DNA from: Bradyrhizobium sp. Tv2a-2
GTDB lineage: Bacteria > Pseudomonadota > Alphaproteobacteria > Rhizobiales > Xanthobacteraceae
Assembly (NCBI RefSeq): GCF_000472425.1
Contig: NZ_AXAI01000003.1
Coordinates: forward strand, 188,156-252,155
Direction of reading: 5' to 3'
Length of the DNA: 64,000 bases
Notes under the pieces: model-generated
What the model saw: only the letters and a program-made list of their open reading frames with translations
Databases searched by the model: none
Told to the model about the DNA's origin: nothing
Program-made: the position numbers and the translations under genes
Shown here: positions 1 through 64,000 of the stretch, in pieces
How the letters are laid out: each line of letters starts with the position of its first letter
How positions within the stretch are numbered: position 1 is the stretch's first letter

Positions 1-1
1 C

Positions 2-640
2 GTGCTCGGCGAATATGGCTGCGATCTCAAGCTGGTGGAGGAGCGGGTCTGGGAACGGCGCGAGGGCTTTCTGGCCATGAACCCCGCGGCCAGCACGCCG
101 GTCCTGTTCTCCGATGGGCAGCCGGCGATTCCCGGCGCGGCGATCATCGCCGAATATATCGACGAGACTCTCGGCGCCGAGATGGGCGACCGCAGGCTGT
201 TGCCGACCACCATGGGCGAGCGCATCGAGGTGCGGCGGCTGATGGCCTGGTTCAACGAGAAATTCTTCGAAGAGGCATCGAATCCCCTGGTCATGGAGCG
301 CATCTACAAGCGCTTCATGAGTGAGGAGGACGGCGGCGGCCCACCGGCGTCTGACGTGATGCGCGCGGCACGGGCCAATCTGCGCTATCATCTCGCCTAT
401 ATCGGCTGGCTGGCGCAGCGGCGGAACTATCTGGCGGGTGAGCGGCTGACCTATGCCGATCTTGCCGCGGCGGCCCACTTGTCGGCGATGGATTATCTCG
501 GCGACGTGCCATGGATCGAGAACGACGCAGCAAAAGCCTGGTACGCGCGGATCAAGTCGCGTCCGTCGTTCCGCCCGCTGCTCAGCGAATGGCTGGCGGG
601 CGTGCCGGCGTCGCGGACCTATGTGGATCTGGATTTCTGA
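2..640 (+). CDS. GST-family protein, FzlA-like (5' end outside window)
   Basis: The reading frame is open at the window edge, so the first strand of the thioredoxin fold (about 15-20 residues) is missing. The visible 212 residues have GST architecture: the N-terminal segment ends in the [11 protein letters not shown] turn with the cis-Pro, then [10 protein letters not shown], then an all-helical C-terminal domain with the [20 protein letters not shown]-capping-box region. The C-terminus ends in DLDF. In alphaproteobacteria a GST homologue with a short acidic/aromatic tail next to queG is typically FzlA, an FtsZ-binding division regulator in Caulobacter (family knowledge). The FzlA assignment is inference from tail and neighbourhood; a generic glutathione transferase remains possible. 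The stop overlaps the region where queG begins. Confidence 0.8.
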
Positions 641-1782
641 GCGAGCCTGCGGCAAAGCCGATCACTGAGCTGAGGTCCGCACTTGCGGATGAGGCCCGCA
701 AGCTCGGCTTCGACTGCATCGGAATCACCGCACCTGATGCAATCGGTGATGCGGCGCGGCATTTTTACGAATTCCTGGAAGTCGGCGCTCATGGCGACAT
801 GGATTGGCTTGCGGCCAATCCGGAACGACGTGCCGATCCGCGCGGACTGTGGCGCGACGTGCGCTCCGTTATCATGCTCGGCGTCAATTACGGGCCGGAC
901 GAGAACCCGCTCGCCGTGCTGGAACAACGCTCGCACGCTGCGATCTCGGTCTATGCCAAAGGCGACGACTATCACGACGTGATCAAGAAGCGACTGAAGA
1001 CGTTCGCGCGCTGGCTGGTCGCGGCAGTTCCGTCCGAGGTGAAGGTGTTCGTCGACACCGCCGCCGTGATGGAGAAGCCGCTGGCGCAAGCCGCGGGCCT
1101 TGGCTGGCAGGGCAAGCACACCAATCTTGTGTCGCGCGGCTTCGGCTCATGGCTGTTCCTCGGCGCGATCTTCACCACGCTGGAGTTTGAGTGCGACCCA
1201 GCCGAGATCGATTATTGCGGCTCCTGCAACGCGTGCCAGGATATCTGCCCGACCGCAGCATTCCCAGCGCCCTACAAGCTCGATGCGCGGCGCTGCATCT
1301 CCTATCTGACCATCGAGAGCAAGGGTGCGATCCCGCGCGAATTTCGCAAGGCCATCGGCAATCGCATCTATGGCTGCGACGATTGCCTTGCGGTTTGTCC
1401 GTGGAACAAATTCGCGCGGGAGGGGCGTGAGACGAAACTTGCCGCACGCGACGCATTGCGCGCGCCGAACCTTGCAACGCTGGCGCGGCTCGACGATGCG
1501 GCGTTTCGCACGCTGTTTACCAAATCTCCCATCAAGCGCATCGGCCGCGAGCGCTTCATTCGCAATGTGCTGATCGCGATCGGCAATTCGGACGACGCCG
1601 CGCTGGCGGGCGAGGCGAAGCACCTGCTCGGCGATGCAAGCCCGCTGGTGCGGGGCGCTGCGGTGTGGGCGCTGTCGCAATTGCTCGACGCACGCACGCT
1701 CGCGGCACTGGCCGCGGTGCGCGCCACCGAGACGGATGATGATGTGCTGACGGAATGGAGATACGCGCTTGGCCACGCTTGA
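589..1782 (+). CDS. queG: tRNA epoxyqueuosine(34) reductase QueG
   Basis: QueG carries out the last step of queuosine synthesis, cobalamin-dependent reduction of epoxyqueuosine in tRNA. The protein shows the family core starting [19 protein letters not shown], the [12 protein letters not shown] segment with the catalytic-type Asp, and two ferredoxin-like 4Fe-4S motifs: [12 protein letters not shown] (Cys from about residue 210) and [11 protein letters not shown] (from about 263). The C-terminus is HEAT-like. The start is uncertain. ATG 589 is the closest canonical start, but homology begins only around base 670 and a CTG at 637 overlaps the GST stop. The frame also stays open back to 511. Cotranscription with the preceding GST gene is likely. 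Confidence 0.93.
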
Positions 1783-1815
1783 TTCGGGCGCGTAAAACCC
1801 GCCATTGTCGCGTGC

Positions 1816-2604
1816 ATGACAAACCAGCCCTTTTTCCGCCGCGATGGCGACAACTTTCTTCCCAATCCAATTTCCAACGGCCCATGGGACCCGAACTCGC
1901 TGCACGGCCGCGTCGTCATCGGACTGCTCGCCTTCGTGATCGAGCAGCGCCATGGCGGCGACAATTTCGTGCCGGCACGGCTGACAGTCGACATGTTCCG
2001 GCTGCCAAACATCACCACGCCCATCGAGGTGAAAACGCGCGCGGTGCGCGAAGGCTTGCGCATTCGCGTGATCGAGGCCGATTTCCTCTCCGGCAGTGTC
2101 GCCATGGCGCGTGCTTCATGCCAGCTGCTGCGCCGGACCGGGAATCCAGAAGGCAACATCTGGTCACCGCCGAACTGGGATGTGCCGAAACCTGCTGATA
2201 TTCCAGTGCCGACAGACGCGCGGCTCGGCATGCACGGTAAATGGGCGACCCGGCCGATCGTCGGCCACATGGGCTCGCTCGGACCACGGCGGCTCTGGAT
2301 GAGCGAGGTGCGTGAGCTGGTCGAGGACGCGCCGCTGACGCCATTCGTGCGGGTCGCGGTCGCTGCCGATTTCGCCAGCCCGCTGGCCAATGCCGGCGAC
2401 CGGGGCCTGACCTTCATCAACAGCGACGTCACGCTCTATCTGCACCGCTTGCCGATTGCGGAATGGATCGGCTTCGAGGTGGTGAACCATCATTCAGCCG
2501 ACGGCATCGCAATCGGCGAGTGCTGGCTGCATGACGAGCACGGCCCGATCGGGACCTCGACGGTGGCGGCGCTGGCGCAGCGCAAGCCGATGCCCAGGCT
2601 ATAG
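1816..2604 (+). CDS. acyl-CoA thioesterase-like hotdog protein
   Basis: The product has 262 residues. Its N-terminal hotdog half contains NGPWDPNSLHGRVVIGLLA, resembling the substrate-binding helix of TesB-like thioesterases, followed by FRLPNITTPIEV. The C-terminal half ends with NHHSADGIAIGECWLHD and DEHGPIGTSTVAALAQR, typical of PF13622-type double-hotdog proteins. Such proteins hydrolyse acyl-CoAs in the cytoplasm; the substrate here cannot be inferred. It follows queG by about 33 bp on the same strand and converges on the NTF2-like gene 6 bp downstream. Confidence 0.75.
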   Translation: MTNQPFFRRDGDNFLPNPISNGPWDPNSLHGRVVIGLLAFVIEQRHGGDNFVPARLTVDMFRLPNITTPIEVKTRAVREGLRIRVIEADFLSGSVAMARASCQLLRRTGNPEGNIWSPPNWDVPKPADIPVPTDARLGMHGKWATRPIVGHMGSLGPRRLWMSEVRELVEDAPLTPFVRVAVAADFASPLANAGDRGLTFINSDVTLYLHRLPIAEWIGFEVVNHHSADGIAIGECWLHDEHGPIGTSTVAALAQRKPMPRL

Positions 2605-2610
2605 GTCGAA

Positions 2611-3081
2611 TCACTCCGCCAGATGGCGTCGCATTTCCGGCCGCGCCTTCAGCTCGGTGCCCTGTTTGGCAACGATCCTGACGATGCGTTCGGGCGTGAA
2701 GTTCATGTCGACAAAAGCCGGCGCAGCGTTGGCGACCTCGCGGTAGGAGGTGATCAGGCCGTCTTGCAAGGTCATGATGGCGACGCCCTCGAACATCACG
2801 CGCGCAGCCTTGGCCTCCGGCAGGGTGGAGCGATAGCTGAAGGTGTAGCGTGCATAGAGCGTGCGGCCATCGCTGATGGGGTCGTGCATGTCCCAGCGGA
2901 AATCGGTCGCCGTACGGTAGAACCAGTCGTCGATCATGTCAGCAATAGCGGCCCGGCCGGTGAAGGTTCCATAGAACACGTCGTGATAGACGCCGCCCTC
3001 GGCAAACAGCGCGGCAAATGCCTTGCCGTCGCGGCGCTCGACGGCGTCGCAGAAGGTGTAGAGCAGGGCAGGGATGTCCAT
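2611..3081 (-). CDS. SnoaL-like / NTF2-fold protein
   Basis: This 156-residue protein has the single-domain cone-fold pattern of the SnoaL-like/NTF2 superfamily: an N-terminal helix (LLYTFCDAVERRDGKAFAAL), then FAEGGVYHDVFYGTFTGRAAIADMI, then alternating strands. Members include isomerases, hydratases and accessory proteins, so no reaction can be assigned. The start at 3081 is chosen because GGGGAGA lies about 8 bases upstream; a longer frame up to 3138 has no comparable site and overlaps the hydrolase. It lies 19 bp downstream of the alpha/beta hydrolase on the same strand, probably in one transcript. Confidence 0.72.
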   Translation of the reverse strand: MDIPALLYTFCDAVERRDGKAFAALFAEGGVYHDVFYGTFTGRAAIADMIDDWFYRTATDFRWDMHDPISDGRTLYARYTFSYRSTLPEAKAARVMFEGVAIMTLQDGLITSYREVANAAPAFVDMNFTPERIVRIVAKQGTELKARPEMRRHLAE

Positions 3082-3100
3082 CGTGTCTCTCCCCGTTACG

Positions 3101-3934
3101 TCAGCCGATCTCGGCGACGGCAGCGATGATGCGCGCAATATCCTGCGGGCGCGACAGCCGATGATCGCCGTCCTGGATCATGGTTAGCACGACATCCTCG
3201 GCCGGCAGCCGGTGGGTGAGCCGCATGGCGTGCTGCCAGGGCACATCGGGGTCCTGCGCGCCCTGCAGGATGCGGACCGGGCAGCCGACATCGATCGCCG
3301 CGCCAAGGATCAGGTGGTTGCGGCCCTCTTGAATCAGATTTTTCGTGATCGGATAGGGATCACCATAGTCCGACGGCCGGTCCCAGACGCCATTTTCCTC
3401 GATCTCGCGCCTGGCCTCCCGCGAAAAGCCCTTCCACATCAGCTCCTCGGTAAAATCGGGAGCCGGTGCGATCAGAACCAGGCCGGCCAGCGAAGCCTTG
3501 GTCTCAAGCGAAGCCTTGGTCTCCAGCGAAGTCTTGGTCTCCAGCGAAGTCTTGGTCTGGCGACGTTTGACCTCGCGCGCCAAAAGCAGCGCCATCCAGC
3601 CGCCCATCGAGGAACCGATCACGACCTGGGGACCAGTGCAGAATTGATCGAACACGGCGAGCGCCTCCTCAAGCCAGCGTCCGATGGTACCGTCAACGAA
3701 CTCGCCGCCGGATTCGCCATGGCCGGAATAGTCGAACCGCACACAGCCGCGGCCATGCTCGGCCGCCCAGGCATCGAGCGCCAGCGCCTTGGTGCCCGTC
3801 ATGTCCGATTTGAAGCCGCCGAGCCAGAACAGCCCGGGTCCGCCGCCGGGGCGGGCACGCACCGCGATGCGGCGACCTGACGCGTCTCCGACCTCGATGA
3901 AAACAGCTTGATCGGCTCCGGCGGGATTGGTCAT
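3101..3934 (-). CDS. alpha/beta hydrolase, ABHD10-like
   Basis: The protein has 277 residues. A nucleophile elbow GSSMGG places the catalytic Ser near residue 109. A likely acid is Asp228 in GAQDPDVPW and the His is His258 in DGDHRLSRP. WLGGFKSDMTGTKA and RFDYSGHGESGG resemble the ABHD10/acyl-thioesterase branch. Between the strand after the nucleophile helix and the next strand sits a four-fold repeat of a TK(T/A)SLE hexapeptide (residues about 127-150), encoded by an in-frame 18-bp tandem repeat. It probably loops out of the fold or extends a surface helix. It sits upstream of, and is probably cotranscribed with, the NTF2-like gene. Substrate unknown. Confidence 0.82.
   Translation of the reverse strand: MTNPAGADQAVFIEVGDASGRRIAVRARPGGGPGLFWLGGFKSDMTGTKALALDAWAAEHGRGCVRFDYSGHGESGGEFVDGTIGRWLEEALAVFDQFCTGPQVVIGSSMGGWMALLLAREVKRRQTKTSLETKTSLETKASLETKASLAGLVLIAPAPDFTEELMWKGFSREARREIEENGVWDRPSDYGDPYPITKNLIQEGRNHLILGAAIDVGCPVRILQGAQDPDVPWQHAMRLTHRLPAEDVVLTMIQDGDHRLSRPQDIARIIAAVAEIG
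3489..3560. repeat. four-copy 18-bp tandem repeat inside hydrolase gene
   Basis: Four consecutive 18-bp units begin at 3489, 3507, 3525 and 3543, each close to AGCGAAGCCTTGGTCTCC and differing at only a few bases. The unit length is a multiple of three, so the reading frame is kept and copy number can change without truncating the protein. On the coding strand each unit encodes roughly TK(T/A)SLE. Confidence 0.9.
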
Positions 3935-4157
3935 GGAACGTTAGCTCGGCTCTCAAGTTGGCGTCGATGGCGCGCTTTACCTCAGCACAATAGGGCTCTA
4001 AGGGTTTCCATGCGCTTGCGAAATAGTCGTTCGCTCGCTATCTCATCTGGCCGTGGCCGAAAAGCCGCTCGCGTCCGGGTTTTTCGCACGAGCTTCGGCA
4101 AGTGCGCTTGCCCATTCAGCCTTATTACTTCAAAATATCGAAATCGTTCACAACCTT

Positions 4158-4166
4158 GGAGAAGGA
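4158..4166 (+). promoter_or_regulatory. Shine-Dalgarno deciding the infC ATT start
   Basis: GGAGAAGGA lies a few bases before an ATT codon at 4170, and the residues after it match the start of translation initiation factor IF-3. No ATG, GTG or TTG occurs at a suitable distance. Confidence 0.75.
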
Positions 4167-4169
4167 CCC

Positions 4170-4709
4170 ATTCGCCGTCCCAATAGAGCCCCGCCCGCTG
4201 CCGCCAAAGACGGGCCGCGCATCAATGATGATATCCGCAATGCGCAGATCCAGCTGATCGATCAGACCGGCCTCAACCGCGGTACCGTTGAGACCATGGT
4301 CGCGATCAGAATGGCCCAGGAAGCGGGCATGGATCTGGTTGAGATTTCGCCGAACACCAGCCCTCCCGTCTGCAAGATTATGGACTACGGGAAGTTCAAA
4401 TATTCGGCGCAGAAAAAGGCTGCGGAAGCCCGCAAGAAACAGAAGACGGTCGAGATCAAGGAGATCAAGCTCCGGCCGATGATCGACGATCACGACTATG
4501 ACGTGAAGATGCGCGCCATGCAGCGCTTCTTTGAAGAAGGCGACAAGGTCAAGATCACCTTGCGCTATCGTGGTCGCGAGATGGCGCACCAGGAGATCGG
4601 CACCAAGCTCCTCGACAAGATCAAGGGCGACGTCGCAGAGATCGCCAAGGTCGAGCAGGACGCCAGGTTCGAGGGTCGTCAGGTCGTGATGGTGCTCGCG
4701 CCGCGCTGA
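4170..4709 (+). CDS. infC: translation initiation factor IF-3, ATT start
   Basis: IF-3 binds the 30S subunit, checks initiator tRNA and start codon, and blocks premature 50S joining. The 179-residue product shows the N-domain ([17 protein letters not shown]), the conserved [20 protein letters not shown] segment, a Lys/Arg-rich linker ([11 protein letters not shown]), and the C-domain with [16 protein letters not shown] and [13 protein letters not shown]. The best start is ATT at 4170, preceded by GGAGAAGGA. In E. coli infC also uses AUU and IF-3 represses its own translation by rejecting non-canonical starts (established there). The same feedback is a fair inference here. An intrinsic terminator follows directly. 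Confidence 0.95.
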
Positions 4710-4736
4710 TCCGGCTTCGCCGCGGCCGAAAGCAAA

Positions 4737-4766
4737 AGTCCCCGCCACGCGGGGACTATGCTTTTT
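4737..4766 (+). terminator. intrinsic terminator after infC
   Basis: AGTCCCCGC pairs perfectly with GCGGGGACT around a 3-nt loop (9-bp stem, 4737-4757) and is followed by ATGCTTTTT. It is 27 bp past the infC stop and also lies near the 3' end of the convergent secreted-protein gene. Confidence 0.85.
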
Positions 4767-4785
4767 GGGGAACGTTAGGAGTCGC

Positions 4786-5202
4786 TTAGGTTCGCGTCGC
4801 CTGCCAGGTTCCACTGCAACGGTCCCCGGAAATGATTCCTCTCCAGGCCCCGCTACCGGTATTGCCGAACAGACGGCCGCCGCCGGACGCCTGGGACGCG
4901 CCGACGCTGACCCGGACCGCAACTGCGCCGGCCCGGTTGACCCGGCCCTCGACCCTGCCCCCGCCGGCGGACGACACCCGGCCGCCGACAACGGTGAAGG
5001 GGACGCGGTAGCCCGAGCTGCAATTGCCCCGCGTGGTAGCGAACACCACATCCCAGACGCCGTCATAGGCGCCTGGCCCCCGTGCGTCAGCCACGGCTGG
5101 TACAAACACCGCGACGAGAGCGGCGGTGGCCAATAGGCGGCGCGCCGCCTTTGAATGTAGAAAAACAGCCAGATTCGTCATGTTTAGGGATGGATTCGTC
5201 AT
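4786..5202 (-). CDS. secreted hypothetical protein, Gly/Arg/Val-rich
   Basis: About 138 residues. The N-terminus has a Sec-type signal peptide: basic SKAARRLLATAALVAVFVPAV followed by an ADARG cleavage-like region. The mature part is a small beta-rich domain beginning GAYDGVWDVVFATTRGNC. It has two Cys (NCSSGY and DRCSGTW) that could form one disulfide in the periplasm, plus repeated Gly-rich turns. The start at 5202 has an AGGA-like site upstream; a second ATG at 5181 is an alternative. No function is recognised. It is convergent with infC. Confidence 0.7.
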   Translation of the reverse strand: MTNPSLNMTNLAVFLHSKAARRLLATAALVAVFVPAVADARGPGAYDGVWDVVFATTRGNCSSGYRVPFTVVGGRVSSAGGGRVEGRVNRAGAVAVRVSVGASQASGGGRLFGNTGSGAWRGIISGDRCSGTWQATRT

Positions 5203-5470
5203 CGTCCTGGTCCAGTTGGGCTTCGGAGGGGGAATACCAAAATAGTCTAGACGAGGCGGGTGACGGTTCATCGTTGCCATTTGCGCCGCGCTCTGCCATA
5301 AGGCCGCCTTCGATCGCCCGGCTGATTTACGGGCTGCCGTGGCGATCATTTGTGCGAGCGCGCTTCCCTTTCGGAAAACCCTCGCACTTCCAACGCTCTA
5401 ACGAGCATTTTAGCCGTCCGACGCTCCCTCCGGGGCACGTTGGTGTTGCGGCCATCTTTAGGAGAGCCAA

Positions 5471-5671
5471 ATGCCCAAGCTGAAGACCAAATCGGGCGCC
5501 AAAAAGCGCTTCAAGATCACTGCGACCGGTAAAGTGCTGCACGCCCAGCGCAGCAAGCGCCACGGCATGATCAAGCGGACCAACAAGCAGATCCGTCAGC
5601 TCCGCGGCACCCGCGTGCTGTTCAAGACGGATGGCGACAACATCCAGAAGTACTTCCTGCCCAACGGCTGA
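5471..5671 (+). CDS. rpmI: 50S ribosomal protein L35
   Basis: The 66-residue basic protein matches L35 along its length, starting [20 protein letters not shown] and containing [24 protein letters not shown] lies 8 bases upstream of the ATG. It is followed 82 bp later by rplT, the usual infC-rpmI-rplT order, but here infC is separated by a terminator and a convergent gene. That implies rpmI-rplT has its own promoter within 5203-5470. Confidence 0.98.
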
Positions 5672-5753
5672 TCGTACTTTTCGTCCGCAATCGAGCTAAG
5701 GCCCGCGTTCCACGCGGCTTCCACTTCATCCATTCGCATTGAGGATATTCGTC

Positions 5754-6113
5754 ATGTCTCGCGTCAAACGCGGTGTGACCGCCCACGCCAAGCACAAGAA
5801 AGTCTACAAGGCCGCCAAGGGTTATTACGGCCGCCGGAAGAACACCATCCGCATCGCCAAGCAGGCGGTCGAGAAAGCCGGCCAGTATGCGTTCCGCGAC
5901 CGCAAGCGCAAGAAGCGCACCTTCCGCGCGCTCTGGATCCAGCGCCTTAATGCAGCCGTCCGCCCCTTCGGCATGACCTACAGCCGATTTATCGACGGGC
6001 TCTCCAAGTCCGGCATCGTCGTCGACCGCAAGGTGCTGTCGGATCTGGCCATCCACGAGCCCGCTGCATTCGAGGCGATCGCCGAGAAGGCCAAGGCGGC
6101 CCTCGCCGCTTGA
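5754..6113 (+). CDS. rplT: 50S ribosomal protein L20
   Basis: The 119-residue product starts [16 protein letters not shown] and contains [22 protein letters not shown] and [20 protein letters not shown], diagnostic of L20. L20 is an early 23S rRNA assembly protein and in other bacteria an autoregulator of the rpmI-rplT mRNA. An upstream in-frame start at 5739 would add five residues and was not used, because all L20 proteins begin at this Met. It forms an operon with rpmI; pheS follows 151 bp downstream. Confidence 0.98.
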
Positions 6114-6264
6114 TAAGGCCCGGCCAGCGCGACCGCGCCGGCCGCCTTCCGCTTCTAAAGAGCGAGTATGCCGGGCGGCTTGCGCCCGGCAAAAGGCCGC
6201 GACCGAAGGCGAGCCTTCCGTGGCGCGGCAAGAACCTGCCCGCCGTTGAAGGAAGAGATTGACC

Positions 6265-7347
6265 GTGTCCGACCTCGCCACCCTCGAACAGACTATCCTT
6301 GGACAGATCACCGCCGCCGGCGACGAGTCGACGCTCGAAGCCGTGCGCGTCGCAGCCCTTGGCAAGAAGGGCTCGATCTCGGCCCTGCTCTCGACCCTCG
6401 GCAAGATGTCGCCGGAGGAGCGCAAGACCCAGGGTGCGGCCATCAACCTCGCCAAGGACAAGGTGACGGAAGCGCTCAGCCAGCGCCGCGAGGTGCTGAA
6501 GTCAGTTGCCCTCGATGCGCGGCTCGCCAACGAGACCATCGACGTCACGCTACCGTTACGCGAGCCGCCGGTCGAAGCCGGCCGCATCCATCCGCTCAGC
6601 CAGGTGATGGACGAGCTGACCACGATCTTCGCCGATATGGGCTTCTCCATTGCCGAGGGCCCGGACATCGAGACCGACGACTACAATTTCACCAAGCTCA
6701 ACTTCCCGATCGGCCACCCCGCGCGCGAGATGCACGACACCTTCTTCTTCAATCCGAAGGAGGACGGCTCGCGCCTTCTGCTGCGCACCCACACTTCGCC
6801 GGTGCAGGTGCGCACCATGCTGAGCCAGAAGCCGCCGATCCGTGTGATCTGCCCGGGCCGCACCTACCGCATCGATTCCGACGCCACCCACACCCCGCAA
6901 TTCCACCAGGTTGAGGGGCTCGTGATCGACAAGGGGTCGCATCTCGGCCATCTCAAATGGATCCTGCACGAGTTCTGCAAGGCCTTCTTCGAGGTCGACC
7001 ACATCAACATGCGTTTCCGTCCCTCGTTCTTCCCCTTCACCGAGCCGTCGCTCGAGGCCGATATCCAGTGCCGGCGCGACAAGGGCGAGATCCGCTTCGG
7101 CGAGGGCGAGGATTGGCTGGAGATTCTCGGCTGCGGCATGGTGCATCCGAATGTGCTGCGTGCCTGCGGCATCGATCCCGACGAGTATCAGGGCTTCGCC
7201 TGGGGCATGGGCATCGACCGTATCGCGATGCTGAAGTACGGCATGAGCGACCTGCGCCAGCTGTTCGACAGCGATGTTCGCTGGCTCAATCATTACGGCT
7301 TCAGGCCGCTTGAAGTGCCGACGCTGGCGGGAGGCCTAGGCTCGTGA
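6265..7347 (+). CDS. pheS: phenylalanyl-tRNA synthetase alpha subunit
   Basis: This is the catalytic subunit of the (alpha-beta)2 enzyme. The 360-residue protein has an N-terminal coiled coil ([19 protein letters not shown]), class II motif 2 around the [10 protein letters not shown] and [23 protein letters not shown] segments, and motif 3 at the [17 protein letters not shown] segment. GTG 6265 was chosen over TTG 6259 because GGAAGAG ends 7 bases before it. The stop overlaps the pheT start (GTGA), so the subunits are translationally coupled. Confidence 0.97.
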
Positions 7348-9752
7348 AATTCACTCTCTCCTGGCTGAAGGACCATCTAGACACCGACGATTCGGTCGAA
7401 AAGCTCGCCGACAAGCTCACCATGGTCGGGCTCGAGGTCGAACACCTCGAGGACAAGGCCAAGCTGCTCGCGCCTTTCAGCATCGCACGGGTGATTTCCG
7501 CCGAGCAGCACCCGAATGCCGACCGCCTGCGGGTCTGCATGGTCGACACCGGCAATGGTGGAGCGCCGGTGCAGGTCGTCTGCGGCGCGCCGAATGCGCG
7601 CACGGGCCTCATCAGCGTGTTCTCGCCGCCCGGAACTTTCATCCCCGGCAAGAACATCACGCTTTCGATCGGCACCATCCGCGGCGTCGAAAGCCACGGC
7701 ATGCTGTGCTCCGAGGCCGAGCTTGAGCTGTCGCAGAACCACGACGGCATCATGGAACTGCCGGCGGATGCGCCGGTCGGCAAGAGTTATGCGGAATGGG
7801 CAGGCCTTGGCGATCCCGTTTTCGAGATCAACCTGACGCCCAATCGTCCCGACTGCACCGGCGTGCATGGCATTGCGCGCGACCTCGCCGCTGCCGACAT
7901 GGGCAAGTTCAGGGATCCCGCAATCAAGCCGGTCAAGGGCGAGTTTCCCTGCCCGGTGCAGGTGAAAGTCGAGGACGCCGAGCTCTGCCCGGGCTTTGCG
8001 CTGCGGCTGGTACGCGGCGTGAAAAACGGCCCTTCGCCAAAGTGGCTGCAGCAGCGGCTGACCGCGATCGGCCTGCGTCCGATCAACGCGCTGGTCGATA
8101 TCACGAACTTCATGACCTATGACCGCGCGCGGCCGTTGCACGTGTTCGACGCCAAGAAGGTGAGGGGCAATCTCGTCGTGCGCCGCGGGCGCGAGGGTGA
8201 GACCCTGCTGGCGCTCGACGGCCGTACCTACACGCTCGATGCATCCATGTGCGTCATCGCGGACGAGCACGGTGTGGAATCGCTGGCCGGCATCATGGGC
8301 GGCGAGGCTTCCGGCTGCGACGGAAACACCACCGACGTGCTGATCGAATCGGCGCTGTGGAACACGATCAATATCGCGCAGACCGGACGCAAGCTCGGTA
8401 TCAATTCGGATGCGCGCTACCGCTTCGAGCGTGGCGTCGATCCGGCGTTCATGGTGCCAGGGCTCGAGTTCGCGACAAAGATGGTGATGGAGTTGTGCGG
8501 CGGCACGCCATCGGAGAACGTCGTGGTCGGCAAGGCCTTTGCCGACGACCGCATCATCGATTTTCCTCTCTCCGAGGTGAAGCGCCTCGCCGGACTCGAA
8601 GTGCCGTTCCCGGAGGTGCGCAGCATTTTGACGCGTCTCGGTTTCACGCTGGCTGGCTCCGGCCCCGTCGTGAAGATCGCCATTCCGACCTGGCGCTCAG
8701 ATGTCGAGGGCAAGGCCGACATCGTCGAGGAGATCGTGCGCATCGTCGGCGTCGACAAGGTGCCGGAGACACCGTTCGAGCGCGGTGACGCGCCACGTAA
8801 GCCGGTTCTGACGCCGATCCAGCTCCGCACCCGCCGCGCCAAGCGCGCTGCCGCCGCGCGCGGCATGGTGGAAGCGGTGACGTGGTCGTTCATCTCCAAG
8901 CCGGCAGCGGAATTGTTCGGCGGCGGCGAGCCCGAGCTTGCGCTCGCCAACCCGATCGCGGCTGACCTTTCCGACATGCGACCCTCGCTGCTGCCGGGCC
9001 TGATCGCGGCTGCCCAGGCAAATGCGGACCGCGGCTTCTCCGATGTCGCGCTGTTCGAGGTCGGCCAGGTGTTCCGCGGCGACCGCCCGGAAGACCAGTT
9101 CATCGCCGCCGCCGGCGTGCGCCATGGTTTTGCGACCTCGCAGGGCATCGGCCGGCATTGGTCGGGCTCGAAGACGGCGGATGCGTTCGATGCCAAGGCC
9201 GATGCGCTTGCCGTGCTCGCCGAAGCTGGCGCGCCGATGCAGGCGCTGCAGATCGTGCCCGGCGGCCCGGCGTGGCTGCATCCCGGACGCTCCGGTACGA
9301 TCCAGATCGGCCCGCAGAACGTGCTCGGCTATTTCGGCGAGATGCATCCGCGTACGCTGGAAACGTTGCGCGCCGACGGCCCACTTGTCGCATTCGAGGT
9401 GATCCTCGACCGCATCCCGCAGGGCAAGCAGCGCCCGACGCGGGCCAAGCCCCCGCTCGAGCTGTCGCCATTCCAGCCGGTCTCGCGCGATTTCGCCTTC
9501 ATCGTCGACCGCACCGTCAAGGCCGGCGATATCGTCCGTGCTGCGCTGGGCGGCGACAAAAAGCTCATCACCGACGTCGCAGTCTTCGACGTCTATGAAG
9601 GCAAGGGCATCGACGACGCCAAGAAATCGATCGCGATCGCGGTGACCATGCAGCCGCGCGAGAAGACCATGACCGACGAGGAGATCGAGGCGGTCGCCGC
9701 CAAGGTCGTCGCGGAGGTCGCCAAGAAGACCGGTGGCACGCTGCGGGGATGA
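7344..9752 (+). CDS. pheT: phenylalanyl-tRNA synthetase beta subunit
   Basis: The 802-residue protein has the normal bacterial PheT length. It begins [17 protein letters not shown] and contains an EMAP-like tRNA-binding domain ([19 protein letters not shown]), the B3/B4 editing domain ([25 protein letters not shown]), B5, and a C-terminal ferredoxin-fold anticodon-binding domain ([20 protein letters not shown]). The GTG start overlaps the pheS stop by 4 nt. The stop overlaps the next ATG by 4 nt (ATGA), linking the permease gene to the synthetase transcript. Confidence 0.97.
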
Positions 9753-10525
9753 CCTTCTTCGGGCTGATCCCGCCTGACGTCGGCATTCGCGCAGCCATCG
9801 CGATCTGCGCCATCGCCTTCGTCTCGGGAACGGCGCGCGGCTTCTCCGGCTTCGGCTCGGCGCTGATCTTCATGCCGCTCGCAAGCAGCATGGCCGCGCC
9901 CCGGCTTGTCGCAGCGCTGCTCTTGATCATCGACTTCATCGCAGCGACGCCGCTGATCCCGAATGCCTGGAGACATGCCGACCGCAAGGCCACCGCGATC
10001 ATCGTGACCGGCGCACTGGTCGGCGTGCCGGTCGGTACATATTTCCTGAGCCGGCTCGATCCGGTCACGACGCGCTGGATCATCTCCGCCTTTGTCGGCG
10101 CATTGCTCGTGCTCTTGCTGTCGGGCTGGCGCTATCGCGGCAGGGACCATGTCGTGCTGTCGGTCGGCATCGGTGGCCTCGCCGGCTTTTGCAGCGGGCT
10201 TGCGCAGACCGGCGGGCCGCCTATCGTCGGCTACTGGCTGGGCCGGCCGATCAAGCCGGATATAGCCCGCGCCAATATCGTGCTGTTCTTCGCGGCGTCC
10301 GATTTCTTCTCTCTGGTCAGCTATGTCGCGGCCGGCCTGATCAACGCTGATGCCGTGCGTTTTGCGCTTTTGGTTGGACCAATCTACGCCATTGGCCTCG
10401 GGGTTGGCGCCTCGCTGTTCGGCCGCGCCAGCGAGCGGGTTTTTCGCGCGATCTGCTACGCACTGATCGCGCTCGCCGTGATCGTCGGTCTACCCATCCT
10501 CGACGGCGTGCTGCGCCAGGGCTGA
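9749..10525 (+). CDS. TauE/SafE family membrane permease
   Basis: The 258-residue integral membrane protein has about eight hydrophobic segments. Typical TauE/SafE sequence occurs in both halves: [20 protein letters not shown] near the N-terminus and [23 protein letters not shown] in the middle. Members are thought to export sulfite, sulfoacetate or related organic anions across the inner membrane. The ATGA overlap with pheT suggests coupled translation, although there is no obvious functional link. Substrate unknown. Confidence 0.85.
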
Positions 10526-10580
10526 AGACGCGTTTTCTTCACGCGAAGAACCGGTCCTCACTTCGCTCGAAAACACTCTA
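10526..10580. repeat. dispersed intergenic repeat, family B (partial copy)
   Basis: The sequence between the permease stop and the convergent oxidoreductase stop (GACGCGTTTTCTTCACGCGA ... CTTCGCTCGAAAACACTCTA) matches, in reverse complement, the left half of the longer element at 49047-49154. The oxidoreductase TAG stop lies within it. Confidence 0.75.
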
Positions 10581-11978
10581 ACGCCGCGGCGCGCGGCGAT
10601 TGGACCGCGCAGGCCGCGCCGGTGCCTCGACCGTATCATCCTTGAGTGCGCCGATCTTGCGCAACGCTGCATCCGCCGCGCGCTCGCCGCTGTCCCAGGC
10701 GCCGTCGACCGTTCCCCACATGGTCTCATGGGTTGCTTCGCCCGCGAGGAAGACATTGCCGATTGGCTCGGTCAGGACCCGGCGCGACAGTAGCGCGCCC
10801 GGCACCGCGGCCGACATCGCGCCGAGCACGTAAGGCGCGGCATTCCAGCGTGTGACGGCGGTCTTCTTCACCATAGCAGCGGTCTCGCTGCCGAACAATT
10901 TTGTCAGCCACTCCTTCGCAAAAGCAACCATCGCCGGCTCGCCCTGTGCGGATAGATCTCTGCCGAAGGAGCCGGCGACGTCGATCACGCAGAGCGAGGA
11001 GCCACCGACGTTCGCGAGCATCATCGCGGTTCGCGTCGAGCTGCTCTGCTCGATCAGCAGTTCATCTCGGGCGAGACCCGTCGGATTGCCTGGCAGCTGC
11101 AGCGCGATGTGGTCGTAGCTGCCGAGGCTCAGTTTGGTGGCGGCATCGAGCTGGCGCTTGGGAAAGTCGGGCGTGAATTTGATCGCATCGTTGGTAAGGA
11201 CGTTACTCGACACCGTGACAATGGCGGCTCGTGCAGTGATCTTCCCCGACTGAGTCTCTACGGCAACGTCGCGATTGCTCCACATGACGCGGGTTGCGGG
11301 CGTCGACAACGACACCGGCAATGCCTCCCCGAGCTTCGCAATCAATGTGCCCACCCCCTGGCGGCAGGCGATCAAGGCCGAGCGATCCTGCGCGTGGGCC
11401 TTGTCCATCGCCGACAGATCCTTCAAGTCCTTGCCGAAGGCACTGGCGCCGAGCACGAACTCGGCCGTCGCGGCCCAATCGCCAAGGTCCTTCGGCAGCG
11501 CCGACGCGCAGGACACATCGAGCCTGCCGCGCGACACTTCATCGATCGCGCGGTTGGCACGTACCAGTGCGGCGAGGAACTCCTCGGTTTCGCCGGCGCG
11601 GGCAAAGCGGCGGCCGATGCGGATCTTCTGGCCCAAGGTGACCGGGGCCACATCGAGGCCGGCGGCACGCCCCAGCTTCAGCAACGGATTGCTATCGGGA
11701 TTGTGCAGCCAGCGCGCGCCGCGATCGAATGGCACCTCGAACGAGCTCGCATCCGTCACACAGCGGCCGCCGATGCGGCTATCAGCCTCGATCACGATCA
11801 CCTTGCGGCCGGCCGCCGCAACGCGCCGCGCTGCGGCAATGCCGGCAGCGCCCGCACCGATCACGACAATATCCGCCTCGCGTGGCAGCGGCGCCGCACC
11901 AAGGGCTCGCCCGGTCAGAGCGGGCATCGCTGCAAGGGCCGCGGATGCCGAAAGGAAGCCGCGGCGCGTGATTGTCAT
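10578..11978 (-). CDS. FAD-dependent amine oxidase, Tat-exported
   Basis: The protein has 466 residues. It opens with a twin-arginine signal (TRRGFLSASAALAAMPALTG), so it is probably exported folded with FAD. The mature part has the dinucleotide-binding fold DIVVIGAGAAGIAAARRVA, the following acidic residue (VIEAD), the RIGGR motif, and the C-terminal FAD segment FLAGEATHETMWGTVDGAWDSGERAA of the monoamine-oxidase family (PF01593). Substrates could be polyamines or other amines; not resolvable here. The start at 11978 is set by the signal peptide. It is divergent from the YiiX-like gene. Confidence 0.85.
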   Translation of the reverse strand: MTITRRGFLSASAALAAMPALTGRALGAAPLPREADIVVIGAGAAGIAAARRVAAAGRKVIVIEADSRIGGRCVTDASSFEVPFDRGARWLHNPDSNPLLKLGRAAGLDVAPVTLGQKIRIGRRFARAGETEEFLAALVRANRAIDEVSRGRLDVSCASALPKDLGDWAATAEFVLGASAFGKDLKDLSAMDKAHAQDRSALIACRQGVGTLIAKLGEALPVSLSTPATRVMWSNRDVAVETQSGKITARAAIVTVSSNVLTNDAIKFTPDFPKRQLDAATKLSLGSYDHIALQLPGNPTGLARDELLIEQSSSTRTAMMLANVGGSSLCVIDVAGSFGRDLSAQGEPAMVAFAKEWLTKLFGSETAAMVKKTAVTRWNAAPYVLGAMSAAVPGALLSRRVLTEPIGNVFLAGEATHETMWGTVDGAWDSGERAADAALRKIGALKDDTVEAPARPARSNRRAPRR

Positions 11979-12175
11979 GGCATGGTTTCCGAAAGCTTTG
12001 CAAAAGCAGGCGTGGGGATATGAACTTGCCGCATCCGATGCGGCGCGGCAACCATCACGGCGAATCAATCATGATTGATCCGCCCTTCGCCATGAACGAA
12101 ATTGAAACGGCTTCGGACCATGTTATCTGAGGTTAATAAGGGGGCCGGCAAGGTCCGCTTTGGGGGGAAATTAGC

Positions 12176-13138
12176 ATGGGCGTCATGCTCGATACCATCG
12201 GCAAGCTGATCGCCAGTTACCTTCAGACTGAGCTGCCCGGCTACGAGCCGTTCACGCCCAGCGATCCGGACTATTTGCGCGGCGTGATTGCACCCGGCGA
12301 CGTACTGCTGGTCGAAGGCAACAACCGCATCTCCGGCATCATCAAATACCTGACGCAGTCCACCTGGTCTCATGCGGCGCTCTATGTCGGCCCGGTCGAC
12401 GGCGCGCGGGAGCCGGACGGCGAGCCGCACGTGCTGATCGAGGCCAATGTCGGCGAGGGCGTCACATCCGCGCCATTGTCCAAATATTTCACCTATCACA
12501 CCCGAATTTGCCGGCCGGTCGGCCTGTCCTTCGAAGACCGCAACACGGTCTGCCGCTATGCCATCAACCGGATCGGCTTCGGCTACGACACCAAGAACAT
12601 CCTCGATTTGATGCGCTACCTGTTTCCGCTGCCGGTGCCGCAGCGCTGGCGTCGGCGCTTGATCGCCTTCGGCTCCGGCGATCCGACCAAGATGATCTGC
12701 TCCGCGCTGATCGCACAGGCCTTCGAGGCAGTGCGCTACCCGATCCTGCCCAAGATTACCCGCGCAGGCTCGCGACAGGCGCGGCGCGAGATCCTGCACA
12801 TCCGCGATTCCTCGCTCTACATGCCGCGCGACTTCGACATCTCGCCCTATTTCGAAGTCGTCAAACCCACCATCGTGCACGGCTTCGACTACACGGCCCT
12901 GCATTGGGCCGACAAGCAGAAGCCGCTCCCGGAGGTAGCGGGCGAACTCGGTGTGTTTCCGGAAACGCTCGGTTCGCCGCCGCTTATTCCTGAAGAGGCT
13001 GACGAGGAAGCGGCGCTTCCTGTTGAGGAAGTGAGTGCGCCCATAGCGGTCGAGCGCGTGACCGTGGAAGAGCATTTTCTGCGTGCCGAATATGTCGAGA
13101 TGCGCCGTCCGGCCCGTCGCCGCGGGGTTGCGACGTAG
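12176..13138 (+). CDS. YiiX/YebB-like NlpC/P60-fold protein
   Basis: The 320-residue protein resembles permuted papain-like (PF05708) enzymes. The visible features are GDVLLVEGNNRISGIIKYLTQSTWSHAALYVG, with candidate catalytic His66, and TKMICSALIAQAF, with candidate nucleophile Cys175. The order His before Cys is as expected for the permuted family. There is no signal peptide. The last 70 residues are acidic and Pro/Val/Glu-rich and look disordered. Such enzymes are thought to cleave peptide or acyl links in envelope components; the substrate is unknown. Confidence 0.8.
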   Translation: MGVMLDTIGKLIASYLQTELPGYEPFTPSDPDYLRGVIAPGDVLLVEGNNRISGIIKYLTQSTWSHAALYVGPVDGAREPDGEPHVLIEANVGEGVTSAPLSKYFTYHTRICRPVGLSFEDRNTVCRYAINRIGFGYDTKNILDLMRYLFPLPVPQRWRRRLIAFGSGDPTKMICSALIAQAFEAVRYPILPKITRAGSRQARREILHIRDSSLYMPRDFDISPYFEVVKPTIVHGFDYTALHWADKQKPLPEVAGELGVFPETLGSPPLIPEEADEEAALPVEEVSAPIAVERVTVEEHFLRAEYVEMRRPARRRGVAT

Positions 13139-13149
13139 GGTATTAGATA

Positions 13150-13200
13150 CCCCCGTCATTCCGGGATGCGCGAATCGCAGACCCGCAATCTCGAGATTCC
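13150..13200. repeat. short intergenic repeat, family C
   Basis: The stretch CCCCCGTCATTCCGGGATGC ... CCCGCAATCTCGAGATTCC contains the palindromic core AATCTCGAGATT. The core also appears at 35150-35207 in a similar CCCG(A/C)AATCTCGAGATTCC context. It lies between the convergent YiiX-like gene and csoR. Confidence 0.55.
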
Positions 13201-13206
13201 ATAGAT

Positions 13207-13482
13207 CTATCGGTCTGATCGTCCGATCACCGCCATCAGCTCAGCGATCTTCTGCCGCTGATCGGATTTGTCGCCGCTTGCGATGGCATGCTCGACGCAA
13301 TGGGCGACGTGGTCGCGCAGCACCTCCTCCTCGACACGCCGAAGCGCGGCACGCACCGCCGCAATCTGCGTGACGACGTCGATGCAATAACGATCCTCCT
13401 CGACCATTTTCGAGAGGCCGCGGACCTGGCCCTCGATCCGGCTCAGACGTTTTTGAACGGATGCCTTGATGTCCTTGCGCAT
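13207..13482 (-). CDS. csoR: CsoR-type copper-sensing repressor
   Basis: The 91-residue all-helical protein starts [23 protein letters not shown]. The metal-site triad is present with exact CsoR spacing: Cys33 (RYCIDV), His58 (RDHVAH) and Cys62 (AHCVEH), i.e. C-x24-H-x3-C. That distinguishes CsoR from the FrmR and RcnR branches. It is divergent from the copper ATPase gene with a 50-bp gap containing a perfect 7-5-7 palindrome. Copper binding would release the operator and induce both genes (family knowledge applied by inference). Confidence 0.88.
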
Positions 13483-13490
13483 GCGGCCTA

Positions 13491-13509
13491 TATACCCCTA
13501 CCGGGTATA
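13491..13509. promoter_or_regulatory. candidate CsoR operator
   Basis: TATACCC-CTACC-GGGTATA is a perfect inverted repeat (7-bp arms, 5-bp spacer) centred in the 50-bp gap between divergent csoR and copA. It has the G/C-tract flanked by TA typical of CsoR-family operators. The position would block transcription in both directions. Confidence 0.8.
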
Positions 13510-13532
13510 GGTTTCAAGACCGGAGTGTCCTC

Positions 13533-15980
13533 ATGACGGAAGCCTCACGCGAAACACCGGACCACAAAGAGCATTCCGCGTGCGGCTGCGGGGGCAAGGC
13601 GGCTGTGAAGGTGGCTGAGAACGTCGAGCAATCGACCCGCTGTGGTGCGCGGGGCGGCCACGCCGGCCATGCGCACCATCATCACCACGAGACGTCCAAG
13701 GTTCTTGATCCCGTCTGCGGCATGAGCGTCGATCCCGCGACCTCGAAGCACCGCTTCGAGCACCACGGCGAAACCTTCCATTTCTGCTCGGCGGGCTGCC
13801 GTGCCAAGTTCGCGGCCGACCCGGCCAAATATCTCGACAAGCGCGAGCCGGAGCCCGAGCTGCCCGCGGGCACCATCTACACCTGCCCGATGCATCCCGA
13901 GATTCGCCAGGTCGGCCCCGGCAGTTGCCCGATCTGCGGCATGGCGCTGGAGCCGGAGGTTGCGAGCCTCGATACCGGGCCGAATCCCGAGCTTGCCGAC
14001 ATGACGCGACGGTTCTGGATCGCGCTGGCGTTGACGGCACCCGTTTTTGTGCTGGAGATGGGCGGACATCTGGTCGGCGGACACGGGCTGATCGAGCAGA
14101 CCTGGTCGAACTGGATCCAGCTCTTGCTCGCGACCCCCGTCGTGCTGTGGGCCGGCTGGCCGTTCTTCGTGCGCGGCTGGCAATCTATCATCACGCGCAA
14201 TCTCAACATGTTCACGCTGATCGCGATGGGCACGGGCGTGGCCTATGTCTACAGCCTGATCGGCACCCTGGCGCCACAGCTGTTCCCCGCAACATTTCGC
14301 GGACATGACGGGTCGGTCGCGGTGTATTTCGAGGCCGCATCCGTCATCACCGTGCTCGTCCTGCTTGGGCAGGTCCTGGAACTGCGGGCGCGGGAAGCGA
14401 CGTCGGGCGCGATCAAAGCGCTGCTGCAGCTGGCGCCCAAGACGGCGCGTCGCATCGGCGCTGACGGCAACGACCACGAGGTCGAAATCGACGCCCTCGC
14501 CGTCGGCGACCAATTGCGCGTGCGGCCCGGCGAGAAGGTTCCGGTTGACGGCATCATTCTCGAGGGACGCTCCGCGCTCGACGAATCCCTGGTCACAGGC
14601 GAATCCATGCCGGTGACCAAGGAGGCAGGCGCCAGGGTGATCGCCGGCACGCTCAACCAGTCGGGCAGTTTTGTGATGCGTGCCGAGAAGGTCGGGCGCG
14701 ACACGCTCCTGTCCCAGATCGTGCAGATGGTTGCCGACGCGCAGCGCTCGCGCGCGCCGATCCAGCGCCTCGCCGACCAGGTCGCGGGCTGGTTCGTCCC
14801 GACGGTCATTGCCGTTGCAATCATCGCCTTTGCCGCTTGGAGCTGGTTCGGGCCTGAGCCCCGCATAGCATTCGGCCTTGTCGCCGCCGTGAGTGTGCTG
14901 ATCATCGCGTGCCCCTGCGCACTGGGGCTCGCGACACCGATGTCGATCATGGTCGGCGTTGGACGTGGTGCGCAGGCCGGCGTCCTGATCAAGAATGCCG
15001 AGGCGCTGGAGCGAATGGAACGGGTCGACACGCTGGTGGTCGACAAGACCGGCACCCTCACCGAGGGCAAGCCGAAGGTTGTTGCGGTGGTTCCGGCCGC
15101 AGGATTCTCGGAAGGCGACCTCCTGCAGCTTGCCGCCAGTGTCGAGCGCGCCAGCGAGCATCCGCTTGCCGACGCGATCGTGCGGTCCGCGAAGGAGCGC
15201 GGGCTCGCGCTGAAGGCCGCCGACGCCTTCGATTCGCCGACGGGCAAGGGCGCCAGCGGCAAGGTCGAGGGCAGGGCAATCGTGCTGGGCAATGCCGGCT
15301 ATCTCAATTCTCTCGGTATCGCGACCACCGCGATGGAAGCCGAGGCCGAGCGGCTGCGGCAGGATGGTGCGACCGTCATCAACATGGCGGTCGACGGCGG
15401 CCTCGCCGGCGTCATCGCAATCGCCGACCCGGTCAAGCCGTCGACGCCGGAAGCGCTGCGGGCGCTGAAAGCTGATGGCATCAAGGTGATCATGCTGACC
15501 GGCGACAACCGCACCACGGCCAACGCGGTGGCAAACAGGCTCGGGCTGAACGAGGTCGAAGCGGAGGTGCTGCCGAATCAGAAGAGCGCCGTGGTGACCA
15601 AGCTGCGCAATGCGGGCTGGGTCGTCGCCATGGCCGGCGACGGCGTCAACGACGCCCCTGCACTTGCCGCCGCCGATGTCGGCATTGCCATGGGCACGGG
15701 GACTGACGTCGCGATGGAAAGCGCGGGTGTGACGCTGCTCAAGGGCGACCTGACTGCCATCGTAAAGGCGCGCAAGCTGTCGCAGGCGACCATGCGCAAC
15801 ATCCGGCAGAATCTGTTCTTCGCCTTCCTCTACAACGCCGCCGGCATTCCGATCGCCGCCGGCGTTCTTTATCCGGCATTCGGCATCCTGCTGTCGCCGA
15901 TCATCGCGGCGGCCGCGATGGCGTTGTCGTCGGTGAGTGTGGTCGGCAACGCGCTCCGATTACGTGGAACGCGATTGTAA
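13533..15980 (+). CDS. copA: copper-translocating P1B-type ATPase
   Basis: The 815-residue ATPase exports copper across the inner membrane using ATP. The N-terminus is unusual. A Cys/His-rich leader ([15 protein letters not shown]) precedes a YHS domain (about 57-103, DPVCGM and HFCSAGC) and a heavy-metal-binding domain (about 115-142, YTCPMHPEI...PGSCPICGM). No classical GMxCxxC HMA domain was found. The core shows the transport motif CPC (Cys460-Pro461-Cys462), phosphorylation site DKTGT (Asp504), the TGE loop, SEHPLA and [10 protein letters not shown]. The start lies 23 bp from the candidate CsoR operator. Cu+ is the likely substrate; silver is possible. Confidence 0.94.
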
Positions 15981-16928
15981 TCATGCCGCCTTTGCCGCGG
16001 CTCCGCGCGGCAGGCCCGCGCGGGCGAGGCCGCCATAGAGGGCTTCGTCAGGCATCGCTGCGCGCAGGATGGCGCGCACCTTGACCAGCTTATCGATATC
16101 GATGCCGGTGGCGAATCCCTTGCTCTCGCACAGGAACACGAGATCCTCGAACACGACATTGCCGGTGGCGCCGGGCGCGAAGGGGCAGCCGCCCAGGCCG
16201 CCGAGCGAGCCGTCGAGAATGCGCGCCCCTTCGTCGAGCGCGGCGGACGCGTTCGCGATGCCCATACCGCGCGTATCATGCAGGTGAATGCAGATCGGCT
16301 TTTCGCCCGCGAGCTTCACCGCTGCGCGCGTGAGATCACCGACCTGCTTCGGCCCGGCGTAGCCGACCGTGTCGGCGATGCCGACGGCATCGACACCGGC
16401 CTCGAAGCATTTCTCGACCAGCCGCAGCACCTCGTTCGGGTCGACCGGCCCGGCGATGGAACAGCCGAGCGCCATCGAGATCGCCGCATGCACGATCGGC
16501 TTGTGCGTGCCCGCATCGCGCAGCTCGCACAGCCGTCTGATGTTGGCAATCGCCGCCTCCCGCGAGCGGTTGGCATTGGCCTGGCTGTGCTCTTCGGTCG
16601 CCGACACCACTGACGCGATCTCGGGCACGCCAGCGGCAAGCGCCTCGTTGGCCCCGCGCTCGTTCAGCACCAGCGCGATGCCATGGCAGCCTGATAGCGC
16701 CGCGACCTGCTGGGCGATGTCGCGCACATCGGCAAATTGCGGAAAGGTTTTGGCCGGCAGGAACGAGCCGACCTCGAAATGCCTGACGCCGGCGGCATAT
16801 TCCTCGCGCACCCAGCGCTGCTTGGCCTCGGTCGAGGGAAAGCGGTTCACGAGCTGCAGCCCGTCGCGCAGCCCCACTTCGCGGAGCGTGATGCGGCCTT
16901 GCGGATAGATCTCCTGAACCCTGGTCAT
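15981..16928 (-). CDS. hydroxymethylglutaryl-CoA lyase family protein
   Basis: The 315-residue TIM-barrel aldolase-type lyase contains the N-terminal metal/acid motif LREVGLRDGLQ, the HLHDTRGMG metal-ligand His pair, and the DGSLGGLGGCPFAPGATGN signature with the catalytic loop Cys. The family cleaves HMG-CoA to acetoacetate and acetyl-CoA, but close relatives act on other 3-hydroxy-3-methyl acyl-CoAs such as citramalyl-CoA. AGGGAGG precedes the start at 16928, and the ATG overlaps the CoA-transferase stop (ATGA). The pair suggests activation of a branched dicarboxylate to its CoA ester followed by lyase cleavage (inference). Confidence 0.88.
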   Translation of the reverse strand: MTRVQEIYPQGRITLREVGLRDGLQLVNRFPSTEAKQRWVREEYAAGVRHFEVGSFLPAKTFPQFADVRDIAQQVAALSGCHGIALVLNERGANEALAAGVPEIASVVSATEEHSQANANRSREAAIANIRRLCELRDAGTHKPIVHAAISMALGCSIAGPVDPNEVLRLVEKCFEAGVDAVGIADTVGYAGPKQVGDLTRAAVKLAGEKPICIHLHDTRGMGIANASAALDEGARILDGSLGGLGGCPFAPGATGNVVFEDLVFLCESKGFATGIDIDKLVKVRAILRAAMPDEALYGGLARAGLPRGAAAKAA

Positions 16929-18103
16929 GCGCGCCTCCCTGCGGCTTTTGCGGTTGGTGTTTCTTGATTGTCGAGCTCGGCGCAGACAGCGGCCGTGTCG
17001 GCGCCGAGTGGAGCAACTTTCAGGCCCTCGCCGAGATTGGCGCCGTTCCATTCGATCGGCAGCGCGGGCACGCGGAACGGCGCGCCATCAGCATTGACAT
17101 TGTTGACCAGACCGCCCGGCCGCAGCACATGCGGATCATCGAACAGATCCTCGGGGCGGTTGATCGGCGAAAAGCAGATGTTGAGCGCATCGAGCTTGGC
17201 GGAGAGCTCTTTGACATCCCAGTGCCTGATCTCCTCCGCCGCGCGCGGAATGATCCGGCCGCGCGCCATGATTCGATCGGTCGTGCTGCGCAGAGCCGGA
17301 TCATCAAGGAATTCCTGCATGCCGAACTCGCGGCAGAAGCTTTGCCAGTGGCCTTCGGTGACCACGCCGATGAAGATGCGGTTTCCACCCGCGGTGTCGA
17401 AGATATCGTAGATCGGCCAGGCATGTTCGCGTTCGGGCATCGAGCGCGGCTTGTTGCCGGTCATCTCATATTCGACCATGTGCTGGGCGACCAGGAACAA
17501 ACAGTTTTCGAACAGGCCGATCCGGATGTCCGTGCCTTCCTTTTTGCCGCCGCGCTTCTGGTACAGCGCCGCGAGAATCGAGATCACGCCGAACATGCCG
17601 CCCATGATGTCGTTGGCAGAGGAGCCGACACGCTGCGGCTTCTCCTTCGTGCCGGTCATGGCGGCGAGACCCGACATCATCTGCACGACCTCATCCAGCG
17701 CCGGGCGATGCTCATAGGGGCCGGACAAGAAGCCTTTGTGGCCGGCGACAATCAGGTGCGGATGGCGGCGGCGCAGCTCCTCCGTACCCAGGCCCTGTTT
17801 GTCGAGCTGGCCGTCGCGGAAATTTTCCAGGAACACGTCTGCGGTCGCGAGCAGGCGGTGCATGGTCTCGCGGTCCTCGGCTTTTGCGAGATCGAGCACG
17901 ACGCTGCGCTTTCCCCTATTGAACAGCGGGAAAAACGAGGTCCCCATGCCGCCGAGCGAGCGGGTCTTGTCGCCGACCAGCGGCTCGACCTTGATCACCT
18001 CGGCGCCCAACTGGGCGAGGATCATGCCGCAGGTCGGGCCCATGACCATGTGGGTCATTTCCACGACCCTCACGCCTTCGAGCGGCAGTCCGGTTACAGC
18101 CAT
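16925..18103 (-). CDS. CaiB/BaiF family CoA-transferase
   Basis: The 392-residue class III CoA-transferase starts LEGVRVVEMTHMVMGPTCG, then LGAEVIKVEP and FLENFRDGQLDKQGLG. The Asp that forms the acyl-enzyme intermediate is expected in the HPALDEV-like region, here RPALDEVVQMMSG. The family moves CoA between carboxylic acids. It is upstream of, and coupled by ATGA overlap to, an HMG-CoA-lyase-like gene, and divergent from a LysR regulator that probably controls it. The acceptor acid is unknown; a C5-C6 dicarboxylate is plausible from the partner. Confidence 0.9.
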   Translation of the reverse strand: MAVTGLPLEGVRVVEMTHMVMGPTCGMILAQLGAEVIKVEPLVGDKTRSLGGMGTSFFPLFNRGKRSVVLDLAKAEDRETMHRLLATADVFLENFRDGQLDKQGLGTEELRRRHPHLIVAGHKGFLSGPYEHRPALDEVVQMMSGLAAMTGTKEKPQRVGSSANDIMGGMFGVISILAALYQKRGGKKEGTDIRIGLFENCLFLVAQHMVEYEMTGNKPRSMPEREHAWPIYDIFDTAGGNRIFIGVVTEGHWQSFCREFGMQEFLDDPALRSTTDRIMARGRIIPRAAEEIRHWDVKELSAKLDALNICFSPINRPEDLFDDPHVLRPGGLVNNVNADGAPFRVPALPIEWNGANLGEGLKVAPLGADTAAVCAELDNQETPTAKAAGRRA

Positions 18104-18163
18104 CGCACGTCTCCCTGAATTCTCCCTGTCAGACTAAGCCTTTCCCACGCCATCTGAAAATTA

Positions 18164-18180
18164 TAATCTGTCGAAGATTA
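18164..18180. promoter_or_regulatory. inverted repeat, candidate LysR binding site
   Basis: TAATCT-GTCGA-AGATTA is a perfect 6-5-6 inverted repeat in the 120-bp divergent gap between the CoA-transferase gene and the LysR-type regulator, 44 bp before the regulator start. It is AT-rich relative to its surroundings. Confidence 0.6.
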
Positions 18181-18223
18181 CATTCGTTACTTTCGAACGC
18201 TCGGCCCTCATATTATTGATCCC

Positions 18224-19150
18224 ATGGATTCGCGGCAGCTTCGCTATTTCATTGCCGTCTACGAACAGCGCAACCTGTCGCGGGCGGCGGATCAGGCGAG
18301 CGTCGCGCAATCGGCGCTGAGCCATCACATTTCGAACCTGGAGGCCGAGTTTGCAACGCCGCTGTTCGCGCGCAAGCCGCGCGGCATGGAACCGACCGCG
18401 GCCGGCGAGCGGCTCTATGAGCATGCCCGCATCATCCTGCGGGCAATGGCCGCGGCCGAGCGTGAGATCCGCGAAGGCAGCCGCACCGTCGCCGGCGACA
18501 TCTCGATCGGCATGGCCAATTCAGGGGTCAAGGCGATCGGCGTACCGCTGATGCGCGCCGTGCTCGGCAAATATCCTGACCTGAAGATGTCGCTGACCGA
18601 GAGCCTGTCGGGTGCGACGCTGATGCATCTGATGGCCTCCGAGGTCGATCTCGCGCTGGTCTACAATCCGCCCTCGGAAAAGGACCTGGTCGCCGAGCCC
18701 GTGTTGGAGGAGCAGATGTTCTGCGTCGGTACGCCGAAACTGGTCGGCAAGCCCAAGGCGCCGATCAGGTTCGAGGAGCTGACCCGCCTGCCGCTGATCA
18801 CGCTGGTGCATGGGCTGTCCTCGCGCGCTTTGCTCGACGATCCCGTGCTGCTGAAGCGACTGGAAGCCAACGCCATCCTGCATCTCAACTCCATCACCGG
18901 CATGTCCGGCGCACTGCTCGCCGGACTCGGCTGTGCGGTGGCGACCAAGCTGTTTGCCCAGGAACATCTGGAAACAGGCAAGCTCGTCGCCCGCGAGGTG
19001 ATCGAGCCGAAGCTGACGCGCACGCTCTATCTCTGCCACCTCCGCAATCGCCCCATGACCTACGCCATGGAGGAGATGCGGCGCCTGATCCTGGCGCTGA
19101 TTGCCGAGCAGGTTGGGCAGGGGGCGTGGGAGGCGACGCTGTTGATTTGA
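18224..19150 (+). CDS. LysR-family transcriptional regulator
   Basis: The 308-residue protein has the N-terminal winged HTH (MDSRQLRYFIAVYEQRNLSRAADQASVAQSALSHHISNLE split across about residues 1-40) and an effector domain beginning around residue 88 (GDISIGMANSGVKAIG). It closely fits the NAC/CatM-like branch with QSALS in the recognition helix. It is divergent from the CoA-transferase/lyase operon with an inverted repeat between them, so it most likely regulates that operon in response to a pathway acid or CoA ester. Confidence 0.93.
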   Translation: MDSRQLRYFIAVYEQRNLSRAADQASVAQSALSHHISNLEAEFATPLFARKPRGMEPTAAGERLYEHARIILRAMAAAEREIREGSRTVAGDISIGMANSGVKAIGVPLMRAVLGKYPDLKMSLTESLSGATLMHLMASEVDLALVYNPPSEKDLVAEPVLEEQMFCVGTPKLVGKPKAPIRFEELTRLPLITLVHGLSSRALLDDPVLLKRLEANAILHLNSITGMSGALLAGLGCAVATKLFAQEHLETGKLVAREVIEPKLTRTLYLCHLRNRPMTYAMEEMRRLILALIAEQVGQGAWEATLLI

Positions 19151-19580
19151 CGACTCTGCTGCATCGGGGCTGCATCGTTCGAGACGGATCTCGCCCGAGC
19201 TTTGCATCGTTCGCGCCCTCCTAAAAAGTCAGAGGGCGCAGGGAAGGCCGGGTGGCCGCTGCACCCGGGGCCCTCGCGCAGAAAAAATTTGCGCGAGCGC
19301 GACCACCACAGGTGCGGGCGGTGATCATACCGGCCTTCCCTGCGCAGTGGTTTTACGGCTTATACGCGCTCTCCTCGGTGAACCATCCCGTTTGCGACCG
19401 TCGCCCGCGTGATGCGCAAGCATCATCGCGAACTTGAGCGCCGGACCTCGGGGCGCCAGGACCACACGATTTCGCCGTCCGCAAAGACCGCCGCCCGTCA
19501 GTCAGCGCCTTTGCGTCCACCGCATCCCCGCCTCACGTGTCGTGACGACCGTGATACGTCCCTCTGCAAACGAGGCGAGA
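19151..19580. other. non-coding block with structured element
   Basis: This 430-bp stretch between the LysR gene and the phasin gene has no convincing ORF. It contains the 110-bp stepped inverted repeat and then about 215 bp (19346-19560) of sequence rich in short CG repeats. I recall similar sequence as an abundant dispersed intergenic element in Bradyrhizobium genomes. Only one copy is present in this window, so the repeat status cannot be shown here. Confidence 0.55.
19236..19345. repeat. 110-bp stepped inverted repeat
   Basis: GCGCAGGGAAGGCCGG (19236-19251) is perfectly complementary to CCGGCCTTCCCTGCGC (19330-19345). Inside lie GCACC/GGTGC (19261-19265 with 19311-19315) and an innermost 8-bp stem CTCGCGCA/TGCGCGAG (19273-19280 with 19290-19297) with an A/T-rich loop. 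Together they form a rod-like stem of about 110 nt in DNA or RNA. Confidence 0.8.
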
Positions 19581-20180
19581 TCAGCGAGGGCTGATCATTC
19601 GGGCAACAAGGCCCTCCCAGTGCTGCAACCTCTGTCGGGCCAGTTGGCTGTGGAGCTTGCCAATCTTGCGCGTCTCGGCGACGAAGCCGTCATAAGCCTG
19701 CTTGGCGAATTCGGTCTGAAGCTGGATCACCTTGTCCAGCGACCGCACGGTTGCAAGCCGCGCGAAGAACGACTGCGTCTGATCGAGCGAGTGCCGCGTG
19801 TAGTTGCTATAGGCGTCGACGATTGTTTGATAGCTGACTGGGACCACCTGCACGGCTGCCACCGGGGCAACTGCGGTCTCCTCGACCGCCGTCACCGGAA
19901 CAACCGCGGCCGCTTCCGCCGCAGCAACCGGGACCAACGGAGCGTCCTCGATCGGCATGGTGTCGTCGAGCAGCGTTGCTGGAACCACCACGGTTTCTGG
20001 AACCACAATGGGTGCATCGATTGTCGTCGCGACTTCGGGCAACTGATCCGCCTGCGGTTCCTGTGCTGCAGCGGGCTTCCGCTTCCGCGACTCGGCCTTC
20101 TTGCCCTCCTGCTCCGCCTTCCCCTTACGCTGCACGGGTTTCTTCACCGGCTTGTTCTCGGTCTCGTCCCCACTTAACAT
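19581..20180 (-). CDS. phasin family protein
   Basis: The 199-residue protein has a Lys-rich N-terminus (KPVKKPVQRKGKAEQEGKKA), a Pro/Val/Ala/Thr-rich low-complexity linker (about 45-110), and a C-terminal helical phasin domain. The domain begins VSYQTIVDAYSNYTRHSLDQTQSFFARL and continues KVIQLQTEFAKQAYDGFVAETRKIGKL. Phasins coat polyhydroxyalkanoate granules. The PAKKPA-like basic and Pro-rich region resembles DNA-associating phasins, which is inference. AAGGAGT precedes the start at 20180. The gene stands alone. Confidence 0.82.
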   Translation of the reverse strand: MLSGDETENKPVKKPVQRKGKAEQEGKKAESRKRKPAAAQEPQADQLPEVATTIDAPIVVPETVVVPATLLDDTMPIEDAPLVPVAAAEAAAVVPVTAVEETAVAPVAAVQVVPVSYQTIVDAYSNYTRHSLDQTQSFFARLATVRSLDKVIQLQTEFAKQAYDGFVAETRKIGKLHSQLARQRLQHWEGLVARMISPR

Positions 20181-20322
20181 GACTGAAATACTCCTTAGGT
20201 TCCAAGTATCGATTCGGACGGCAGCGTCCGCCATCTTTGCGCTCGAATCTGGGTTGTGGCCTGTTCTCGGCGCGGCAGACACGTGTTCGCATTTGGAACG
20301 TTGAACTGGCCAGCCCGTACGA

Positions 20323-21165
20323 CTACGGGTACGGCTTTGGCGACCAGCCATAGGCCTTGGCACAGGCTCCGCCCATCAGCATGGCCCGCTCGCTGTCGCT
20401 CAGCCGATCAGTGCCGAGGAAGGGCTCGACCGCCTCCGCGTAGTTGACGACCGCGAAGGCGCGCGTCCAGTCGGTTCCCCAGAGGCAACGCTCGAAACCC
20501 CAGGCGTCAAAGATGCGCCCGAGTGGATCCCAGATATCGGGGAATGGATAAGGCTCGCGGGACAGCGTGCAGGCGCCGCTGATCTTGATCACCAGGTTCG
20601 CGCGCTTGGCAAGCTCCACCACCTTCGGCAGATCGGCCCAGGGCTCTTGCGGCGCCGGCGGCACCCGCGGCTGGATGATGCCGAGATGGTCGAGGATGAA
20701 ACGCGTGTCAGGATGGCGATCGATGAGCGCCATGCCGGCGTCGAGATTGCCCCAGCACAGGATGTTGACCGGGAAGTCGTAACGAACGGCCGCGCGTGCG
20801 ATCCGGTCGAGGCCCTCATCGGACGCGCGCTTGTGCTCCCTGGTCAGCATGATGCGTATGCCGACGGTGCCCGGCGTCTTCTTCCAATCCGCGACGACAT
20901 CGGCCACATCGGGATTGTCGGGGTCGACGGGCTTGACGATGCCGAAGCGGGTCGGATGCGCCCGCTGCACCTCGACGGCGTAGCTTGCATCGTAACGATA
21001 CATCGAAAAGGCCGAGATGAAGATCGCGCCATCGACGCCAACCTTGTCCATCGCCGCCACCATCTCGTCGCCAGTGACGTGATCAGGCCAGTTCGGCACC
21101 GTCGCCCAGGGGCGCTTTGGCGTGTTTGCCTCGTAGGCATGAACCTGGGAATCGATCTTCATCAT
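20323..21165 (-). CDS. amidohydrolase family protein (TIM barrel)
   Basis: The 280-residue PF04909-type metal-dependent hydrolase or decarboxylase starts MMKIDSQVHAYE with a single-His version of the N-terminal metal motif. FILDHLGI and CLWGTDWTRAF near the C-terminus carry the typical His and Asp. The closest recognised relatives are dicarboxylate lactonases and uncharacterised amidohydrolases; substrate unknown. AGAGGAGA sits about 8 bases before ATG 21165, and a second ATG follows at once. It lies upstream of the phasin gene on the same strand with a 140-bp gap. Confidence 0.8.
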   Translation of the reverse strand: MMKIDSQVHAYEANTPKRPWATVPNWPDHVTGDEMVAAMDKVGVDGAIFISAFSMYRYDASYAVEVQRAHPTRFGIVKPVDPDNPDVADVVADWKKTPGTVGIRIMLTREHKRASDEGLDRIARAAVRYDFPVNILCWGNLDAGMALIDRHPDTRFILDHLGIIQPRVPPAPQEPWADLPKVVELAKRANLVIKISGACTLSREPYPFPDIWDPLGRIFDAWGFERCLWGTDWTRAFAVVNYAEAVEPFLGTDRLSDSERAMLMGGACAKAYGWSPKPYP

Positions 21166-21353
21166 TGGGACGTCTCCTCTGATTCGTGCGAGTTTGGACA
21201 CTGCCGGTCGCGCGAGTCCAGAGGGCACAGCGCGCGCATAGGGGTGCGGGATTTATTTCTGATTCTGTCCGGGATCATGATCGTCATCCCGATGGCATTG
21301 CGGCAACATCGATTTGAATCGCCTTCGGACGGAACACAGTCTAGCTTGCAACG

Positions 21354-21674
21354 ATGTTGCGCATATTGTCCCTGTCGAGTGTCCTTCTCGTGTCGCTGCT
21401 GCCGGCCAGCGCATTCTCGGCGTCCGCTCACAAGCAGCAGCTCCATCATTGGCATGGCTACGGCTTCCTGCCGGGCTATCATCAGCCGCCGAACCCTCAC
21501 ATCCCGGTGTATGGTGCAAACCGCAGTGGGCCGGATTTTACGCCGATGTACTGGTACATGGGCGATTGGCACTATTTCGGTCGTCCCGGCTTTTATCGCG
21601 GGCGCTACAACGGCGGCGGTTTTGGTCCGTGCTGGACCTGGACGCCGATTGGTCCCGCATGGAATTGCGGGTAG
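21354..21674 (+). CDS. small secreted His/Tyr/Gly-rich protein
   Basis: The 106-residue protein has a clear Sec signal (LRILSLSSVLLVSLLPASAF, cleavage near SASA). The mature part is rich in His, Tyr, Trp, Pro and Gly: LHHWHGYGFLPGYHQPPNPH, YWYMGDWHYFGRPGFYRGRY, and a Cys pair at GPCWTWTPIGPAWNCG. Composition and length are constrained rather than random, supporting a real gene. The His-rich segment could bind metal (inference). No function is recognised. Confidence 0.6.
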   Translation: MLRILSLSSVLLVSLLPASAFSASAHKQQLHHWHGYGFLPGYHQPPNPHIPVYGANRSGPDFTPMYWYMGDWHYFGRPGFYRGRYNGGGFGPCWTWTPIGPAWNCG

Positions 21675-21887
21675 AACCCAATCCGCCCTAAGAACCTTGT
21701 CTCGATAGGCAATCCCGATTGCGCGATAGCCGAGCTCGATAATGCGGACGAGGTTTCGCCGACCTAACTGGCTTGGCGCCCGCGCAATTACGCTGGTGTT
21801 GATCCGCCATACGCGCTAACGGAATTTCCAGCCCGGCTTGGATCGGGCATTCAAGAAAATACAGACACAATCACTGGAAGAGGGAGC

Positions 21888-22952
21888 ATGGCGCGCAATA
21901 TTCTGATCCTTGGAGCTTCGTACGGCTCCTTGCTGGGGACAAAGCTTCTGATGGCGGGTCACAATGTGACCCTGGTTTGCCGGACGAAGACTGCAGAGCT
22001 TATCAATCGCGACGGTACCGAAGTCCGCATCAAGCTGCGTGACGAAGCGACGCACCGTGCGATCTTCTCACGCGATCTGCCTGGCAAGCTGGACGCGGTT
22101 ACGCCCGACAAGGTCGACGTGTCCCGTTACGACATGGTCGGTCTTGCGATGCAGGAGCCGCAATACACCAACCACACGGTCCGCGTCCTGATGATCAAGA
22201 TCGCGGAGGCGGGGCTGCCCTGTCTCTCGATCATGAACATGCCGCCGCTGCCGTATCTGAAGCGGATCACGGCGCTCAAGGATATGGACCTCGAGGAGGC
22301 CTATACCAATGCCCAGGTGTGGGAGCGGTTCAAGCCAGGGCTGGTGACGCTGTGCTCGCCCGATCCGCAGGCGTTTCGTCCGCCGGAAGAGGCGGCGAAC
22401 GTGCTGCATGTCGGCCTGCCCACCAACTTCAAGGCTTCGGTCTTCGCGGACGAGAAGCACAACAAGGTGCTGCGAGAGCTGGAAGCCGACATCGATGCGG
22501 TAACGCTCGCTGGCCAGGACGTGCCGGTGAAGCTGAAAGTGTTCGACTCGCTGTTCGTGCCGCTGGCGAAATGGTCGATGCTGCTGACCGGGAATTATCG
22601 CTGCATCACGCCGCACGAGCCGCAGTCGATCCGCGATGCCGTGCATGGCGACCTGAAGCTGTCGCAGTCAATCTACGACCATGTCGATGCGGTTGCGCGA
22701 CGTCTCGGCGCCGAGGCGAACGACCAGGTTCCGTTCGAGAAATATGCCAAGGCGGCGCAGAGCCTGCTCAAGCCGTCGTCGGCAGCACGCGCGGTCGCCA
22801 GCGGCGCGCCCTTCATCGAGCGGGTCGACCTGCTGGTGAAGCTGATCTCCCATCAGCTCGACATGCCCAATGGCGAGGTCGATCGCACGGTCGATATCGT
22901 GGATCAGAAGTTGAGCGAGAAGATCGTGCCGGGCGGCTCCGGCTCCTCCTGA
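21888..22952 (+). CDS. ketopantoate reductase-like NAD(P)-binding protein
   Basis: The 354-residue protein has an N-terminal Rossmann fold (ILILGASYGSLLGTKLLMAGHNVTLVCR), as in the ApbA/PanE N-terminal domain, and a helical C-terminal half. The middle (QEPQYTNHTVRVLMIKIAEAGLPCLSIMNMPPLPYL) matches the strand-helix pattern of the family but lacks the usual NG-L motif of pantothenate enzymes. A true PanE role is therefore doubtful and a different 2-keto or opine-type reductase is more likely. GGAAGAGGGAG precedes the ATG. It has no operon partner. Confidence 0.72.
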   Translation: MARNILILGASYGSLLGTKLLMAGHNVTLVCRTKTAELINRDGTEVRIKLRDEATHRAIFSRDLPGKLDAVTPDKVDVSRYDMVGLAMQEPQYTNHTVRVLMIKIAEAGLPCLSIMNMPPLPYLKRITALKDMDLEEAYTNAQVWERFKPGLVTLCSPDPQAFRPPEEAANVLHVGLPTNFKASVFADEKHNKVLRELEADIDAVTLAGQDVPVKLKVFDSLFVPLAKWSMLLTGNYRCITPHEPQSIRDAVHGDLKLSQSIYDHVDAVARRLGAEANDQVPFEKYAKAAQSLLKPSSAARAVASGAPFIERVDLLVKLISHQLDMPNGEVDRTVDIVDQKLSEKIVPGGSGSS

Positions 22953-23008
22953 CAAGCATCGTCGCAGCGTATGGGGCGGATGAGTGCCAGCGTCATCCGC
23001 TCCACGCG

Positions 23009-23986
23009 CTACTCAGGCCGAACATGCATCGCGTCCAGTGTCTGACTCCACTTGTCAACTTCCGCCTTGAGAAATGCGCTCAGGCCCTCCGGCGTGGCGA
23101 GATCGTCCGGGACAACGGTGGTTTCGAGCTTCGCCAGTTGCCGCGCCAATGTTGGGTCATGCAGAGCCTGCCGCAAGGCGAAGGCGAGCCGGGAGACGAC
23201 GTGCTGCGGCATTCCTCTGGGACCAAGTAGGGCGATCCAGACGCTCGTTTCGAGATGCGCGAGTCCCGCCTCGTCGCAGGTCGGCAAGGATGGCAGCTGG
23301 TCCAGCTTTTCATGGGTGGTCACGCAATAGGCCTTGATATTTCCGGCCTTGATCTGTTCGGCCGTATTGGCGACCTGGTCGCACATCAGGTCGACTTGAC
23401 CTGCCACCAAATCGTTCAGGGCAGGATTCATTCCGCGATAGGAAATGGCGGTCACTGAAGCGCCGATGGACTGGGCAAAGAACAGGTTGCAGAGATAGGA
23501 TGCGCTACCCCGTCCTGCGTCGGCGAGATTGATGGTCTGCTGGTTCGTCTTGATGTAGGCAACGAGCTCGCGCAAATTCGTCGCAGCGATTGCCCTCCTG
23601 GCCACGATCACCTGCGGTGTTCTGGTGACCAGACCGATCGGATCGAAGTCCTTGAGAGGATCATAGGTGCGCCTCTTGTAGAGCGCGGGCGCCGCCGCAA
23701 ACGTGATGTTATGCATCAGAAGCGTGTATCCGTCCGGCGCGGCCTGGGCGACCCGCCCCACACCAATCGTACCGCTGGCGCCTCCCACATTTTCGATGAC
23801 GATCTGCTGTCCGAGTTCCGCGCTCATCAAGTTTCCGATCCAGCGCGCGAACAGGTCTGATGGACCGCCAGGGGCATTTGGAACAACGATGGTAATGACG
23901 TGAGAGGGATAGTCCTGGGCCACCGCCGCGTGCGATGCAATCAGACAAAGAAGGCTGAGCAAGCTCGACCAGCGCCTCGTCATCAT
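23009..23986 (-). CDS. tripartite tricarboxylate transporter receptor (Bug family)
   Basis: The 325-residue periplasmic solute-binding protein has a signal peptide (RRWSSLLSLLCLIASHAAVA) followed by the Bug hallmarks YPSHVITIVVPNAPGGPSD, GQQIVIENVGGASGTIG and APDGYTLLMHN. The family binds organic acids such as tricarboxylates, nicotinate or phthalates. GGGAGGGG precedes the chosen start. No TctA or TctB membrane gene is present nearby, so it is an orphan receptor. It is divergent from an MFS carrier 430 bp away. Confidence 0.88.
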   Translation of the reverse strand: MMTRRWSSLLSLLCLIASHAAVAQDYPSHVITIVVPNAPGGPSDLFARWIGNLMSAELGQQIVIENVGGASGTIGVGRVAQAAPDGYTLLMHNITFAAAPALYKRRTYDPLKDFDPIGLVTRTPQVIVARRAIAATNLRELVAYIKTNQQTINLADAGRGSASYLCNLFFAQSIGASVTAISYRGMNPALNDLVAGQVDLMCDQVANTAEQIKAGNIKAYCVTTHEKLDQLPSLPTCDEAGLAHLETSVWIALLGPRGMPQHVVSRLAFALRQALHDPTLARQLAKLETTVVPDDLATPEGLSAFLKAEVDKWSQTLDAMHVRPE

Positions 23987-24007
23987 GAGGCCCCTCCCTG
24001 AAGGCAC

Positions 24008-24411
24008 CTCTTTTCCTTATTGCCCATATCGGCGAGCCAACATGTCGTCGGCTGTCCAGCCTGAGCGACGCACCGCATGGCGGACGGTTTTCGTCCGCAT
24101 CATTCGAAAAGCGAAGGTCCGCCGCAGGGCGAGACCGCGCAATGGCGGAAATGGGCTAACTCCAGACGAAGACGAGCATCACCCATTATTCCCCGCCTGC
24201 CGGAGCGTGCGTCACCGGCAGACCATCAGGGATGGTTCTCAATCCTGCGCTCGATTGGAGCCTTCGCTTTTATCGAACGCTTCCATCGATATGTTCTTCT
24301 GGATTTCCGGCTGACAAGCGCCCAAACATGGCTGTCAGGACCATTCTCGCCAAGAAGGAATGGCCGCAGAGCAGCGCGGGGAGAACGCCTGGCGCGCCGG
24401 GGAGGACATCA
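24008..24411. other. intergenic region between Bug receptor and MFS gene
   Basis: About 400 bp holding the divergent control region of the Bug receptor and the MFS transporter. No coding frame with family-like sequence and no strong inverted repeat was found. The only clear signal is the GGGGAGGA ribosome-binding site just before 24412. Confidence 0.4.
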
Positions 24412-25824
24412 ATGAGTGCCGTCGGCATCGACAGCAGCAATGTTGGTTATGCGCCCGCGACCAGTGGGCCGAACGAGATTTCGCGACGGCTGGAAAGCCT
24501 GCCGGCCTCGCCCTATCTCTGGCGGCTGGTGATCCTGCTCTCGCTCGGCGGCTGCTTCGAGATCTATGATCTGTTCCTGACAGGCTATATCGCGCCGGGG
24601 CTGACCCGCAGCGGCCTGTTGAGCACCACAACCGAGAGCTTCTTCGGTTTCTCGGGCATCGGCGCCTTTGTCGCGGCGACCTTTGCAGGCCTGTTTGCCG
24701 GCACGTTCTTCCTGGGGTTTCTCGCCGACCGGTTCGGACGGCGTGCGATCTTCACGTTCGCGCTGCTTAGCTATAGCGCGGCATCGGTGATCATGACATT
24801 CCAGACCACCTCCGGCGGCCTGCTGCTATGGCGTTTCATCGCGGGGATCGGCATCGGCGTCGAGATCATCACCATCGACGCCTACATCACCGAGTTGGTG
24901 CCGAGCTGGATGCGCGGGCGCGCCTTTGCCATCAACCAGGCGGTGATGTTCATGGCCGTGCCGGTTGTCGCCTTCCTCGCCTGGTCGCTGGTGCCGCTAA
25001 AACCTTACGGCCTCGATGGCTGGCGCTGGGTGGTCTTGATTGGAGCCGCCGCCAGCATGGTGATCTGGGTGCTGCGATTATTCGTGCCGGAGAGCCCGCT
25101 CTGGCTCGCCCGCCATGGCCGCGACCGCGAGGCGATTGCAGTGGTTCGCAAGCTTGAGGCCGCGACCGGCGGCCAACCGCAGGACTTTCTTATGCCAGAG
25201 GGACGGCCGTCGGCCGCGGCGCAGAAGGCGAGCTTCAGCGAGCTGTTCCGAGCGCCCTATCTGTCGCTGGTCGTGCTGTTCATGGTGTTCAATTTCTGCC
25301 AGGCCTTCGGCTTCTATGGCTTCGCCAACTGGGTACCGACGCTGCTGGTGGAAAAGGGCATCACCGTCACCAAGAGCCTGCAATATTCCTTCATCGTGGC
25401 TTTCGCCTATCCGATCGCGCCGCTGCTTGCGGCAAGCTTTGCTGATCGCTACGAGCGCAAATGGATCATCTCGGGAGCCTGCGTCGCCATTATCGCCTTC
25501 GGGCTTGCCTTCGCCGAGCTGACCCAGCCCGTGCTGCTGATCGCCTGCGGCGTGCTGCTGACGGCAGCCAACACCACGATGTCCTACGCCTATCACGCCT
25601 ACCAGACCGAGGTGTTTCCGACCGCGGTACGGGCGCGGGCGGCCGGGCTTGTCTATTCCATGAGCCGGATCAGCGCGACCTTCTCCGGTTTCATCGTTGC
25701 CTTCATGCTGCGCGAGGGCGGCGTCACCGCCGTGTTCGCCCTGATCACGGCCGCGATGGTCGTGGTGATCGTGACGCTCGCGGCATTCGGCCCCGATGTG
25801 CGCGGCAAGGCGCTCGACGCCTAG
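24412..25824 (+). CDS. MFS transporter (sugar/organic-acid porter type)
   Basis: The 470-residue protein has twelve predicted membrane helices and the MFS motif A in loop 2-3 (GFLADRFGRRAIF). A second copy occurs after helix 8 (ASFADRYERKWII). It also has PESPLWLARHGR, typical of the metabolite:H+ symporter branch. The start at 24412 has GGGGAGGA upstream; an in-frame extension to 24232 is not homologous. Substrate unknown; aromatic acids or other carboxylates are usual for this branch. Confidence 0.88.
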   Translation: MSAVGIDSSNVGYAPATSGPNEISRRLESLPASPYLWRLVILLSLGGCFEIYDLFLTGYIAPGLTRSGLLSTTTESFFGFSGIGAFVAATFAGLFAGTFFLGFLADRFGRRAIFTFALLSYSAASVIMTFQTTSGGLLLWRFIAGIGIGVEIITIDAYITELVPSWMRGRAFAINQAVMFMAVPVVAFLAWSLVPLKPYGLDGWRWVVLIGAAASMVIWVLRLFVPESPLWLARHGRDREAIAVVRKLEAATGGQPQDFLMPEGRPSAAAQKASFSELFRAPYLSLVVLFMVFNFCQAFGFYGFANWVPTLLVEKGITVTKSLQYSFIVAFAYPIAPLLAASFADRYERKWIISGACVAIIAFGLAFAELTQPVLLIACGVLLTAANTTMSYAYHAYQTEVFPTAVRARAAGLVYSMSRISATFSGFIVAFMLREGGVTAVFALITAAMVVVIVTLAAFGPDVRGKALDA

Positions 25825-25889
25825 GACGTCAAGCGGCCGATCGTCGCGGCCTTGAAAATCAAGACCTTGCCGAAGCCAGAAAGCGTATC

Positions 25890-25919
25890 TACCTCTCGCG
25901 TGACCCTTTGCGAGAGGTA
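25890..25919 (+). promoter_or_regulatory. hairpin covering the EI24 gene ribosome-binding site
   Basis: TACCTCTCGC (25890-25899) is perfectly complementary to GCGAGAGGTA (25910-25919) with a 10-nt loop. The 3' arm contains AGAGG, the only Shine-Dalgarno-like sequence for the ATG at 25927. In mRNA the hairpin would hide the ribosome-binding site and could act as a translational switch. Confidence 0.6.
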
Positions 25920-25926
25920 AGCCATT

Positions 25927-26679
25927 ATGATCGAGGCCGCCGTCAAGGCGCTTGAGGAAATGCTGTCGCCGCCGATGCGTTCCATTCTGTGGCGCTCGAT
26001 CGGGCTCGCCTTGGTGCTGATCACGGTGCTGTCGGTCGGACTACAGCGTCTCTTGAGCTGGCTTGCCACATCCGGCGAGAGCTGGGCAGAGGCGGCGATC
26101 GGCCCCGGCGCCCACATGCCGCTCTATGTGCTGGCCTGGATCGTCTCGGTCGCCGCCGGGCTCGGCATCGTGTTCGGCGCTATCCTGTTGATGCCGGCGA
26201 TCACCTCGCTGGTGGCGAGTCTTTTTGTTGATGAGATCGCCGACCATGTGGAGCGCGAGCACTATCCGGCCGAACGTCCGGGCGTGGCGCTGCCGTTTGC
26301 GATCGCCATGCACGAGGGCGTCAAGACGGCGCTTCTCACCATCCTGGTCTATTTGATCGCGCTGCCGTTCGTGTTCCTGGCCGGCGTCGGCTTCGTCGGC
26401 TTCTTCATCGCGACCGCCTGGCTTCTCGGCCGCGAATATTTCGAGCTCGCGGCCATGCGCTTCCGCTCGCCGGAGGAGGCCAAGGCGATGCGGCGCGACA
26501 ATGCCGCCACCATCTTCACCGCCGGACTCTTCATCGCCGCTTTCGTCTCGATCCCGGTCGTCAACCTGGCGACACCGCTGTTCGGCATGGCCTTCATGGT
26601 CCACATGCACAAGAGGCTGTCGGGGCCGCGGCCCGAGCTGATCGAGCCGGCGCGGCGGCGCGAGGCCTCGTTACGCTGA
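25927..26679 (+). CDS. EI24/CysZ-family membrane protein
   Basis: The 250-residue protein has four to five membrane helices and the EI24 pattern: LPFAIAMHEGVKTALLTILVYLIALPFVF, then FFIATAWLLGREYFELAAMR and a C-terminal NLATPLFGMAFMVHMHKR. CysZ relatives take up sulfate, but many alphaproteobacterial members are uncharacterised and the cysteine context is missing here. The RBS lies in a strong hairpin. The 3' end overlaps the convergent DHA2 transporter gene by 9 nt. Confidence 0.85.
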   Translation: MIEAAVKALEEMLSPPMRSILWRSIGLALVLITVLSVGLQRLLSWLATSGESWAEAAIGPGAHMPLYVLAWIVSVAAGLGIVFGAILLMPAITSLVASLFVDEIADHVEREHYPAERPGVALPFAIAMHEGVKTALLTILVYLIALPFVFLAGVGFVGFFIATAWLLGREYFELAAMRFRSPEEAKAMRRDNAATIFTAGLFIAAFVSIPVVNLATPLFGMAFMVHMHKRLSGPRPELIEPARRREASLR

Positions 26680-28299
26680 CGGCGAAAAGCCGCAGCGCCG
26701 CAGTACGATCTTGGCGAACTTGAACGGCTCGGGCGTGAACGGCCCGGGCGGCGCACGGGTGATACAGGCTGTGACCACGAGCCCCGCGATCGCAAACCAG
26801 AAGCACAGCCAGAAGCCGTCAATATAGGCGAGCACATTGGCTTCGCGCTGGACCAGCGAGGCCAACAGGTCGACCGCGCGCGCCGGCGCACTGCCTGCGT
26901 CGAAGCCCGCGAAGTAATTCGAGAATTGCTTCAGCATCCCGGTCACGTCCGCGCTGCCGTTCTCGACATGCACGCCGATGTAATAGGAATGGATCTGCTC
27001 GCGCACGCGGAGCCAGGTGCCCATCAGCGCAATGCCGATCTCGGAGCCGCCGAGCCGGCAGACCTGGATATAGGCCGCGAAGGCCGTGGCCCGGCTCGGA
27101 TCGGAGTTCGACAGCAGCGTGATGATGACAGGCAACAGCGTCAGCGCCTGGCCGATCGACAGCAGCACCACGATGACGACGAAATCTCCGCGCGCCCACT
27201 CATGGGTGAGCTGCGTGCCGAGCAGATTGGCTGCGGCGAAAGCGGAGAAGCCCAGCACCACGACGGCCCTCGTATCGAAATGCCGCAGCAGCCAGATCGA
27301 CAGCGGCACCAGCACGATCATCGGCAGAGCGCCGTAAGTCAGCAGCAGCGTGCCGGTCTGCTCTGGCCTCAGGCCTGCGATGGTCGCGAGGAAATTCGGC
27401 ACCAGCGACGAGTTGGCCAGACCCGACAGCGTGTAGAGCACGATCCCGAGCAGCGAGAGCCCTATATTGCGCGAGAACAGCACGTTGACATGAGCCCAGG
27501 GCTCCTTGACGAGCATCTCGTTGATTACGAAGACGACGAACAGCACCGCGCCGCCGGCCAGCAGTGCGATCACCGTGCCGGATCCCAGCCAGTCGAGCCG
27601 ATTGCCCTGGTCGAGCCCGGCATAGATCATGGACACGGAGGTGCCAAGCAGCAGCATGCCGCCCCAATCCGCATTCCTGAGCAGGTCACGATTGATCGGC
27701 TCGCTTGGCGTGCCGAGATAGACGAAAAGCGCCATCAGCGGCGCGATGAAAACGCCTTGCCAGTACAGCCACTGCCAGCCGAGATGCTCGACATAGTAGC
27801 CAACCGCGGACTGGCTGGTATCGAAGGCAAAGCCGACACGGATGGCGTAAATCGAGATCGCCGGCAGCCACCAGCGGATCGGCAAGTTACGGAAAATGAT
27901 CATCAAGGTCGCAGGCACGAAGGTGCCGAGCAACATGCCGTGGACGACACTGAGCGTGATCAGTACCGGATATTGATGAACCAGCGGGATCACGAGCGAT
28001 ACCACTGAATAGAGCAGGCTCGCAAAGCCGAGCACCCAGCGCAGGCCGAACGCGGTCGCCAGCCACGCCACCGACGGCGCGATGAAGATCTGCGAGCCGA
28101 TCGCCGCAGTCGAGAACCACGCGCCTTCGTCAAAGCCGAGCGAGAAGCCGCCGCGCAGGTCCGGCAGCCCGACCGAAGTCAGCCTGGTGTCGAAATTGGC
28201 GAGAAAGGCGCCGAGCAGCACCGCGCCGACAGCAAAAATCGGATAACGCGCAACGCCGCCGCGCGAGACCGGCCCGCGATTGCCGCTACTTTCCGCCAT
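26671..28299 (-). CDS. DHA2-family MFS exporter (EmrB-like), copy 1
   Basis: The 542-residue protein has about 14 predicted membrane helices. It begins RYPIFAVGAVLLGAFLANFDTRL, an unusual replacement for the classical D-x-T-I-V-N motif C entry, and contains LIPLVHQYPVLITLSVVHGMLLGTF. DHA2 proteins pair with HlyD-type adaptors to pump hydrophobic compounds past the outer membrane. The ATG at 28299 lies within the end of the adaptor gene (14-nt overlap), so the two are coupled. It is the last gene of the PKS-methyltransferase-exporter run. Confidence 0.88.
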   Translation of the reverse strand: MAESSGNRGPVSRGGVARYPIFAVGAVLLGAFLANFDTRLTSVGLPDLRGGFSLGFDEGAWFSTAAIGSQIFIAPSVAWLATAFGLRWVLGFASLLYSVVSLVIPLVHQYPVLITLSVVHGMLLGTFVPATLMIIFRNLPIRWWLPAISIYAIRVGFAFDTSQSAVGYYVEHLGWQWLYWQGVFIAPLMALFVYLGTPSEPINRDLLRNADWGGMLLLGTSVSMIYAGLDQGNRLDWLGSGTVIALLAGGAVLFVVFVINEMLVKEPWAHVNVLFSRNIGLSLLGIVLYTLSGLANSSLVPNFLATIAGLRPEQTGTLLLTYGALPMIVLVPLSIWLLRHFDTRAVVVLGFSAFAAANLLGTQLTHEWARGDFVVIVVLLSIGQALTLLPVIITLLSNSDPSRATAFAAYIQVCRLGGSEIGIALMGTWLRVREQIHSYYIGVHVENGSADVTGMLKQFSNYFAGFDAGSAPARAVDLLASLVQREANVLAYIDGFWLCFWFAIAGLVVTACITRAPPGPFTPEPFKFAKIVLRRCGFSPSA

Positions 28300-29455
28300 C
28301 GACGTCGTCGTCGGTGGTGTGAATGCGGGTTTCCACCGACATGCCCGGCAGGAGCTGGTCGAGCAGCTTCTGGTCCCGGTCGAAGACAATGCGAACCGGG
28401 ATGCGCTGTACCACCTTGGTGAAGTTTCCGGTCGCGTTGTCGGGCGGCAGCAGCGCGAATTGCGAGCCGGAGGCCGGCGCAATCCGTTCGACGCGGCCGG
28501 TGAGTTTCTGGTTCCGGAACGTATCGACCCTGATGTCGACGCGCTGGCCGGGACGCACATGGGTCAGCTGCGTTTCCTTGTAATTGGCGATGACATAGAC
28601 ATTGGGCAGCGGCACGACATTGATGAGATTGCTGCCGATGTTGACATAGTCGCCGGGCTGCACCTGGCGCTCGCTGACGACGCCGTCGAACGGGGCGATG
28701 ATCTTGGTATAGCCGAGCTTCAGCTTGGCCAGGCGCAGCATCGCCTTCGCGGCCTCGACGTCCGCGGCGCGCTGCTTGCGGGTTCCTTGCAGCACCTCCT
28801 GCTGATGCTTTTGCGCGGCAACGAGGGCGCGGCTGGCGTGGACATCGGCCTGCGCCTTGGAATAGGCCGCGACCGCCTGTTCCAGCCGTTGCCGAGTCCC
28901 GGCATCGGTCTGGGACAGCGATTGCTGGCGCACCTGCTCCTGGTGCGCCTCGATCTCGATCGCCTCTGCCGACGCCTGCGCGGCCTCGGCCTGCGCGATG
29001 GTCGCATATTGCAGCTCGATCTGGTTGGCGAGATTATCGAGCGCGGCCTGCGCGCCGAGCACGCCCGCCTCCGCCTGCGTCACCTGCGCCTCATAGTCCG
29101 CCGGATCGATCTGGATCAGGAGCTGGCCTTGTTTGACGCGCTGGAAATCGTCAACGGCGACGCTCAGCACCTCGCCGGAGACGCGGCTGCTCAACCTAGT
29201 CAGATCGGCGCGCACATAGGCGTCATCGGTGGTCTGGATCGCCGCGCTCCCGATCCAGATATCCCAGCGCAACGTCGCCACCGCGACAAACGCGAGCGCT
29301 GCGATCACCGCAAGCAGCGGAATCGCGAGCCGCGCCAGCGTGCTGCGCACGCTGATCGGGGCTTGCGTTCGCAGACCCGACGGCGGCGGAACCGCCGCGG
29401 GCGCCACGGCTGGTTTGGACGGGGCGGCCGGTATGGTCTGGTCCTGCTGAGTCAA
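28286..29455 (-). CDS. HlyD-family membrane fusion protein (EmrA-like)
   Basis: The 389-residue adaptor has a cytoplasmic Pro/Ala-rich tail, one membrane helix (about 43-63, LARLAIPLLAVIAALAFVAV), a barrel-sandwich half-motif (TTDDAYVRADLTRLSSRVSG), a long alpha-helical hairpin (about 115-230) and the second half-motif KIIAPFDGVVSERQVQPGDYV. The TTDDAYV sequence is the EmrA/HlyD signature. The start is TTG at 29455 with GGAGAG 8 bases upstream. It bridges the inner-membrane pump to an outer-membrane channel not encoded nearby. Confidence 0.92.
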   Translation of the reverse strand: MTQQDQTIPAAPSKPAVAPAAVPPPSGLRTQAPISVRSTLARLAIPLLAVIAALAFVAVATLRWDIWIGSAAIQTTDDAYVRADLTRLSSRVSGEVLSVAVDDFQRVKQGQLLIQIDPADYEAQVTQAEAGVLGAQAALDNLANQIELQYATIAQAEAAQASAEAIEIEAHQEQVRQQSLSQTDAGTRQRLEQAVAAYSKAQADVHASRALVAAQKHQQEVLQGTRKQRAADVEAAKAMLRLAKLKLGYTKIIAPFDGVVSERQVQPGDYVNIGSNLINVVPLPNVYVIANYKETQLTHVRPGQRVDIRVDTFRNQKLTGRVERIAPASGSQFALLPPDNATGNFTKVVQRIPVRIVFDRDQKLLDQLLPGMSVETRIHTTDDDVDGGK

Positions 29456-29555
29456 ATCTTACGCTCTCCGAATTGCGGAAACGACCATATGCCAAAGTTC
29501 CTGTCGCGGCGAGCAGCTTACGACGGCGTTCATTCATACCAATCGTGAACGCAGT

Positions 29556-31097
29556 TCATTGCTTGGCGCGATCATTTGCCAAAAACACCAGCAGGACACC
29601 GAGGACGGCGACGCCCGCGAGCATCGCCCAGGCCTCGCCGACACACAGCGCGAGCGAGGCCTTCTCGACCATCGGGCGGACAAAGTCGATTTCCTCGGGG
29701 GTCGGCGGCCCCGGCGGCCGGTTGAGCAGCCGCGACGGATCGAGCCCGATCGCCTGCGCGGCCGTGAGATCGCCGGCCAGCAGGCGGATCCGAAAGTCCT
29801 CGGCATAGGCAGCGACGCGGCCGTAGAGAATGGTGTCGATCAGCGCGATGCCGATCGCGCCGCCGAGATTGCGCATCAGATTGAACAGGGCGCTGGCGTC
29901 GGCGACGTCTTTTTCCGGCAGTGAGCCGAGCGCAATGCGGGTCGGCGGCAGCAGGCAGAACATGATGGCGACGCCGCGCAGGACCTGCGGCCAGAACATC
30001 TCGGCAAAATCCGCCGTGCGCGGCTGCAAGCTGGAAAGCCCGAGGCCGAGCGCGAACAGCAAGAAGCCGGCAGCGGTCAGCAGGCGCGCGCCGAGCCTGC
30101 TCTCCAGCAGCGCCGCCAACGGTGCCGCGATCAGTTGCGAAATCCCCGTCACCAGCATGATCGTGCCGATCTCGAACGCATCATGGCGACGGACGAATGA
30201 GAGGAACACGGGCATCAGATAGACCGAGCCGTAGAGGCCGACGCCGAGACAGAAGCTCAAGGCGCAGCCGATCGCAAAGGACCGCCGCTTCATGACCGCG
30301 AATTGCACAATCGGGTGCGCGGCGCGAAAGCTGCGCCAGACAAAGATGGCGATGCCGAGCGCGCTCGCGAGCAGCAGCCCGGCGCAGAGCGGCGAGAGCC
30401 AGCCACTCTGCGGCGCCTGCTTGAGCCCGATCTCGAGGCTTGCAAGCGCCAGCACCATGACGACAAGCGCGACCAGGTCCAGCTTTGCCAGTTCCCCAAG
30501 ATTGGTCGGCTGGCGTGGCAACAGGCGCGGCGTCAGCGCGGTCGCGATCAATCCCGGGATGACATTGATCAGAAACAGCCAGGGCCACGACCAGGTTTCG
30601 GTGATGAAGCCGCCGACCACCGGCCCGATGGTCGGCGCGAGCACGGCGACCACGCCGCCGATGGTGGTGGCGGCCGCGTGAAGCCGCGGCGGAAACAGCA
30701 TGAACACCGCCGAAAACACCGCTGGAATCAGCACGCCGCCCGAGAAGCCCTGGATGATGCGGAAGCCGAGCAGCGTGGTGAGGCTGTCGCTCAGGGCGCA
30801 GCCGATCGAGGCCAGCGTGAACAGCCCGACGCCCGAGGCAAACAGCCAGCGCAGGCTCAAAGCTCGCGTGAACAGGCCGGTGAGGGGGATCGCGATCACT
30901 TCCGCGATCAGGTAGGCGGTCTGGATCCAGCTCATCGCCTCAGGCGAAATGTTCAGCGCGCGCTGGATGGTCGGCAACGAGGTCGCAACCACCTGGATGT
31001 CCAGGATCGCCATGAACATGCCGAGGCACATCAGGAGAAAGCCGGCCCAGGTTGAGATGCGCGGTGTCGCGAACAGCGGCCGCGCGAGAGTCGACAT
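29556..31097 (-). CDS. DHA2-family MFS exporter (EmrB-like), copy 2
   Basis: The 513-residue pump has about 14 membrane helices. It starts with FLLMCLGMFMAILDIQVVATSLPTIQ, the classical motif (LDIQVV) for proton-coupled drug exporters, followed by WIQTAYLIAEVIAIPLTG and GFSGGVLIPAVFSAVF. ATG 31097 has GAGG upstream; an alternative ATG at 31127 overlaps the methyltransferase stop (ATGA) and would couple translation. It lies between the methyltransferase and HlyD genes, so a polyketide product is a reasonable export candidate (inference). Confidence 0.9.
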   Translation of the reverse strand: MSTLARPLFATPRISTWAGFLLMCLGMFMAILDIQVVATSLPTIQRALNISPEAMSWIQTAYLIAEVIAIPLTGLFTRALSLRWLFASGVGLFTLASIGCALSDSLTTLLGFRIIQGFSGGVLIPAVFSAVFMLFPPRLHAAATTIGGVVAVLAPTIGPVVGGFITETWSWPWLFLINVIPGLIATALTPRLLPRQPTNLGELAKLDLVALVVMVLALASLEIGLKQAPQSGWLSPLCAGLLLASALGIAIFVWRSFRAAHPIVQFAVMKRRSFAIGCALSFCLGVGLYGSVYLMPVFLSFVRRHDAFEIGTIMLVTGISQLIAAPLAALLESRLGARLLTAAGFLLFALGLGLSSLQPRTADFAEMFWPQVLRGVAIMFCLLPPTRIALGSLPEKDVADASALFNLMRNLGGAIGIALIDTILYGRVAAYAEDFRIRLLAGDLTAAQAIGLDPSRLLNRPPGPPTPEEIDFVRPMVEKASLALCVGEAWAMLAGVAVLGVLLVFLANDRAKQ

Positions 31098-31123
31098 TTC
31101 CTCGCAGCCTCTCTGGAGCTCCG

Positions 31124-31624
31124 TCATGGCGTGACGCTGCAGGCGGCAAGCGCACGGATCTCGGCGCGAATGCGAACCGCGAGCGCAATGCCGTTCAGCA
31201 CCGAGAACAGCAGCGCCGGCCATGGCAAGTTCAGCGCCAGTGGAAGCAGCGCGATTTCGCCAGCCACGATCACGTAATTCGGATGGGAGAGGTAGCGGTA
31301 GGGACCAGCGGTGACCAGCGGCGCGCCCGGCAGCACGATGATGCGCGTGGTCCAGCGTGAACCGAGGCTGGCGAGAACCCAAAGACGCAAGCACTGCAGC
31401 AGCGCGAAAGCAGCGAGCGCCGGCCAGTTCACTTGCTGATCCCAGCCGAAAGTCCACAGTGTGATCAGCCACGCCGCATGAAGCACGACAAGCAGCGGGT
31501 AATGACCCGCACCGACTTCGATCGCGCCCCGCTCCAGCAGCCGCGATGTGTTGTGCCGGGACAGCACCAGTTCGCCAAGCCGTTGCAGCGTGACCAAAGC
31601 CAATATGATCGAAGCGGAAGTCAC
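31124..31624 (-). CDS. isoprenylcysteine carboxyl methyltransferase-family membrane enzyme
   Basis: The 166-residue integral membrane protein has about four helices. Its C-terminal region GPYRYLSHPNYVIVAGEIALLPLAL carries the ICMT/PEMT SAM-binding pattern (PYRYxSHPNY). In bacteria this family often sits beside type III polyketide synthases and O-methylates their phenolic or pyrone products, as with SrsB in Streptomyces (established). Here GTG 31624 overlaps the PKS stop by 4 nt (GTGA), a strong sign of joint function. Confidence 0.88.
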   Translation of the reverse strand: MTSASIILALVTLQRLGELVLSRHNTSRLLERGAIEVGAGHYPLLVVLHAAWLITLWTFGWDQQVNWPALAAFALLQCLRLWVLASLGSRWTTRIIVLPGAPLVTAGPYRYLSHPNYVIVAGEIALLPLALNLPWPALLFSVLNGIALAVRIRAEIRALAACSVTP

Positions 31625-32673
31625 GGGCTGTGCCGCAGAGCGACGCAGCTTGCGGTGAAGCCCGGACCAAGCGCGGTCAACAATGACCGCGGCGGCAAAC
31701 CTTGCACAAGCGCGCGCTGCAGCACGAACAGAACCGTCGGCGCCGACATGTTGCCATAGTCGGCAATGACGTCACGCTCATGATCCAGCGCGCCCTGATC
31801 GAGCGACAGCGCGCGCTCGAGCGCGTTGATGACCTTGGTGCCGCCGGGATGACAGACAAAGCGGTCGATATCGGCTTCGCACAAATCCATGCGCGCGAGA
31901 ATCTCGGCGACGGCAGGAGCCAGGTGCTCTACGACGAAATCGGGGATGGTCCGCTGGAACACCACGCCCAATCCTGTCGCGTCAACACTCCAGCCCATGA
32001 TGCCGAGCGTATCGGGCCACAATCTCTCGGCCGATGCCTCGACCCGCGTCGATCCGCCGTCGCCGGCCCGCAGCACCAATGCCGCCGCGCCATCGCCGAA
32101 CAGGCTCGCGGCCACGATGTTGGCCTTGGTCACTTCGTCATGGCGAACCGCAAGCGTGCAGAGCTCGAGCACTACCAGCAGCACATTGGTTCCCGGCCGC
32201 GACTCGGCCAGCCGCGCCGCGACCGCGAGGCCGGAGACGCCGCCGGCGCAGCCGAGGCCGAACACCGGCACGCGCGATACATCGGCGCGGAATCCGATTT
32301 TGCCCGCGAGACGTGCTTCCAGTGTCGGCGTCGCGATGCCGGTCGAGCAGACAGTGACAACCGTATCGATGTCGTGCGCTGCGAGGTTCGCGCGCGCAAT
32401 GGCCTCGCGCGCCGCGTCGACGAACAGGGTTTCCGCGCCATCGAGGAACGCGTTGGTGCGTTCCGGCCAGCCACGCGGCTCGAGATACCATTCGATCGGC
32501 TTGACGCCGTAGCGATTGCGAATGCCGGTATTGGCAAACAGGCTCGCAAGCGTTTCGAACTGCTCGCAGCGATGCGCCAGGATGCTACGCGCGGCCTGCA
32601 GAACCTGCGTCTGCTGGAATTGATGCGGCGGCACTGAGGTCGCCAGCGACATGAGTGCCGCTGATTGGTCCAT
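31621..32673 (-). CDS. type III polyketide synthase
   Basis: The 350-residue protein is a chalcone-synthase-superfamily ketosynthase, a homodimer using acyl-CoA starters and malonyl-CoA. The full catalytic triad is visible: Cys142 in FGLGCAGGVSG, His275 in RFVCHPGGTK and Asn308 in DYGNMSAPT. Length and motifs match bacterial alkylresorcinol/alkylpyrone or PhlD-like enzymes; the starter cannot be predicted by eye. An ICMT-type methyltransferase, two DHA2 exporters and a HlyD adaptor follow in the same direction. An upstream in-frame start at 32730 lacks homology. Confidence 0.92.
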   Translation of the reverse strand: MDQSAALMSLATSVPPHQFQQTQVLQAARSILAHRCEQFETLASLFANTGIRNRYGVKPIEWYLEPRGWPERTNAFLDGAETLFVDAAREAIARANLAAHDIDTVVTVCSTGIATPTLEARLAGKIGFRADVSRVPVFGLGCAGGVSGLAVAARLAESRPGTNVLLVVLELCTLAVRHDEVTKANIVAASLFGDGAAALVLRAGDGGSTRVEASAERLWPDTLGIMGWSVDATGLGVVFQRTIPDFVVEHLAPAVAEILARMDLCEADIDRFVCHPGGTKVINALERALSLDQGALDHERDVIADYGNMSAPTVLFVLQRALVQGLPPRSLLTALGPGFTASCVALRHSP

Positions 32674-32840
32674 ATTGCTGTCCCCGCCCGACGAAACTGT
32701 CCCAGGCATAGAAACCGCGCCGACGTGCAAATATTTCGGCGAAGCTCGGGCGCCCTCGCGCAGATACCGTCACTATAAGTTGAATGGGGGCGGCGATATG
32801 GTCGCTTCGCGGTGACACCGCGTCATCAGGCGTCGCCGGT

Positions 32841-33632
32841 TCAAACCGTCTTTTCCGGCCAGCGACAGAGATCGTTGATGAGGCAGAGCTCGCAACGTGG
32901 CTTGCGCGCAAGGCAGGTGTAACGGCCGTGCAGGATCAGCCAGTGATGCGCATGCAGCATGAACTCGGCCGGGATCACTTTCTCAAGTCCGAGCTCGACC
33001 TCGAGCGGCGTGTTGCCAGGCGCCAAACCCGTGCGGTTGGCGACGCGGAAGACATGGGTGTCGACGGCCATCGTATGTTCGCCAAAGGCCATGTTGAGCA
33101 CGACATTGGCGGTCTTGCGGCCTGCGCCCGGTAGCGTTTCGATCTGCGGCCGCGTGCGCGGCACCTCGCCGCTGAACTCGTCGATCAGCTTCTGCGAAAG
33201 CGCGATGACGTTCTTCGCCTTGTTGCGATAGAGGCCGATGGTCTTGATGTAGTCGCGCACGCGCTCCTCGCCGAGCGCGAGCATCTTTTGCGGCGTGTCG
33301 GCCACCGCAAACAGCGCGCGCGTCGCCTTGTTGACGCCGGCGTCGGTTGCCTGCGCGGACAGCACCACCGCGACCAGCAGCGTGTAGGGATTGAGATGCT
33401 CCAGTTCCCCTTTTGGCTCCGGATTGGCCTTGCGAAACCGCTCAAAGGCCTCACGGATTTCGGCGGGAGTCCAAGGTTTGGGTGCCCTAAGGGATGTCTT
33501 GGCAGCGCGCTTCGGCCCGGCCGCGCCCTTGCCAGTCTTGACCTTGGTCGGCTTGACCTTCTTTGCCGATTTTTTCGGCACAGACTGAACACGCGTTGCC
33601 TTGGCGCGTTGTGCACGGATGATTTTTGCCAT
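32841..33632 (-). CDS. nth: endonuclease III (DNA glycosylase/AP lyase)
   Basis: Nth removes oxidised pyrimidines and cleaves the abasic site. The 263-residue protein has the HhH motif LPGAGRKTANVVL with catalytic Lys173, Asp191 in VDTHVFRV, and the 4Fe-4S loop Cys240-x6-Cys247-x2-Cys250-x5-Cys256. A 50-residue Lys/Ala/Thr-rich N-terminal tail precedes the core, common in rhizobial homologues. The divergent neighbour starts 22 bp away. An extension to 33791 runs into that neighbour and was not used. Confidence 0.95.
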   Translation of the reverse strand: MAKIIRAQRAKATRVQSVPKKSAKKVKPTKVKTGKGAAGPKRAAKTSLRAPKPWTPAEIREAFERFRKANPEPKGELEHLNPYTLLVAVVLSAQATDAGVNKATRALFAVADTPQKMLALGEERVRDYIKTIGLYRNKAKNVIALSQKLIDEFSGEVPRTRPQIETLPGAGRKTANVVLNMAFGEHTMAVDTHVFRVANRTGLAPGNTPLEVELGLEKVIPAEFMLHAHHWLILHGRYTCLARKPRCELCLINDLCRWPEKTV

Positions 33633-33654
33633 GAAGCGGATATACTGACAGGCC

Positions 33655-34176
33655 ATGAGCACAGGCAATGACTTTGATCCTGACACGGCCGAACCCGAAT
33701 TGTTTGCGGCGCTGTTGACGCCGCACCGGTCGCTCAACCGGACCGGTTTTATAATGGTGATGGTGTTCTTGAGCGTGGTCAGCTTCGCCACCGGAATCGC
33801 TTTTCTGCTGATGGGCGCCTGGCCGGTGTTCGGCTTTCTCGGGCTCGACGTGCTGGCGATCTATTTCGCCTTCCGGGTCAATTTCCGCCGCGCCTTGGCC
33901 AGCGAGCAGATCTCGGTGACCGCCTCAGTGCTGCGGTTGCGCCGGGTGAGCCACCGCGGCCATGTCGTGGAATGGGTCTTCAATCCGCTCTGGGTCCGGC
34001 TCGATCAGGAGGCGGATGACGAATATGGCGTGGAACGGCTCTACCTGTCCTCCAGGGGTAAGCGGGTGGCAATCGGAAGCTTCTTGAGCCCGGGGGAAAA
34101 GGCAAGCTTTTCCAAGGCTTTGACGGCCGCGCTGAGCGCCGCCCGACGCGGCCTCACCTATAACCCGGTGGTGTGA
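33655..34176 (+). CDS. DUF2244 membrane protein
   Basis: The 173-residue protein begins with an acidic stretch, then TPHRSLNRTGFIMVMVFLSV typical of DUF2244 (PF10003), two membrane helices (about 33-78), and a soluble C-terminal beta domain (VEWVFNPLWVRLDQ, GKRVAIGSFLSPGEK). Family function is unknown. In alphaproteobacteria it is frequently found next to nth, as here, divergently with a 22-bp gap. Confidence 0.85.
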   Translation: MSTGNDFDPDTAEPELFAALLTPHRSLNRTGFIMVMVFLSVVSFATGIAFLLMGAWPVFGFLGLDVLAIYFAFRVNFRRALASEQISVTASVLRLRRVSHRGHVVEWVFNPLWVRLDQEADDEYGVERLYLSSRGKRVAIGSFLSPGEKASFSKALTAALSAARRGLTYNPVV

Positions 34177-34229
34177 GTTCATCAGAAATCGGGTGGTTTG
34201 ACCAAGCTGGCCGGCCTACATCCGAGAGC

Positions 34230-35126
34230 ATGATGACACTCGCCATCCATGACCAACGCCTCGCCAAGCCGGGCCCGCAGAGCGCCGCCCTTCGCGATTA
34301 CGATTCGGTGCGGCGGGCGATCGCCTTCATCTCCGAGCACTGGCGCAACCAGCCGACCATTGAAGCCATGGCCGATTCGGCAAGCGTCACCCCTGACGAA
34401 CTGCATCATTTGTTCCGCCGCTGGGCGGGGATCACGCCCAAGGGCTTCATGCAGGCGCTGACACTGGACCACGCCAAGGGCCTGTTGCGCGGCTCGGCCA
34501 GCGTGCTCGATGCCGCGCTCGACTCCGGGCTTTCAGGACCGGGACGGCTGCATGATCTCTTCATCACCCATGAGGCGATGTCACCCGGCGAATGGAAGAA
34601 TGGCGGCGCAGGCATGACGCTGCGTTACGGCTTCCATCCCTCGCCGTTCGGCATGGCGATCGTGATGACGACCCCCCGCGGGCTTGCCGGGCTCGCCTTC
34701 GCCGATGGCGGCGAGGAGCAGTCGGCGCTGGCCGACATGACCAGCCGCTGGCCGAACTCGACCTATGTCGAGGACTATCTCGGCACCGCGCCGGTCGCGC
34801 AACGCATCTTCGATCCCAAACTATGGCGCGCGGACCAGCCGCTGCGGGTGGTCTTGATCGGGACCGATTTCGAGGTGCGGGTGTGGGAGACGCTGCTCAA
34901 GATTCCGATGGGCCGCGCGGTGTCCTATTCCGACATCGCCAACAAGATCAAATCACCAAAGGCCTCGCGTGCTGTCGGCGCGGCCGTCGGCAAGAACCCG
35001 GTCTCATTCGTGGTGCCGTGCCACCGCGCGCTCGGCAAGGACGGCAAGCTCACCGGCTATCATTGGGGCGTCACCCGCAAGCAGGCGATGCTCGGCTGGG
35101 AAGCGGGACGGATCGGGATGCAGTAG
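34230..35126 (+). CDS. AraC-type HTH / O6-methylguanine methyltransferase fusion
   Basis: The 298-residue protein has an N-terminal AraC-like helix-turn-helix (about 20-115) and a C-terminal suicide methyltransferase with the active-site PCHR motif (Cys264) and the SRAVGAAVGKNP and GYHWGVTRKQAML segments. It repairs O6-alkylguanine and, by analogy with Ada, may regulate repair genes. The zinc-binding N-Ada domain that senses phosphotriesters is absent. ATG 34230 is chosen; a GTG at 34173 overlapping the DUF2244 stop is an alternative. Confidence 0.9.
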   Translation: MMTLAIHDQRLAKPGPQSAALRDYDSVRRAIAFISEHWRNQPTIEAMADSASVTPDELHHLFRRWAGITPKGFMQALTLDHAKGLLRGSASVLDAALDSGLSGPGRLHDLFITHEAMSPGEWKNGGAGMTLRYGFHPSPFGMAIVMTTPRGLAGLAFADGGEEQSALADMTSRWPNSTYVEDYLGTAPVAQRIFDPKLWRADQPLRVVLIGTDFEVRVWETLLKIPMGRAVSYSDIANKIKSPKASRAVGAAVGKNPVSFVVPCHRALGKDGKLTGYHWGVTRKQAMLGWEAGRIGMQ

Positions 35127-35149
35127 GGGATTGCGTGGTCAGGGCGCGC

Positions 35150-35207
35150 GTGAGCGCGGACCCGAAATCTCGAGATTCCGGGCTCGGTGCTTCGCATGGC
35201 GTCAGAA
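35150..35207. repeat. short intergenic repeat, family C
   Basis: GGACCCGAAATCTCGAGATT followed by CCGGGCTCGGTGCTTCGCAT shares the AATCTCGAGATTCC core with 13150-13200. It lies between convergent genes. Confidence 0.5.
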
Positions 35208-35222
35208 TAACTACGCAAAAAA

Positions 35223-35753
35223 CTACTGATCCAGCCGCTTCCAGAACATTGCGGTGTTGCAGAGGCGGCCGTCGGGAAACAGGGCGTAGTTCGGGATGAT
35301 GCCGCTCTCGGTCCAGCCGGCGCGCTTGTAGAGGCGGTAGCCGTTTTCGCCAGGCACGGTGTCGAGCACCAACAACCAGCGACCGCGCTGTCGTGCTTCG
35401 TCCTCGACAGCCGTCATCAGGGCCGCGCCGACGCCGCTGCGACGCGCGGAACGGTGCACCAGCATTTTCTTCACGTCGGCGCGGTGCGGCTGGTTGGGCG
35501 GCGTATCGAGCCCGAGCTGCACCGTACCGATGATGCGGCCGTCGAGCCTTGCCGCCAGCAGCACCGTATCGCCGTCGGCAACGGACGCCGACACCTTGCG
35601 AAAGAATTTCAGCCCGTCGTGATGCGAGAACGGCGCCATGAAGCTGACGCTGGCGCCGCCCGCGACGCAATCGACCAGGACCGACGCGAGCTCGTCGAGA
35701 GCGCTGTCGGCGACAGGCGCCGCGAGGACGGCGATGTCGAGCCCGGCGCTCAC
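35223..35753 (-). CDS. GNAT-family N-acetyltransferase
   Basis: The 176-residue protein has GNAT fold features: [19 protein letters not shown] (strands 2-4), the acetyl-CoA motif [20 protein letters not shown], and motif [15 protein letters not shown]. Such enzymes acetylate small molecules or protein N-termini; the substrate is unknown. The GTG start overlaps the gpmA stop by 4 nt (GTGA), so it is cotranslated with a glycolytic enzyme, probably without metabolic meaning. Confidence 0.85.
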
Positions 35754-36373
35754 GCCGCGAGGTCGAGCTTCGAGGCGACGGTGGAATCGGCGTTGAGGTG
35801 ATAGATGATGGGCACGCCGGTCGCGAGCTCGCGCTTCAGGATGCCCTCAGGCGAGAGCTTCTCCAGCACCATGATCAGCGCGCGCAGCGAATTGCCGTGG
35901 GCGGCGACCAGCGTGCGCTGGCCGCGCAGCACACAGGGCAGTATCTCCTGAACATAATAGGGCAGGGCGCGCGCCAGCGTATCCTTCAGGCTTTCGCCGC
36001 CGGGCGGCGACACGTCGTAGGAACGGCGCCAGATCAGGACCTGGTCCTCGCCCCACTTCTTGCGGGCGTCATCCTTGTTGAGGCCGGAGAGATCGCCATA
36101 GTCGCGCTCGTTCAACGCGAGGTTCCTCTCGGTCGGCAGTCCGGTCTGGCCAAGTTGGTCAAGGATCAGATCGAGCGTGTGCTGTGCGCGGGTCAAGACG
36201 GACGTGAAGGCGACGTCGAACTGCAGGCCCTTCTGCTTCAGCTTGCGGCCCGCGTCGTTTGCTTCTTTCACGCCGAGCTCGGTGAGATCGGGATCCTTCC
36301 AGCCTGTGAACAGGTTCTTCAGATTCCATTCGCTCTGGCCGTGGCGCACCAGCACAAGAAGTCGATCGCTCAT
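35750..36373 (-). CDS. gpmA: 2,3-bisphosphoglycerate-dependent phosphoglycerate mutase
   Basis: This enzyme interconverts 3- and 2-phosphoglycerate in glycolysis and gluconeogenesis. The 207-residue protein starts [17 protein letters not shown] with phospho-acceptor His11 in the RHG motif. [23 protein letters not shown] and [13 protein letters not shown] (second catalytic His) follow. It is shorter than the 250-residue E. coli form, as usual in alphaproteobacteria. It lies downstream of dapB with a palindromic repeat in between. Confidence 0.96.
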
Positions 36374-36400
36374 GTGTTTCGATTTCCAGTTTTGCGTTGT

Positions 36401-36504
36401 CTAAAGCGCGATGAGATTTGGTTGAATCGTCATCGCGCTTTAGGTCTTTGATTGAGCATGATCTCTTCGGAAAACCGCTACACACTTTTCCGGATCATGC
36501 TTTA
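36401..36504. repeat. dispersed palindromic repeat, family A, copy 1
   Basis: Two adjacent hairpins. CTAAAGCGCGATGA (36401-36414) pairs perfectly with TCATCGCGCTTTAG (36430-36443). AGCATGATC pairs with GATCATGCT, enclosing CGGAAAA/TTTTCCG (about 36455-36502). The whole unit occurs again in opposite orientation at 44425-44526. The dapB stop codon is built from its edge. Confidence 0.88.
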
Positions 36505-37317
36505 GATGTCGCCCAGGCCCAGGACGTCAGCCATGGAGTAGAGCCCGGGTTTCTTGCCATGCGCCCACAGCGCCGCTTTCAAGGCACCATGGGCGAAGAT
36601 CATGCGGTCCTCGGCATGATGCGCTAGCGTGAGCCGCTCGGAAGGACCGGCGAAGATCACGCTGTGATCGCCGGCCGCAGTGCCGCCTCGAAGTGAGGCA
36701 AAGCCGATATCGCCGGCTCGCCTGACACCGGTGACGCCGTCGCGGCCGCGCGCCGAATGCTCCTCGAGCGCAATGCTGCGGCCCGCGGCGGCCGCTTCGC
36801 CCAGCATCAAAGCGGTGCCCGAGGGCGCGTCGATCTTGCCCTTGTGGTGCATCTCCAGGATTTCGATGTCGAAGGAGGGATCGAGCGACTGCGCAACGCG
36901 CTTGACCAGCGCAGCCAGGAGATTGACGCCAAGGCTCATATTGCCCGACCTCACCACCACGGCGCGCGAGGTGACGCTCCTGATCACCGCATCGTCCGAG
37001 ACCGACAGGCCGGTGGTGCCGATGACATGAACGAGGCCGCGTTCGGCAGCGATCGCGACATTGGCGATAGTGGCGCGCGGCACGGTAAAATCGAGAATGC
37101 CGTCGGCCTCAGCCGACAGCGACCACAGGTCGGCGGACACCTTGACACCATTGGCTGGGAGACCCGCCAGCACGCCGGCATCCTGGCCCAGGAGTTCCGA
37201 GCCGGGCGCTTCGAGCGCGCCCGCGAGCGCCGCACCCGGGGTTTCCGCAATGACACGCGTCAGCGCGCGGCCCATGCGGCCACCGGCTCCAGCTACGATC
37301 AAACGCATGTCGGCCAT
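36502..37317 (-). CDS. dapB: 4-hydroxy-tetrahydrodipicolinate reductase
   Basis: DapB makes tetrahydrodipicolinate on the way to lysine and meso-diaminopimelate for peptidoglycan. The 271-residue protein has the nucleotide-binding [10 protein letters not shown] motif at the N-terminus and the catalytic [15 protein letters not shown] motif. GAAAGG precedes the start at 37317. It continues the co-directional run from dnaK. The stop TAA is the boundary of a family A repeat, which may also serve as its transcript end. Confidence 0.96.
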
Positions 37318-37383
37318 GGCAATACCTTTCCGGCTGCCCTTGTAACCGGGGGAAAGCGTTCCAGCAACCGACCCCAATTGGGC

Positions 37384-37686
37384 TCAGGGCTGCGGGCCGT
37401 CGAAACCTTCGATGATGATGAGGTCGGCAATCGAATGCGGCTGCCGCACCTTGATGTTCGCCTGATATTCCGGGGAGTTGTAGCAGGCCAGCGCGGTCTC
37501 ATAGTCCGGGAATTCGATCACGACATTGCGCGAACGGCTTTGGCCTTCCACGCCGGTGAACTTGCCGCCTCGCACGACATAGCGCGCACCGAACTTGTTG
37601 AAGATCGCTGGATTGGCCGCCGCGTAAGCCTTGTAGCCATCCTCGTTGTGAACGTCGACGCGCCCGATCCAATAGCCTTTTGCCAT
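37384..37686 (-). CDS. DUF1330 domain protein
   Basis: The 100-residue ferredoxin-like-fold protein starts MAKGYWIGRVDVHNEDGYKAY and contains the hallmark FGARYVVRGGKF and VVIEFPDYETALACYNSPEYQ of DUF1330 (PF07045). The family resembles dimeric alpha-beta barrel proteins of unknown function. It is 18 bp downstream of pyrF and 66 bp before dapB on the same strand. Confidence 0.9.
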   Translation of the reverse strand: MAKGYWIGRVDVHNEDGYKAYAAANPAIFNKFGARYVVRGGKFTGVEGQSRSRNVVIEFPDYETALACYNSPEYQANIKVRQPHSIADLIIIEGFDGPQP

Positions 37687-37704
37687 GCTTGTTCTTCCTT
37701 CTTG

Positions 37705-38415
37705 CTAGCTCACCAGTACCGGCATGATTTCGGCCACGATTGCGTCCGCGGCCGCCTTGGGATCAGCCGCCTCGACGACCGGGCGGCCGACAACAAGATA
37801 GTCCGCGCCCGCGGCGACCGCACGCGCCGGCGTCATGATGCGTTTCTGGTCTCCGCTTGCCGAACCGGCGGGTCGGATGCCCGGCGTGACCAGGCACAGC
37901 CGCTTCGCTACGATCTTGCGCAAGTTGGCCGCTTCCTCGGCCGAGCAGACCAGGCCGTCGACGCCAAGCTCGTCGGCCTGGCGCGCGCGCTGCGCGACCA
38001 GATCAGCGACGCCGAGCCGATAGCCCGCAGCCTTCACATCGTCTTCGTTGTAGGAGGTGAGCACCGTCACCGCGAGAATCTTCAGGTTCGGACCACGCGC
38101 TTCGACTGCTGCCTGCATGGTCTGCGGATAGGCATGCACGGTGAGAAAGGTAGCGCCTGACTTGGCGATATTCTCGACGCCGCGCGCGACCGTGTTGCCG
38201 ATGTCGTGCAGCTTGAGATCGAGGAAGACCTTCTTGCCCTTGTCGGCGAGCTTGCGCACGAGCGGCAAGCCGCCGGCAAAGGCGAGCTGGTAGCCGATCT
38301 TGTAGAAGGTAACGCTATCGCCGAGGCGCATCACCAGGGCCTCCGCTGCCTCCACGCTGGCCACATCGAGCGCCACGATCAGCCGGTCGCGGGGAGGGAT
38401 GTCGGTTGCAGGCAT
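37705..38415 (-). CDS. pyrF: orotidine 5'-phosphate decarboxylase
   Basis: PyrF converts OMP to UMP, the last step of pyrimidine synthesis. The 236-residue protein has [17 protein letters not shown] and the catalytic [10 protein letters not shown] motif, with [12 protein letters not shown] and the phosphate-binding [11 protein letters not shown] near the C-terminus. ATG 38415 is used because GAGGTGAG lies 5 bases upstream; a GTG at 38421 would add two residues. It is 7 bp downstream of the FMN reductase gene. Confidence 0.96.
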
Positions 38416-38422
38416 GCTCACC

Positions 38423-39001
38423 TCACATCATGCGTCGGGAGACGTCGATCAACTGCCGGACCAGCGCTTGCAGCGCCTCGCTATCGGCCGGATTCTTCAG
38501 CTTGTCCATATCGTCATAGGCCTGGTGCGCAAAGGAAAGCGAGAGCTGACTCGGGATCACATGGGCCTGCAGCGAGGCGAGGATCAATCGCAAGGCAGCC
38601 AGCGCCCGTGTTCCGCCGAGCCGGTTCTCCGAGGCGGCCGCGATCGCAAAGGGACGCTGGCGGAACACCTGGCCACGCGTCTCATGGGGATCCTGCACCC
38701 GGCTGACCCAATCGAGCATATTCTTCAGCAGAGCCGGGACGGAGGCATTGTATTCGGGCGTTACAAGCAGGATGCCGTGATGGGCCGCCATCATGCGCTT
38801 GATATTGAGCGCGTTCTTCGGCACCCCGGATTTGGCCTGCAGGTCACCGTCATAGATCGGCAACGCAAAATCGGCGAGTGACAGCCGGGTCACCTCGACA
38901 CCGGCGAGCGCAAACTCATAGGCGGCCTGCGCCGCCAGCTTCGCATTGTGCGAGCCGCTGCGCAGCGAGCCGGGTATGATCAGGATCTTCGGCGCGGCCA
39001 T
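38423..39001 (-). CDS. NADPH-dependent FMN reductase
   Basis: The 192-residue flavodoxin-like protein has [19 protein letters not shown], the phosphate loop of the ChrR/YieF branch. It also has [24 protein letters not shown], the isoalloxazine-contacting segment. It reduces quinones, chromate or azo compounds with NADPH, usually as a protection against redox cycling. It lies between pmtA and pyrF in the same run, 54 bp after pmtA. Confidence 0.9.
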
Positions 39002-39055
39002 CTCTGGAAAAACGCATTCCGGGTTGATGCACCCGACAAATGCGGCGGGCGCGGG

Positions 39056-39655
39056 TTAGTCCTTGCGATACACCCACACGCGGGCGGGTGGAAGATTCAT
39101 CCAGATTCGCTCGGAGGCCTCGGTGGAGACGCCGGGCAACGATTTCGGAATCGGCGGGACCACCGAATAAGTGTACTGCACGAACGGGGCACCCGGCGCC
39201 AGCGTTGCGAAGGCATCGCGGATCAGGCGCAGCCTGGTCAGCATCGGTTTCGTCACCAGCGGCAGCGAGGAGACGATGGCAGTCGCGGGCGCGCCCAGCA
39301 CGTTCCAGAGCGTATCGCGCAGGCGATAGGCATCGCCCTGCACCACCTTCGCCTGCGGATAGCGGTCGCGCAACAACGCACAGAAGCCCGGATTATATTC
39401 GACCAGCACCAGCCGCTTCTGGTCGATGCCGTGCTCGACCAGGGCGCTGGTGATCGCGCCGGTGCCGGGGCCAAGCTCGATCACCGGACCTGTGGCATGG
39501 CGATCGACATATTGCGCCATTGTGCGGGCCAGAGGGCGGCCCGACGGCATCACGGCGCCGACGTGGAGCGGCTTCTCAATCCATGAACGGAGAAAACGAA
39601 CCTCGTCGTCAAGCCGAGGTTTTTTCAGCGTACGCACGGACGATTGCGAGGGCAT
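39056..39655 (-). CDS. pmtA: phospholipid N-methyltransferase (PmtA type)
   Basis: The 199-residue SAM-dependent methyltransferase has motif I IELGPGTGAITSAL (Glu60-Gly66) preceded by GAVMPSGRPLARTMA, the membrane-binding N-terminus typical of Sinorhizobium-type PmtA. It methylates phosphatidylethanolamine towards phosphatidylcholine, important for the rhizobial membrane and for symbiosis. In B. japonicum pmtA is known to lie downstream of dnaKJ (recollection of published work), exactly as here. The alternative annotation, a KsgA-like rRNA methylase, is less fitting. Confidence 0.85.
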   Translation of the reverse strand: MPSQSSVRTLKKPRLDDEVRFLRSWIEKPLHVGAVMPSGRPLARTMAQYVDRHATGPVIELGPGTGAITSALVEHGIDQKRLVLVEYNPGFCALLRDRYPQAKVVQGDAYRLRDTLWNVLGAPATAIVSSLPLVTKPMLTRLRLIRDAFATLAPGAPFVQYTYSVVPPIPKSLPGVSTEASERIWMNLPPARVWVYRKD

Positions 39656-39881
39656 GTCACTAACCAGACGGGACCGCGTTTTGCGCGGTGGATGTCAGAA
39701 AACAGTCACAAAGACGTATAGGCAGGCGACGGGGCGGTCAAGCCGCACCGCGACAGCGGCAACCGGCCGACACCGCTGAGGCTTGGCGATAACACCCTGG
39801 ATTGTCTTAAGTTTCGGCCGTGGTCACAGCGCGGCATAAAACGACATTCCGCGCATGGCTGCCAACTCGCACGCAGAACGG

Positions 39882-41012
<1,131 letters not shown>

Positions 41013-41087
41013 CCGTCAGACCCGCCCAAACTTCATCTTCATCCCGTAAGAACTGCAAGAATCATGCAGCCTCCGGCTTAATGAACA

Positions 41088-41138
41088 ATGACCCTCATCC
41101 ATCGAGACGCTGACGGCGCTCTTTGGTATGAGGGTCAT
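41088..41138 (-). promoter_or_regulatory. hairpin between dnaK and dnaJ
   Basis: ATGACCCTCAT (41088-41098) is perfectly complementary to ATGAGGGTCAT (41128-41138), separated by 29 nt. In the transcript it would form between dnaK and dnaJ and could attenuate, mark a processing site or protect the dnaK 3' end. No long U-tract follows, so it is not a standard terminator. Confidence 0.7.
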
Positions 41139-41156
41139 GATCAATGCCCGCGCCCT

Positions 41157-43052
<1,896 letters not shown>

Positions 43053-43156
43053 GGTCCTCACATCCTTCCTTTTGCGGCAGGTTGGCAGGGCCCTGACGGC
43101 GCCCGGTCCGAACCCCCTCTAGATCAAAAACTCGCGATATTGCGACGGTGAGCCTC

Positions 43157-43184
43157 ATATAGGAGGGGGCCATCGGGCCGCAAG
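43157..43184 (-). promoter_or_regulatory. RpoH-type heat-shock promoter of dnaKJ
   Basis: On the minus strand CTTG (43184-43181) is followed after 18 bp by CTATAT (43162-43157), matching the alphaproteobacterial sigma-32 pattern CTTG-N17-18-CYTATNT. It lies about 105 nt before the dnaK start. No CIRCE element (TTAGCACTC palindrome) is present. Confidence 0.65.
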
Positions 43185-43487
43185 GACCGAACGGCAATCC
43201 CGGCGCCGGAAAAAGCCGTGCAATTGAAAGATAGTGTCGACCGATGCGGCCCAGCCCGGCCGCTTGTCAAGGAATGGCGGGCGCAAACCGCGCCGTGGCG
43301 GGTCCGGTCGGGCGTCAGCGGAAGCGTTCCCCGGACCCTGTTGCCGGCAGGTCAAACCCGCTAAAAGCGACGGGACCGAGGGCGCATCCCAAGACCCGTC
43401 GGGCGACCGTCCGTCAAGCGACTGCGCGTCAACGGGCCGCATTCGCCGACCATGGAACGGCCTTAATACAACCGAAATAGGTTCTTC
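43185..43487. other. divergent intergenic region, dnaK / secreted protein
   Basis: About 300 bp between the dnaK promoter and the start at 43488. It is GC-rich with no conserved ORF. It probably contains the promoter of the secreted-protein gene (AT-rich TTAATACAACC shortly before 43488). No clear inverted repeat or riboswitch was recognised. Confidence 0.4.
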
Positions 43488-44423
43488 ATGAAGCCTGCCA
43501 GACTCCTGACCGCCGTCGTCCTGCTCGTTGCCGCGCTCAAGCCAGCTTTTGCCGCGGACACCGTATTTCCACAGGGAGTAAGGGTCGGGTTGACCCCGCT
43601 GGTCGGCCTCTCCGTCGCAAAGACCTTCCCCGGCTTCGAAACCGAGGACCACAGCGTGAAGGTGCTGGTGACCGAGCTTCCGGCGGACGCCTACAACGAG
43701 GTGAAGAACGCATTCACCAATCCCGCCGGCGTGAGCGGCGTCAAGCCGGAGAGCCTTGAGACCGCCGCGGGCCCTGCCTATTACACCGTCGAGAACGCCA
43801 AAGAGGGCGCGACCAATGTCCGACGCTATTCGATGATCCTGTCGGCCGGCACCTTTTCCGGCTATGTCGCCGTGCAGGTCCCGGAAGATACCAGCAAGAT
43901 CTACACTGACGATGCCATCCGGCAGATGTTCGCCTCCGCGACCCTGCGCAAGGAGGTGCCGATCAGCGAGCAACTGGGCATGCTGCCCTTCAAGCTCAAC
44001 GACCTCGCGAGCTTCAAGAACGTACGCACGCTGGCGCCCGGTGCTGCCGTCATTCTCGCCGATGCCGACGAGAAGACCGGCTTTGAGCCGGCCCCATTCA
44101 TGATCATCGGGATCATCGGCGCCACGCCGCCGGAGGCCAATGACCGCGCCCGCTTCGCCCAGCAGGCCGCGACCAATATCCCTGGTGTCCGCGACGCGCA
44201 CATCACGATGGCCGAGCCGATCCGGATCGGCGGCATGCCCGGCTATGAAACGCGGATCAATGCAACCAGCGGCAAGGACAACACCCAGGTCACCGTGGTG
44301 CAATGGATCCGCTTTGGCGGGGCGACCTCAATGCGGATCGTCGGCAGCGCGCCGCGCGACCAGTGGTCGGCGGCGTTTCCACGCTTCCGCGCCGTACGCG
44401 ACGGCATCGAGCCCAAAAGCTAA
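43488..44423 (+). CDS. secreted hypothetical protein
   Basis: The 311-residue protein has a Sec signal peptide (RLLTAVVLLVAALKPAFA, cleavage before ADTVFPQG) and no membrane helix after it, so it is periplasmic. The mature sequence has FPQGVRVGLTPLVGLSVAKTFPGFE at its start and ends with MRIVGSAPRDQWSAAFPRFRAVRDGI. It has no Cys and no recognised catalytic motif. It is conserved in length with other Bradyrhizobium hypothetical proteins as far as I recall. It is divergent from dnaK; function unknown. Confidence 0.75.
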   Translation: MKPARLLTAVVLLVAALKPAFAADTVFPQGVRVGLTPLVGLSVAKTFPGFETEDHSVKVLVTELPADAYNEVKNAFTNPAGVSGVKPESLETAAGPAYYTVENAKEGATNVRRYSMILSAGTFSGYVAVQVPEDTSKIYTDDAIRQMFASATLRKEVPISEQLGMLPFKLNDLASFKNVRTLAPGAAVILADADEKTGFEPAPFMIIGIIGATPPEANDRARFAQQAATNIPGVRDAHITMAEPIRIGGMPGYETRINATSGKDNTQVTVVQWIRFGGATSMRIVGSAPRDQWSAAFPRFRAVRDGIEPKS

Positions 44424-44424
44424 G

Positions 44425-44526
44425 GCATGGTCCGGAAAAGTGTGAAGCGGTTTTCCGAAAAGATCATGCTCGACCAAAGACCTAAAGCGCGACGACGATT
44501 CAACCAAATCTCATCGCGCTTTAAGG
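44425..44526. repeat. dispersed palindromic repeat, family A, copy 2
   Basis: This copy is in reverse orientation to 36401-36504 and about nine-tenths identical by eye. It contains GGAAAAGTGTGAAGCGGTTT and ACCTAAAGCGCGAC ... TCATCGCGCTTTA. It sits between the convergent secreted-protein gene and grpE. Confidence 0.88.
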
Positions 44527-44569
44527 CATCAACAGCTAAGGGATAACGAGCTGAGAGATAGCGCGGCCC

Positions 44570-45178
44570 TCAGGCCGCGCTTGGCTCGTTGCCGTTGGCG
44601 GCCGCAGGAGCTGCCTTCACGCCACCTTTGGAGACGCCGACCAGCGCCGGCCGCAGCACGCGATCGCCGATAGTGTAGCCGGCCTGCACCACCTGCACCA
44701 CGGTACCTGCCGGCACTGAGGCGTCGGGCACTTCATACATTGCCTGGTGGAAGTTCGGATCGAACCTGTTGCCCGACGGATCGAGGCGCTTCACGCCATA
44801 TTTCTCCAGCGTGTTGTGCAGCGAGCGTTCGGTGAGCTCGACGCCTTCGATCAGCGATTTCAGGCCCGGATCGGCGTTGGCGCGGGCCTCCGCCGGCACC
44901 GCATCCAGGGCGCGCTGCAGATTGTCGGCGATGTCGAGCACGTCGCGCGCAAAGCCGGTGACGCCGTAGGTCCGCGCATCCTGCACCTCTTTCGCGGTGC
45001 GCTTGCGCAGGTTCTCCATCTCGGCCAGCGTGCGCAGCATCTTGTCACGCGCGTCGGCCGCTTCCCGCGCCAGCGCCTCCGCCGATGCCGGCTCGGGGTC
45101 GTCGGGCATGATGTAGGGCTTTGACATCACGGGCTCGCTGGGGTTCGCCGGATCGTTCTTCGGCTCGGAATCGGACAT
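44570..45178 (-). CDS. grpE: nucleotide exchange factor GrpE
   Basis: The 202-residue protein has an acidic disordered N-terminus, a long coiled coil ([26 protein letters not shown] region) and a beta-domain ending GVSKGG. The GrpE signature [11 protein letters not shown]...[23 protein letters not shown] is clear. It releases ADP from DnaK. It is downstream of hrcA with a 107-bp gap that contains a weak RpoH-like signal. An Ala/Pro-rich C-terminal tail is species-typical. Confidence 0.97.
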
Positions 45179-45228
45179 TGACGGCCTTTTCGAGAAATCG
45201 CTCAGTTCATGTTCTTCGCTTGCGCGGG

Positions 45229-45257
45229 ATATCGTGCTTTAGGCGGCGAAAATCAAG
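45229..45257 (-). promoter_or_regulatory. weak RpoH-like promoter of grpE
   Basis: On the minus strand CTTG (45257-45254) is followed after 19 bp by CGATAT (45234-45229). It resembles the dnaK promoter but deviates at one -10 base and has long spacing. The distance to grpE (about 50 bp) is suitable. Confidence 0.3.
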
Positions 45258-45285
45258 CGCCCGTGAACGGGCAAAGGGCTCGCAA

Positions 45286-46374
45286 TCAGCCGCCCAGAAT
45301 CCGGCTCACGATGCGGGCGGCATAGTCCACGGTCGGAATGACCCGCGCATAATTGAGCCTTGTCGGGCCGATCACGCCGAGAACGCCGACAATGTGGCCG
45401 GCGGCATCGCGATAGGGCGCGATGATGGTCGAGGAACCCGACAGCGAGAACAATTTGTTCTCCGAGCCAATGAAAATCCGCACGCCCTCGGCCTGTTCCG
45501 CGCGGCCCAACAGGTCGACGACGCCACGTTTGGTCTCGAGATCATCGAACAGCAGCCGCACCCGCTCGAGATCATCAAGCGCATGCAGATCTTCCAGCAG
45601 ATTGGCGTGGCCCCGCACGATCAGCTGGCGGTCCTCGTTGTCGCCGCCGGACCAGCTGGCAAGCCCCGCCGCGATCACTTTCTGGGTCAATTGATCGAGC
45701 TCGGCGCGTCCCTGCGTCAGCGCAGTCTCAAGCTCGAGCCGGGCTTCGGCCAGCGTGCGACCGCGTATCCGTGCATTGAGGAAATTGGAGGCCTCCATCA
45801 ACGCGGAGGAGGGCACGCCGGGTGGCAGGGTCAGCACCCTGTTCTCGACCTGGCCGTCCTCGCCGACCAGGATCACCAGCGCGCGCTCGGGCTCCAGCCG
45901 CACGAACTCGATATGTTTCAGCCGCGCATTGGATTTCGGGGTCAGCACCACCGCGGCCGCCCGCGTCAATCCAGACAGCCGCGTGAGCGCCTCGCCTAAC
46001 GCGGCCTCCACCGATTGGGCGCGCCCGACGGAAGCGAGCTGGCTCTGAATGGTCTGCCGCTCGTCGGCGGTGAGGTCGCCGATCTGCATCAGGGCATCGA
46101 CGAAGAATCGCAAACCGAGTTCCGTCGGCAGCCGGCCGGCCGAGGTATGCGGGGCATAGATCAACCCAAGTTGTTCCAGGTCGGCCATGACATTTCGGAC
46201 CGAGGCCGGCGACAGCGGAACCGCGATCAGGCGCGAAATATTGCGCGAACCGACGGGCTCGCCGGTCGCAAGGTAGCTTTCGACGATCTGGCGAAAAATC
46301 TCCCGCGAACGCTCGTTGAGCTGGGCAAGCCCGGCAGGTGGCGTCATCAGGTGGATCGGATCGTGGTGGGCCAA
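45286..46374 (-). CDS. hrcA: heat-inducible transcription repressor HrcA
   Basis: The 362-residue protein has a winged HTH ([26 protein letters not shown]) and the family segments [28 protein letters not shown] and [31 protein letters not shown]. HrcA represses groESL-type genes through CIRCE; no CIRCE occurs in this window, so its targets lie elsewhere. TTG 46374 is used because GGAAGGAG lies 6 bases before it; ATG 46347 would shorten the protein by nine residues. It is divergent from rph and upstream of grpE. Confidence 0.96.
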
Positions 46375-46523
46375 TCGCTACTCCTTCCAACGCCTATAAT
46401 TTGTCCCTCCGCGGCCCCCCTGACAAGCCGGAGATCGCCCCCATGGGGGCTTGCCGCCCCGCCGTCCCCCACCTACAAGCTGCGCCAGCCTTATTTTCTT
46501 TGCCGAATTTTCGGAGGATTCCC

Positions 46524-47237
46524 ATGCGGCCGAGCCGCCGTGCCCCGGACGAACTACGCGCCGTCAGCCTGGAACGCGGCGTGGTCAAATATGCCGAGGG
46601 CTCCTGCCTGGTGAAATTCGGCGATACCCATGTGCTGGTGACGGCGACATTGGAAGACCGCCTGCCGCCCTGGCTCAAGGGCCAGGGCCGCGGCTGGGTC
46701 ACGGCCGAATATGGCATGCTGCCGCGCGCCACCCTGGAGCGGACCCGGCGCGAAGCCGCCGCCGGAAAGCAGAGCGGACGCACCGTGGAGATCCAGCGCC
46801 TGATCGGCCGCTCCTTGCGCGCGACCGTGGATCTCGAGGCGCTCGGCGAGCGCCAGATCACCGTCGATTGCGACGTGCTGCAGGCCGATGGCGGCACGCG
46901 CACGGCGTCCATCACCGGCGCCTGGGTCGCGCTGGCCGACTGCCTTGGCTGGATGAAGGCGCGCAACATGGTGAAGGGGACCGTGCTGCGCGACAATGTC
47001 GCCGCGATCTCCTGCGGGATTTTCAATGGCACACCGGTGCTCGATCTCGATTACGCCGAGGATTCCGAAGCCGAGACCGACGCCAATTTTGTCATGACCG
47101 GCGACGGCCGCATCATCGAGGTGCAGGGCACCGCGGAAAAAACGCCGTTCACGCAGGATGAATTCCTGGCGCTGATGGCGCTCGCCCGCAAAGGCGTTGC
47201 GCGGCTGGTCGACCTGCAGAAAATGGCGGTGACCTAA
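46524..47237 (+). CDS. rph: ribonuclease PH
   Basis: Rph trims tRNA 3' ends phosphorolytically. The 237-residue protein starts [20 protein letters not shown] and has [42 protein letters not shown] plus [44 protein letters not shown] (segments diagnostic of RNase PH, each visible). Catalytic Asp lies in the [13 protein letters not shown] region. GGAGGA precedes ATG 46524. It forms an operon with rdgB 5 bp downstream and is divergent from hrcA. Confidence 0.97.
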
Positions 47238-47242
47238 GGACC

Positions 47243-47878
47243 ATGCATCGTCGGATCACAGGCAAGCTCGTCATCGCTACTCACAATCCCGGCAAGCTCG
47301 CGGAGATGCGCGAGCTGTTGACGCCTTATGGGATCGAGGCCATGTCGGCGGGCGAGCTTGGTCTCGACGAGCCGGAGGAGACCGGCGATACATTCCAGGC
47401 CAATGCGAGGATCAAAGCGATCGCCGCGGCGAACGCCGCGAAGCTGCCGGCCTTTGCCGACGATTCGGGACTGGCGGTCGATGCGCTGAACGGTGCGCCT
47501 GGCATTTTCTCCGCGCGCTGGGCCGGGTCGAACAAGGATTTCAACGCGGCGATGGCGCAGATCGAGCGCCTGCTGCAGGAGCGGGGCGCCACCACGCCCG
47601 GCAGACGAGGCGCGCATTTCGTCTCCGCGCTCTGCGTCGCCTGGCCCGATGGCCATATCGAGGAGGTCGAGGCGCACGTCGACGGCACGCTGGTCTGGCC
47701 GCCACGCGGCACCGCGGGCTTCGGCTACGATCCCATGTTCATGCCCAATGGCTTCGACCGCAGCTTTGGCGAGATGACCAGCATCGAGAAGCATGGGCTG
47801 CCGCCTCTGGGGCTGGGTCTGTCGCACCGCGCCCGCGCCTTCGTGAAGCTTGCGGAGGTCTGCCTTGAGCCGCGCTAA
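47243..47878 (+). CDS. rdgB: XTP/dITP pyrophosphatase (non-canonical purine NTPase)
   Basis: This 211-residue Ham1/RdgB-family enzyme removes ITP and XTP from the nucleotide pool. It has [17 protein letters not shown] at the N-terminus, the metal-binding [24 protein letters not shown] and the [23 protein letters not shown] segment. The gene starts 5 bp after rph and its 3' end overlaps hemW by 14 nt. Confidence 0.97.
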
Positions 47879-49046
47879 GGCGAAGCAGGCCAGAGGAGCG
47901 ACGCAGACGGCGTTCGGCGTCTATGTGCATTGGCCGTTCTGTCTCTCCAAATGTCCCTATTGCGACTTCAACAGCCATGTGCGGCATGCGGCGATCGACG
48001 AGGCGCGCTTTGCGAACGCCTTCGCGCGCGAGATCGAGACCACGGCTGCGCGCATTCCCGGCCGCGAGGTGACGTCGATCTTTCTCGGCGGCGGCACGCC
48101 GTCGCTGATGCAGCCGCAAACCGTCGGCGCCATTCTCGAGGCGATCGGCAAGCATTGGCAGGTCGCCGCCGACGTCGAGGTCACGCTGGAAGCGAATCCG
48201 ACCAGCGTCGAGGCGACACGCTTTGCCGGTTACCGCGCGGCGGGCGTCAACCGCGTCTCGCTCGGCGTGCAGGCACTCGACGACGCATCGCTGAAGGCAC
48301 TCGGCCGACTGCATAGCGCGCGCGAGGCGCTCGATGCCGTCGCGATCGCGCGCAAGGCCTTCGAGCGCTACTCCTTCGACCTGATCTACGCCCGGCCGGA
48401 TCAGACGCCGCAAATGTGGGCGGCTGAATTACAGCAAGCCATTGGCGAAGCCGCCGAACATCTGTCGCTCTATCAACTCACCATCGAGGAAGGCACGCCC
48501 TTCTTCGGCCTGCACGCGGCCGGCAAATTGCAGACGCCGGACGAGGCGGTCGCGCGTGCCCTCTACGACGTGACCCAGGAAATCTGCGCGCGCCATGGCC
48601 TGCCGGCCTACGAGATTTCCAACCACGCCCGCGATGGCGCGGAATGCCGGCACAATCTGGTCTACTGGCGGGGCCAGGAATATGCCGGCATCGGTCCCGG
48701 CGCGCATGGCCGGCTCGATATCAACGGCATCCGGCATGCGACCGCGACCGAGAAACGGCCCGAAGCCTGGCTGATGCGGGTCGAGGCGAACGGCCATGGC
48801 GTCGTCACCGACGACTCACTCAACAGCGAAGAGCGCGCCGACGAATTCCTGCTGATGGGCCTGCGGCTCGCCGAAGGCATCGATCCCAGGCGTTATGCGA
48901 CGCTCGCCGGGCGCTCGCTCGATCCCGACCGCATCGCACTGCTGCGCGAGGAGGGCGCGATCGCGGTCGACAGCGACGGCCGCCTGCGCGTCACGCAGGC
49001 CGGCTTTCCCGTGCTCGATGCGGTGGTCGCGGATCTCGCGGCTTAG
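47865..49046 (+). CDS. hemW: radical SAM heme chaperone HemW
   Basis: The 393-residue protein has the radical SAM cluster Cys26-x3-Cys30-x2-Cys33 (CLSKCPYC) and the following FNSH that separates HemW from Hem[12 protein letters not shown] and [16 protein letters not shown] follow, then a C-terminal HemW domain. It inserts heme into target enzymes rather than oxidising coproporphyrinogen. TTG 47865 is used, because GGAGG lies 6 bases upstream. The gene overlaps rdgB. Confidence 0.93.
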
Positions 49047-49154
49047 ACTAGAGTGTTTTCGAGCGAAGTGGGGTCCGGTTCGCGTGAAGAAAACGCGTCA
49101 AAACAAGAATCTAGAGCTCCGGTTCTGATTCAATCAGAACCGGAAATGCTCTAG
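49047..49154. repeat. dispersed palindromic repeat, family B (full copy)
   Basis: The element is bounded by ACTAGAG and CTCTAGT and contains CCGGTTCTGATT paired with AATCAGAACCGG around a single base (about 49115-49141), plus a second small hairpin to the left. The left half, read in reverse complement, matches 10526-10580. It lies between the convergent hemW and LpoA-like genes and may end both transcripts. Confidence 0.85.
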
Positions 49155-50387
49155 TCAGGCGCCAAAGCTCTTGGGCGAGCCTGCGACGGGCACGCTGCCG
49201 CCGGAACCGACACGCATGATCGCGAGCCCGCGTTCGTTGGTGCCATCGGCGCGGAAGCGGAACAGGCCGTCGATGCCGGAAAAGCCGGATGGGTTGGTCA
49301 AGACGTCGGGCGAATAACGCTGGCCGCTCTGCGTCCTTGCAAGTGCTGCGACAAGAGCCACCGAATCATAGGCCAGCGTTGCGGTCCGCACCGGTTCACC
49401 GCCATAACGGGTGCGGTAGCGGCCGGCAAAGGCGCGGAAGCCCGAGGGATCGGGCGCGGCATACAAGCCGCCCTGCAGCGAGGCGCTGCCAAAGACACGC
49501 GGATTGTCCCACAGCCCGGTGCCGAGCATCTGGATGTTGCGCAGGTTTGCCCCCGCGGCCGTGAGCGCGTCGGCCGTCGCCACGATCGATTCGCCGTCAT
49601 CGGCGAGCAAAAGCGAATCAGCCTGTGCCAGCGACTGCGCCACGTTACGCGCCGGCGTCGTACGATCGGCACCGTATTTATCGAACGCGGCGACACGGCC
49701 ACCGCGTCGGGCGACCGCCTGCTTGAAGGCGAGCTCCACCACATTGCCGTAGGCGTTGTCCGGCAGCAGCGCCGCAAAGGAGCGCTTCCCGGTCGATGCC
49801 GCGTATTCGACGATCCGGTTGACGTCTGACTCCGGCAGGAAGCTGAGGAGAAAGACGCCGCGCCCGGCAACGGTGGAATCGGTGGAGAAGGCGATGCAGG
49901 AGATGTTGCGGGCGCGGGCGACCTGCGCGGCGGCAGGCACAGAGGCAGCAAACAGCGGTCCGAGAATGATCTCCGCACCCTCGTCCACCGCCTGCTGTGT
50001 ACCTTGCGATGCGCCTTGGGGGCTACCGGCATCGTCCTTGATCAGGAGCTGGATGTTGGGATTCTGGAACTCCGCCAGCGCCATCTCTGCCGCGTTCCTC
50101 ATGGACAGCGCAGCAACCCCGGCATTGCCGGACGCCGACAGCGGCAGCAGGAGCCCAACCTTCACCTGGCCGTTACCCGCGACCATCGGCTGCTGGGGTG
50201 GGCCGGCTGGAGCCGGGGCTGGCTGCGACGACGAGAGCGGGTTGGAGAACGAGTTCAGGCTCTGCTGCACATTGGCGCAGGCGCTCAGCACGGGCGCGCC
50301 CAGGATAAGCCCCAGCGCCGCGCGCCGCGTCGCGCCCACACCTAGCGGACCCGATAACGAGAACCTGCGATTGAACGGGTCTACCAT
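49155..50387 (-). CDS. LpoA-like penicillin-binding protein activator lipoprotein
   Basis: The 410-residue protein has an N-terminal signal with lipobox VLSAC (Cys37), a Pro/Ala/Gln linker (about 40-70) and a periplasmic binding-protein type I domain: VKVGLLLPLSASGNAGVAALSMRNAAEMALAEF, AEIILGPLFAASVPAAAQVAR. It resembles the C-terminal half of LpoA, which activates PBP1a in E. coli. In E. coli lpoA also neighbours rsmI and yraN. A role in peptidoglycan synthesis is inferred. It is divergent from rsmI. Confidence 0.82.
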   Translation of the reverse strand: MVDPFNRRFSLSGPLGVGATRRAALGLILGAPVLSACANVQQSLNSFSNPLSSSQPAPAPAGPPQQPMVAGNGQVKVGLLLPLSASGNAGVAALSMRNAAEMALAEFQNPNIQLLIKDDAGSPQGASQGTQQAVDEGAEIILGPLFAASVPAAAQVARARNISCIAFSTDSTVAGRGVFLLSFLPESDVNRIVEYAASTGKRSFAALLPDNAYGNVVELAFKQAVARRGGRVAAFDKYGADRTTPARNVAQSLAQADSLLLADDGESIVATADALTAAGANLRNIQMLGTGLWDNPRVFGSASLQGGLYAAPDPSGFRAFAGRYRTRYGGEPVRTATLAYDSVALVAALARTQSGQRYSPDVLTNPSGFSGIDGLFRFRADGTNERGLAIMRVGSGGSVPVAGSPKSFGA

Positions 50388-50631
50388 ACCATCTCTTGGA
50401 TTGACCGACCGGAGGCGGCCGGCTCCCCTCCATCAAAACCGATCAGGGGGGCGGATTCGGGCATATTGTCGACGAATAGTTAACTAAAACAAAAGGATTA
50501 TGGCTTTGCCGGGCGTGCGCAAGGGGCGCGCAGTCATGTTTTGTGGACGCTTTGCGCTGCGGATAAGGTTACGCCGGGGGCAGCTCCTTGATGTGGCGCC
50601 CTGACCATCACCCCTTTAAGCTTCCATTATT

Positions 50632-51588
50632 ATGCTCGCAAAAACGGCCCCAATAAACACCGAAGGCGGCAGGGAACCCCGCAGCTTTTCAATTCTCGGG
50701 CACATCCTGCCGGCTGCGAGGCTCGAACCCGGCCTCTATCTGGTGGCGACCCCGATCGGCAATCTGGCCGACGTGACCTTGCGCGCGCTGGAGACGCTTG
50801 CCGGTGTCGACGTCATTGCCTGCGAGGACACCCGCATCACCCGACGACTGACCGAGCGTTACGCCATCTCGGCGGAGCTGACGCCTTATCATGAGCACAA
50901 TGCGACGACTGCCCGGCCCAAGCTCCTGCAGCGGCTGGCCGCGGGCGAGGCGGTCGCGCTGGTCTCGGACGCCGGAACCCCCTTGATCTCCGATCCCGGC
51001 TTCAAGCTGGTGCGCGAGGCCTGCGCGGCGGGCTTTGCCGTCACCGCGCTACCCGGCCCGTCATCGGTGCTGGCAGCACTGACAGTCGCGGGGCTGCCTA
51101 CGGACCGCTTTTACTTTGCGGGCTTTCTGCCGCCCAAACAGGCCGCGCGCCGAACGCGACTGGCAGAGCTGTCCCGGATCGATGCGACGCTTGTGCTGTT
51201 CGAATCCGGCAGCCGCGTGCAGGAGACGGTGGCCGATCTCGCATCCATCATGGGTAGCCGCGAGGCCGCGATCTGCCGCGAACTGACAAAGCTGCATGAA
51301 GAGGTCTCGCGCGCGAGCCTTGCCGAGCTTGCAGGCCGTGCGGACCAGCTGGAGACGCGCGGCGAGTTCGTGCTGGTGATCGGCCCGCCGGACGCCGACG
51401 CGCAACTGATGTCTGCCGAGTCGCTGGACGCGCTCTTGCGCAACGCGCTGTCGCATTCCAGCTTGAAGGATGCGGTGGTGCAGGCCGTCGAGCTTTCGGG
51501 CCGGCCGCGCCGGGAGGTTTATGCGCGCGCGCTGGAGCTTGCGAAGAACATGAAGGGCGATCATGGCCAAGATTCCGGCCAAGCGTGA
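50632..51588 (+). CDS. rsmI: 16S rRNA C1402 ribose 2'-O-methyltransferase
   Basis: RsmI methylates C1402 in the ribosomal P site. The 318-residue protein has [38 protein letters not shown], and [20 protein letters not shown] and [21 protein letters not shown], all tetrapyrrole-methylase-fold segments of RsmI. The first 30 residues (rich in Thr/Arg/Pro) are a variable extension. The start ATG 50632 has no obvious Shine-Dalgarno. The 3' end overlaps yraN by 26 nt. Confidence 0.95.
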
Positions 51589-51988
51589 CGGCGCTGCTGC
51601 GCCCGAGCCCGTCGCCAAACCGGCGTCGCCGGCACGAGTGGCGGCGTTTCGCACCGGGCTTTCAGCCGAAAGCCGCGCCGCCGCCTATCTGATGGCAAAA
51701 GGCTATCGCATTCTCGCCAGGCGATTCCGCACGCCGCATGGCGAGATCGATCTGGTCGCCAAGCGGCGCAACCTCGTCGCCTTTGTCGAGGTCAAGGCTC
51801 GCGCCAGCCTCGACGAAGCGGCCTTCGCGGTGACGCCGCGGCAGAAAGCGCGCATCATCGATGCCGCGCAGGCCTGGCTGATGGCACATCCCGAACATGC
51901 CGAACTGGATTTGCGTTTCGACGCCATGCTGATTGCGCCGCGGCACCTGCCGCGCCATGTGATAGCGGCCTTCGACGCCAGCACGTAA
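51563..51988 (+). CDS. UPF0102 (YraN-like) nuclease-fold protein
   Basis: The 141-residue protein has a low-complexity N-terminus and the UPF0102 core [46 protein letters not shown]. The E-x-D...E-x-K pattern (GEIDL and FVEVKAR) is that of restriction-endonuclease-like nucleases such as Holliday junction resolvases. Function is unproven. It overlaps the end of rsmI and precedes gshB, a conserved arrangement. Confidence 0.9.
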
Positions 51989-52030
51989 GATAGACCCCTT
52001 CTCGCGCCTCAAGCTCACGGACCTCACACC

Positions 52031-52984
52031 ATGACTCTCAACGTCGCCGTCCAGATGGACCCCATCGCGCGCATCAACATCCGCGGCGATTCGACCTTCG
52101 CGCTGCTATTGGAGGCGCAAAAGCGCGGCCATGGGCTGTCCTATTACACCCCTGACAAGCTCTCGCTGGTGGGGGACGAGTTGGTTGCCCCTGTTCAACT
52201 GCTCGCCGTGCGCGATGAGGTCGGCGACCATTTCACGCTGGGCGAGCCGAAGCGCGAACCGCTGGCCAATTTCGACGTCATCCTGCTGCGACAGGACCCG
52301 CCGTTCGACCTCGCTTACATCACCTCGACGCATTTCCTGGAGCAGCTGCATCCCAGGACATTGGTGGTCAACGATCCCGCCAGCGTCCGCAATGCGCCGG
52401 AAAAACTGTTCGTAATGAATTTTCCGCAGCTGATGCCGCCGACATTGATCTCGCGCGATCTCGACGAGATCAACGCCTTTCGCGACACCCATGGCGCCGT
52501 CGTCATGAAGCCGTTGCACGGCCACGGCGGCGCCGCGGTGTTCCGCGTCATGCCGCAGGACATGAATTTCGGCTCTCTCTACGACATGTTCTCCGTGACC
52601 TTCAAGGAGCCCTGGGTGATCCAGCGCTTCCTTCCCGAGGTGAAGCACGGCGACAAGCGCATCATCCTGGTCAATGGCGAGTTCGCGGGCGCGGTCAACC
52701 GCGTGCCCGCCGCGGACGATCTCCGCTCCAACATGGTGCGCGGCGGCGCGGCGCAGGCCACCGATCTCTCCGATCGCGAACGCGCGATCTGCAACACGAT
52801 CGGACCGGCGTTGCGCGAGCGCGGTCTCCTGTTCGTCGGCATCGACGTGATCGACGGCTATCTCACCGAGATCAATGTAACTTCGCCGACCGGCATCCGC
52901 GCCATTGCCCGGCTAGGCGGACCCGACATCGCGGCGAGGATCTGGGACGTGATCGAGGCAAAGCGGGCTGCGGCGAAGGCCTGA
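52031..52984 (+). CDS. gshB: glutathione synthase
   Basis: GshB joins gamma-glutamylcysteine and glycine using ATP. The 317-residue ATP-grasp protein starts [20 protein letters not shown] and contains [38 protein letters not shown], and [21 protein letters not shown] with the metal-binding EIN. It follows yraN by 42 bp, and an intrinsic terminator lies 4 bp after its stop. Confidence 0.97.
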
Positions 52985-52987
52985 CAA

Positions 52988-53026
52988 TGCAGCGCCGCGA
53001 CCCAACACGCGGCGCCGCAGTTTCTT
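52988..53026 (+). terminator. terminator after gshB
   Basis: TGCAGCGCCGCG pairs with CGCGGCGCCGCA (11 of 12 positions) across an 8-nt loop and is followed by GTTTCTT. It is placed directly after the gshB stop. Confidence 0.65.
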
Positions 53027-53058
53027 CGTACCCTCCACGAACAATCATCCGTTATCTC

Positions 53059-53085
53059 GTACAAGCTGCGTTGCATGACTTGTAC
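53059..53085. promoter_or_regulatory. inverted repeat upstream of DUF2235 gene
   Basis: GTACAAG (53059-53065) and CTTGTAC (53079-53085) form a perfect 7-bp inverted repeat with a 13-bp spacer in the AT-richer region before the DUF2235 start. It could be a dimeric regulator site. Confidence 0.4.
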
Positions 53086-53111
53086 ATCCTTGGTTGAGCA
53101 GATAGTCTTTC

Positions 53112-53131
53112 GCTCGTTGCGAGCTTTTTTT
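53112..53131 (+). terminator. short terminator-like hairpin
   Basis: GCTCG-TTG-CGAGC is followed by seven T residues. The stem is only 5 bp. It lies between gshB and the DUF2235 gene; it could be a second terminator or an attenuator if the promoter lies upstream. Confidence 0.4.
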
Positions 53132-53209
53132 CCCGCAAGCGGCGCTGATCCAGCCCGGATTGACGCGATTTTTTTGGCGAGGCCTGCGCACTTCGCGGAA
53201 AGCATTGCA

Positions 53210-54298
53210 ATGCCCCAAAACATCGTTCTGTGCCTTGACGGCACCAGCAACCAGTACTCGGCAACCAACACCAATGTGGTCAAGCTTTACGCCATGCTCG
53301 AGCGTGCACATGATCAGCTGGCCTACTATCAGCCGGGCATTGGCACGTCGGTGCCGACAAGCATCTGGGGCCGCATCAAGCGGTGGGTGATCAAGCAGAT
53401 CGACCTCGCGGTCGCGCTGTTCCTGTCGGATCATGTCTGTGACGCCTACCGCTTCCTGATGCGCTACTATCGGGACGGCGACAGGGTTTTCATCTTCGGC
53501 TTCAGCCGTGGTGCGTACACCGCGCGCGCAGTGGCCGGGATGCTCTACAAGGTCGGGCTGCTGACTCAGGGCAATGAAGAGCTGATCCCGTTCGCCTGGC
53601 ATATGTTCAAGTACGAAGACGACAAGAAGCTCGCGGAAGGGTTCAAGACAACCTTCAGCCGGCCGGTCGGGGTGGAGTTTCTCGGCCTCTGGGATACCGT
53701 GAGTTCGGTCGGCTGGGCCTTTGACCCGCAGCACCTGCCATACACCCAGAACAACCCGATCGTGCGCCAGGTTCGTCATGCGATGGCACTTGACGAGCGG
53801 CGGGCCTATTTCGTGCAGAACCTCTGGGGCAACGTGCCTGATGACGTCGTCCAGATCTGGTTTCCCGGCGTTCACGGCGATGTCGGCGGCGGACTCCCCG
53901 AGAATGAGTCGGGGCTGTCGGCCATTGCCTTGCAATGGATGGTCGGCGAGGCGAAAGCGGCTGGCCTCGTGCTCAACCCGGAGATGGAGAAAACGGTGCT
54001 GCCGGCGCAGAACGTGCCTGACGCGGCCTATGCTGCGCCCTTTGCCGGCGGCCCGGCTCATGAATCTCTGCACGGCCTGTGGTGGATCCCCGAGTTCATT
54101 CCAAAACCCTATCGCGACCCCGCGGCGCAGTACGAGAGGCGCTGGATGATTCATGCGGGGCGGCACCGCTACGTCGCGGCCGGCGCGAAAATTCATGCCT
54201 CCGTGTTCGAGCGCATGAGGCTGGTTTCGGATTACAGACCGCCGAATATTCCGGCGAGCTACCAATGCGTGCCGCCGACCGAATGTTCGGGGCGGTGA
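53210..54298 (+). CDS. DUF2235 alpha/beta hydrolase
   Basis: The 362-residue protein starts MPQNIVLCLDGTSNQY, the DUF2235 (PF09994) N-terminus, and has the nucleophile motif FGFSRGAYTARAVAGML (GxSxG Ser) and PGVHGDVGGGLPE with a candidate acid. The family includes phospholipase effectors of type VI secretion (Tle1), but no VgrG, PAAR or immunity gene is nearby and no signal peptide is seen, so a cytoplasmic esterase or lipase role is as likely. A frame to 53075 is open but not homologous. Confidence 0.82.
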   Translation: MPQNIVLCLDGTSNQYSATNTNVVKLYAMLERAHDQLAYYQPGIGTSVPTSIWGRIKRWVIKQIDLAVALFLSDHVCDAYRFLMRYYRDGDRVFIFGFSRGAYTARAVAGMLYKVGLLTQGNEELIPFAWHMFKYEDDKKLAEGFKTTFSRPVGVEFLGLWDTVSSVGWAFDPQHLPYTQNNPIVRQVRHAMALDERRAYFVQNLWGNVPDDVVQIWFPGVHGDVGGGLPENESGLSAIALQWMVGEAKAAGLVLNPEMEKTVLPAQNVPDAAYAAPFAGGPAHESLHGLWWIPEFIPKPYRDPAAQYERRWMIHAGRHRYVAAGAKIHASVFERMRLVSDYRPPNIPASYQCVPPTECSGR

Positions 54299-54375
54299 CG
54301 ATTGTTCACTTAATGTTCTTGCCAAATCCGCAGCACTCCGCTACCTTTGATTGTGTGGTTGGCGGCGGGGGCGGT

Positions 54376-55914
54376 ATGGTTCAGCGGGTTTCGACGGTTG
54401 CCTTTGAGGGGATCGAGGCCCGTGCGGTTGACGTGCAGGTGCAGGTCGCGCCGGGCCTGCCGGCATTCACAATTGTCGGCCTGCCGGACAAGGCCGTCTC
54501 GGAGGCGCGGGAGCGGGTGCGCTCGGCGCTGATTGCCTCGGGGCTTGCACTGCCGGCACGGCGGATCACGGTCAATCTCGCGCCCGCCGACCTGCCGAAG
54601 GAAGGCAGCCATTACGACCTGCCGATCGCGCTCGGCCTGATGGCCGCGATCGGAGCGATACCGCCGGATGCGTTAAACGGATTCACCGTGCTCGGCGAGC
54701 TCAGGCTTGACGGCTCGATTGCGGCGGTCGCGGGCGTACTGCCGGCCGCGATCGGCGCCAATGCCCGCGAGGAGGGGCTGGTCTGTCCGGCGGCGTGTGG
54801 CGCGGAAGCCGCGTGGGCGAGCCCGGACATCCTGATCATCGCGGCCAATTCGCTGATCCAGATCGCCAATCATTTCAAGGGCACGCAGGTGCTGTCGCGG
54901 CCGCAGCCCAGGATCCATGAGGAGCAGGTCTCCTCGCTCGACTTGCGCGATATCAAGGGCCAGGAGAGCGCCAAGCGCGCGCTCGAGATCGCGGCCGCCG
55001 GCGGCCATCACCTGCTCATGATCGGATCGCCCGGCGCTGGCAAGTCGATGCTGGCGCAGCGACTGCCCTCGATCCTGCCGCCGCTGACGCCGTCCGAACT
55101 GCTGGAAGTCTCGATGATCGCTTCTGTCGCCGGCGAGATCGAGGGCGGCGCGCTCACTGCGCGGCGGCCGTTCCGCGCGCCGCATCATTCCGCAAGCATG
55201 GCAGCGCTGACCGGCGGCGGCACGCGCGCGAAGCCCGGCGAGATCTCGCTCGCGCATCAGGGGGTGTTGTTTCTCGACGAATTGCCTGAGTTCGATCCGC
55301 GCGTCCTGGATTCGCTGCGCCAGCCGCTCGAGAATGGCGAGGTCGCGGTGTCCCGCGCCAATCATCGGGTGACTTATCCTGCGCGCTTCATGCTGGTGGC
55401 GGCCATGAATCCGTGCCGCTGCGGGCGCGCCTTCGAGCCCGGTTATGCCTGCAAGCGCGCGGCCGTCGATCGCTGCACTGCGGATTACCAGATGCGGATC
55501 TCCGGTCCGCTGATGGACCGCATCGATTTGCGCATCGAGGTGCCCGCGGTGACCGCCGCCGACCTGATCCTGCCGCCGCCGGCCGAAGGTTCAGCCGAGG
55601 TCGCCGCCCGCGTCGCGGCCGCGCGCGACATTCAGCGTGCCCGCTATGCCGCGGCCGGCCTGCCACATGTCCGCACCAATGCGGAAGCGCCGGCATCGCT
55701 CCTGGAAACTATCGCGCAGCCGGATGCGCAAGGACAAAAACTCCTGCGCGACGCCGCCGAGACCATGCGCCTGTCGGCGCGCGGCTATCACCGCGTGCTG
55801 CGGGTCGCCCGCACGCTGGCCGATCTCGATCATGCGGAGAAGATTGGCCGGCTGCATCTGGCGGAGGCCCTGTCCTATCGCGCGCTCGCCGACGACGTCC
55901 GGCATGCGGCGTAA
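54376..55914 (+). CDS. YifB/ComM-like Mg-chelatase-type AAA+ ATPase
   Basis: The 512-residue protein has a Lon-like N-terminal domain (QRVSTVAFEGIEARAVDVQVQVAPGLPAFTIVGLPDKAV), Walker A GSPGAGKSMLAQRLP, Walker B-like GVLFLDELPEF and a C-terminal Mg-chelatase domain. ComM is a helicase that promotes branch migration during natural transformation in Vibrio and Acinetobacter (established); the role in Bradyrhizobium is untested. The frame is open upstream to 54079 but homology starts at 54376. Confidence 0.93.
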   Translation: MVQRVSTVAFEGIEARAVDVQVQVAPGLPAFTIVGLPDKAVSEARERVRSALIASGLALPARRITVNLAPADLPKEGSHYDLPIALGLMAAIGAIPPDALNGFTVLGELRLDGSIAAVAGVLPAAIGANAREEGLVCPAACGAEAAWASPDILIIAANSLIQIANHFKGTQVLSRPQPRIHEEQVSSLDLRDIKGQESAKRALEIAAAGGHHLLMIGSPGAGKSMLAQRLPSILPPLTPSELLEVSMIASVAGEIEGGALTARRPFRAPHHSASMAALTGGGTRAKPGEISLAHQGVLFLDELPEFDPRVLDSLRQPLENGEVAVSRANHRVTYPARFMLVAAMNPCRCGRAFEPGYACKRAAVDRCTADYQMRISGPLMDRIDLRIEVPAVTAADLILPPPAEGSAEVAARVAAARDIQRARYAAAGLPHVRTNAEAPASLLETIAQPDAQGQKLLRDAAETMRLSARGYHRVLRVARTLADLDHAEKIGRLHLAEALSYRALADDVRHAA

Positions 55915-56024
55915 TCCCACCGCGGGTTCCGCGCTACCGTCAACCAGCCGGTAACGAGTTTTCTTTACGCTCTGCCAACCATAAGCCCAGTGTTCGCGGG
56001 CTTGTGTTTGAGTGAGTGCCCGTC

Positions 56025-56501
56025 ATGTTGAGTTTCAAGCTGCGTTACAAGATTCTGCTCTCGGCCGTTCCGCTGGTGGCAGCCGCGACCTTCGCCGGTG
56101 TCGAGGTCTTCGACAGTCCGCGCCCCTGCATCGCCGTCGGCGCCGCGACGCTGGAGATCGGATCGGAGCCGTGGCACGCCGACCTCCATGTCAGCTTCAC
56201 CGATGATCCCGCGCTCGCAACCGTGCGCGTCGCCTTGACCGACGATGCGGCGGGAGCCGATTTCGCCGTGATCGACGATGTCGCGAGCAACGATGACAAC
56301 GCCTGCGGGACAACACCGTCAACGCAATTCATCGCCGTTTCGGCAGAGCCAACGAAAGCCGCCCCCGTCATCTATCTCGCGCAAGACGGCCCGGCCGACT
56401 ACCGGATTTTCGTCAACTCGAAGCACTTCACGCCGCGCGAGGCCGCCGCGCTGATCGTCGGCGCCCGCAGCGCGCAGCCGCAGCTTGCGGCAGCGCTTTA
56501 A
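56025..56501 (+). CDS. anchored hypothetical protein
   Basis: The 158-residue protein has an N-terminal membrane anchor or signal (KLRYKILLSAVPLVAAATFA) and a periplasmic part with two Cys (RPCIAVGA; DNACGTTP) and the segment HADLHVSFTDDPALATVRVAL. The C-terminus KHFTPREAAALIVGAR is amphipathic. No family is recognised. It lies between yifB and the hybrid kinase on the same strand, and could be a sensor accessory for the kinase (speculative). Confidence 0.65.
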   Translation: MLSFKLRYKILLSAVPLVAAATFAGVEVFDSPRPCIAVGAATLEIGSEPWHADLHVSFTDDPALATVRVALTDDAAGADFAVIDDVASNDDNACGTTPSTQFIAVSAEPTKAAPVIYLAQDGPADYRIFVNSKHFTPREAAALIVGARSAQPQLAAAL

Positions 56502-56631
56502 CGTTTCATTAGCTCTGTTTGCAGTGCTCCGAGGGAACACTCCAAGCTTCAAACACTTTGCAAGACCGTCGCAGCATCGTCGCCCGCGCCAGCGCATATG
56601 ATTTGAGAACAGCACTCGTTGAAGGTGATCG

Positions 56632-58875
56632 ATGATGGGGCGGGGCCTACGTATCAAACTACGCGTTCGCCGCCTCACGCGACGCCATCCGCTGATCACG
56701 AGCATCGTTCGCTCCTTCATGATCTTCTCCGCTGCCTTCGGCGGTGCCTATGGCTTCATTACCGGCAGCCGGTCGGAGCAATCCGGCTATGACGCCAATG
56801 CTTTCGCGATCGGCGCGAGCTTCCTGTTTGCGCTGGCCTGCCTTGCGCTCGCAACCCTGAGCATCAGACTGCGCTTCATCAACAGGCGCCTGCGCAAGAT
56901 CGCGCTCCACAATGAAGCGCTGATCGATCGCAATTGGGAGCTGCAGGAAGCAGAGGAGCGCGCTCGCAGCCTGTTCGAGCAGCAGGGCGACCTGATCGTG
57001 ATGCGCGACAATGCAGGCCACATCACCTTCGCCAATGAGGCCTATTGTGAGCTTGCCGAACGATCGCGCGAGGCGCTGATCGGCACCCGCTTCGATTTTC
57101 GGATCCTGGAGCAGGGCGAGGACGCGCGCGAGCCGAACGGTACCCGAATTCACGACCAGAAGATCGCAAGTCCGCTGGGCCCGCGATGGATCGCCTGGCG
57201 CGAGGGCCTCGTCCGCAGCGACGCGGGCCAGCCCGCGGAATTGCAATGCGTCGGCCGCGACGTCACCGATCGCACCGAGACAGAGCGTGCGCTCACCGAT
57301 GCGCGCGACCAGGCGAATAGCGCCAACCGCGCCAAGTCGCGCTTCCTCGCCATGACCAGCCACGAGATCCGCACGCCGCTGAATGGCATCATCGGCATGA
57401 GCGGCCTATTGCTCGACACACAGCTCACGCCGGAGCAGGCTACCTACGCCAAGGCCGTGAAGACCTCGGGCGAAGCGCTGCTGTCCCTGATCGAGGAGCT
57501 GCTCGACTACTCCAAGATCGAGGCCGGCAAGATCGATCTCGAGCAGCGCCCGTTCGCGCTGACCGGGCTGATCGAGGAAATCAGCGAATTGCTGGCGCCG
57601 CGCGCGCAGTCGAAACAGCTCGAGATCGCAGCTTTCGTCGACGAGCGACTGCCGGCGCAAGTCGTCGGCGACGCGGCGCGGCTGCGCCAGGTACTGCTCA
57701 ACCTTGCCGGCAATGCGATCAAGTTCACCTCGACGGGCGGGGTCGCCCTGATCGCCGAACCAGGGATCTGGCCGAACGAAGTCCGCTTCCTGGTGCGCGA
57801 CACCGGCATCGGCATCGCGCCGGAGGCGCGCGAACGCATCTTCCGCGAGTTCGAGCAGGCCAGCGACCACATCGGACGGCACTACGGCGGCACCGGCCTC
57901 GGATTGAGCATCTCTGAACGCATCGTCAAGCGCATGGGCGGGCGGATTTCACTGGAGAGCGAGCCGGGCAACGGCTCCACGTTCGAAGTATCGCTGCCGC
58001 TACCGGCGGCCGAGACGAGCATTGCGCGGCCGACCTTCGTTGCGCCTGATCTGACCGGCCAATCGATCATGCTGGTGAGCGCGCAGGGCATCGAGGTCTC
58101 GCTGGTGGCGCGACGGTTGCAGCGCTGGGGCGGGCAGACCTGCCTGATCTCCGATGCCAGAGCCGCCGAAGCGCTGCTGCCGGAGCGCCCCTGGCACGCG
58201 CTCCTGGTCGACCAGGCGCTGGGGGCCGACATCGCGGAAACCTTGAGCGAAGCCGCGCGTCGCCACGCGAGCCTGCGGATCCTGATGGTGACACCGGCGA
58301 CGCGACACGACATCAAGCCGTCCGAGGCCTTCACCGGCTATTTGGTCAAGCCGCTGCGCGCCGCGTCCCTCGCGGCGCGACTGTCGGCGCCGCCGGAGGT
58401 CTCAGCACCGTCGCTCGGCAGTGACGCATTGCCCGCGGAGATCGCGGCGCCCGGCGAGAACCAGCCGAGAGCGCTATCGATCCTGGTAGCCGAGGACAAC
58501 GAGATCAACGCACTTTTGATGCGCTCGCTCCTGACCCGGCTCGGCCATCACGCGGTCATCGCCACCAACGGCGCAGCCGCGCTCGAGTCTTGGGTTGCGG
58601 CAAGGTCCGCCGGCACGCCTTACGACCTGGTGCTGATGGACATCCAGATGCCCGAGCTCGACGGCATCGAGGCGGCCAAGCGTATTCGCAGGCTTGAGGC
58701 GGAGCAGCCGGGCGCGCGCACGCCGATCCTGGCACTGACCGCCAACACGCTGGTGGAAGATCGCTACGCCTGTTTCGAAGCCGGCATGGACGGCTTCCTG
58801 ATCAAGCCGCTCGATCGCGAGAAGCTCGAGGAAGCGCTGAGCGGGCTGGCCGCCACGCGGCACCTGGCAGCGTAA
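56632..58875 (+). CDS. hybrid sensor histidine kinase
   Basis: The 747-residue kinase has two membrane helices (about 25-45 and 57-82), a coiled coil, a PAS domain (about 105-215), and HisKA with phosphorylated His244 ([12 protein letters not shown]). The HATPase contains the N ([10 protein letters not shown]), G1 (DTGIGI) and G2 (GGTGLGLSI) boxes. A receiver-like middle domain (about 465-600) and a C-terminal receiver with Asp670 ([11 protein letters not shown]) and KPLDRE follow. The middle domain keeps an Asp (LLVDQA) but is shorter and diverged, so it is probably a pseudo-receiver. No cognate DNA-binding regulator is adjacent. Signal unknown. Confidence 0.9.
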
Positions 58876-58911
58876 TTTCTCCGCAATGACGTTGGAGTTG
58901 TGGCGTGACCG

Positions 58912-59868
58912 CTACAGCCGCCTGAGCGCCACGGTCTCCACCACGTGATCGGCGCCCTTCTTGAGGATCGCCGTCGCGCGCGGGCGGGTCGGCAGGATGT
59001 TATCCTCGAGATTGGCGAGGTTGGTGCGCTCCCAGATCGCGATCGCGGTGGCGATCGCTTCGTCATCCGACAGCAGCGCATAGCGATGGAAATAGGATTT
59101 TGGGTCGGTGAATGCCGTGTCGCGCAGCGTCAGGAAGCGCTTCACATACCATTGCCGCAGCACCGACTCGTCCGCGTCGATGTAAACCGAGAAATCAAAG
59201 AAGTCGGAGACGACAGGGACCGCCTTGCCGTCGCGCGGCAACGGCCCGGTCTGCAGCACATTGACGCCCTCGACGATGAGAATGTCGGGCCGGTCAATCT
59301 CGATCCATTGGTTCGGCACGATGTCATAGGTCAAATGCGAATAGACCGGCGCACGCACCTTGGCTCGGCCAGACTTGATGTCGCTCAGGAACGACAAGAG
59401 CAGTGGCAGGTCGTAGCTTTCGGGAAAGCCCTTCTTCTGCATCAGCCCCTGCCGCTCGAGCACGGCGTTGGGATAGAGGAAGCCATCCGTGGTCACCAGG
59501 TCGACCTTCGGACGCGGCGACCAGCGCGCCAGCATCGCCTGCAGCACGCGCGCGGTGGTGGATTTGCCGACCGCGACCGATCCGGCCACGCCGACGATAT
59601 AGGGCACCTTGCGGTCGCGAATCCCCAGGAACTGGCGCTGCGAATAATAGAGGCGCTGGGTGGCGTCGACATAGATCGACAACAGGCGCGACAGTGGCAG
59701 GTAGATCTCCTCGACCTCCTTGAGGTCGAGGCGGTCATGCATCGAGCGCAGCTGAGAGAACTCGCCCGGCTCCAGCGTCATTGGCGTGTCGTTGCGCAGC
59801 TCTGCCCACTGCTCACGGGTGAAAAGACGATAAGGATTATATTTCTGGTCGGGCGCGCGGATGTCCAT
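58912..59868 (-). CDS. coaA: pantothenate kinase type I
   Basis: CoaA phosphorylates pantothenate, the first and controlling step of CoA synthesis. The 318-residue protein has the P-loop GSVAVGKST (about 96-104), [20 protein letters not shown] and VEGVNVLQT, all typical of type I PanK. ATG 59868 is used (AAAGG upstream); ATG 59883 overlapping the hisE stop (TAATG) would add five residues. It is the last gene of the his cluster and is convergent with the hybrid kinase. Confidence 0.95.
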
Positions 59869-59882
59869 GAAGCCGCCTTTCA

Positions 59883-60212
59883 TTACTGATTACGTGTGCG
59901 CGACGCTTTCTCTTCCAGCCCGGACATCGAGGTGCGCTGCGCAAGTGCAGCTTCCACCTCGGCGAGCGTGACTCCGCGCGATTTCAGGAGAACCAGCAGG
60001 TGGTAAAGCAGGTCGGCGGATTCGGCGATGAGATGCCCGCGATCATTCTCGATCGCGGCAATCACGGCTTCCACCGCCTCCTCGCCCAGTTTCTTGGCGC
60101 AATATTCGGCGCCCCGGTCGAGCAGCTTTTTGGTGTAGGACGCGTCTCCCCCCGACGCGGCACGGGCATCGATGGTGGCGGCCAGATCATGGATGGTGAA
60201 ACGCGGCGGCAT
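59883..60212 (-). CDS. hisE: phosphoribosyl-ATP diphosphatase
   Basis: HisE hydrolyses phosphoribosyl-ATP in histidine synthesis. The 109-residue helical protein has [35 protein letters not shown], the all-alpha NTP pyrophosphatase core with the metal-binding E-E-E-D residues. The start at 60212 has GAG 7 bases upstream; ATG 60218 and 60248 are alternatives. It is 79 bp after hisF and directly precedes coaA. Confidence 0.95.
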
Positions 60213-60291
60213 CAACATACTCGACAAGCACGCCCGCATCGCAGGCACTGTTCTTCCGGTGCTGATTTAGCACTTTTGTGACGCGGCGTCG

Positions 60292-61068
60292 TCACGGATC
60301 GAGCCGCACGGATAGACCGGCGCGCAACATGTGATCCTTGGCCTCGCGGATGGTAAATTCCCCGAAATGGAAGATCGAGGCCGCGAGTACCGCCGTGGCG
60401 TGCCCTTCGCGGATACCGTCGACCAGATGATCCAGGTTGCCTACGCCGCCGGAGGCGATGACCGGGACCGGCACGCTGTCGGCGATCGCCCGGGTCAGTG
60501 GCAGGTCAAAGCCCTGCCTGGTGCCGTCGCGGTCCATTGAGGTCAGCAGGATTTCACCGGCGCCGAGCGAGACCACCTCCTGGGCATATTCGATCGCGTC
60601 GATCCCGGTCGCCTTGCGGCCGCCATGGGTGAAGATCTCCCAGCGGTCCGAACCGCCCGATCGTTTGACCCGCTTGGCGTCGATAGCGACCACAATGCAC
60701 TGCTCGCCGAACTTTTCGGCCCCTTCCTTGACGAAGTCGCGCCGGGCCACGGCCGCCGAATTCATCGAGACCTTATCCGCACCGGAGCGAAGCAAGGTCT
60801 TGATGTCGTCGACGGTGCGGACCCCGCCACCGACGGTCAGCGGCATGAAGCAGGCTTCCGCGGTGCGCCGGACCACATCCAGCATGATGCCGCGGTTTTC
60901 ATGGGTCGCGGTGATGTCCAGGAAGCACAGTTCGTCGGCGCCGGCGGCATCATAGGCGATCGCCGCTTCGACCGGATCGCCGGCGTCGCGCAGGTCGACA
61001 AAGTTGACGCCCTTGACCACACGCCCGTCCTTGACGTCGAGGCAGGGAATGACGCGGACCTTGAACAT
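60292..61068 (-). CDS. hisF: imidazole glycerol phosphate synthase subunit HisF
   Basis: HisF is the cyclase subunit. It uses ammonia from HisH to form IGP and AICAR. The 258-residue TIM barrel has the catalytic Asp in [17 protein letters not shown], the second Asp in [11 protein letters not shown], and phosphate sites [10 protein letters not shown] and [13 protein letters not shown]. It is 11 bp downstream of hisA. Confidence 0.98.
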
Positions 61069-61079
61069 GCAAATGCTCC

Positions 61080-61823
61080 TTAAGCACGCGCCTGGCGGAT
61101 CAGCGCCAGCGCGGCTGCCGGGTCGAGCCGACCGTCATAAAGTGCGCGACCAGCGATGGCGCCAGCGAGCTTCCCGGCCGCGGGCTGCAGCATCGCCTGG
61201 ACGTCCTCGATCGAGGCGAGGCCGCCAGAGGCGATCACCGGAATGGAGATGCGGTCGGCGAGCGCAATCGTCGCCTCGAGATTGAGGCCCTTGAGCAGGC
61301 CATCGCGGGAAATGTCGGTGAAGATAATCGCGGCGACGCCGGCATCCTCGAAGCGCTGGGCGATCTCAAGCGCCGTCACTTGCGAGGTCTCGGCCCAGCC
61401 TTCGACCGCGACCTTGCCGTGCCGCGCATCCAGCCCGACCGCGACGCGGCCGGGGTATTTCCTCGCCGCGCTCTTGACCAGTTCCGGATCGCGCACCGCC
61501 GCGGTGCCGATGATCACCCGCGCGATACCCTTGGCAAGCCAGGCTTCGACCGTCCCGATATCGCGGATGCCGCCGCCAAGCTGAACCGGAATTGTGATCG
61601 CCTTCAGCATGGCCTCGACGGCTTGCGCGTTCATCGGCTTGCCGGCGAAGGCGCCATCGAGATCCACCACGTGGAGATATTCGAAGCCTTGCGCGGCAAA
61701 GCTCCGCGCCTGGGCGGCGGGATCGAGGTTGAACACGGTCGCGCGCGCCATGTCGCCCTGTTCGAGCCGCACACACTGGCCGTTTTTCAGATCGATGGCA
61801 GGGAAGAGGATCACGGCTTCCAT
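61080..61823 (-). CDS. hisA: ProFAR isomerase HisA
   Basis: HisA isomerises the aminoaldose ProFAR to the aminoketose PRFAR. The 247-residue TIM barrel starts [20 protein letters not shown] with the catalytic Asp, then [15 protein letters not shown], and contains [10 protein letters not shown] and the second Asp in FTDISRDG. The ATG at 61823 lies inside the end of hisH (13-nt overlap). An open frame reaching 62288 is the shadow of hisH. Confidence 0.97.
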
Positions 61824-62461
61824 TTCAGGAAATTCGAGATCAGAGCCAGCCCAAAACGCTGGCTCTTCTCGGGGTGAAACTGGGTGCCAATGGCGGTGTC
61901 CCTGGCCACGACAGCGGTGACCGGCCCGCCATAGTCTGCGCGCGCCAGCACGTCGCCTTCGTTCCTGGCATTGAGGTGATAGGAGTGCACGAAATAGGCG
62001 TGCCGCCCCTTCGGCCCCAGCGGCAGCCGCTCCAGAACCGGGTGCTCTCGCGTCAGCTCGAGCGTGTTCCAGCCCATGTGCGGGATCTTCAGGCTTTCGT
62101 CGCGCGGCGCGATCTTTTCGACATCGCCCTCGATCCAGTTGAAGCCGTCGGTCGTGACGTGCTCCTTGCCGCGGGTCGCCATCAACTGCATGCCGACACA
62201 GATGCCAAGGAACGGCCGCGCCTTGTGGCGTACCGCCTCGGTCAGCGCCTCCAGCATGCCGTTGAGCGCATCGACGCCCCTGCGGCAATCGGCAAAGGCG
62301 CCGACGCCCGGCAGCACGATGCGGTCGGCACGGTAGACGAAATCGGGATCGCGGGTGACCACGATCCGTTCGGGGTCCTCGGCACCGCGCGCGGCCCGCT
62401 CAAAGGCTTTCGCCGCCGAATGGAGATTGCCCGACCCGTAGTCGATGATGGCAACGGTCAT
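61811..62461 (-). CDS. hisH: imidazole glycerol phosphate synthase subunit HisH
   Basis: HisH is the glutaminase subunit that feeds ammonia to HisF. The 216-residue class I amidotransferase starts [19 protein letters not shown], with nucleophile Cys88 in [10 protein letters not shown] and the His/Glu pair in [14 protein letters not shown]. Its ATG overlaps the stop of the DUF2628 gene (ATGA). Confidence 0.97.
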
Positions 62462-62988
62462 CGTGGCCCTCCCGGCTCCGGAAACAATCCTATGATCCCG
62501 CTGCCCGGCAGCTGCGGCGGCCGCGAGAACGGCTGCCCGGCGAGATCCCGCGTCGGCGGCGGCGCGCCGCGATCGACGGCCTGCTGGTCATTGACAATGC
62601 CGTGCTGCTTTCCGGCCCAGCGCTCGAAAAAGCGCCGCTCGGCGGCTTCCTCGTCATCGGCGATCACGACATCGAGCTGCAGCCAGCGATTCCGCGACAA
62701 GGTCCAGCGCTCGAGGCTGGCGGCCTCGAAGCCCGTCAGCAGCGCCACGATGATATCGGCGAAGAGGATCGCTGCCGAACCGGCGCCAAGCTGCCTCAAC
62801 ACCAGCTCAAGCGCGATGACGGCGATGATCCAGCCGATCAGCGCCAGCCACAGCCGATGCGCGGCGAGCCAAAACGGCCCGAACAGCGCGGCCCAGAAAT
62901 GGAAGCCGTCGCGAACGAAAACGAACCTGTCGGTCGAACGGAGATCCGCCCCGCCCGCTCCCGGCGCATGAACTGTGTAGACCGGCAT
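62458..62988 (-). CDS. DUF2628 membrane protein in his operon
   Basis: The 176-residue protein starts [20 protein letters not shown] and contains [30 protein letters not shown], the DUF2628 (PF10947) hallmark, with two or three membrane helices (about 30-90). A cytoplasmic C-terminal tail is Pro/Gly-rich. It lies between hisB and hisH with ATGA coupling to hisH, yet has no known part in histidine synthesis. It might anchor or regulate the pathway complex, or be a passive passenger. Confidence 0.88.
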
Positions 62989-63021
62989 CGCAGCTCTCCG
63001 ATCAGCTTTGGGCGGGCTTGC

Positions 63022-63615
63022 CTAGCCGCCGAGCTGACCCTTGGTGGACGGCACCTCGCCCGCGGCGCGCGGATCGATCGCGACAGCCACACGCAACGCT
63101 CGCGCAAGACCCTTGAAGCAGGATTCGGCGATATGATGGCTGTTCTCGCCATATAGGGTCTCGACGTGCAAAGTCACGCCCGCATTGATGGCAAAGGCGT
63201 TGAACCATTCGCGCACGAGCTCGGTGTCGAAGGTGCCGATCTTGTCGCGCGGGAACGCCGCCTTGAACACCAGGAACGGCCGGCCCGAAATATCGAGCGC
63301 GATCCGCGACAGCGTCTCGTCCATCGGCATGTGTACGGAGGCATAGCGGGTGATGCCGGCCATGCTGCCGAGCGCCTGCTTGACGGCCTGGCCGAGCGCG
63401 ATCCCGACGTCCTCAGTGGTGTGGTGATGGTCGACATGGAGGTCGCCGACCGCCTTCACGGAGATGTCGATGCGGGAATGTCGCGCCAGCGAATCGAGCA
63501 TATGGTCGAAGAAGCCGATCCCGGTCGAGACGCTGGACGCGCCCGTGCCGTCGAGGTTTACCGTCACCTCGACATCGGTTTCCTTGGTCTTACGCTTGAT
63601 GGTGGCGCTGCGCAT
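63022..63615 (-). CDS. hisB: imidazoleglycerol-phosphate dehydratase HisB
   Basis: HisB dehydrates IGP to imidazole acetol phosphate. The 197-residue monofunctional enzyme has [19 protein letters not shown], the metal-binding [18 protein letters not shown] and the second set [23 protein letters not shown] lies 7 bases before ATG 63615. It is the first gene of the minus-strand his run and divergent from hslV. Confidence 0.98.
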
Positions 63616-63796
63616 GAAGGTGCTTCCGGACGTCAAAAAACGCGCCCTTTTAGCAGGCAGATAGCCCCTTCGCTACTGCGGCATGGGCCGGTCAGGCCTG
63701 AACTTCCGGCTATGGTGACCGGATTTCGCGCCCGGTCGCCCCTGATTGTAAGGATGGCCTCAAGCCCCTAAATCAGGCTCTGAACGAGGTACCCCT

Positions 63797-64000
63797 ATGC
63801 AAGCATCCCAAAACGAGCCACTGGTCTGGCACGGCACCACAATTGTCACAGTCCGCAAGGACGGCAAGGTCGTGATCGGCGGCGATGGCCAGGTCTCGAT
63901 CGGCCAGACCGTGATCAAGTCGAATGCCAAAAAGGTTCGCAAGCTCGGCAAGGGCGACGTGATCGGCGGCTTTGCCGGCGCCACCGCCGATGCCTTCACG
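63797..64000 (+). CDS. hslV: ATP-dependent protease subunit HslV (3' end outside window)
   Basis: The first 68 codons of the HslVU peptidase are present. The active-site Thr that is the second residue in E. coli follows [13 protein letters not shown] here, so a 13-residue propeptide must be removed to expose Thr14. Downstream [20 protein letters not shown] and [11 protein letters not shown] match HslV. HslV-HslU degrades misfolded and regulatory proteins during heat shock. No clear RpoH promoter was found in the 181-bp gap to hisB. Confidence 0.95.

Follow-up and report, generated by a model that had tools for sequence, protein, structure and literature searches.

The window analysed here is a stretch of 64,000 nt from Bradyrhizobium sp. 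Tv2a-2 (GCF_000472425.1, contig NZ_AXAI01000003.1, positions 188,156–252,155, forward strand). Between an nth gene and a convergent cysZ/EI24-like gene (PF07264, 111.5 bits; NF009407, 350.9 bits against a cut-off of 191) it holds five open reading frames, all on the minus strand within 26671–32673 as given in a preliminary description, which we refer to as PKS, ICMT, DHA2a, HlyD and DHA2b (Table 1). That description read them as one five-gene cluster; the genes are indeed co-directional, yet they fall into two modules, a PKS-ICMT-DHA2a trio and an HlyD-DHA2b pair.

Table 1 Features of the nth-cysZ slot in the window
Feature	Coordinates	Strand	Details
nth (endonuclease III), one slot border	32841..33791	-	PF00730 + PF10576
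Conserved element TCAANTTATAGTGA, dyad TCA[AC]-N6-GTGA	32770..32783	-	96 nt before PKS ATG
Second conserved block GAAATA-N15-GGTT, promoter-like	32712..32737	-	between dyad and PKS; from dyad search and alignments
PKS, type III PKS	31621..32673	-	ATG start, 350 aa, Cys142-His275-Asn308
ICMT, ICMT-family membrane methyltransferase	31124..31624	-	GTG start, 166 aa, PF04140
DHA2a, EmrB-type MFS exporter, third trio gene	29556..31127	-	523 aa, TIGR00711
HlyD, HlyD/EmrA-type adaptor, neighbour outside trio	28286..29455	-	TTG start, 389 aa, PF13437
DHA2b, divergent EmrB-like MFS pump, neighbour outside trio	26671..28299	-	ATG start, 542 aa, PF07690
cysZ/EI24-like gene, other slot border, convergent	25927..26679	+	PF07264, NF009407

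Gene content of the locus

The overlap of the PKS stop and the ICMT start in GTGA can be read directly in the sequence, the DHA2a ATG overlaps the ICMT stop (ATGA), 100 nt separate DHA2a from HlyD, and HlyD and DHA2b overlap by 14 nt. The pN/pS ratios of the five genes (0.18–0.32 against G108 and G234) are like that of nth (0.20–0.27), which indicates real genes under purifying selection and not chance reading frames. No sigma-70-type promoter was found in the region and no minus-strand terminator-like site in the nth-PKS or the DHA2a-HlyD gap, so that read-through from DHA2a into HlyD is possible in this genome. The shared direction, the small gaps and the lack of a terminator-like site between DHA2a and HlyD would suit a single five-gene system, in which DHA2a delivers to the periplasm and HlyD-DHA2b carries across the envelope. 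We consider such a system very unlikely on the comparison of genomes given below.

The triad described earlier for the PKS is intact, and its residues C142, H275 and N308 are invariant in 31 aligned sequences. Together with matches to both chalcone/stilbene synthase domains (N, PF00195, 75.8 bits; C, PF02797, 56 bits; cut-offs of 27), it marks the window PKS as a bacterial type III polyketide synthase. The predicted model (pLDDT 88) matches the folds of Pks11 and THNS: Mycobacterium tuberculosis Pks11, which is also the nearest solved structure by sequence, heads the Foldseek list (TM 0.91), and THNS superposes on the model as well as Pks11 does (TM 0.92). Given this equal fit and an identity of at most 33% to the listed solved relatives, the product class is only weakly constrained.

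A small aromatic product of the dihydroxyphenylacetyl, phloroglucinol or naphthalene type, methylated by ICMT and pumped out for self-protection, is an alternative to be weighed. By fold, THNS ranks with the best matches. Of the NCBIfam models, DpgA (NF042429) scores highest on the window PKS and on the four relatives scanned, and DHA2a has a weak match to the model for the tetracenomycin exporter (110 bits, well short of its cut-off). However, the DpgA score of the window PKS is 156 bits against a cut-off of 425, and the 18 window proteins scanned include no partner of the enoyl-CoA hydratase-type family to which DpgB/D belong. In THN synthase (RppA), Cys106 has a role besides the catalytic Cys; the corresponding position of the PKS is Ser110, with Ala188 at the Cys184 position and Cys172 at the Cys168 position (alignment numbering shifted by 8, as deduced from where the catalytic Cys falls). 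On balance, we regard a small aromatic as an unlikely product.

ICMT exceeds the PF04140 gathering score (84.4 bits, cut-off 24) and reaches 24.2 bits on the protein-S-isoprenylcysteine methyltransferase equivalog NF040696, for which the cut-off is 160, and by that test it is not a protein ICMT. The two exporters had both been described as 14-helix DHA2 pumps. In the broad family this holds for both, since each matches PF07690 (60.9 bits for DHA2b, above cut-off), but on the NCBIfam EmrB model TIGR00711 (cut-off 230.2) DHA2a scores 355.3 bits and DHA2b only 154.1 bits. By a crude hydropathy count, DHA2a has 14 hydrophobic segments and DHA2b has 11, in agreement with the description for the former and not for the latter. 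HlyD passes PF13437 and PF16576 and scores 250.4 bits on the EmrA model TIGR00998 (cut-off 390.8).

Some genomes of the genus also hold a second PKS family (approximately 30–36% identity). Five of its loci were examined; none had an ICMT match, and one (G020) had a DHA2a-like gene.

Conservation across genomes

The genus set comprised 265 genomes and 75 PKS-ortholog loci (the window and 74 others). The trio is complete at 67 of the 75 loci: it follows HlyD-DHA2b at 28, precedes it at four (window included), occupies the nth-cysZ slot without the pump pair at 15 and lies elsewhere in the genome at 20. The remaining eight loci are truncated or partial, most of them cut by contig ends. In the genome contig set, ICMT adjoins PKS in 71 of 80 PKS loci, which supports the proposed coupling to an ICMT-family methyltransferase; the nine loci that lack it are eight from Rhizobium and one at a contig end. 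Of 144 distinct loci whose PKS match reaches 45% or more, 131 have the PKS stop embedded in NTGA (a raw count that includes stop-codon usage). DHA2a lies beside PKS in 51 of the 80 loci and is missing from 29, five of which have too little downstream DNA, so neither partner is obligatory to the PKS. Within the genus, DHA2a is found in 80 of 265 genomes and 71 of these 80 hold a PKS ortholog; DHA2a homologs with 61–67% identity occur in nine genomes without one. One DHA2 exporter thus accompanies the PKS across related genomes, and the linkage proposed for the exporters stands for DHA2a but not for HlyD/DHA2b.

HlyD travels with DHA2b, and the pair may precede or follow the trio, occupy a separate place in the genome or be absent. 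At a presence threshold of E ≤ 1e-80, DHA2b occurs in 153 of the 265 genus genomes, 96 of them without a PKS ortholog. A five-gene system would gain from the position of the pair alongside PKS in 33 of 75 genus loci, in both orders, and from the excess of DHA2b in PKS-bearing genomes (57 of 74, versus 96 of 191 PKS-less genomes; raw counts, kinship included). Against it, the order nth-HlyD-DHA2b-cysZ is found in all 14 PKS-less genomes fetched, the trio stands without an adjoining pump pair at 35 loci, and outside the Bradyrhizobium/Nitrobacter group the 49 PKS loci contain no relative of the pair at 45% identity or above. These counts speak against the proposal of two exporters sharing one adaptor as one system, and against a conserved linkage of HlyD-DHA2b with the PKS. 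The conserved unit is PKS-ICMT-DHA2a and not five genes, and HlyD-DHA2b is best explained as an independent EmrAB-like pump that shares the nth-cysZ slot.

The history of the slot was followed on a tree, in which a branch with full support has all 47 nth-slot trios on the same side. Among them, the presence and side of the pump switch repeatedly, with at least six changes over four settings for which the minimum is three. Decayed copies of the nth 3′ end are present in three relatives, and in G039 and G230 the DHA2a-HlyD gap holds remnants of the nth tail, which point to insertion. No such remnant was found in the DHA2a-HlyD gap of the window or in G108; many loci have 14–28-nt matches, which we take as chance.

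Conserved element upstream of PKS

Exact TCAANTTATAGTGA has 30 matches in the 265 genomes, 29 of which lie just upstream of PKS, and occurs once in the window's own genome. The dyad is found with an N6 spacing only, and its TCAC variant occurs where the trio lies elsewhere. The exact element is confined to 29 of 74 PKS genomes; it was not seen in G108, the nearest relative of the window, in the Nitrobacter loci or in the clade of L147, L153–L156, L204 and L206–L210. It is kept before PKS whether nth or DHA2b lies upstream, and the retention of this element even with DHA2b directly upstream is a further point against a five-gene system. We infer that the TCAANTTATAGTGA region is the trio's own promoter/operator, and as a regulatory element it apparently has not been described before.

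Other candidate sites were tried and rejected. GAAATA-N14..16-GGTTY is not specific as a genome-wide site (15 matches versus 8 for the reversed pattern). The EcfG general stress promoter occurs in 3 of 121 upstream regions, compared with 5 for the reverse strand and 1.25 for shuffled sequences, and commonly known patterns for FNR/FixK, RpoN and NodD-like sites in 1 to 5 of 104. FixK2-type sites number 4 against 0.9 expected in the same 104, too few to build on.

These counts bear on the idea that the trio belongs to a stress or low-oxygen programme, with an envelope lipid or redox carrier as product. It draws on the BON, CBS, Hsp20, universal stress, PRC-barrel and pyridoxamine oxidase family genes around the relatives on three Rhizobium and Nitrobacter plasmids examined. 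However, the EcfG-type motif is not enriched, FNR/FixK-type sites are scarce, and such stress genes are absent both from the scanned neighbours in the window and from the vicinity of the plasmid copy in Phyllobacterium, which makes this role rather improbable.

Proposed function

The reading we favour, and hold to be moderately probable, is that PKS-ICMT-DHA2a is a three-gene operon with its own control region that makes, O-methylates and exports a polyketide, with HlyD-DHA2b independent of it. We infer the substrates, the step order and export by DHA2a as follows. The trio would be transcribed from the conserved promoter/operator region before PKS; PKS would load an acyl starter and, with malonyl-CoA as the extender, build a short polyketide, which would close to an alkylpyrone or alkylresorcinol, the most likely product. 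The membrane ICMT-type enzyme would then O-methylate a hydroxyl of the lipophilic product, and DHA2a would carry the methylated product out of the cytoplasm. More tentatively, the trio could be a mobile PKS-ICMT-exporter cassette with TCA[AC]-N6-GTGA as the private operator of a single-target regulator; it would represent a family of secreted, O-methylated alphaproteobacterial type III polyketides that serve soil- and plant-associated bacteria as a dedicated signalling or envelope metabolite.

With the cluster cut to three genes and a cis-element named, what had been a vague lead of five genes becomes a short construct that can be tested. The comparison further shows that genes adjoining one another in the nth-cysZ slot have a landing place in common more than a function, so clusters called from a single genome should be treated with caution.

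Comparison with known systems

No description of the PKS-ICMT-DHA2a trio as such was found in the open-access literature searched. STM 3809 and STM 3843, presumably photosynthetic strains, hold PKS-ICMT beside nth, and BRADO0151 of Bradyrhizobium sp. ORS278 is for this reason probably an ortholog of the window PKS. In the passages of PMC3899966 that concern this type III PKS, a Tn5 mutant of BRADO0151 was unaltered in symbiotic performance.

HlyD-DHA2b resembles EmrAB-type tripartite pumps in its HlyD adaptor, DHA2-like MFS protein and overlapping genes, but unlike them both proteins fall below the NCBIfam EmrA/EmrB subfamily cut-offs.

The window PKS and ICMT genes are adjacent and coupled, as in Bacillus bpsA-bpsB, where we take bpsB to be an ICMT-like methyltransferase. 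The relevant section of PMC5686519 describes bpsA-bpsB as an alkylpyrone operon and mentions no exporter gene, whereas the window trio has DHA2a. The cyanobacterial hidABC and planctomycete operons likewise combine a type III PKS with a methyltransferase, in their case for an alkylresorcinol; as excerpted from PMC10896814, most of them include an FAD-dependent oxidoreductase and place the PKS last (58 of 96 planctomycete type III PKS genes are in the three-gene form with the oxidoreductase, and one two-gene operon lacks it), whereas in the window the PKS comes first and there is an exporter instead of the oxidoreductase. None of the five genes in the nth-cysZ slot encodes a hidABC-like FAD-dependent oxidoreductase. 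The Acetobacteraceae (Roseomonas) clusters are also alphaproteobacterial and combine a type III PKS and a methyltransferase but, in the part of PMC8776678 that treats them, all encode an FAD-dependent monooxygenase, which the window cluster lacks. The closest enzyme by sequence is M. tuberculosis Pks11 (4jao/4jap; 32–33% identity to the window PKS), which PDB names call an alpha-pyrone/methyl-branched alkylpyrone enzyme and which we therefore count in favour of an alkylpyrone-type product.

Results

The five open reading frames (minus strand, 26671-32673) lie where the preliminary description placed them, and it was also right about the triad of the type III polyketide synthase (PKS) and the GTGA overlap of the PKS gene with that of an ICMT-family methyltransferase (ICMT). 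The ICMT gene overlaps that of the first pump, DHA2a (ATGA), a 100-nt gap separates DHA2a from the HlyD adaptor, and the genes of HlyD and the second pump, DHA2b, overlap by 14 nt. The genome has one PF00195 match. The five genes fill a slot between nth (endonuclease III) and a cysZ-like gene; beyond nth, two genes run divergently (33655-35126), one for a DUF2244 membrane protein and one for an AraC-type HTH fused to an O6-methylguanine DNA methyltransferase (Ada-like); both stay neighbours in many relatives.

Features in the window and decayed nth copies near the trio at related loci (L numbers)
Feature	Locus	Position	Remark
DHA2a (first pump)	window	29556-31127	
DHA2b (second pump)	window	26671-28299	
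Block 1	window	32770-32783	within nth-PKS gap
Block 2	window	32712-32737	within nth-PKS gap
nth 3' end copy	L144	10982-11031	
nth 3' end copy	L148	6769-6820	
nth 3' end copy	L209	9065-9127	

Surroundings of the 74 other loci of the genus were compared over up to 19 kb, or the contig's full extent. The order nth-HlyD-DHA2b-PKS-ICMT-DHA2a-cysZ occurs at 28 of the 75 loci, nth-PKS-ICMT-DHA2a-cysZ at 15 and nth-PKS-ICMT-DHA2a-HlyD-DHA2b-cysZ at four (the window and genomes G108, G039 and G230). The PKS-ICMT-DHA2a trio lies away from nth at 20 loci in 19 genomes, and eight loci are truncated or partial, including short contigs or broken copies (G137, G247, G102, G173, G169, G256) and PKS-ICMT only (G167, G168). 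DHA2b (E<=1e-80) occurs in 153 of 265 genus genomes, 57 with a PKS ortholog and 96 without. The arrangement had been taken for one five-gene cluster, which does not hold: in 14 of 14 PKS-less genomes, a non-random choice from the upper ranking of the 96, the HlyD-DHA2b pair stands alone at nth-cysZ, and the second pump and adaptor are neighbours of the trio. Both modules are present but unlinked in G011, G018 and G066, with the pump pair at nth-cysZ, while in G085, G246 and G136 it is the trio that occupies the nth slot, the pump pair being located elsewhere. DHA2a is distributed differently from DHA2b and follows PKS (80 genomes, 71 with a PKS ortholog). However, an excess of DHA2b in PKS genomes (57/74 versus 96/191 others, raw counts ignoring kinship) counts against the separation.

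A PKS match (E<=1e-20) is found in 83 of the 265 genomes: 74, window included, hold an ortholog (~67% identity or more; 75 loci, two fragmentary or broken, G247 and G256), and nine only a relative of 31-36% identity. Across the order, 87 of 297 sampled genomes have a match. A profile scan of genome_contigs confirmed at least 588 PKS relatives; the best 80 of these were kept, all alphaproteobacterial going by record titles. Among these 80 loci, ICMT adjoins PKS in 71 and DHA2a is adjacent in 51; HlyD/DHA2b (45% identity or more) is present in 12, each titled Bradyrhizobium; the nine ICMT-less loci are eight of Rhizobium and one stopping at a contig border. On R. etli CFN 42 plasmid p42d (L241) the PKS ortholog lacks ICMT and sits amid BON, CBS, response-regulator and universal stress genes. 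Plasmid orthologs on R. beringeri pRlX3 (L240) and Nitrobacter hamburgensis plasmid 1 (L239) likewise lie amid stress-type genes, which across the three comprise BON, CBS, Hsp20, universal stress, PRC-barrel and pyridoxamine oxidase families. G193 carries two equally scoring trios 300 kb apart (C1:2738283-2739320 and 3038332-3039369; L229, L238). A second type III PKS family (30-36% identity; L233-L237) occurs in some Bradyrhizobium genomes with no ICMT match nearby; in G020 (L237) a co-oriented DHA2a-like gene (66%) follows ~2 kb downstream.

A quick tree built from concatenated PKS, ICMT and DHA2a (66 rows; LG+G4; midpoint-rooted, with SH-aLRT as its only support measure) places every one of the 47 nth-slot trios to one side of a branch supported at 100. 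The window groups as a pair with G108, and presence and side of the pump pair switch repeatedly among the 47. The trio has decayed copies of the 3' end of nth nearby in three genomes. G039 and G230, which are near-identical and so count as one event, have a 52-nt copy (79-81%) separating DHA2a from HlyD; G002 has one of 63 nt (94%) between nth and PKS. These copies suggest nth as a landing site, with modules inserted at its tail. No nth remnant was found in the window or G108, so for these two we infer the insertion mode.

Counting dyads, with no motif given beforehand, in a dereplicated set of 104 regions upstream of PKS revealed two conserved blocks. In Bradyrhizobium, block 1, TCAANTTATAGTGA, begins some 102-122 nt upstream of PKS; for block 2, GAAATA-N15-(G/T)GTT, the distance is roughly 56-95 nt. 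The window's genome has a single copy of block 1 and the 265 genomes have 30; by their coordinates, 29 of these precede PKS, and the other is on contig C57 of G137. The reversed control pattern of block 1 occurs five times. With inner bases free, its dyad TCA[AC]-N6-GTGA is found in 22/39 close-relative upstreams (0.1 expected), a descriptive figure because discovery and test data overlap, and in 4/64 distant ones (0.3 expected); changing the spacing to any of the other six values between N3 and N9 gave zero matches. The genome-wide count is the stronger test. Exact block 1 is present in 29 of 74 PKS genomes, and variants where the trio lies elsewhere have the consensus TCAC...TGAC; among the upstreams compared, G108, L143, the clade L147/L153-L156/L204/L206-L210 and the Nitrobacter loci showed no copy of it. 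Block 1 accompanies PKS with either nth or DHA2b upstream, which argues for the trio as its own transcription unit. Read-through may occur, since no sigma-70-type promoter was found in the region and no minus-strand terminator-like site in the nth-PKS or DHA2a-HlyD gap.

The predicted PKS structure (pLDDT 88.4, pTM 0.91) has Pks11 at the head of its Foldseek list (TM 0.91, 32%), followed by CylI, which one PDB title gives as a complex with a resorcinol product, and THNS (TM 0.92, 30%). This ranking favours, but does not prove, an alkylpyrone or alkylresorcinol product. The methyltransferase fails the NCBIfam protein-ICMT model (24.2 of 160 bits), which fits a small-molecule substrate; O-methylated pyrones are present in marinum biofilms (PMC8730385).

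Discussion

The trio is a real, conserved type III polyketide pathway, whose product is probably exported. A decisive role in nodulation is unlikely if BRADO0151 of ORS278 is the PKS ortholog, as the PKS beside nth in strains STM 3809 and STM 3843 (L071, L072) would indicate, because its Tn5 mutant showed unaltered symbiotic performance (PMC3899966). Block 1 is a putative regulatory element dedicated to the trio, and no description of it was found in the literature searched.
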